Below are positions 1 to 26,942 of a stretch of 26,942 bases of DNA, one piece after another. The notes under the pieces were generated by a model. The model was given only the letters and a program-made list of their open reading frames with translations, was not told where the DNA came from and did no database searches. The stretch is from IMG/VR virus record IMGVR_UViG_3300025093_000100, positions 1-26,942 of that record, one strand, 5' to 3'. The stretch is from a virus. Position numbers and translations under genes: made by a program. Position 1 is the stretch's first letter; each line of letters opens with the position of its first letter.

Positions 1-1693
1 GTCCCGCAGTTGTGTTTTGACTACGCCGAATTAATATAGTTGATGTTGAAAAGTCATCTCCGGCTATTTGGAATGCAGAATCTGCTGTATTAACAGTAGT
101 GCTACTAGACGTGCCAACTAAAAGGCGACGTGAACTATCTACACGAAATGCCTCGCTGGCATTTCTAAAGATCATGTTATTAGACGCATCAATGAAGATG
201 TCGCCTAACTGAGTTGTTGAATTATAAAACTCAAGCGTGCCACCACTGCCAGACGCACCTGCCAATCGCAGTTCTGCGAAACCCGACGATGCTGCAACGT
301 GAACCTCAGTTCCGGGCGCAGTAGTGCCAATCCCTACGTTGCCTCCTAGAGGATTTAGAAGCAGGTTGTAAGCAACACCACTAACGCCTGGATACGAAGA
401 TTGAATCCAGTTACCAGTTGAAGACGTACCGGCGCCAAGCCGTCTACCGCTAGCAGAATCTTTAATTAGTGCACTTGCGCTTGGTAAATCAGAATCATTT
501 GTTAATCCAGTTGTTGCTACAAGGGTGAAGGGATTGCTAACACTACTAGTCCCCAAGCCTACGTTGCCGCCGTTTGGGTTAAGAAGCAAATTGTAGGTTT
601 GGCTTAGATCAGTTCTGTCGGTTGCTTGAATCCAAGGCTTAGAAGAATTTGGCCCCATATCAATGCAGCCGGTTGTAGCTGAACTGCCGATTCGCAGGCT
701 GCCATGTGTTTGAGTCGTGCCAGTTGTTGCGGGCAGCCCATTTGCGGCTGAGGAAATATCAACAGGAACGTCAGGGCTACTAGTCCCCAAGCCAAATTTC
801 CCATCCGATGTGATGCGGGCGCGTTCATTGGTGCCATTAGTTCTAAAGATCAGCGCACCAGTCCCAGTGGCTCCTCTATCTGCGTCAATGTAGAGACTAG
901 TGTCGCTTTGCAGGATCTGGCTGTACCCATTTGTATCAGAATCCGTCCACCGCAGAGTAGGCACACCAGCGATCAGATTCAGTTGCGCGTTGGGGGTGCC
1001 TCCAACACCAACATTCCCACTCGCATCAACAAACAACCGCCCAGTGCCATTAGTCGAGATGGCTACTTGATTTGCACCAGGGCTATAGATGCCCGTGTCA
1101 AGGTCACCAGTGAATGTGATTGATGGAGCAGCAGCAGTACCATCATCAAAAACACCTGAGGTAATTGTATGAGTTCCGCCACTTATATTGGTAAATACGC
1201 CCGAGGTAAAGCTTGCGGTTGTACCAGTAACTGTAGTTCCAGTGATGGTAGTAAAACCTGCAGTGTTACCAGTGACTGTGCCAAATTGGCCGGCAGAACC
1301 AGTGACAGTAGTGCCAGTTACAGTAGTAAATCCTGCAGTTCCACCTGTAATTGTTGTAAATTGCGCCAGGTTTCCTGTAACAGTTGCGCCAGAAACTTGA
1401 GTTGCAAATGTGCCAGATACAAAATTAGCTGTCGAACCAGTGACAGTAGTGCCTGTAACTGTGGTAAATCCTGCTGTATTGCCTGTAACTGTACCAAATT
1501 CGCCTGCGGTGCCAGTAACAGTCGCGCCTGATACCGTGGTTCCACCTAAAATAACATCACCAGAAATTGTACCGGTAACGGTAATGTCGCCACTAAAAGT
1601 TGGATTTTGAACTAAACCAGAAACCGAAACAGTGGTATCAGTGCCACCATTAGTAAAAGTAATTGAATCAACTTTTAATTCACCGTAGGCCAT
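1..1693 (-). CDS. Tail fibre protein, partial (C-terminus beyond left edge)
   Basis: The minus frame is open from an ATG at 1693 to the window edge, about 564 codons, with no stop reached. The N-terminus (MAYGELKVDSITFTNGG) is the kind seen at the start of many marine cyanophage fibre proteins. Residues ~35-170 are Thr/Gly/Val-rich repeats built on units such as FTTVTGTTVTG, expected to form a beta-rich shaft. Further on, GNVGxGT units recur, with NLLLNP-GGNVG seen twice, a pattern common in trimeric phage fibres. An AAAGGA Shine-Dalgarno-like sequence lies 8 nt before the ATG. It lies 36 nt downstream of a second fibre gene with the same repeat type, suggesting duplication. The distal receptor-binding end is not in the window. 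Confidence 0.85.
   Translation of the reverse strand, partial: MAYGELKVDSITFTNGGTDTTVSVSGLVQNPTFSGDITVTGTISGDVILGGTTVSGATVTGTAGEFGTVTGNTAGFTTVTGTTVTGSTANFVSGTFATQVSGATVTGNLAQFTTITGGTAGFTTVTGTTVTGSAGQFGTVTGNTAGFTTITGTTVTGTTASFTSGVFTNISGGTHTITSGVFDDGTAAAPSITFTGDLDTGIYSPGANQVAISTNGTGRLFVDASGNVGVGGTPNAQLNLIAGVPTLRWTDSDTNGYSQILQSDTSLYIDADRGATGTGALIFRTNGTNERARITSDGKFGLGTSSPDVPVDISSAANGLPATTGTTQTHGSLRIGSSATTGCIDMGPNSSKPWIQATDRTDLSQTYNLLLNPNGGNVGLGTSSVSNPFTLVATTGLTNDSDLPSASALIKDSASGRRLGAGTSSTGNWIQSSYPGVSGVAYNLLLNPLGGNVGIGTTAPGTEVHVAASSGFAELRLAGASGSGGTLEFYNSTTQLGDIFIDASNNMIFRNASEAFRVDSSRRLLVGTSSSTTVNTADSAFQIAGDDFSTSTILIRRSQNTTAG
1190..1560 (-). repeat. Degenerate tandem repeats coding for fibre shaft
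   Basis: Short degenerate direct repeats encode the TGTTVTG-type units of the partial fibre. One 20-nt stretch, gaaccagtgacagtagtgcc, occurs identically at 1296-1315 and 1434-1453. The 14-mer cctgcagttccacc at 1332-1345 recurs at 1956-1969 in the neighbouring fibre gene. These repeats explain the many short shadow frames on the other strand. Confidence 0.8.
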
Positions 1694-1729
1694 GTTTTTA
1701 ATCCTTTTCTTCTTATTTTACTTTATTTA

Positions 1730-2968
1730 TCACGGTAAGATTACCAAAGGTCCTTGAACAATGAAGCCTCCAGTTCCACCCGATACAACACCAGAACAAA
1801 CAATTGCAGGAGAAGCGCCTGATGGTGTGGTAATTGCGAGTGTACTACCTGTTATATCTGTAAAGTTAGCTGTTTCTCCGGTGACTGTTGTACCAGAAAC
1901 AGTAACAAAATTTGCAGTAACTCCCGTAACAGTTGTTCCTGTTATTGTCGTAAAACCTGCAGTTCCACCAGTAAGTGTTGTGAATTGACCTGTATTTCCT
2001 GTAACAACTGTACCAGAAACACTTGAAGTGTATACGCCGACATTACCTGTAATTGCAAAACCTTGTACTGTATTGCCCGTGACGGTTGCTCCGGAGACTT
2101 GGTTGGTAAATACACCAGATTGACCAGTGATTTGGGTGAACTGTGCCGTAGCACCAGTTACTGTACTGCCAGATAAGGTGCCAGTGATTTGAACACCTGA
2201 ACTAAAGTAGCCAGACCCCTCTACAGATAAATCACCAGATACAAGTAAATTTCCTGTGACCGCATGGCTGCCTGCAACAATAGTGCCAAATGTACCAGTG
2301 GTGAAATTGGCATTTGTTCCCGTAACGGTTTCACCTGAAAGGTTTGAGGTGAAGGTCCCGGAAACTCCTGTAATGTTAGAAAACTGCCCAGTGTCTCCTG
2401 TAATTAAACTGCCTGAAAGCTGAGATGTAAATGCACCGGATACACCAGTAATACTATTTCCTTGAATTACAGTGCCAGTAAAAGAAGAAAATACGCCGTT
2501 TGTTCCTGTAATGTTTGTAGCTTGTAAATTATTGCCTGTTATTGTTGCTCCACTTATTCGATTAACAAAAGTACCAGAAACAGCAGTAAGGTTACCAAAT
2601 TGGCCATTATTACCTGTGACCGTTATTCCGCTAATCGTGCCAACAGCTTCTAAATTGTTTTGAACAAAAACACCACTAAAGGTGCCTAGACCAGACACGG
2701 TTAACTGGTTGGCAGTAGTAGCCCCAACAAGAGTGGTGGTACCGCTAACGATTAAGTTTTCACCAATTACCAGGTCACCATTAAAAAGGTTGCCTGAACC
2801 TTGGATATAGTACTGGTTTAAGTAATCTTTAAAACCAGAAAAAGTAATTTTTTTATTACGAAGGACTGGGTCCACCTCAAAGACGTGAACCAAGGTAAGC
2901 AGATCCGGCTCATCAATAGTCGTACCTGCTATCTCTGGAAATTCAGAAATCCTTCTATTGGTAGCCAC
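1730..2968 (-). CDS. Tail fibre / beta-repeat structural protein
   Basis: This is a 412-residue protein starting at a GTG (2968). The first ~60 residues (MATNRRISEFPEI..., VHVFEVDP) form a non-repeated head resembling the virion-attachment end of cyanophage fibres. From about residue 65 to 390 it is almost entirely repeats of the form ITGxxGxFTxxxSGxxVTG, roughly 16-20 residues each, rich in Thr, Gly, Val and Ser, expected to form a beta-helical or triple-stranded shaft. It ends at 1730, just before the second fibre gene. The partner fibre shares the repeat type but not the head, so the two may be stacked segments of one appendage or alternative fibres. Confidence 0.8.
   Translation of the reverse strand: MATNRRISEFPEIAGTTIDEPDLLTLVHVFEVDPVLRNKKITFSGFKDYLNQYYIQGSGNLFNGDLVIGENLIVSGTTTLVGATTANQLTVSGLGTFSGVFVQNNLEAVGTISGITVTGNNGQFGNLTAVSGTFVNRISGATITGNNLQATNITGTNGVFSSFTGTVIQGNSITGVSGAFTSQLSGSLITGDTGQFSNITGVSGTFTSNLSGETVTGTNANFTTGTFGTIVAGSHAVTGNLLVSGDLSVEGSGYFSSGVQITGTLSGSTVTGATAQFTQITGQSGVFTNQVSGATVTGNTVQGFAITGNVGVYTSSVSGTVVTGNTGQFTTLTGGTAGFTTITGTTVTGVTANFVTVSGTTVTGETANFTDITGSTLAITTPSGASPAIVCSGVVSGGTGGFIVQGPLVILP
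1840..2660 (-). repeat. Degenerate repeats coding for fibre shaft (second gene)
   Basis: Degenerate in-frame repeats of roughly 50-60 nt encode ITG/VTG-type units, visible on the plus strand as recurring cctgtaac, ccagtaa and gtaccag words. They share the word cctgcagttccacc (1956-1969) with the downstream fibre gene. Confidence 0.7.
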
Positions 2969-3013
2969 CTATTTTAACCGTGCAGTCCTACGTTTTATTA
3001 TAGGACCGCCAAT

Positions 3014-3331
3014 TCACTTCATCTTAATTTCAATTCGAGGCAAAATATTTGTTGCAAAGTTCCAAGTGTATTGAATTCCTGTTACAATACCGCAAGAAAG
3101 CAAGATGATTAACAGGAGTTCGGCAACGGTTAGGTTACGCCGCACATAAACAACTTTTGGTTCCTGCTGGGGATATGACTGTTGTTGTGCTGCAACCATG
3201 CGGACAGCACGTTCTTTGGCAATAGCTTTCATCTGCGCCAAGGTCTCAGGAGTGATCTGAGGTTGTTCAGGCATAAATTCAGGAGCTAGATTCGGCGGCA
3301 CCGACTGACTTACTGGAACTTGCTCTTCCAT
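3014..3331 (-). CDS. Small single-pass membrane protein
   Basis: The product has 105 residues and starts at ATG 3331. Residues 1-60 are hydrophilic and rich in Pro, Gln and Glu. After a VVYVRRN stretch comes one hydrophobic helix at about 68-88 (AELLLIILLSCGIVTGI), then a short basic tail ending KMK. This layout suggests a protein with a long soluble N-terminal arm. I do not recognise a named family. Its position next to the fibre genes and divergent from the plus-strand operon would fit a minor virion protein or a lysis-accessory protein such as a pinholin, but there is no direct evidence for either. Confidence 0.6.
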   Translation of the reverse strand: MEEQVPVSQSVPPNLAPEFMPEQPQITPETLAQMKAIAKERAVRMVAAQQQSYPQQEPKVVYVRRNLTVAELLLIILLSCGIVTGIQYTWNFATNILPRIEIKMK

Positions 3332-3375
3332 GGTTGCAAAAACGTTTTCTACAGATTAGCATTTCAAAAAACAAA

Positions 3376-3798
3376 ATGGCTGTGCAATACGGAATTCGTA
3401 AAGGTTTAGAAGATATAGCTTATGAGCTAAAGGGTATTCGTGACGTAATGCTGGCAATATGGCAGGTCAAGTACGGAGAGGCTGATGTTGATTGCTTAAA
3501 TCCAGACGCTTATGCAGATGAATATATTTCTACTGAGGAGTGTGCCAGGAGACTGGGGGTGTCTGATCAAACGTTAAGGAACTGGATGTTGATTGGTAAA
3601 AAGGATCCGACCAAAGGCTGGGTTGAAGGTCTTCATTACGTCAATGTTTCTCCAGTGAGGGGCAAAAAAGCTGTATTACGTGTTCCCTGGAATAACCTCG
3701 TCAGATCTTTTTCCAAAAATGAGGAGTTCAAGCCGTCAGATTATAGAAAAAAACGCAGCAATATGTATGAATTAAGAGGATTCCAGAAGCAAAGTTGA
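3376..3798 (+). CDS. Helix-turn-helix DNA-binding protein (excisionase-like fold)
   Basis: The product has 140 residues from the ATG at 3376. An in-frame TTG at 3334 would add 14 residues that look like non-coding sequence. Residues ~50-72 (YISTEECARRLGVSDQTLRNWM) form a MerR/Xis-type helix-turn-helix, and the following GLHYVN...VPWNNLVRSF fits the wing and end of such domains. The first 45 residues may form an extra helix. It is first in a plus-strand operon: its TGA overlaps the next ATG by one base. It could be a transcriptional regulator of this operon or an excisionase-like architectural protein. The strand switch at 3331/3376 leaves only 44 nt for promoter signals, and I see no convincing boxes there. 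Confidence 0.7.
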   Translation: MAVQYGIRKGLEDIAYELKGIRDVMLAIWQVKYGEADVDCLNPDAYADEYISTEECARRLGVSDQTLRNWMLIGKKDPTKGWVEGLHYVNVSPVRGKKAVLRVPWNNLVRSFSKNEEFKPSDYRKKRSNMYELRGFQKQS

Positions 3799-4262
3799 TG
3801 TCTTATAGATTTAATGAAATCAATATTGACGTGATCAACAGTGAAAACTATAGGAGTCTGCTGCCCAAAACAATAGCAGATCAAGTTTCTGTTTTTCTCC
3901 CACCCAGTGGTTCATTTGATGATGCATGCCTGTATAGATACCTGAAAAACTTAAAAGAATATGAAGAAGAGGATGAACATTCAAGCATGACACTGGCAAA
4001 TAGATTGCGCTTGGCATTTCAAGATATGAAACCGGATACAATCTGTGGTAAATTCCCCAACGTTGAACTGCCAATGAAAAGAAGGCTGCGTTGTGTTGCT
4101 GAATACTTAATTAGGGCTGGGGAATTTGACAAAGTTCGAGATAAAAATGGTAAATTAATTAAGAAAAGAGGTGTGCTGGGCAAAATGGTTGTCATGTACG
4201 AACCAACGCCTAAGCTGATGGAATCATTAGTAAAGCAAAATTTATTAAAAAATGAGCCGTAG
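3798..4262 (+). CDS. Hypothetical protein, possible winged-helix C-terminus
   Basis: The product has 154 residues from ATG 3798, which overlaps the previous gene's TGA (TGATG), indicating translational coupling. The TTG three bases upstream is less likely. No family is recognised. The C-terminal part reads like a small winged-helix: a basic helix (MKRRLRCVAEYLIRAGEF), a turn with KNGKLIKKRG, and a strand-like MVVMYEPTPKLMESL. That is only a resemblance. It overlaps the next gene by 11 nt. Given the HTH protein upstream and dCTP deaminase downstream, an early regulatory or DNA-metabolism role is possible. Confidence 0.6.
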   Translation: MSYRFNEINIDVINSENYRSLLPKTIADQVSVFLPPSGSFDDACLYRYLKNLKEYEEEDEHSSMTLANRLRLAFQDMKPDTICGKFPNVELPMKRRLRCVAEYLIRAGEFDKVRDKNGKLIKKRGVLGKMVVMYEPTPKLMESLVKQNLLKNEP

Positions 4263-4635
4263 AGAAAAACTCATCGCATCTGTCATCGGTCCTGAATTAG
4301 ATGAGACCAAAGCAAAGATGCTGGATGCCACATTAAAACTCATTCTTGGTGACATGGGTGAGCAGTATTCCAAATTCTGGGCTGCAGAGGGGCCAGGGGT
4401 CTTGTGCCTTCAGCCAGATTGCGGGCGTTCAGTGTTTTTTATGACGCTTGAAGAGCTGCACTCCGCCAAGGAGTCATGCGAATCAGAAGGTAATGATGAT
4501 CTTGCTGAAAGTTTCAGACGCATTCTTCAGGCAGCACAGAAGATCAATCCAGAAGAAAAAGCTGGCTACATCATTAATGATGCCCAGGGTATTCGTTATT
4601 TGGAAATAGACTACAACAAGGTTTCAGAAAAGTAA
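4252..4635 (+). CDS. Hypothetical protein
   Basis: The product has 127 residues and starts at ATG 4252 inside the end of the upstream gene (11-nt overlap). It ends in a TAATG overlap with the next gene, so the operon is tightly coupled. It is acidic and mostly helical. A CLQPDCGRSVFFM segment around residue 52-64 carries two cysteines, but there is no matching second Cys pair for a zinc finger. No family is recognised. Confidence 0.6.
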   Translation: MSRREKLIASVIGPELDETKAKMLDATLKLILGDMGEQYSKFWAAEGPGVLCLQPDCGRSVFFMTLEELHSAKESCESEGNDDLAESFRRILQAAQKINPEEKAGYIINDAQGIRYLEIDYNKVSEK

Positions 4636-5222
4636 TGTCCGCAGTTGGTTCATATAAACACAAAGAAGATAGTGAGCTAATAACCAACTATGATCTAGTG
4701 GCTGCTGCTCATGGCATCATGAGTGGCATTGAACTTGATGTAGCAAGCTCCAAGATTGCAAATGAATATGTAGAAGCAGAAGCTTTTTACACACCATCCG
4801 ATGATGCATTGAATGAAACTGAGTGGTTTGGAAATGTTTATCTATTTCCACCAGCGGGTACCTACTACTGGAATGAAAGGCAAGAAAAGTGGAGGATGAC
4901 CCGTGGAACATCTCCAACCTTGACTTCATCTCATGATGTTTGGTTTAGAAGATTGTATAGAGAGTGGTACAAGCAAAACATTAGGCAGGCGGTATTTTTT
5001 AGCAACTGTCCTGACATGGTTCGTTACGACCAAAGAATCTTCAACTTTCCCATTTGTTTCTTAAAAACTGCACCAATCTTGATGCGTAACAGCAGTAACG
5101 GTGTCAAGCCACACAAAACGTGCACTTCCATAGTTGTCTACCTGCCACCAATTGACAATTCGACACAAAAAATTCAAGATTTTATCCACCTTTACGAAGA
5201 AAAGGGTCGTATTGTCTGCTAA
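4635..5222 (+). CDS. Phage Dam-like N6-adenine methyltransferase relative, altered catalytic motif
   Basis: The product has 195 residues. The segment at ~30-75 (GIELDVASSKIANE, then AEAFYTPSDDALNE and WFGNVYLFPPAG) follows the layout of phage Dam-type adenine methyltransferases, which have DLDPAS..AN, FYT.eDdgL and W.GrvfxNPPYG. The later part (VWFRRLYREWYKQNIRQAVF...SIVVYLPP) matches that family's helix-strand pattern and closing strand. The catalytic (D/N)PP(Y/F) tetrad reads FPPA at 71-74, so both flanking residues are lost. It may be a methyltransferase-derived DNA-binding or decoy protein, or an enzyme with unusual chemistry. It starts at ATG 4635 overlapping the upstream TAA and is followed by dCTP deaminase. 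Confidence 0.6.
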   Translation: MSAVGSYKHKEDSELITNYDLVAAAHGIMSGIELDVASSKIANEYVEAEAFYTPSDDALNETEWFGNVYLFPPAGTYYWNERQEKWRMTRGTSPTLTSSHDVWFRRLYREWYKQNIRQAVFFSNCPDMVRYDQRIFNFPICFLKTAPILMRNSSNGVKPHKTCTSIVVYLPPIDNSTQKIQDFIHLYEEKGRIVC

Positions 5223-5246
5223 ATTCAATATACTGATTTGAAGCAA

Positions 5247-5834
5247 ATGAGTCTGCTCGCTGACTGGGAAATCAAAGAATTGGCGTTGAACCATGGAATG
5301 ATTCAACCCTTTGTAGATAAAGTTGTAAGGAAAGAAGGAGATAAAAAAGTTTTAAGTTATGGTCTTGGTTCCTATGGTTACGACATTCGCCTGTCGCCTA
5401 AACAGTGTTTGATCTTTGGCCGCACTCAATCAGGTGATTGCGATCCCAAGGATTTTAATTCTGACATTCTTGTTCCCTCTGAATTACTTGAAGACGAGAA
5501 GGGTAAGTATTTTATTTTGCCACCTTATGGATATTGTTTAGGTGTGGCAGAAGAATATCTTGACCTTCCTGGAGACGTGACTGTAGTTGCAGTTGGTAAA
5601 TCAACTTATGCAAGGTCTGGGATTCTGGTCAATATCACGCCTGCAGAAAGCAAGTGGCGAGGACACTTGACACTTGAAATCAGTAATTGTACTGGGTTAT
5701 TTAACCGAATTTATGCTGATGAAGGTATTTGTCAGTTGCTTTTTTATCGTGGCAAACCCTGCGAAACCAGCTATGAAGATCGTAAGGGCAAGTATCAATC
5801 ACAACCCCACGAAGTTGTGTTTTCTAAAGTTTAA
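5247..5834 (+). CDS. dcd: dCTP deaminase
   Basis: The enzyme deaminates dCTP to dUTP, feeding dTTP synthesis in the infected cell; bifunctional versions also hydrolyse dUTP. The product has 195 residues from ATG 5247. The in-frame TTG at 5238 is rejected because the family usually begins MSLL. Conserved landmarks are YGYDIRL near 43-49, GKSTYARSG at 117-125 with the nucleotide-binding Ser and Arg, W137, and LTLEISN at 141-147 carrying the catalytic-type Glu144. Length and motif order fit an intact enzyme. It ends the plus-strand operon. Its TAA abuts the stop of the convergent gene with no intervening base. A cyanophage role in adjusting nucleotide pools is inferred. Confidence 0.92.
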   Translation: MSLLADWEIKELALNHGMIQPFVDKVVRKEGDKKVLSYGLGSYGYDIRLSPKQCLIFGRTQSGDCDPKDFNSDILVPSELLEDEKGKYFILPPYGYCLGVAEEYLDLPGDVTVVAVGKSTYARSGILVNITPAESKWRGHLTLEISNCTGLFNRIYADEGICQLLFYRGKPCETSYEDRKGKYQSQPHEVVFSKV

Positions 5835-6218
5835 TTAAACGAAAGATCTACCAAAACTCGGTTGTGGTTTCCTGGCGTAACTCGTGCCACCTGCGCCAGG
5901 ATCACCATAATTTACGCTACGTTGACTAGGTAATTCCATACCAGCAATTGATGCTTTGCCGATAGGTGTGCGACCTCTAATTGTTGGTTCGTCAATACTT
6001 GCTCTTTGTTTATATGCACCAGCAGCCTTGGCTGATTTCATAAAACGTGCAACACGATCTTGTTTGCGGTTTACTGATTGAGCAGAAACCCTATCTTCTT
6101 CATCAATACGACGAAGGTCAGTGTCATACGCTTGTTCAGGATTGAGATCAGTAAGTTCGGCCCCTGAAGTTCCAGGGAGCCGCCGATCATCTTCCGTGGG
6201 GCTGAATAAGTTGGCCAT
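5835..6218 (-). CDS. Hypothetical protein
   Basis: The product has 127 residues, starts at ATG 6218 and ends directly against the dcd stop (the two stops form TTAATTAA). It is hydrophilic, with many Arg, Asp, Glu and Gly, and looks disordered in its second half (PTIRGRTPIGK, GDPGAGGTSYARK). The C-terminus PSFGRSFV loosely resembles the TGFDRKFVS end of the protein at 25525-26070, which may hint at a shared virion anchoring tail. No known family is recognised. It lies divergent from the 6263 gene across a 44-nt gap. Confidence 0.5.
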   Translation of the reverse strand: MANLFSPTEDDRRLPGTSGAELTDLNPEQAYDTDLRRIDEEDRVSAQSVNRKQDRVARFMKSAKAAGAYKQRASIDEPTIRGRTPIGKASIAGMELPSQRSVNYGDPGAGGTSYARKPQPSFGRSFV

Positions 6219-6262
6219 AGTATTATTGTAAGAGAACTAAATCAAGTATTCACATAAAAGTT

Positions 6263-6601
6263 ATGGATGTCGCTGGATTTTTAGATGGTTTTGTTCAAGA
6301 CCAAGTCAAGCGTCGTTGCCTGACTGAAGAGGATTTTGGTCAACCGATTGCAAATGAAAATAATGATGTGCCATTATATGATCAGTACAACACGGGTCTG
6401 ACGGCATGCGAGGAGGGAATGGACAGGAATCCTCTGAACTTAGAGGGCAATCGAGTCGGTCTTACCGGTTACATTCCTTCGATGGAGCAGGGGATGATGA
6501 TGGGTGCAGCACCACGTCCCAAAACCCTTGTGATGGAGCTGGAGGAGCCGGACGAGGAGATGAAGGAGGAATCACGCAAGAGACGTGGTTTGAACCGGTA
6601 G
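6263..6601 (+). CDS. Hypothetical protein upstream of DUF3310-like gene
   Basis: The product has 112 residues from ATG 6263. It starts with a plausible helix (MDVAGFLDGFVQDQVKRRC). The middle is polar and the end is rich in Glu, Met and Arg (PDEEMKEESRKRRGLNR). No family is recognised. Its last 196 nt overlap another plus-strand frame that continues into a DUF3310-like domain. Composition suggests this frame is the coding one up to 6601. Either two genes overlap, or a frameshift joins them into one protein. Confidence 0.5.
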   Translation: MDVAGFLDGFVQDQVKRRCLTEEDFGQPIANENNDVPLYDQYNTGLTACEEGMDRNPLNLEGNRVGLTGYIPSMEQGMMMGAAPRPKTLVMELEEPDEEMKEESRKRRGLNR

Positions 6602-6900
6602 ATACCGACGCAACTACTGATTGTCCTGGTGGAGTTTGCCCGGTTCCCTGGGCAGTGAAAGAGAATAAACCCGAGCTATTCGATAACGTTGCAAGACCTA
6701 AGCATTACAACAACGGCGAAGGAATTGAATGCATCGAAGGTATTGAAGCGCAGCTAACGCCAGAAGGATATAAAGGATTCCTGCAAGGCAACTGCGCCAA
6801 GTACTTGTGGAGATGGCGTGATAAAGGGGGTATTGAAGATTTGCGTAAGTGCAAGTGGTATCTTGATCGCCTAATTTCATCTGTTGATGAAGGTGATTAA
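6406..6900 (+). CDS. DUF3310-like phage protein (start uncertain)
   Basis: The well-supported part is the C-terminal ~70 residues: ARPKHYN near residue 96, then IEAQLTPEGYKGFLQGNCAKYLWRW and a GGIEDLRKCKWYLDRLI helix. This is the pattern of the DUF3310 (SaV-like) family, small phage proteins of unknown role often found near nucleotide-metabolism genes. The start is unclear. ATG 6406 gives 164 residues, but the first ~55 are Gly/Ser/Asp low complexity that looks like out-of-frame reading of the 6263 gene. An in-frame GTG at 6655 would give an 81-residue protein. The TAA at 6898-6900 overlaps the stop of the convergent NblA-like gene. Confidence 0.65.
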   Translation: MRGGNGQESSELRGQSSRSYRLHSFDGAGDDDGCSTTSQNPCDGAGGAGRGDEGGITQETWFEPVDTDATTDCPGGVCPVPWAVKENKPELFDNVARPKHYNNGEGIECIEGIEAQLTPEGYKGFLQGNCAKYLWRWRDKGGIEDLRKCKWYLDRLISSVDEGD

Positions 6901-7211
6901 AAGGGCTGGAGGTCACTCCCTTCTTCTTCATCGTCATCATCGTCATCTTCAAATGCAAAGCTAGATGCGAGTTCCATGAGTTCAATCTCTGTTGGGATAT
7001 CAAAATCTAGCTCAATATTTTCATCTGCCATCAGAGACTTAATTGCATACCACTCCATTAGTCTCTGGTGGTATAAGTTGAGGAGCGCTGAATATAGCTG
7101 CTCCCAAGTCATTTCTTGGGCTGCAAGCTCAGCCTTACGCATAGAAAATTGAAGCTCCAGCGGGAGTTCGAATTCCCTGGGCTCTACTGAACGCTCCATG
7201 TTTTCCTGCAT
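6897..7211 (-). CDS. nblA: NblA-like phycobilisome degradation protein with acidic extension
   Basis: NblA proteins bind phycobiliproteins and recruit the Clp protease so the light-harvesting antenna is dismantled; freshwater and uncultured marine cyanophages are known to carry them. Residues 14-61 align without gaps to the whole NblA core: FELPLELQF, then the MRK helix, EMTWEQLYSALLNLYHQ, and IKSLM with the conserved Lys58. NblA is normally about 55-65 residues. This protein has 104, with a short N-terminal lead and a ~43-residue tail ending in an Asp/Glu run (EDDDDDDEEEG). Start ATG is 7211 (a second Met at residue 5 is possible). It is followed by a convergent overlap with the DUF3310-like gene. 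The tail's function is unknown. Confidence 0.75.
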   Translation of the reverse strand: MQENMERSVEPREFELPLELQFSMRKAELAAQEMTWEQLYSALLNLYHQRLMEWYAIKSLMADENIELDFDIPTEIELMELASSFAFEDDDDDDEEEGSDLQPF

Positions 7212-7235
7212 TGTCTCTACCTAACTATTCTAATC

Positions 7236-7895
7236 CTACACGTTAAACAGACTGTCGAATTCGTCGCTGGGGTAATCAATCCAATCTACGGAATCAATTT
7301 TAAAGTTATTGGCAAATTCTGCTAAGGTGTACGGATTTATATTTTCCTCAAGTTTACGTATGGCCCTGACCTGGTTGGGAGCTGCGGAGTAGTTCCTGAA
7401 TGCAGAGAGGAGAACTTCTGTGGAACACCAGGGGTTGGCGTTGACTTCCTGGAGGAATAGTTCAACCTCTTTCTGCCTACGTTCCATGAGACCGCCGATG
7501 ACGTTATGGTCGGCATCAAAGACCCAACGATTGATTTCAGCGGTAACACCATAGAGGTTGTTGTTTTCTATTGCATCGATAATGTTGCTGTATAGGAATG
7601 GTTCCCAGCCAACGGAATGAATGAAAGAGATCAACGCCTGACGCATTGAATCATCAATCGGGATATTAAGATTTGTTAATTGATTATTGATTACCTTTAC
7701 TTCGCCCAGTAGGTATTCCAATGCTTTTGATTTGCTGCAGCATTGACCTTGTTTTACCGGTGAGCCATCTGGGTAAAACTGTGTGCCATAGCCGATGGTA
7801 TAAGGTTCTGCCCCGGTATTTGGATCTGGGTACGCCCGTTCATTAAAACCCTCATAGGTTTTGATAATATCAAGTGCCTGGTTAAAAATGGGCAT
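7236..7895 (-). CDS. Phage lysozyme / endolysin, glycoside hydrolase family 24
   Basis: This enzyme would cleave the glycan chain of peptidoglycan for host lysis. The product has 219 residues from ATG 7895. The T4-lysozyme-type catalytic set is visible: Glu15 in KTYEGF, Asp24 in YPDPNTG and Thr33 in YTIGYGT. The core runs to about residue 150 and includes RQALISFIHSVGW and GLMERRQKEVELFL. There is no signal peptide, so it would need a holin or similar route. The last ~70 residues (from NPWCST) are not part of the usual GH24 domain and may be a wall-binding or structural extension. It sits between the NblA-like gene and a small basic protein gene. Confidence 0.88.
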   Translation of the reverse strand: MPIFNQALDIIKTYEGFNERAYPDPNTGAEPYTIGYGTQFYPDGSPVKQGQCCSKSKALEYLLGEVKVINNQLTNLNIPIDDSMRQALISFIHSVGWEPFLYSNIIDAIENNNLYGVTAEINRWVFDADHNVIGGLMERRQKEVELFLQEVNANPWCSTEVLLSAFRNYSAAPNQVRAIRKLEENINPYTLAEFANNFKIDSVDWIDYPSDEFDSLFNV

Positions 7896-7943
7896 TCATT
7901 TAGACACAGTTGTTTGTATTGTATCTAAAATTATAAATATTAT

Positions 7944-8243
7944 CTACCACTTCACGCGGTGGCTCCAGTACCTTGCGGACATTTTACTGGGGTTAGGGTC
8001 TTGTGCATTGTGACGCGCATAATATGATTTTTTTCTTGCTTTATCTTTTTCGCTTGTAGGGTTTTTGCCTGCACCTTTTACGCCTTGCTGGCCAAAGCGA
8101 ATAATTTCTTCTTTACCTTTCTCGCAAGCCTTTACTACGTGGGATTTGGTTTTATGCCCAGGGGTTTTCTGGGGTTTATTACATGCCATCTTATCCTTGG
8201 CAATCTTTGCTACTTTAGCTGCTTTTTTTCTTTTATCAGACAT
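7944..8243 (-). CDS. Small basic protein, DUF6321-like
   Basis: The product has 99 residues and is very rich in Lys, Arg and Ala. It starts at ATG 8243, overlapping the stop of the 904-residue gene (TAATG), so it is translationally coupled to it. The sequence contains KSHVVKACEKGKEEIIRFGQQGV and ends YYARHNAQDPNPSKMSARYWSHRVKW (pieces of a conserved small-protein family in large phages and algal viruses; I recall it as DUF6321, name not verified). The charge suggests DNA binding or packing in the head, but no function is established. Confidence 0.55.
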   Translation of the reverse strand: MSDKRKKAAKVAKIAKDKMACNKPQKTPGHKTKSHVVKACEKGKEEIIRFGQQGVKGAGKNPTSEKDKARKKSYYARHNAQDPNPSKMSARYWSHRVKW

Positions 8244-10957
8244 TATTTAAACAGGTTAAATCCTGAGGTAAAGTCGCCAAGGATTGATGTTGCTGTTTTG
8301 GACTTGTAGTCCTCATCTTCATCATCTAAATTCAAGTCTAAGCTAAAGTAATTTGTCGTGGGACCATCATCCTCTTCTTCATCATCTGCCTCATCCTCTT
8401 CGTCACCGAAGAAAGATTGAATAGATGTAAGCGAAGCAAATGGATCACTGTAATCACCAAAATCAAAACTTAAACCTTTATCCGATCCGGCTTTTGTTAA
8501 CAACGCCTGGTCTTCTCTGTTAAGGTCTGGGAAAAATTCATCATAAAACTCATCTTCTGTACCCTGGAAACCAGCAGATTGAAATACTTTATATAGCTCT
8601 GTTTCAGCAACTGGTTGTTCATCTTTGTAATCTTCTTCACGTTCAATGTATGTAACGCCAAGAATTTCTTGGGTTGGTTTCTTGCGTTTTTCATTGAGAT
8701 ATTTAATTTGTTCTCTGATCTCTTGTGCACTACCTGTTCTCAAAGTTTCGACAATATATTCTTTTAATTCATCCATTGTTCCATTAAAATCTTCAAGCCC
8801 CATTTCTTTAAGCACCTCATTCCATGAATCTTTATCATTTGGATCTAGCCCAGACAACATTTCATCAGCAAACTCTTCGGGCAAGATAAATTGACCAAAT
8901 ACAGTTCCCTGCTCCAGGGCTTCCTCCTCAAGTGACGGAAGAATTTTGTTATAAATTTCATCTTGGACTCTACCTGCAGTCAAGATGTCTTCTGCGGCAT
9001 CATATCCTTGTCCCTGCCCTTTAACTTCAAAGTGCATACGGGCAAACGCATTTTTATCATTGACATCGACACCAAATCTATATGCTTGTTGTGCCCAGTA
9101 AGGATCCCCTGTTTTTGCTGCTTCCCAATCTGCTGCAACTGTTTGGGCTTGCTTTGCATAATCTGCAGCCCTTGCTTCATTGCCAGTGGGATTGAAATAA
9201 AAATTAGGATCAAAGTACCTGGTACCAGTACTTTTAATTTGATCAAGGAATTGTTCTGCTCGCAAGTTTGCTGTCTGACTTAAAGCATTAAGAAGATCTT
9301 GAGTCTGGAATGGATTCTGTTCTTCTTGTCTGACATCAAGGTATTCAACAAATTCATCCATGGACCTGGATGTGTCAAAACGTGGAATCAAGTATTGATC
9401 AATAAACTCTTTTGCAAATTCAGATTCAATTTTAATTTGCTCTTCTGCTTCTTCTCGTGTCAACCCAAGCTCAATTGCTTCTCCATATTTCTTCTTTAAT
9501 GAGTCATCAAACCATTGTTGCCAGTTATAAGTGACATTATTGTTTACACCGGTCACGCCTTGTAGAGCTTTTTCCAGGGATTCTTCTGCTTTACTACCTC
9601 CCATAAACGAAAGTACTCCACCTACACCAGTGTCTCCAAGAATTGAATTGGTTAGTGTCTGGTTAAGATTAAATACCTCAGAAATACCTGGGAATCCCTT
9701 GTATAACTCAAGATTTGATTCTCTGGCCTTGGCTTTTTTCATTTCATCAATCGTATCTTTTAATACGTTTTGAGCTAAAGCACCAAACTTCTTGACATCA
9801 ACTACAGCTTTTTCACCAGCGGCTTCAATGATGGCATCTTCTAATTCTGTGATGCCATACCCTTCGTTAATGTTGTAGTTAAACGCAATTTGTTTATCTT
9901 CTGGACGCTCAGATAATCTAAATAAGGTTGCAAAATCATCTTCTTTTTCTACGTCAAGGTAATAATCTTTTGCCATCTGCTCCCAATAAGGATCCCCATT
10001 TTTTGCTGCATCCCATTGAGCAGCAATTTCTGGAACAGAAAGCAAACGTTGTGTTTGGGTGTCAAGATCAACGCCTAATTGCTTGTTTCTAATGTCTTGA
10101 ATTTCTGCGTCTGTTGGTGGAGTTTCAGCATATTTATTTGCTCTTTCTGTATCTTCTGTTGGATTGCCACGCCTGTTTTCATATTGGCCATTATTGGTGT
10201 AATGGGCTAAGGCAAAAACGTTTGAATTGCCACCATACCTTTCAGTGATATCTATGTCGTCATTTGCTACAGCATTATTCCAAGCGTTTTTTACATCTTC
10301 ATAGGCATTAAGATACCAGGAGCCATCAAAAGATCCATAGGGGGGTTTGGCCCCAAGGTTTGTATTCCAAGTCTGAAGTTTTGTTCCTCTGTAAAAATTT
10401 TTAAAAACATCTTCGTTTCCAATACCAACATTTCTAATCGCATCTCTTACTGCAACGTAATCCCCTCCCCTTGCGCTTAATGCTGTACCCCTGAACTGGT
10501 TGTATTTATTGTTAATTGCTTGGTTGGCCGCATTTTTGGCAGCATTATCTCTGTTAAAACCTGCATTTTGGTTGTTTGATTTTATATTGTTGTTTACATT
10601 TCTGGCTATGTAGTTAAATCGTCTCTCAATGTCACTTTCAAATTCTTCCTCAGGATCGTCATCATATGGAGTGTAAATTATCCAACGGTTTCTTTGTCTG
10701 TTGTAGCGTCCAGGGGTGTTGAGAGTAAGCGTTTCAACAACAGTTCTTGTCCCATCAGGCCTAATTGCTATGATATTTGCATCTCTTTTTACGTACGTTT
10801 TAACGCCAAATCGGCCACGTATTGATGCTCCCGAATAATAATCCGAGTATTCAACTTCATATTTTTCTGGTTTATTGGCGTCGTAATCTGTTTTATAGTT
10901 TGTGGGCTCGTAATTAATTACAATATCTTTTTGTCCAGCGTCGTAATATATTCCCAT
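8243..10957 (-). CDS. Large acidic repeat-containing structural protein
   Basis: The product has 904 residues from ATG 10957. The first ~100 residues are beta-rich (RGRFGVKTYV, GTRTVVETLTL), followed by an Asn-rich helical part. Around 207-265, the segments WYLNAYEDVKNAW and ALAHYTNNGQYENR match the YLxxYPDV...HYxxxGxxEGR type of repeat found in large surface and virion proteins. Two copies of a WDAAKxGDPYW unit occur near residues 309 and 606, and their DNA is 30/34 identical. The C-terminus (about 840-890) is an Asp/Glu cluster. It lies between the HNH gene and lysozyme. A tail-tip, tape-measure-like or internal ejection protein is possible; I cannot assign it further. Confidence 0.6.
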   Translation of the reverse strand: MGIYYDAGQKDIVINYEPTNYKTDYDANKPEKYEVEYSDYYSGASIRGRFGVKTYVKRDANIIAIRPDGTRTVVETLTLNTPGRYNRQRNRWIIYTPYDDDPEEEFESDIERRFNYIARNVNNNIKSNNQNAGFNRDNAAKNAANQAINNKYNQFRGTALSARGGDYVAVRDAIRNVGIGNEDVFKNFYRGTKLQTWNTNLGAKPPYGSFDGSWYLNAYEDVKNAWNNAVANDDIDITERYGGNSNVFALAHYTNNGQYENRRGNPTEDTERANKYAETPPTDAEIQDIRNKQLGVDLDTQTQRLLSVPEIAAQWDAAKNGDPYWEQMAKDYYLDVEKEDDFATLFRLSERPEDKQIAFNYNINEGYGITELEDAIIEAAGEKAVVDVKKFGALAQNVLKDTIDEMKKAKARESNLELYKGFPGISEVFNLNQTLTNSILGDTGVGGVLSFMGGSKAEESLEKALQGVTGVNNNVTYNWQQWFDDSLKKKYGEAIELGLTREEAEEQIKIESEFAKEFIDQYLIPRFDTSRSMDEFVEYLDVRQEEQNPFQTQDLLNALSQTANLRAEQFLDQIKSTGTRYFDPNFYFNPTGNEARAADYAKQAQTVAADWEAAKTGDPYWAQQAYRFGVDVNDKNAFARMHFEVKGQGQGYDAAEDILTAGRVQDEIYNKILPSLEEEALEQGTVFGQFILPEEFADEMLSGLDPNDKDSWNEVLKEMGLEDFNGTMDELKEYIVETLRTGSAQEIREQIKYLNEKRKKPTQEILGVTYIEREEDYKDEQPVAETELYKVFQSAGFQGTEDEFYDEFFPDLNREDQALLTKAGSDKGLSFDFGDYSDPFASLTSIQSFFGDEEDEADDEEEDDGPTTNYFSLDLNLDDEDEDYKSKTATSILGDFTSGFNLFK
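9094..9127 (-). repeat. Direct repeat copy 2 in the 904-residue gene
   Basis: This 34-nt stretch matches 9982-10015 at 30 of 34 positions. Both encode part of an AxWxAAKxGDPYWxQ unit, so the gene has an internal duplication preserved at DNA level. Confidence 0.75.
9982..10015 (-). repeat. Direct repeat copy 1 in the 904-residue gene
   Basis: This is the partner of 9094-9127, with 30/34 identity. It encodes QWDAAKNGDPYW, compared with DWEAAKTGDPYW in the other copy. Confidence 0.75.
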
Positions 10958-10990
10958 TTTATTGTGTAATGCGTTTAGTAATTATATCAA

Positions 10991-11356
10991 CTAGGCTGGT
11001 TGTGAACAACTGGAAAAAGAAGTATAAACAAAAATGTCAATGACTTCTTGATTGATCCAGTCGTTAATCTTTTTCATCCTTTCTTCAGTATAGAATTCTT
11101 GTTGTTCGTACCAAGGCTTCATGTCCATTGACGCCTTGTTGGAATTACAACGTTGACAAGCAGGTAAAAGATTGTTTCTGTTGCTAGAACCTGACTTGAA
11201 CCTTGGGACTATGTGATCCAAAGAGGTTGCTTTATCACCGCAGTAACCACAGCAGTGGTCCCAGGCTTCATAGATTGATTGACGATAACGCCGTTTTGCT
11301 AACTTCGGAGTTAACTCAATGAGCAGGGAAAGGGGATCCTGTTCAGAGTTGAACAT
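10991..11356 (-). CDS. HNH endonuclease
   Basis: The product has 121 residues from ATG 11356. The complete HNH signature is visible: CGYC (Cys36, Cys39), LDHIVPRF with Asp47-His48, SNRNNLLPACQRCN (Asn62; Cys67, Cys70) and NSNKA. The two CxxC pairs bind structural zinc and the D-H and N residues form the beta-beta-alpha-metal active site. Such nucleases act in homing, in packaging or as free-standing mobile genes. It is not next to terminase, and I see no split gene beside it, so a free-standing nuclease is most likely. A promoter-like sequence (11380-11407) precedes it, and the 904-residue gene follows 33 nt downstream. Confidence 0.88.
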   Translation of the reverse strand: MFNSEQDPLSLLIELTPKLAKRRYRQSIYEAWDHCCGYCGDKATSLDHIVPRFKSGSSNRNNLLPACQRCNSNKASMDMKPWYEQQEFYTEERMKKINDWINQEVIDIFVYTSFSSCSQPA

Positions 11357-11379
11357 ACTCTTCAGTTGCGGTTAAGTAT

Positions 11380-11407
11380 ATTCTAAGAGTGCTAATCTAA
11401 TTAACAA
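11380..11407 (-). promoter_or_regulatory. Candidate sigma70-type promoter for the HNH gene
   Basis: On the minus strand, TTGTTA (11402-11407) and TAGAAT (11380-11385) are separated by 16 nt, and the -10 ends 23 nt before the ATG at 11356. Matches to consensus are 4/6 and 5/6. It would drive the HNH gene and the 904-residue gene. Confidence 0.45.
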
Positions 11408-11416
11408 AACTTAATT
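11399..11416. promoter_or_regulatory. Inverted repeat over the minus promoter -35, possible operator
   Basis: AATTAA (11399-11404) and TTAATT (11411-11416) form a symmetric site with a 6-nt spacer. It covers the candidate -35 of the leftward promoter in the divergent HNH/HTH intergenic region. AT-rich sequence makes chance likely. Confidence 0.25.
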
Positions 11417-11439
11417 GAATAAAATTTCTGTTAAGAAGG

Positions 11440-11467
11440 TTGACCTAGCTTTGGTTTTGTGTAGGTT
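11440..11467 (+). promoter_or_regulatory. Weak candidate promoter for the HTH gene
   Basis: TTGACC (11440-11445, 5/6 to the -35 consensus) is followed after 16 nt by TAGGTT (11462-11467, only 3/6), 25 nt before the ATG at 11493. The -35 is good and the -10 poor, so activation or a different -10 is possible. Confidence 0.3.
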
Positions 11468-11492
11468 ATGAGAGTAAGCCTTCACATTCTCC

Positions 11493-11720
11493 ATGGCTCG
11501 CAAAGATGGGTGGGTATCCGCCAAGTACCTCACCGAAACCCTTGACATTGATCGCGCAACCCTCTTCAAGTACCGTGATGACGGCACCCTTAAACTTGGA
11601 GCTCATTATGCCGCCTTTCCAGGGGTAACCTTTTCAAGGGACAGTTACCTGTGGCACCTGCAGTCTGTCAAGAAACACCTGCAAAAACTGGAGAAAGCTG
11701 AAGAGCTGGCTGTGGCTTGA
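11493..11720 (+). CDS. Small helix-turn-helix protein (excisionase/regulator-like)
   Basis: The product has 75 residues from ATG 11493. Residues 8-32 (VSAKYLTETLDIDRATLFKYRDDG) form a MerR/Xis-type helix-turn-helix. LKLGAHYAAFPGVTFSRDSYLWHL fits the wing and third helix, and a charged helix ends the protein. Similar small proteins in cyanobacteria sit beside integrases and act as excisionases or regulators. It is the only plus-strand gene inside this otherwise minus-strand block. Its 3' end overlaps, tail to tail by 53 nt, the degenerate integrase-like gene. The pair looks like what is left of, or derived from, a lysogeny cassette. Confidence 0.7.
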   Translation: MARKDGWVSAKYLTETLDIDRATLFKYRDDGTLKLGAHYAAFPGVTFSRDSYLWHLQSVKKHLQKLEKAEELAVA

Positions 11721-12096
11721 GCTTTCCGTACATCTTACTTCTTATCGTATGAGCAAGAAGTAAGTCGGTAACGTTTAACTCAACTTTACGAAAGGCCATC
11801 TGCCTGTAAAGTTCTAAGCAAATTTTGTCCCAGGAGTCATATAACTTCTGGGGCTTTTTTTCTTTCAGTTCAAATAAAATAGCCCACTGTGGGTGCAGTG
11901 GGTAAATGGCTTTCTTTTTGTTTTGTAGATAGATTTCGTCGTCTGAACCCCAACGAAAAAGTTTCAAGCTGTCTGGTTGAATGCCGTAGGTGGCGATCAT
12001 ACCATAAAGCCAAGCCAAGTTTTTTGTTTTCTTGTTGGTGGCTAAACGGAAGTACTCATCTACTATCCGTTGATCAATTGGTGGCTGCTGGGTCAT
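11668..12096 (-). CDS. Degenerate tyrosine-recombinase (integrase)-like protein
   Basis: The product has 142 residues from ATG 12096. LAWLYGMIATYGIQPDSL (28-44) aligns with the first catalytic block of cyanobacterial integrases, usually ATYGLRPHE, but the catalytic Arg is Gln40. KKKAIYPLHPQW (60-71) matches the beta-hairpin region with a TKTG-type Lys and WPLHPEW. DLLLAHTIR (111-119) aligns gaplessly with DLRHAWAIR, with the Arg-His pair replaced by Leu-Leu. The protein ends about 23 residues later, before any His/Trp box or nucleophilic Tyr, and the core-binding domain is absent. The frame is nonetheless intact. It cannot recombine DNA as written; it may be a decaying remnant or a repurposed DNA-binding or antagonist protein. 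Confidence 0.6.
   Translation of the reverse strand: MTQQPPIDQRIVDEYFRLATNKKTKNLAWLYGMIATYGIQPDSLKLFRWGSDDEIYLQNKKKAIYPLHPQWAILFELKEKKPQKLYDSWDKICLELYRQMAFRKVELNVTDLLLAHTIRSKMYGKLKPQPALQLSPVFAGVS
11734..11764. other. 10-bp perfect inverted repeat with 11-nt loop
   Basis: CTTACTTCTT (11734-11743) pairs with AAGAAGTAAG (11755-11764). It lies 14 nt after the stop of the plus-strand HTH gene and inside the 3' part of the integrase-like frame. It has no T-run, so it is not a standard intrinsic terminator. It could end HTH transcription with help, or be a protein-binding or recombination site. Confidence 0.5.
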
Positions 12097-12123
12097 GGGT
12101 CATGGAAATCGTATTAACCTTAC

Positions 12124-12129
12124 CTTATA
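12124..12129 (-). promoter_or_regulatory. Possible -10 box for the integrase-like gene
   Basis: TATAAG on the minus strand lies 27 nt before ATG 12096. No convincing -35 is at the right distance, so this is a weak call. Confidence 0.2.
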
Positions 12130-12191
12130 CACCTAGCTGAAGCTTTGCCACGACTAACAAGTATTCCTGATGGAACGCCGTGGTCTTAATG

Positions 12192-12208
12192 TAAGTATAT
12201 AATACTTA
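12192..12208. promoter_or_regulatory. 7-bp palindrome containing TATAAT, possible operator/-10
   Basis: TAAGTAT and ATACTTA flank ATA, giving a perfect 17-nt palindrome with an embedded TATAAT at 12198-12203. It lies in the 119-nt gap between the end of the virion operon (12216) and the integrase-like gene. This could be a repressor site over a promoter, but AT richness lowers its weight. Confidence 0.35.
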
Positions 12209-12215
12209 ATCTTGT

Positions 12216-12437
12216 TTAGCTAGGCCCAACGCCACTAGCAAAAGCTGCCCAAGCAAGACCAATAGCCTGAATTGTTGATATTTCACCAGATCCGTAAGGT
12301 AAATTCACCGTATCTCCAGCATGATAGACAGTTGGAATACCACTTGCTTTGATTGGACTGAAACCATATTTTCTCCTTTCAACTTGCCCAGAAGAAAGGA
12401 TAAATGTTCCGTCGACAATGTCACCAAAATCCGCCAT
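12216..12437 (-). CDS. Small hypothetical virion-operon protein
   Basis: The product has 73 residues. Its ATG at 12437 overlaps the stop of the 530-residue gene (TAATG), showing coupling, and it is the last gene of the virion operon. The sequence has strand-like stretches (GTFILSSGQVERRKYGF, GDTVNLPYGSGEISTI) and ends in a hydrophobic helix (QAIGLAWAAFASGV). No family is recognised. A small virion or membrane-associated protein is possible. Confidence 0.55.
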   Translation of the reverse strand: MADFGDIVDGTFILSSGQVERRKYGFSPIKASGIPTVYHAGDTVNLPYGSGEISTIQAIGLAWAAFASGVGPS

Positions 12438-14029
12438 TACGTTCCAGGGGTTCCGCCCTTAGCTGGATCATAAGGATTGCCATTTTTGTCATACATGGTA
12501 AAGCCAGACATTAACACAAAGGTTGATGGAATATTAAACAACTTTTGCATCATTGGCATCATCATTGGTGCCTGACAGTTATATGGCGGTACATCCATGA
12601 TTGATAGACTGCGTTCGGTTAAACGATAGGCGGCTTTTTCGTTATCTCTTTGTTGCTTGGCCACTAGCTCTTGTTCCCACTCCGTAATACTTCCCATATC
12701 AACAGGTAAATCTGATGGCTCTGGTGGGAATACTTTCTCTGCAAATTTCATTGCATAGATATGTTTGCAATATCTTAGTTCATCAAGTAGTGGCGTCCAG
12801 AAATCTGTTAGTGAATCAATTGTATAAGACCCATCTGAATTTCTGGTTGTGCTGTAATCATTGTATGAAGGCATCCCTTCTGACACTGCGCCTTCTAGTG
12901 ACGGAAGTGGAGTGCTTCTTGTGTACACTGCACCAAAATCTCTGAATACACCTGGATTGTCTCGTAGTGTACCAGGGATAATGGATGAGTTTGGTGTAAC
13001 GGTTGGTGGTATGTCATATTCAGGTGATGGCGCAATAACTTCCATGCCTCTGTTAACTGTGGCACTTGTCATTGCACTGTTATCAACCTTGCCATCCAAC
13101 GTCATCACTTCATACCGACCTGGTTTAATGGTCGCAGCTTTGGTCCTTGGGAAAACCTTTTGATTCCCTTTACCAAGACCCATCATGTACGAATAATCAC
13201 GACGAGTAAAATCTTGGCAAGAGCAGCAGTACCTCGTACCTGTCATCAGGTATCGACCAAGGTGAGGAGCCGTAGTTGATGGTGTACGGAATACAGCGTC
13301 TGGCGTTGATTCAACAGAGCCTTGTTTCTGTAGCGTCAATATGCCATTAATTTCATCAGTAGCTACTAAGACGGCTTGCACGTATCCGTAACGTTTCTGA
13401 GTTGTTGGATCAATTGTCTCTTGTGTTATAGGTGTGCCGCCAATAGAAACAATCCGATCCTCAAGTATTTCACCATTAATTGGGTACTGTGCCGGAACAA
13501 TTACTTGACCACCAATAATCACCGGGGGAATATAAAGTGGCGGTGGTAAAGGGTTGAGAATATTCCATCCACCAGCAAGTTGAACATACCAATAGTTTGT
13601 ATCTTCGGTTACTGATTGTATAGATGCTGCAATACCTCCCCCACCACGGAGGTTATCAAAACGCAAACTACCAGCAACGCGAACACCTGCCCAATGCATT
13701 CCAAACTCTTTGTTTGGTGTTGGGAAACCTTGGAAAATCCCTGGAATTGCTGGTGGATTAGAGCCAGGGGGAATTACTGTCCCTGGCGGTAAAGGAATTG
13801 CGTAGTCAAACGGATAACTATACGTGTTGTCAATAAGAGTATTGCAATATAGCTCAAAACCACGGCGCCATCTGGACCAAGCAGATTCTCTGTTTGCTGA
13901 ATAAATGGAATCAGGAACAGAACCTTTAGAAAACTCTGTCCTGATTGGTGTTACGTTTTTAGGTCCAAAGGTTTCAGCTTTGCCTAATCCGCCGAAATTA
14001 CCAAAGGAACTTCCGCTCCTTTTTGCCAT
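12437..14029 (-). CDS. Structural protein with CCSC motif, unassigned
   Basis: The product has 530 residues, from ATG 14029 to 12437. The N-terminus is Gly/Ser-rich, then WSRWRRGFELYCN leads into a Pro/Gly- and beta-rich body with many turns. In the middle, RYCCSCQDFTRRDYSYMMGLG carries a Cys-Cys-Ser-Cys cluster that could bind metal or form disulphides. The C-terminal part is more helical (LLDELRYCKHIYAMKFAEKVF, EQELVAKQQRDNEKAAYRL). I recognise it only as a probable cyanophage virion protein. Operon position after the 259-residue protein and length would fit a tail or neck component. Confidence 0.55.
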   Translation of the reverse strand: MAKRSGSSFGNFGGLGKAETFGPKNVTPIRTEFSKGSVPDSIYSANRESAWSRWRRGFELYCNTLIDNTYSYPFDYAIPLPPGTVIPPGSNPPAIPGIFQGFPTPNKEFGMHWAGVRVAGSLRFDNLRGGGGIAASIQSVTEDTNYWYVQLAGGWNILNPLPPPLYIPPVIIGGQVIVPAQYPINGEILEDRIVSIGGTPITQETIDPTTQKRYGYVQAVLVATDEINGILTLQKQGSVESTPDAVFRTPSTTAPHLGRYLMTGTRYCCSCQDFTRRDYSYMMGLGKGNQKVFPRTKAATIKPGRYEVMTLDGKVDNSAMTSATVNRGMEVIAPSPEYDIPPTVTPNSSIIPGTLRDNPGVFRDFGAVYTRSTPLPSLEGAVSEGMPSYNDYSTTRNSDGSYTIDSLTDFWTPLLDELRYCKHIYAMKFAEKVFPPEPSDLPVDMGSITEWEQELVAKQQRDNEKAAYRLTERSLSIMDVPPYNCQAPMMMPMMQKLFNIPSTFVLMSGFTMYDKNGNPYDPAKGGTPGT

Positions 14030-14031
14030 TT

Positions 14032-14811
14032 TTAGAACAAGCCGCCCTGGGCGATTACGTGAGCACCTGGTGTGTATCCTGAGATGTTGGGACCATCGGG
14101 GAAGACACCAACATAAATACGGTCACCTCGCTCCAGGTAAATACCTTTATTGCGTAGTGGAGATCCTTCGCCAAGTCCAGTTGTATTACCAGCGCTAACA
14201 ACAGGTACAGCAAGTTGAGGCATCACATCTGAGCAATCAACTGTATCAGTGTTTGCTGGAACACGCTTAGCAAAAAGAACTCGGTAATCACCGGAACCAG
14301 GAATAGGGGTTGTGGTGTTACGTGTTTGATAGAACACAAAGGTTACTTCAGGACGATTGTCGTAGATAACACCGTTATACAGGAAACCACTGGACGTACC
14401 ACCTGAGTATTCAAGTGATGTATTTGCTCCAGTTAACGTAGTAGCACCTGTATATGTGTAATACCCATAACCACTTGCTGGTGCAGTGCCAACAACTCCG
14501 GTGTCTTGGACAAAAACGATTTGACCGCTAGATAAAGCAATTACATTACCCGAGGTTCCACTTGAAACTGTATAGTCTGCGCTGCGATAATAATCGTTTC
14601 GAACAATGGTAATTGAATCAATTACACCACCACTATTACTGTCATCACTTAGTGCTGCATCCATGTCAACAAGGATGGATGGCGCTTGACCGCCCTGCAC
14701 AAATAATGTATTAGAAGAAGCGCTACCAACTGTTTGCGTTGTGATTCGTACAGAATCAAACAACGGCCTGTCTACAAATAACGCTTGCTTGTTCGTGGCG
14801 GTAGACGACAT
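14032..14811 (-). CDS. Beta-rich structural protein
   Basis: The product has 259 residues from ATG 14811. It is rich in Ser, Thr, Gly and Val with almost no Lys, and the many alternating strands (DSVRITTQTV, VIALSSGQIVFVQDTG, EVTFVFYQTRNTT) suggest a beta-sandwich. The C-terminus has GDRIYVGVFPDGPNISGYTPGAHVIAQGGLF, typical of small virion surface or tail proteins. It shares composition, but no clear alignment, with the protein at 19035-19835 next to the capsid gene. It lies 2 nt from the downstream gene. Confidence 0.55.
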   Translation of the reverse strand: MSSTATNKQALFVDRPLFDSVRITTQTVGSASSNTLFVQGGQAPSILVDMDAALSDDSNSGGVIDSITIVRNDYYRSADYTVSSGTSGNVIALSSGQIVFVQDTGVVGTAPASGYGYYTYTGATTLTGANTSLEYSGGTSSGFLYNGVIYDNRPEVTFVFYQTRNTTTPIPGSGDYRVLFAKRVPANTDTVDCSDVMPQLAVPVVSAGNTTGLGEGSPLRNKGIYLERGDRIYVGVFPDGPNISGYTPGAHVIAQGGLF

Positions 14812-14846
14812 TTACTTCTTTTGACAACTATTTCGTTAATTATAGT

Positions 14847-15149
14847 CTACCTTCTTAACATTGAAATGGCGTTCAAAAAACCCGGATTATTTTTTAATCT
14901 ATTTTCAACCAAAGCATCTGGATTTGCTTGAAGAGCCAAGAAAGTTTGAAACTTTTCACCGCCGTCTGGGGCTTCTTTGTCTGGGGAAAATATAAATCGC
15001 TTTGATGCAATGTAATCGGTAATGTCCATTGGTGTATTGTTGCGTCTGTACTGACTTGTTCCGGCTCTTGCAACGTCCCCCGGCAAGTAACCAGAGTAAA
15101 CATTGGCAGGGCCGTAAGATTCAGAGATGTATTCAGAATATCTTGCCAT
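14847..15149 (-). CDS. Small hypothetical protein
   Basis: The product has 100 residues. ATG 15149 overlaps the stop of the SleB-like gene (TAATG). It is Tyr- and Ser-rich at the start (MARYSEYISESYGPANVYSGYLPGD), with a helical second half (GEKFQTFLALQANPDALVENRLKNN). No known family. Translational coupling to a cell-wall hydrolase suggests a virion partner. A 35-nt gap to the next gene shows only AT-rich sequence. Confidence 0.55.
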   Translation of the reverse strand: MARYSEYISESYGPANVYSGYLPGDVARAGTSQYRRNNTPMDITDYIASKRFIFSPDKEAPDGGEKFQTFLALQANPDALVENRLKNNPGFLNAISMLRR

Positions 15150-15847
15150 TAGAAACCTCCAAACATGCCCATTGGGTTAATCAAGGTTGGTAGTACAGAC
15201 TTGACGACCTGTTCTTTGATTATTTCCGTTAAGCTTTTTGCTTTTTCAAGTTCAGGTTTTTTAACCAGTCCCAATGCCTGACCAAGGATTTGTTCAACAG
15301 ATCTATCGTCCGAAGAGCCAGAGGATTGTGCGGTAATTTGATTTAGCTGGTCGCCAGGGGAAGCAAACAGCTTTTCTCCCTTTTGGTAAAGAGTTTCCGA
15401 TAATGGATCAAAATAAAAATTACTTTTTCCAGGAACCGGTAAGTAGTCTGTTGGTTTTTTTGATTTATATGCAGCAGTTCCCCTAAAAGATTGTGCACCT
15501 TTGGATTGCCTAAACTGGGTACCTACTTGTGATAAATCATTAACAATTCCTTTAATTTTTTCAAACTCTCCTTGTCCACCAAGAACTTTTGCGCCAAAGT
15601 TTGGATCTCCAAGTTGTTCCATTGAATATGGAAAAACTGCTTCATACTGACCAGGAGACTTGGCAATATTTCTAATGTCACGTCCACCCCAGTCACCCGA
15701 GAGTCGTCTTGCAAGTACATTTGCAGCAACAGCGGCAACATCTTGGCCTTGCGCACCACGATATCCCTCAAGGCCAGCCAGGGTGGCTAAGGCATTAACC
15801 TCTGGATCTTTTAATCCAAATGCTTGTTGTACAGTTCTTGGTGCCAT
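15149..15847 (-). CDS. SleB-type cell wall hydrolase, probably virion-associated
   Basis: The product has 232 residues from ATG 15847. LATLAGLEGYRGAQGQDVAAVAANVLARR matches the core of the SleB / hydrolase_2 family, including the catalytic-type Glu27 and the AVAxVxxxR helix. SPGQYEAVF (64-72) corresponds to the family's PGQFxAV, and KSNFYFDP is like the HFYNP strand. The family cleaves peptidoglycan. The C-terminal ~80 residues are extra and helical, ending in a Pro/Met/Gly/Phe run similar to that of the M23-like protein (LINPMGMFGGF versus AMNPMGFLQQY), which suggests a shared docking tail. It lies in the virion operon, not beside the lysozyme, so a role in genome entry is inferred. Confidence 0.65.
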   Translation of the reverse strand: MAPRTVQQAFGLKDPEVNALATLAGLEGYRGAQGQDVAAVAANVLARRLSGDWGGRDIRNIAKSPGQYEAVFPYSMEQLGDPNFGAKVLGGQGEFEKIKGIVNDLSQVGTQFRQSKGAQSFRGTAAYKSKKPTDYLPVPGKSNFYFDPLSETLYQKGEKLFASPGDQLNQITAQSSGSSDDRSVEQILGQALGLVKKPELEKAKSLTEIIKEQVVKSVLPTLINPMGMFGGF

Positions 15848-15848
15848 G

Positions 15849-17270
15849 TCACATTGGGCGGAAACTTTGGAGACGCTTCAAGAATTCAGCTTTTGCTTCC
15901 TCTGGAAGAGCAGAAATATCTGTCGTTGGTGACATACTCATTCCAGCTTGACCAGCCTGTGGCCCAGCAAATACTGAAGTGTTAGGAGAGACGCCTGCAG
16001 GGCGCTGCATCACGCCTAAAGCCTGTGTTGGGAACTGTGTACCAGCTTGACCCTGCATGGCTCCCTGGAGGGCTTGTGAGGCCATATCCATTGCACCAAT
16101 GCGTGCCTCTTCTTCTGGGGCGATGAACGGCCTTTGCTGTTCAAATGCTTCACGTGTTGCAGGATACCCAGGCATGCCTGCCATCTGTGGGTTGAAGCGG
16201 CCCACGGTTTGCTGCATGCGTTGTTCTGGTGTACCAAATTTGGCTGCACTAATTGCACGTCCTAACTCTGCAGCGGGAGCACCTTGACCGCGAGCAGCTT
16301 CATACTGCTGCATCTGCTGGAAGTAAGGATCTGTTTGTGCCTGTTGCGCCAGGCGAGAAACTTCCTCTACATATGCACGTTCCCTGGGATCTAATGATGT
16401 GGAGCCATTGGATCCTGCTTGGCGTCCACCCTTTTCTACGCCAGTGTCTGCTGGGGGTTGTTGTCCAGTAGATCCATCAACTGTACTGGGGCCTGCATCC
16501 ATATCTCCGCTGCCTCCATACATTGCCCTCATTTCCAGGGCGCTCATTGGTTTGCCCTTGAATCCACCACGCTTACGTTCTGCGTCCAGTGTTCCAGAAG
16601 CCACCCCCTGTGGGAAGGCTGCGTCAAAAGCGCCAGCAGCTAGCAATCCACCACCAACGGTTGTTGCCAAACCAGCAGCGCCACCTAGACCAAGGGCAGA
16701 TGCAAGAGATCCACCCATTCCAATGCCAGGAACGGGATTTAAAAGATCAAAACCAAAACCGACTTTTCCACCACCTGCACTCATCATGCGGCCCAAAAAA
16801 TTCTGAGCAGCGGGCTGAGCTGCATTTCTCGCTTGTCCCAAAGCTTGTGTCATGCCTGTTTGACGGCTCAACGCATAATCAGTAGCAAGTGGGCTGCCAG
16901 GGATGTTTGTTCTTGGAGCAACTGTAGTTGGCGTAGGACGCACTGGTTGTGTTCCAACAGAAGGTGCTCTTAATGCACCACTTGCTCCTTGTCCTGCGGG
17001 CCTTGGGGCTGGACCTTGAGCCTTGGCTGCTCTAATCAAAGTTGTCTTCGCTTTATTTCTTGCTGCTTCCTTGGCCGCCCCTGGAGCCATTTGCTGAATA
17101 TCAGTGAGCGTATTTAAAAACTGAGTGGGAAGTGCGCCAAAATTTACGCCTTGAGGTACTGTGCGACTCAAGACGCCTTCTGCTGCCTCTTTTAAAAACT
17201 TATAGTTTGTCGGATCTGTGGCTTGGCCTAATGCCCGCCCGCCGAATTTAAGAAGATTACCAATAGGCAT
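15849..17270 (-). CDS. Ala/Gly/Gln-rich internal or ejection-type virion protein
   Basis: The product has 473 residues from ATG 17270. It has a helical N-terminus, a Pro/Ala-rich linker (~85-130), then a long glycine-rich hydrophobic stretch around 180-230 (GIGMGGSLASALGLGGAAGL, TTVGGGLLAAGAF) that looks able to enter membranes. The second half is rich in Gln, Met, Ala and Pro with coiled helices (VEEVSRLAQQAQTDPYFQQM). No family is recognised. Together with the adjacent SleB-like and M23-like enzymes it resembles an ejection set that pierces the cell envelope, but that is inference from context and composition. Confidence 0.5.
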   Translation of the reverse strand: MPIGNLLKFGGRALGQATDPTNYKFLKEAAEGVLSRTVPQGVNFGALPTQFLNTLTDIQQMAPGAAKEAARNKAKTTLIRAAKAQGPAPRPAGQGASGALRAPSVGTQPVRPTPTTVAPRTNIPGSPLATDYALSRQTGMTQALGQARNAAQPAAQNFLGRMMSAGGGKVGFGFDLLNPVPGIGMGGSLASALGLGGAAGLATTVGGGLLAAGAFDAAFPQGVASGTLDAERKRGGFKGKPMSALEMRAMYGGSGDMDAGPSTVDGSTGQQPPADTGVEKGGRQAGSNGSTSLDPRERAYVEEVSRLAQQAQTDPYFQQMQQYEAARGQGAPAAELGRAISAAKFGTPEQRMQQTVGRFNPQMAGMPGYPATREAFEQQRPFIAPEEEARIGAMDMASQALQGAMQGQAGTQFPTQALGVMQRPAGVSPNTSVFAGPQAGQAGMSMSPTTDISALPEEAKAEFLKRLQSFRPM

Positions 17271-17272
17271 GA

Positions 17273-17734
17273 CTACCTCCAGTTAAGGTTTAAATAAACA
17301 TTTGAACCGACAGAGGTGTCGGCTGGACCAGGTAATGCCTGGATAAATTCGGCACCAGAGCGCTCGTAACGATACCGAGCCTGGAATGGATCCTTGTAAT
17401 TTGGTACATAAAGGATCTGTGCAAGACGATTGGTTTCGTACAGATAGATTTCATCCCAGACCTTTAATGCTTCTTTGGCATTACTGGAACGAATCGTACG
17501 ATCAACATCACCTGCAATACTTTCCAGGCGAGTGGAAGGTGACGTGGCGACTTCTGTTTTCTTTTCAGCAGTATCGCAACGACTGATTTGCAGAGAAATC
17601 TTGTTATAGAAGTATGAATCCGGAATGGTATTCATAGCTTCTTCAAGACGAGCATAGTCACCCGCTGGGACAGAAACCGTGAAGTATCCCAGGTGGTATC
17701 TTACTCGGCTTTTGTCAAAACTGGATAACTGCAC
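17273..17734 (-). CDS. Small structural protein, possible head-tail connector
   Basis: The product has 153 residues from a GTG at 17734; there is no suitable ATG near it. It has mixed strands and helices: RYHLGYFTVSVP, a helix with LEEAMNTIPDSYFYN, ISLQISRCD, a helix AKEALKVWDEIYLYETNRLAQIL, and a closing VYLNLNWR. Small alpha-helical proteins of this size after the capsid gene are often connectors or completion proteins, but I do not recognise a family. Confidence 0.5.
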   Translation of the reverse strand: MQLSSFDKSRVRYHLGYFTVSVPAGDYARLEEAMNTIPDSYFYNKISLQISRCDTAEKKTEVATSPSTRLESIAGDVDRTIRSSNAKEALKVWDEIYLYETNRLAQILYVPNYKDPFQARYRYERSGAEFIQALPGPADTSVGSNVYLNLNWR

Positions 17735-17773
17735 GTGTTTTTCTCGCTATTGTTTTATTATAAAAGCAAGTAA

Positions 17774-18520
17774 TCAACTAAAGAACTGATCAAAATAATC
17801 TTGATTTGAAGTGCGTCGTCCCATAAGATATGGATCCTGTGAAGAATACTGTTGTAAGAAACCCATCGGATTCATTGCTTGATTTAGTATTCCACCGATA
17901 ATTTCCTCTTTAAGTTGTTGTTGAAATGATTTCTGTGGTTTCTCTTGCTCTCGTCCGCCGCCAAGCTGAGTGCCATAGATAAAAGCTTTAAGGACATCCC
18001 TGGCTCTTGATTCAGAATCTTGACTGGGAAATGCAGCAGTTGGGCTAATAAACTCAGGCATGAAGGGATTTGCTGCTGCCTGGGGTTGATCTACCTTTGC
18101 TTGTTTACCTGGCTTTGTATGTAAAAACTCAAGTTCATATGCATCACCATTGACTTGTGTTTGTAATCGACCTAAGCCTTCCCCTGGCGTATAAGTTCCA
18201 TATCCTTTGTATGCAAGCTGGGTTCCACCAGGAATGCCAATATCAATACCCTTATGGAATGTAGAGGCTCCAGTGGTCGGTGCCTTTCTCTCACCGTATG
18301 GAGAGGTGATTGTAAAGCTGGGAGTAAATTGACCTTGATCTTGCCTGAATAAAGGAGTCTTGTCTTTACCTACCAGGACATTTTGCAAGACTGTCCTTGC
18401 AGTCATTGGGTTAATATACTTGCCTCCTTTCTTGACACGTACATCAAGATGTGGTCCAGTCGTAGGAAAAATATCCTCTCCTGTATTTGCAATAACTCCA
18501 ATTGGTATTAGTCCTGCCAT
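17774..18520 (-). CDS. M23-like peptidase, apparently circularly permuted
   Basis: M23 (LytM) enzymes are zinc endopeptidases that cut peptidoglycan cross-links. The usual order is HxxxD, then YxH, then a final TG...GPHLHFEV...NP strand. Here the last element comes first: IANTGED with TTGPHLDVRV and GGKYINP at residues 9-38. Then follow SPYGER and FHKGIDIG with H89/D93, the GTQLAYKG strand and YELEFLHT with H134. The second His of the HxH is Asp26, so a zinc ligand is changed. The C-terminal ~100 residues are helical. There is no signal peptide. It starts at ATG 18520 after a strong terminator. Position in the virion operon suggests an entry enzyme or a structural derivative. Confidence 0.6.
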   Translation of the reverse strand: MAGLIPIGVIANTGEDIFPTTGPHLDVRVKKGGKYINPMTARTVLQNVLVGKDKTPLFRQDQGQFTPSFTITSPYGERKAPTTGASTFHKGIDIGIPGGTQLAYKGYGTYTPGEGLGRLQTQVNGDAYELEFLHTKPGKQAKVDQPQAAANPFMPEFISPTAAFPSQDSESRARDVLKAFIYGTQLGGGREQEKPQKSFQQQLKEEIIGGILNQAMNPMGFLQQYSSQDPYLMGRRTSNQDYFDQFFS

Positions 18521-18547
18521 TATCTTTTTATTTTCTATTCTAAAACT

Positions 18548-18575
18548 AAAAACCCCTGGTAGTTCCAGGGGCTTT
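18548..18575 (-). terminator. Intrinsic terminator
   Basis: On the minus strand a 7-bp GC-rich stem (CCCCTGG with CCAGGGG; 18565-18571 and 18553-18559) has a 5-nt loop and is followed by TTTTT and more T-rich sequence. It lies just after the stop of the helix-hairpin-helix gene and before the M23-like gene, so it separates capsid-side from tail/entry-side transcription. Confidence 0.8.
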
Positions 18576-18580
18576 ATCCG

Positions 18581-19021
18581 TTAAACACGTACTAAATTGG
18601 CCGCAAACACCGCATCCCAATCGATACGCTTAATTTGTCTTAACTGTTCCAGGTTATTGAACCGTTCCCCCGATAGTGACATTTGCAAATCTTTAATCTC
18701 TCTTGCTGTCTTAAGGCCAATACCCTTGATATGATCAGCAATCATCTGCGGTGTTGCAGCATTTAAATTAAGGCGATTATCTGGCGGAAAACTACGAGGC
18801 TCTTCTTTTGCAGCCTTGTCTTTAACTTGTAAAGTTTTTACCTTCTTTGTTGCTGCTTCATCAGGAAGCAACTCTGTCTTGTATGCGGTATAAAGACGAC
18901 CATCTTGGTCTTCAACCATAAACCAATCGCCGTCATCCCATTCGCTAACAACCTTTACTCGGGCGCCAGTTTTTTTGTGCTGATAAAGCATAGGACCAGA
19001 TAAAACATTACCTGGTCCCAT
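18581..19021 (-). CDS. ComEA-like helix-hairpin-helix protein
   Basis: The product has 146 residues from ATG 19021. Residues ~10-53 look like a small SH3/KOW-type barrel (ARVKVVSEWDDGDWFMVEDQ, GRLYTAYKTELLP). A Lys-rich linker follows. Residues 84-146 have LNLNAATPQMIADHIKGIGLKTAREI and then NLEQLRQIKRIDW, the double helix-hairpin-helix of ComEA, which binds DNA non-specifically in natural competence. There is no membrane anchor, unlike bacterial ComEA. It is placed after capsid-proximal genes and ahead of a strong terminator. It may be a DNA-binding head protein or act on DNA at entry. Confidence 0.7.
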   Translation of the reverse strand: MGPGNVLSGPMLYQHKKTGARVKVVSEWDDGDWFMVEDQDGRLYTAYKTELLPDEAATKKVKTLQVKDKAAKEEPRSFPPDNRLNLNAATPQMIADHIKGIGLKTAREIKDLQMSLSGERFNNLEQLRQIKRIDWDAVFAANLVRV

Positions 19022-19034
19022 AATACCTTAATTA

Positions 19035-19835
19035 TCAGCTAACAGTGCGTCCCAGGAGGTAGCCGTCGATATCCTCGTAGCCAGGAGCTTCATCCGGCTG
19101 GATGTAGCAAGCCTCGACAACCAGGTAACCAGTACGGCCAGCATTGGAGTCTCCGCTGGAAATATAGAAGCCACCGGAGGTGGTTCCAGAGAGAGTGCTC
19201 TCGCGGGCAAACACCTTGAAGGTGGTGGAAGCAGTAAGCTCCTTATACACACCGGAAACACCCACGCCAAGCACACCAGAGTTGGTGGCCAGGGGGTTGG
19301 TGCTGTAAGCGGCAGAACCACCAGCGAAGTAGATCTCACCGGCCTGTGAACCAGAGGTGGTGGAAGTCAAGTTTGCCTGAGCAACAGCTTCACCAACACC
19401 AGTGGAAGCAACAGGGCCGCTGTTGTCACGACCGAAGGTGATCACGTTACCAGTGGCGGCATACACACCAGAAGCAACACGACCGTCGCCCCAACCAGAA
19501 GCAACAGAAATAGTTGCGCGATAGATGTAGGCAGGCAGCGTGGAGCTACCGGAGACAACCATACCGGTGATATCGGGACGGGTGTCGTCGTTGCGATAAG
19601 GTGAAGGAACAATCACACTTGCTTCGGCAACTGCGCCAGCACCAGAAGTGGCGGTCACGGGGACATAACCACGTTGCTGGAAATAGCGCCAACCCGGAAT
19701 TGCAAGGACAGAAGTGGGGCCACCCTTGGAAGCATTATTGCTACCGCTGTCATTGGTGTCAATGTTGCGATACCAACCGTTCAAGGGCTCAGCCCAGTTA
19801 CCGGGGTAAATTTTCTTGGCGGACAAATAGGTCAT
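19035..19835 (-). CDS. Beta-rich capsid-associated structural protein
   Basis: The product has 266 residues from ATG 19835, with AGGAGA 5 nt upstream (19841-19846), a strong ribosome binding site implying high expression. It is rich in Gly, Ser, Thr, Ala and Val, with Lys very scarce. The first part (YPGNWAEPLNGWYRNID) is followed by alternating strands and turns, ending DEAPGYEDIDGYLLGR. It follows the major capsid gene by 33 nt. A decoration or second major virion protein is likely; no family name is assigned. Confidence 0.55.
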   Translation of the reverse strand: MTYLSAKKIYPGNWAEPLNGWYRNIDTNDSGSNNASKGGPTSVLAIPGWRYFQQRGYVPVTATSGAGAVAEASVIVPSPYRNDDTRPDITGMVVSGSSTLPAYIYRATISVASGWGDGRVASGVYAATGNVITFGRDNSGPVASTGVGEAVAQANLTSTTSGSQAGEIYFAGGSAAYSTNPLATNSGVLGVGVSGVYKELTASTTFKVFARESTLSGTTSGGFYISSGDSNAGRTGYLVVEACYIQPDEAPGYEDIDGYLLGRTVS

Positions 19836-19840
19836 TTATC

Positions 19841-19846
19841 TCTCCT
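19841..19846 (-). promoter_or_regulatory. Strong Shine-Dalgarno for the capsid-associated protein
   Basis: AGGAGA is placed 5 nt before ATG 19835 and supports that start. Confidence 0.6.
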
Positions 19847-19868
19847 GAATGTTTATTTCTATAGATTA

Positions 19869-21038
19869 TCAGATGGTGCCGTCATCAGAGACGAAGCTGA
19901 ATGCGGTTGTAACGAAGTCCTTGTTCAGGATCTCGAAGCCAGCATACAGTTGCCAGATGAGGATGATGAAGCGGCTGAAGTCATCGTTGTTGTTGATCAG
20001 CACCTGAGCGTTGGGGCCGCCGATACCAACACCAAGGGCTTGAGGACCAAAGAAGTAACCTTGGGCAACCTCTTCAGAAGCATAGGTAGCAGCACCACCG
20101 GAATCAAAGGTGGCCTGAACGTTCTTGGTCGGGAAGTTGGTGGACTCGAAGAACTTCACGCCTTCAAACTGGACGCCAGTAGGCATCACGGGCTCACCAG
20201 CCAGGAAGTAGGCTTGGCCAGCCTGGGGACCCATGTAGAAGCTGGAGTTGTTAGGCATCATGGGATTGCCCATGTACATGCCTTGACCAGGATTACCGGC
20301 GTAACGTGCGATCTCACGGAAGTCACTGTCACGACGCAGATGCATCATGAAGGTGGGGTCGCAGATGCAACGATAGAGACCGTCAGCGTAGGTAGGAACG
20401 TTACGCTTGCGGAGATCCTTGACAACAGTCAGAAGGTCGGTGCGAACAGAGAACTGCTGGACCTGATTGCCATACTCAGCAGAGGTGTAAGCAATACGGC
20501 CAGAAGCGTCTTTGGTCTTACCACCAGCGAAATAGTAACCACCTTGAGAAGTAGAGGCAGCACCGTTGGCTTCAGCTTTGGAGAGTTCGTCAATGAAGAC
20601 GCGATCACGCCAGCGGCGATAGTCATCGAGCAGGGTCAGAGAACCGATGCTCTGGTGGAACATATTCAGGTTACCGGTATCCAGCAGCAGACGCTGAGCG
20701 GTAACGAGAGTTTCGCGGGCAATTTTAAAAGTAGAAGGCTGGGTCGGATCACCCGGATCCGCAGGGCCGGTGTACTCTTTCAGCACAACAAGCACCTTCT
20801 CTTTGGTGATGTTGCGGCTGTTGGCGGTACCAATGGTCTGGTCGGACACGCGCTCACGGCTGTCCTTGGTACCAGGAGTACCCCAGAACTTATAGCGGTC
20901 TAACTGAACAGTCTGACCGGGCTGACGAGTGAAGTCATGGACCACCACAGGCTCTACAGCCATTTCGGCAATGTAGGCAGGATGCGGACGGTAAAGTTCC
21001 GCACCAAGAATCTTGGGAAAGTCGGTATCAATGAACAC
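19869..21038 (-). CDS. Major capsid protein (HK97-fold, N4 gp56/P22-like)
   Basis: This would be the coat protein forming the head shell. The product has 389 residues from GTG 21038, with GGAGG 10 nt upstream. Features typical of N4-gp56/P22-type coats are PGQTVQLDRYKFWG near residue 38, a long central helix with RETLVTAQRLLLDTGN, then YRCICDPTFMMHLRRDSDFREIARY around 220-245 (the usual IHPxxxxDLRxDxxW block) and GVQFEGVKFFESTNFP near 290. Position after portal and scaffold agrees. There is no sign of a long N-terminal delta domain. A shell assembled with the separate scaffold at 21163-22131 is inferred. The exact family needs a profile search. Confidence 0.85.
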   Translation of the reverse strand: MFIDTDFPKILGAELYRPHPAYIAEMAVEPVVVHDFTRQPGQTVQLDRYKFWGTPGTKDSRERVSDQTIGTANSRNITKEKVLVVLKEYTGPADPGDPTQPSTFKIARETLVTAQRLLLDTGNLNMFHQSIGSLTLLDDYRRWRDRVFIDELSKAEANGAASTSQGGYYFAGGKTKDASGRIAYTSAEYGNQVQQFSVRTDLLTVVKDLRKRNVPTYADGLYRCICDPTFMMHLRRDSDFREIARYAGNPGQGMYMGNPMMPNNSSFYMGPQAGQAYFLAGEPVMPTGVQFEGVKFFESTNFPTKNVQATFDSGGAATYASEEVAQGYFFGPQALGVGIGGPNAQVLINNNDDFSRFIILIWQLYAGFEILNKDFVTTAFSFVSDDGTI

Positions 21039-21048
21039 TTTTGTTTAT

Positions 21049-21053
21049 CCTCC
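21049..21053 (-). promoter_or_regulatory. Shine-Dalgarno for the capsid gene (supports GTG start)
   Basis: GGAGG lies 10 nt before the GTG at 21038. No ATG is nearby in frame, so this site decides the start. Confidence 0.6.
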
Positions 21054-21129
21054 AGGATCGCAGGAAATTGTTATCGGGTGGAAGATTCAGACATTCGATT
21101 TTAATGTCTTATCTAACACAAATTTTAGC

Positions 21130-21157
21130 AGCCGGTAATTTTACTAAACTACCGGCT
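21130..21157 (-). terminator. Hairpin between scaffold and capsid genes
   Basis: AGCCGGTA (21130-21137) pairs with TACCGGCT (21150-21157), 8 bp with a 12-nt loop, starting 5 nt after the scaffold stop. No clear T-run follows on the minus strand (GCTAAAATTTG). It may therefore be a weak terminator, an attenuator, or an mRNA-stabilising or processing hairpin upstream of the capsid message. The 124-nt gap holds no other clear element. Confidence 0.5.
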
Positions 21158-21162
21158 ATTTA

Positions 21163-22131
21163 TCACTCCATTACAAACAATTTGTTTGCAACAGTTTGAG
21201 GCTGAGCTTGGTTCAGAAGGCGCCAGGCATTCTGAGGGTCAACATTCATTTGTTCGCTGAAGCTGCCCCAGAAGTTTTCAGGAGACTGGGGAGCTGCTGC
21301 TGCCGGAGGGGCAGGGAACTGATTGTTAACTGCAGGCTGAACTTGCTGGGTGGGATAACCACGAGTTTCAAGCTGAGCTTCGTTTTCGTACACGGGGTAC
21401 GGACCTTCCGGACCAAAGAACTTCAGAGTGTAATCACTCAGAACATCAGGGTTGGTCAGGATTTCGTTGTAAGCGAGGTTCTCTTGGTGCTCATTTACAG
21501 CGAAGTTGGCATAGCCTTTAATCGCCTCTTGAGCGCGACTTCCCCACGCCACGGCGCTGTCGAGCATTCCTTCCAGGTTTAGTGCGTACTGGTTCAGAAC
21601 TGCTGGGGCCTCGATCCCGAACGCGTCCATCACCTGACGGCTCTCGTTGCTCATTCCCACCAGGTCGGCCACCTGCTCCAATGATGGAGTTGAGGAGGTT
21701 TGGGAATAGTTGGGCGAGGATTCCTGGCTGGGAGACCAGGTCAGCGGAGCCGATTGTGGCGTAACTTGGTTGCTGGGTTGACCGTAGTTCGCCGGGGTAT
21801 ATTGTGTCGTCGGCTGAGAGGGTTGACCCTGGAACGGGGACTGGACTGGAGCGCTCAGTAGATTCACCACCTTGTTGAACGCCGACTCCCAGGGGTTGGC
21901 CTGAGGTGCCGCCGATTGGGATTGGGGGGCGTACTGAGTAGGGCTGGATTGGTAGCTGGGGGCTGCCTGAGGTACCGCTTGGGGGTAGCTCGTACCCACT
22001 TGATACTGACCCGGAGCCGCCTGCGGTGCCACCTGCTGAGGTGCCGGAGCTGCCGCCACGTAGCTGCTGGGGGCGACTGCCGCTGGTACTTGGCTCGTCG
22101 GTTGGGTCGATTGGACGGTAGCGTCCTGCAT
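21163..22131 (-). CDS. Scaffolding-like protein, starts inside the portal gene
   Basis: The product has 322 residues. AAAAGGAG lies 7 nt before ATG 22131, strong support for this start. Residues ~1-155 are extremely rich in Gln, Ala, Pro and Ser (APAPQQVAPQAAPGQYQ), probably disordered. From about 158 the sequence becomes ordinary and helical (VADLVGMSNESRQVMDAFGI, LEGMLDSAVAWGSRAQEAI), ending in WGSFSEQMNVDPQNAWRLLN. A disordered, helical Q/A/P-rich protein directly before the capsid gene fits a scaffold. Codons 1-204 are read in a different frame inside the portal gene. Confidence 0.65.
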   Translation of the reverse strand: MQDATVQSTQPTSQVPAAVAPSSYVAAAPAPQQVAPQAAPGQYQVGTSYPQAVPQAAPSYQSSPTQYAPQSQSAAPQANPWESAFNKVVNLLSAPVQSPFQGQPSQPTTQYTPANYGQPSNQVTPQSAPLTWSPSQESSPNYSQTSSTPSLEQVADLVGMSNESRQVMDAFGIEAPAVLNQYALNLEGMLDSAVAWGSRAQEAIKGYANFAVNEHQENLAYNEILTNPDVLSDYTLKFFGPEGPYPVYENEAQLETRGYPTQQVQPAVNNQFPAPPAAAAPQSPENFWGSFSEQMNVDPQNAWRLLNQAQPQTVANKLFVME

Positions 22132-23881
22132 AACTCATCTCCTTTTGTAAAGCTTCTAACGTCCGATATAGATATGGTGTCAAATCTAATCGGGGATCCG
22201 CAGCCATCGGAAGATCCGGTGATTGCGGGTGAGGGGTTTGCATCATTCCCCCCACAAGGCGAGCGAATTGAGCGTATGCACCCTGTAGTTCGTTCACCAT
22301 CCTGAACGGGAATCCGGATAACATCTCGGCCCGCTCCTCATCCGTTTTTGAAGGGAAGAGGTACTTCAGTGCTTCAATGCTATCAACACCTAATTCCTGT
22401 AGGTTACGTACAACGATGGAATTGTTCAAGATATCTTGAGTAGAGTCCTCATAAACAGGACCCATCCAACGCCATTGAATTGTAACGTCACCATCGGGAA
22501 TTAGTCCCATGACACCAGGAGGAATCTGTTGTGTCTGAAGAATGGCCATCATTAATTGTTTGACCCTTTCTTCAAACATCTCCATGGCCTGGTTGTAAGC
22601 GACCATGTCTTCTTGAGTAGATGTCTCAGGTAGATCCATTGGTTTCTCCAGCCCTGCGGCTGCAGCCAATGTTTCCTTAAACATCTTTTCTTCCTGATAA
22701 ATAATTAACTCCAGACAACGACAGATACCATAAGTATATATCGAGTTTGCTTTCTTTTTCGATGTTGCGGCCACACGACCAAACAATGATTTGTATTCAG
22801 TTGCCGTTACGCCAGCAGAAATTGATAGTTCATCAACGCCACCAAGAGCTGTCCTGATCTCTTCTCGATACTGCCTTGAGAATGCATTCTGGTCACCAGT
22901 AATAGCATCTGGGACAATGTAACCAACTCGGTCATTGGGTTCCAGGTTGGCAATAACTCTTGGAACTCTTATCTGACCATCGATTCCTCTAGAGATAGGA
23001 TCTGCCTTAAACCTTGATTGACTTAAAGGTCCGGCACCACCAAACCCTGAGTTTGCTGCAATAGACGGACGTTGGACAACTGCTTCTCCCCCAGCTTCCA
23101 TCAAATCAGTTTTTGGCCTGGATGAAAGAAGAGTTGGATTACCAAAAAATTGCACATTCTTCCGCATGGTGCGGATCATTTCATCATGCGTGCAGATGTG
23201 ATTTGCTAATGCATCGAATTCACCGACGCCTTCTGCAGAGAAACCTTTTGCATTGTTAAAGATTTCTACGCATGGAATAAAACCAAGTGTATTTTTGAAT
23301 GTTTCAGTTTTACCACCCATCGCCTGATAGTTGGTATCAAAAGATAGTTCACCCTCTGAATGCGTTTCTTCAATCGTCTTGCGTTTAATTGATAAACGAA
23401 TATATCTCTTGGCACCAGCATTGCCCATGCTTGCTGGACCATTGATGCTAGCAGTATCAATATCTTGTTGATATCCCATGCCACGACGAACTTTATAGCT
23501 GTAGATGATCACGACTTCATCCAGCTCGCCGTCAATGTTGTAGAAGCTGCGATACTCGTGGCGACGGAAATAGTACAACCTGTAGTTTGTTTGTGTAGGC
23601 CGGATATAGAACATACCCTGGCCATCACACAGAAAATAATCCCAGATCGAATCCAGGCGTGTGTCGAGTTGGTTGTATTTAATTACACGGGTGACAAAAT
23701 CTTTGCGCTGATTACCAAAGTTATCTTGAGCTGGAAAAAATTCAACACCCTGACGGATGCCGAAAAGTTTCATCTGAGCTAAATGTGACGCAACGATTCC
23801 AGTATCAATTGCATCCCCACCATCCTTTTCGAGGTAGGAATCAATGATTTCTTTAAGTCTGGATTTTGCGTCGCCAGCCAT
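21518..23881 (-). CDS. Portal protein with long overlapping C-terminal frame
   Basis: The portal is the dodecameric ring at the head vertex through which DNA is packaged. The product has 787 residues from ATG 23881, which overlaps the upstream stop. Portal-like features are QLDTRLDSIWDYFLCDGQGMFYI, the YRLYYFRRHEYRSFYNIDGE strand region, NVQFFGNPTLLSS near 255, and the ATEYKSLFGRVAATSKKKAN helix around 370 with an LELIIYQEE helix after it. The portal body seems to end near residue 583. The remaining 204 residues, Gly/Ser/Pro- then Arg-rich, are read from the same DNA as the N-terminus of the scaffold. Whether the tail is made or tolerated is unclear. Confidence 0.85.
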   Translation of the reverse strand: MAGDAKSRLKEIIDSYLEKDGGDAIDTGIVASHLAQMKLFGIRQGVEFFPAQDNFGNQRKDFVTRVIKYNQLDTRLDSIWDYFLCDGQGMFYIRPTQTNYRLYYFRRHEYRSFYNIDGELDEVVIIYSYKVRRGMGYQQDIDTASINGPASMGNAGAKRYIRLSIKRKTIEETHSEGELSFDTNYQAMGGKTETFKNTLGFIPCVEIFNNAKGFSAEGVGEFDALANHICTHDEMIRTMRKNVQFFGNPTLLSSRPKTDLMEAGGEAVVQRPSIAANSGFGGAGPLSQSRFKADPISRGIDGQIRVPRVIANLEPNDRVGYIVPDAITGDQNAFSRQYREEIRTALGGVDELSISAGVTATEYKSLFGRVAATSKKKANSIYTYGICRCLELIIYQEEKMFKETLAAAAGLEKPMDLPETSTQEDMVAYNQAMEMFEERVKQLMMAILQTQQIPPGVMGLIPDGDVTIQWRWMGPVYEDSTQDILNNSIVVRNLQELGVDSIEALKYLFPSKTDEERAEMLSGFPFRMVNELQGAYAQFARLVGGMMQTPHPQSPDLPMAADPRLDLTPYLYRTLEALQKEMSYAGRYRPIDPTDEPSTSGSRPQQLRGGSSGTSAGGTAGGSGSVSSGYELPPSGTSGSPQLPIQPYSVRPPIPIGGTSGQPLGVGVQQGGESTERSSPVPVPGSTLSADDTIYPGELRSTQQPSYATIGSADLVSQPGILAQLFPNLLNSIIGAGGRPGGNEQREPSGDGRVRDRGPSSSEPVRTKPGRNARQRRGVGKSRSRGD
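22139..22146 (-). promoter_or_regulatory. Shine-Dalgarno for scaffold inside the portal frame
   Basis: AAAAGGAG is set 7 nt before ATG 22131. In the portal frame it reads QKEM, so this site is embedded in coding sequence and is the main evidence for the overlapping start. Confidence 0.75.
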
Positions 23882-24099
23882 TAACTATCCTTCTTTTTTT
23901 CTTTGTACATCTTAGCAGATCTCGCTGCTTTACCAGCTTTTTTGGCCCGTTCTGTATTTGGAATAAATTGTTTACCCTTCTTGCTGCCCTCTCTTTTCTT
24001 GCGATCAGTTTCTTCCCTCTCGTCTTTTGACAATGAGGCCCAGGCTTTCTCTGGGAGGTAGCGTTTGGTGTAGCCTTTTTGAATTGCTTTATCTGCCAT
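23881..24099 (-). CDS. Small Lys-rich protein
   Basis: The product has 72 residues from ATG 24099; its TAA overlaps the portal ATG. It is strongly basic, with KRYLPEKAWASLSKDEREETD, then KKREGSKKGKQFIPNT and a Lys/Ala tail. The same pattern (RYLP.kaW...drKK..gskkGkqfvpNT) is, as I recall, shared by small proteins in large phages and algal viruses. It may bind DNA or the head interior; no function is established. Confidence 0.55.
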   Translation of the reverse strand: MADKAIQKGYTKRYLPEKAWASLSKDEREETDRKKREGSKKGKQFIPNTERAKKAGKAARSAKMYKEKKKDS

Positions 24100-24119
24100 G
24101 ATTAACCTAGCATTTATTG

Positions 24120-25241
24120 TTAACGCAACCCTTGGATATAATTATACAAAGCTCTTTCTGCAGCATTTCGACGATTTACCTTTATTTCATTGCCTTGCTT
24201 TGATAATCCATACTCTGAAGGATCAAAGCCATATTTCTCTAAAGATTTTTCTGTCTCAGCCCTTAAACCTTTAGGGTTAATTAATTTATTTCCTTGAAAG
24301 GCTCTTGCGGCTGCTCCTGCTAAACCTGTTAATGTATTAACACCTCTATCAATTAATTCACTTGTAACACCTTGAACAAAACCTGGTCCAGCGGTTGTCA
24401 GTCCATAAGTTCCTTTTGCTAAAATGTTTTGCTTTGTATTCCAAGGGATGCCCGCCTCTTTTGCAATGGGAATGCCAAATCTATCTGCCATTATTTCTTT
24501 CCTTAACATTTGTTGATTGGCACCAATCCCACTTAATGCACCTTCTAGACCTGCGCCAAGCAGAGATCTATCTTCGTTTTTCAAAAAACCAAAGCCAGCT
24601 ACAACTCCCCCTGGGCTAGAAGCTCTTATTAAATCTCTGTTTCCTATTTGCTGCATTGCCTTTTGGTTTCCAAAATCAAATCCTTTGGGTAAAGAATAGT
24701 CATAAGGTCGTTTAACTGCATCAACTGCGTGTCCAAGCTCATGTGCAATTACCCATCCTGGAGTTTTGGGAGTAACAAAAACAGTTGGCTCAGTTATACC
24801 AAACAAGGGATTGGCATTCATAAATAAAGGACCGCCAGCTAAAGCACCAAAACTTCCACCAGAAAGATCCACCTTCGTTCCGGGTTTGCCTTGTTTTACT
24901 TCACCCACTTCCCTCCCTGGAACAAAGGGACTCCAGGTTCCTGGTAATCCTGCTTTCTCCATTCGTTTTGAGGCTGCATCCATCAAAGCAGGTAATTGCT
25001 TCATGGTTACCGCTTCGCTGGCGGACTCAACCATTCGCTTAGCTGCTTTTCCTACTTTTTGTTGTGCAGTTTTTAATATTTTTGGTGCGTATATTCCAGC
25101 AACATCTGCTGGGTTGACACCACTGACTACATTGCTCAAAGGGTTTCCCGTACCACCACCTGGCAACCATCCTCCTAGCTGTTTATCAGCTTCTGAATAA
25201 CCTTTCTTTATTTTATTTAAGAGGCCTTGGAATAGTTCCAT
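24120..25241 (-). CDS. Zinc metallopeptidase (HExxH), between terminase and portal
   Basis: The product has 373 residues; ATG 25241 overlaps the stop of the upstream gene. The zinc-peptidase signature is HELGH at 167-171, preceded by a WVIA helix, with a third ligand candidate Glu249 in KEIMAD, giving a gluzincin-type HExxH...ExxxD set. Residues 1-110 are a separate part, a helix then a Gly-rich linker and KAAKRMVESASEAV helix. After the active site come helical segments, including YGLTTAGPGFVQGVTSELIDRG. It sits directly upstream of the small basic protein and portal, where tailed phages may keep a prohead protease, so a maturation role is an attractive inference. Release of DNA or host damage are alternatives. 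Confidence 0.7.
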   Translation of the reverse strand: MELFQGLLNKIKKGYSEADKQLGGWLPGGGTGNPLSNVVSGVNPADVAGIYAPKILKTAQQKVGKAAKRMVESASEAVTMKQLPALMDAASKRMEKAGLPGTWSPFVPGREVGEVKQGKPGTKVDLSGGSFGALAGGPLFMNANPLFGITEPTVFVTPKTPGWVIAHELGHAVDAVKRPYDYSLPKGFDFGNQKAMQQIGNRDLIRASSPGGVVAGFGFLKNEDRSLLGAGLEGALSGIGANQQMLRKEIMADRFGIPIAKEAGIPWNTKQNILAKGTYGLTTAGPGFVQGVTSELIDRGVNTLTGLAGAAARAFQGNKLINPKGLRAETEKSLEKYGFDPSEYGLSKQGNEIKVNRRNAAERALYNYIQGLR

Positions 25242-25525
25242 TACTTACTCTCCTTGTATTTCTTGGCTGCGGACTTAGCTTTCTTTCGTTTTTCGTACTC
25301 GTCTTTTGTCATCCACTTTTCCTTGCCCCATTTCTCAAGAGATTTTTGTTTTTCTCCTTTACCACCTTTATATCCACCACCTGCTTCTTTGTATTCAGAA
25401 GCAAGAAGCTGGGCCTTCCTAGCACTCCACTGACCTGGTTTACCTCCCTTTGAGCCTTTCATGATACGGTTTTTAATCCGTTCACGAAGTTCAGGCTTGG
25501 AATACTTGCTGTCGTCTTGGGCCAT
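25241..25525 (-). CDS. Small basic protein, DUF5872-like
   Basis: The product has 94 residues from ATG 25525, overlapping the preceding TGA. It has SKPELRERIKNRIMKGSKGG, GKPGQWSARKAQLLASEYK and GGGYKGGKGEKQKSLEKWGKEKW, a pattern I recall as DUF5872 in large phages and giant viruses (name not verified). It is very basic, with a Lys/Ala-rich C-terminus. The TAA overlaps the metallopeptidase ATG. A DNA-binding or head-interior role is likely by charge only. Confidence 0.6.
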   Translation of the reverse strand: MAQDDSKYSKPELRERIKNRIMKGSKGGKPGQWSARKAQLLASEYKEAGGGYKGGKGEKQKSLEKWGKEKWMTKDEYEKRKKAKSAAKKYKESK

Positions 25526-26070
25526 CAGGAGACAAACTTACGATCAAAACCAGTGGGTGTGTCTCTAACAACGTTTGCAGGAGGAATTTTCCTGTCAAAT
25601 TCATATCCGGGCATGCCTTGAGGAATGCCTAAACCTCCGGGTTGCATTGGGAACATCCGAGGCAAGTCATTGCCTCCGTCATAAATACTCCGACTAGGCT
25701 TTCCACGTAATCCAGGGTGATCATAAACACCGAAAGGATTTTGCTGCACACCCATCATGGGGACAGTCGGCATGCCCTGAGCCATTTGCATCCCACCTAT
25801 ATTTCCAATGGCACCAGGGAGGTTGCTACCACCGCCAGGAGACATGACCTGAGGGAGTTGGGGGCCAGGGAAATACATCTTCTGGATTTGTGGCGCAAAC
25901 TCAGGATTGGCATTCATCAGGCGCTGTACATCCTCGGCGCTCAAGCCCTTGCGAGACCTACGAGAATCGCCAGCAGCACCACGGTTAATGTCAAAGCTAG
26001 GGTTACCCGCTACCAGGGAGCCAACGTTGCCTGGAGCGCCGGGAATGTTTTGTTCGCCGCCGTAATACAT
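25525..26070 (-). CDS. Hypothetical Gly/Pro/Met-rich protein
   Basis: The product has 181 residues from ATG 26070. It is mostly disordered: many Gly, Pro, Asn and Met, with MYYGGEQNIPGAPGN at the start, one likely helix (SAEDVQRLMNANPEFAPQI) and an end TPTGFDRKFVS. Its stop overlaps the next ATG. No family is recognised. Its place between TerL and portal and its low complexity suggest a virion assembly or scaffold-type partner. Confidence 0.5.
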   Translation of the reverse strand: MYYGGEQNIPGAPGNVGSLVAGNPSFDINRGAAGDSRRSRKGLSAEDVQRLMNANPEFAPQIQKMYFPGPQLPQVMSPGGGSNLPGAIGNIGGMQMAQGMPTVPMMGVQQNPFGVYDHPGLRGKPSRSIYDGGNDLPRMFPMQPGGLGIPQGMPGYEFDRKIPPANVVRDTPTGFDRKFVS

Positions 26071-26095
26071 AACTGTGTCCTACAGTTCCTTTATT

Positions 26096-26278
26096 TTAAC
26101 CTTCCTGAACTTCGTATTCAGCAGGATCATTAATTTTCCAGAGATAAATGCCGTTTTCTTTCAAACGCCACTCAAGAACATCACCTTCTTGCCAGTTGAG
26201 TTCTTCCGTTAATTCTAGCGGCAATTCAATAAAACAATCGCCGTCATTGGTTTCCTGAACTTCAACAACGTAACTCAT
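26096..26278 (-). CDS. AbrB/SpoVT-type small DNA-binding protein
   Basis: The product has 60 residues; ATG 26278 overlaps the upstream stop (ATGA). The sequence follows the swapped-hairpin AbrB pattern: a first strand with VVEVQETNDGDCFIELP, a helix LELTEELNW, then EGDVLEWRL and GIYLWKI. Such proteins act as antitoxins or regulators; in cyanophages they occur as small solo genes. No toxin gene accompanies it here, so antitoxin function is not supported; a repressor-like role is possible. Confidence 0.6.
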   Translation of the reverse strand: MSYVVEVQETNDGDCFIELPLELTEELNWQEGDVLEWRLKENGIYLWKINDPAEYEVQEG

Positions 26279-26574
26279 TTTGCCAAAAGCTTTTCTATTA
26301 GCTTATCAAGCTTAATATTAATTTGTTTAAAGTTTTCATGCAACTCCTGAATTTCCCTAAGGAAATCAACTTTCAGCACATATTCAAGAGGCATTCTGTT
26401 CACTTGGTCCTCCAGATGATCAATTCTTCGTTTTTGTGCTGAAAGGAAGTCCAATGCAGCTTGAAGGCGTTCCTGTTGACGATCCAGGATTTTATTGGCA
26501 ATCCAAGTCCCACCACCAAATGCAGAGATCACAGCGGTGAGTGCAATGGCGAGGTACTCAGGTCCCATTGTCAT
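26275..26574 (-). CDS. Membrane-anchored coiled-coil protein (spanin/holin-like?)
   Basis: The product has 99 residues from ATG 26574 (a second Met at residue 3 is possible). A single hydrophobic helix spans about 6-26 (EYLAIALTAVISAFGGGTWIA), followed by a long charged coiled coil (RQQERLQAALDFLSAQKRRI, then DFLREIQELHENFKQINIKL). This N-anchor plus coil layout resembles i-spanins and some phage holins, but I see no outer-membrane lipoprotein partner. It is 24 nt downstream of TerL and 4 nt overlapping the AbrB-like gene. Confidence 0.55.
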   Translation of the reverse strand: MTMGPEYLAIALTAVISAFGGGTWIANKILDRQQERLQAALDFLSAQKRRIDHLEDQVNRMPLEYVLKVDFLREIQELHENFKQINIKLDKLIEKLLAK

Positions 26575-26598
26575 CTACTCTTTTCTTTTATTCTAAGA

Positions 26599-26942
26599 TC
26601 AATAATCTATATGCAGATTACCTTTACGCATCAATCCACGAACCAACCAGACCAGTGCATCAACCGTATCGTCGTGAGAACTGATACCAAAGTTTGTAAG
26701 CTCTTCAAACATTGCAGTGAACTTACGGAAGCGATTGAAGATAATCTTCCTGTCTTCAAACATGCCCATAATGCCACGGAATCTAGCAAGTTTGTCGGCC
26801 CTGAAACCCTTAACAGGGTGCCATATTAAGTTATATAAACCCTCTTGGTTCAAGCATATCCTTTTGAAGTCTGCCTCCAGGGATGCCTGATACGCAACCG
26901 ATTCACTCCAGATGTCGCATGTTGAATATGTTGGGAAGTAGT
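26599..26942 (-). CDS. terL: Terminase large subunit, C-terminal fragment
   Basis: The frame is open to the right edge; about 114 codons are visible. An internal TTG near 26853 is not the start because the frame continues upstream with sensible residues (YFPTYSTCDIWSE). The visible part is the C-terminal nuclease region: RADKLARFRGIMGMFEDRKIIF, then FEELTNFGISSHDDTVDALVWLVRGL, with the DDxxDA acidic motif of the TerL RNase H-like nuclease. The ATPase half lies outside the window. It heads the minus-strand virion block, followed by a 24-nt gap. Confidence 0.85.
   Translation of the reverse strand, partial: YFPTYSTCDIWSESVAYQASLEADFKRICLNQEGLYNLIWHPVKGFRADKLARFRGIMGMFEDRKIIFNRFRKFTAMFEELTNFGISSHDDTVDALVWLVRGLMRKGNLHIDY

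Follow-up and report, generated by a model that had tools for sequence, protein, structure and literature searches.

A 614-nt stretch of phage DNA very probably encodes parts of two functional proteins on the same strand and in two frames, both maintained by selection: the C-terminal tail of a portal protein and the N-terminal arm of a putative scaffolding protein. The window, that is, the whole stretch of DNA analysed (26,942 nt, record IMGVR_UViG_3300025093_000100), contains a portal ORF of 787 aa at 21518..23881 (-) and a putative scaffolding protein ORF of 322 aa at 21163..22131 (-), the latter in frame +1 relative to the former. Both ORFs have 21518..22131 (-) in common, where portal residues 584-787 and scaffold residues 1-204 are read from the same nucleotides and the portal frame continues for 204 codons beyond the scaffold ATG. 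The first-pass annotation had given exactly this overlap, and its coordinates were correct to the base. The low complexity it had noticed in both products and the higher GC content it had judged by eye were confirmed by measurement. The portal tail was rich in Gly (18%), Ser (15%), Pro (12%), and Arg (9%), and the scaffold part within the overlap in Ala (15%), Gln (15%), Ser (14%), and Pro (13%). The GC content of the overlap was 61.7%, compared with 44.3% in the portal core and 50.1% in the scaffold-only part on either side, and the mean values in 65 representatives were 61%, 45%, and 52% respectively.

The portal ORF matched PHROG 20475 (virion structural protein, head and packaging) over residues 2-742 with an E value of 8e-294. 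The AlphaFold model of this protein was of low confidence (pLDDT 39), with the tail predicted to be disordered. When this low-confidence model was searched with Foldseek, the best 28 PDB matches were all phage portals or portal-tail complexes, including those of E1004, 80alpha/SaPI1, cyanophage P-SCSP1u, T7, and Pam1, with low TM-scores and a best E value of 4.6e-6. The 787-aa ORF is predicted from these matches to carry the portal fold. The matched solved portal chains were 392-564 residues long, so the residues beyond about 583 are an addition to the shared fold; we accordingly refer to residues 1 to about 583 as the core and to residues 584-787 as the tail. The tail comprises a motif at residues 703-734 around SYATIGSADLVSQPGILAQLFPNLLNS (21680..21775 (-)), where the portal frame is the stricter of the two, and an Arg-rich basic end, the last 50 aa (21518..21670 (-)), which is loosely constrained in sequence. 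The net charge of these last 50 aa ranged from +4 to +10 in 120 of 120 representatives (mean +7), and the mean pI of the whole tail was 9.3 in the same set. A 373-aa gene lies just upstream of the portal gene (24120-25241 (-)); no family match was found for it, and it was near-complete in only 1 of the 120 representatives tested, whose flanks were limited.

The 322-aa ORF is likely a scaffolding protein, a designation derived from its position, charge, and helix content rather than from homology. It sits directly between the portal gene and the gene of the major capsid protein (389 aa, 19869..21038 (-); PHROG 1357 major head protein, E 2.5e-17), the same order as in T7 and P-SSP7. The portal gene itself stands between the gene of the terminase large subunit, as judged from the terminase annotated upstream in S-EIV1, the nearest named relative, and the capsid gene downstream. 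The protein is acidic, with a pI of about 4.1 and a mean net charge of -18. Its model was of low confidence (pLDDT 43) and contained little confident structure: the first 150 aa or so were predicted to be disordered, the centre and C terminus helical, and helices were placed at residues 80-92 and from 151 on. These properties agree with an acidic, helical or disordered profile of about 260-320 aa, although scaffolds have no single such profile. Searches of PHROGs, Pfam, and PDB returned no family match, which is weak evidence because scaffolds diverge fast. Among relatives, scaffold residues of about 120-165 occurred in two quite different versions, e.g. ...NYSQTSSTPSLEQVADLVGMS... and ...NSSPTYLVGSSAQEAHAEVNSAIADYLDLS..., and the portal motif encoded opposite them was near constant. 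An inverted repeat, AGCCGGTA/TACCGGCT, was observed at 21130-21157, in the interval that separates the scaffold stop from the capsid start; the hairpin was kept in other genomes of the group with compensating changes (GTCGGTA/TACCGAC), and some clades carried a different, possibly coding, sequence at this position.

The start of the scaffold ORF was examined next to its conservation. The ideal Shine-Dalgarno sequence reported 7 nt before the ATG at 22131 was indeed present (AAAAGGAG, 22139..22146 (-)). The 19-nt start site CAAAAGGAGATGAGTTATG was identical in 149 of 150 distinct loci, the remaining locus having one T to C change, and the synonymous rate in the portal codons over the Shine-Dalgarno sequence was 0.01-0.02 of background. 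The scaffold frame thereby has an independent initiation signal, a strong ribosome-binding site of its own within the portal gene.

The conservation of the overlap was determined in relatives of the window. The polar freshwater cyanophage S-EIV1 (KJ410740) was 81% identical in the portal core and 87% in the capsid protein, and among 50,697 phage records there was no other convincing portal match. The window falls within the S-EIV1 lineage, a widespread set of viruses of cyanobacteria. Five viral-contig scans and one genome-contig scan, together with S-EIV1 and the window, yielded at least 348 loci, 202 of them distinct; the best 80 loci were taken from each scan, so that the S-EIV1 lineage is over-represented in the sample. 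In 170 distinct loci the portal stop and scaffold start could both be read, and the overlap was found in all 170, with a length of 497-641 nt except in one locus (L106, 185 nt). The portal of that locus is 643 aa long, and since its stop adjoins the contig edge at a distance of about 9 nt, we treated it as an assembly-edge artefact and rejected it as a counter-example. Among 150 tabulated loci the frame was always +1, with exactly one in-frame ATG. Relatives whose portal ends near residue 583 had been named in advance as evidence against overprinting; a comparison of portal lengths in the 170 loci revealed none. The portal stop codon was TAA in 75, TGA in 41, and TAG in 4 of 120 genomes, at several nearby positions, indicating that the extension persists even as the precise point at which it ends shifts.

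GenBank annotates the S-EIV1 portal at 767 aa, long tail included. We observed that the putative S-EIV1 scaffold is annotated as AHV82225 (about 134 codons), which begins only at 59863, past the portal stop, and that the full ORF is 325 aa (record 59287-60264) and starts at 59287 inside the portal gene. The S-EIV1 capsid gene (KJ410740, record 60784-62010) also appears to be misannotated: an intact 383-aa ORF runs from a GTG at 60859, and in GenBank its place is taken by AHV82227, an antisense ORF, and AHV82228, a truncated ORF in the sense direction.

The portal core of every relative found was at least 77% identical to that of the window, and the minimum nucleotide identity among representatives was 69%, i.e. 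all belonged to one lineage. The event in which the overlap originated was therefore not caught in the act, and the sequences date the overlap only as far back as the common ancestor of the S-EIV1 lineage. No outgroup beyond this lineage was obtained in the five outward viral-contig scans or the genome-contig scan, in 398 genomes of the phylum of a matching MAG, or by tblastn in phages down to E 10. All of these searches stayed within the S-EIV1 lineage, and we weighed which frame came first on grounds other than an outgroup. The portal tail is probably the younger of the two, because known portals end near the core and the scaffold attains a usual length only with the overlap. The reverse order, with the scaffold N-terminal arm born within an already long portal gene, is the less probable course of events. 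In its favour, 113 of 120 genomes had a codon choice in the portal frame that lay nearer to the usage of the portal core. However, the pooled codon-usage correlations with the core were weak for both frames (0.17 and -0.02, neither significant) and reversed with scaffold-only DNA as the yardstick (0.28 versus 0.41), and the portals of T7 (536 aa) and P-SSP7 (522 aa) end near the core while known scaffolds are about as long as the one here. As a clock for the older frame, codon usage was equivocal.

We further investigated if both frames of the overlap were under selection. The 120 representatives used were less than 97% identical in nucleotide sequence. A tree was built from the portal core only, ancestors were reconstructed by parsimony, each substitution was classed by its effect in both frames, and the synonymous rate of the portal core set the scale for the expected counts. 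Because multiple hits at fast sites are undercounted by parsimony, the depletion estimates should be conservative. Substitutions silent in both frames occurred in the overlap at the neutral rate (1.04). Those that changed the portal but were silent in the scaffold were reduced to 0.36 (1239 seen, 3449 expected), those that created a portal stop but were silent in the scaffold to 0.02 (5 seen, 235 expected), and those that changed the scaffold but were silent in the portal to 0.21. As a control, the same virtual frame was read through scaffold-only DNA; the rates of 0.81 for changing, 1.06 for stop-creating, and 0.76 for silent substitutions indicated a frame without constraint. In the third frame within the overlap, stops occurred at 0.38, about equal to the other changes in that frame. 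An earlier run of the same test with 65 genomes agreed with the run of 120. Synonymous-site constraint had been suggested as the check on overprinting, with its absence from the portal frame as the refutation; the portal frame was constrained as well. The first-pass annotation was thus upheld in its suggestion of overprinting, which is strongly supported by purifying selection in both frames across 120 genomes, and its further proposal that the scaffold docks on the portal is taken up below with less confidence.

These rates bear on whether the portal tail might be a tolerated by-product, with the scaffold frame alone functional and the portal frame open by accident of a GC-rich, low-complexity sequence. 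The low complexity and predicted disorder of the tail would fit such an accident. When scaffold codons were permuted within the overlap, the portal frame stayed open in about 2.5% of shuffles on average, so that an accident is conceivable in one genome. When scaffold-frame codons were instead resampled from the codon usage of the window, a mean of 8.6 portal-frame stops arose and 0 of 3000 sequences were stop-free. The overlap DNA contained on average 7.3 stops in the third frame and 13.0, 5.1, and 2.4 in the three antisense frames, compared with 0 and 0 in the two coding frames. The open portal frame across the overlap is more than chance. The accidental explanation is, moreover, contradicted by the portal frame being open in 170 of 170 loci, by the depletion of portal-changing (0.36) and portal-stop (0.02) substitutions against 1.04 for those silent in both frames, and by the portal frame being the stricter one opposite scaffold residues 120-138 (0.17 versus 0.53). 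It is refuted in general by the dual-frame test, could survive only for the last 40 or so residues of the tail, and is as a whole highly improbable.

Equally improbable is that only the portal frame functions in the overlap and that the downstream protein begins after the portal stop. This is how GenBank annotates S-EIV1 (AHV82225), but the Shine-Dalgarno sequence and ATG are invariant, scaffold-changing substitutions that are silent in the portal fell to 0.21, and scaffold residues 82-101 were almost unchanged (0.02). A protein of 322 aa also resembles gp9 of T7 (307 aa) and of P-SSP7 (265 aa), whereas the short annotated form would not. That the constraint acts on RNA or DNA structure instead of on two proteins is likewise highly improbable, the dual-frame test having told the two cases apart: a frozen island with somewhat stronger predicted folding does exist directly upstream, but nearly every class of substitution there is at about 0.3, whereas those silent in both frames are at 1.04 in the overlap, and it is only in the portal frame that stops are specifically avoided (third-frame stops, 0.38).

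Judged by substitution rates in sliding windows, the constraint on the two proteins is interleaved, with the strict motif of one opposite the looser linker of the other. Portal residues 703-721 were strict (nonsynonymous rate 0.17) where scaffold residues 120-138 were loose (0.53), and over portal residues 722-734 the portal-nonsynonymous rate was 0.31 versus 0.40 for the scaffold. Conversely, a scaffold motif at residues 82-101 (ESAFNKVVNLLSAPVQSPFQ, 21829..21888 (-)), which covers most of the helix predicted at 80-92 and in which the scaffold frame is the stricter, was near frozen (0.02) and the opposite portal residues 665-684 were looser (0.29). In the last segment of the overlap, the Arg-rich portal end had a rate of 0.57 and the scaffold was strict at 0.075 (65-genome run). 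This alternation gives the portal tail the look of a flexible tether that bears a single conserved helical motif and ends in a basic segment; the conserved parts of the scaffold are for the most part encoded opposite this tether.

Upstream of the scaffold start, the portal gene contained a synonymously frozen island of about 260 nt (22132..22393 (-)), which ends at that start. Up to the ribosome-binding site its synonymous rate was 0.2-0.4 of that in the rest of the portal core; comparison values were about 0.55 in the capsid gene, 0.65 in the next gene, and 0.8 in scaffold-only DNA. Its onset was sharp at the TTA codon of portal residue 497 (22393), and this codon and its neighbours were identical or nearly so in 120 of 120 genomes. 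A hidden extra ORF was rejected as the cause, in that no alternative frame behaved as coding and all were interrupted by conserved or frequent stops. The predicted folding of the island was modestly stronger than elsewhere (mean z about -1.8 versus -0.6 to -1.1). Strong RNA covariation was not found in it, with double changes in only 2 of 65 predicted pairs; an Rfam search of the island gave no match; and the 24-mer and its core, considered as a possible repeated promoter motif, had no second copy in the window. A promoter, an RNA leader, and a processing site are the candidates, and we suggest that an element controlling the scaffold lies within the portal gene itself.

How the tail might act can be outlined from these features. 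Each of the 12 portal subunits would carry it as a flexible extension pointing into the procapsid. The short conserved helical motif (703-734) and the basic end may assist in recruiting the acidic scaffold or in orienting it around the portal, or may contact packaged DNA. The frozen 260 nt could act in cis, as an RNA leader, internal promoter, or processing site, to set how much scaffold is made relative to portal. We propose this scheme in its details, island included, only tentatively, rating it at a little below even chances. In related portals the C terminus points to the inside of the capsid, and twelve basic tails would therefore meet the acidic scaffold during procapsid assembly, or DNA later. 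Docking of the portal tail on the scaffold, which the opposite charges and low predicted order make plausible, may occur, and here too the balance tips slightly against. In P22, assembly and incorporation of the portal ring are driven by scaffolding protein interactions, although the basic motif studied there was reportedly not a scaffold-binding site (PMC13386823). It is unlikely, though worth stating, that the overlap as such is a functional device, in which the tail evolved opposite the scaffold arm as its physical partner and the unique 260-nt element sets the portal:scaffold ratio; if so, one locus would code for both partners and their stoichiometry.

Whichever mechanism applies, dual coding by portal and scaffold links two genes at the core of head assembly in a tailed phage with a genome of about 80 kb, and it is fixed in a lineage found in both freshwater and marine settings. 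Annotation missed it: the GenBank scaffold is truncated, and no family was found for it in searches of PHROGs, Pfam, and PDB. The locus is a natural test case for the way in which one stretch of DNA can serve two essential proteins through alternating strict and loose segments, and it makes testable the idea of a portal tail, born by overprinting, that binds scaffold or DNA. In the literature searched, which lay outside the S-EIV1 genome paper, no dual-coding overlap of portal and scaffold genes was described for tailed phages, and this pairing is apparently unreported, overprinting itself being long known.

Long dual-coding overlaps are usually linked to tiny viruses, with genome compression given as the reason. 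Viruses are the classical setting for overprinting and terminal overlaps, beginning with phiX174, and the reviewed pairs include phiX174 A/K and the polymerase/surface genes of hepatitis B virus (PMC8227390). The overlap described here resembles these pairs in having one strand and two frames, both selected, with products of a kind that is often disordered, but differs in that its partners are a portal and a likely scaffold in a tailed dsDNA phage with a genome of about 80 kb. In phiX174, which has no portal, the internal scaffold gene B lies inside A and the external scaffold gene D contains E; its scaffold genes thus overlap too, but with a partner other than a portal. The in-frame nested scaffolds of lambda (Nu3 in C) and herpesvirus (UL26.5) likewise start inside a neighbouring head gene, yet they have frame and amino-acid sequence in common with it, whereas the present pair is read in different frames and its sequences are unrelated. 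The P22 portal carries a long C-terminal barrel, an ordered helical tube encoded in its own DNA. Both are large podovirus-type portals with a C-terminal extension, inside the capsid in P22 and presumably so here, but the present tail is rich in Gly, Ser, Pro, and Arg, predicted to be disordered, and dual-coded. T7 (genes 8-9-10) and P-SSP7 (gp8-gp9-gp10) have the same gene order and portal fold. Their portals of 536 and 522 aa compare with 787 aa here, and the portal-scaffold junction is a 99-nt gap with promoter phi9 in T7, a 1-nt overlap in P-SSP7, and an overlap of 614 nt in the window, where the suggested control element lies within the portal gene rather than in a gap.
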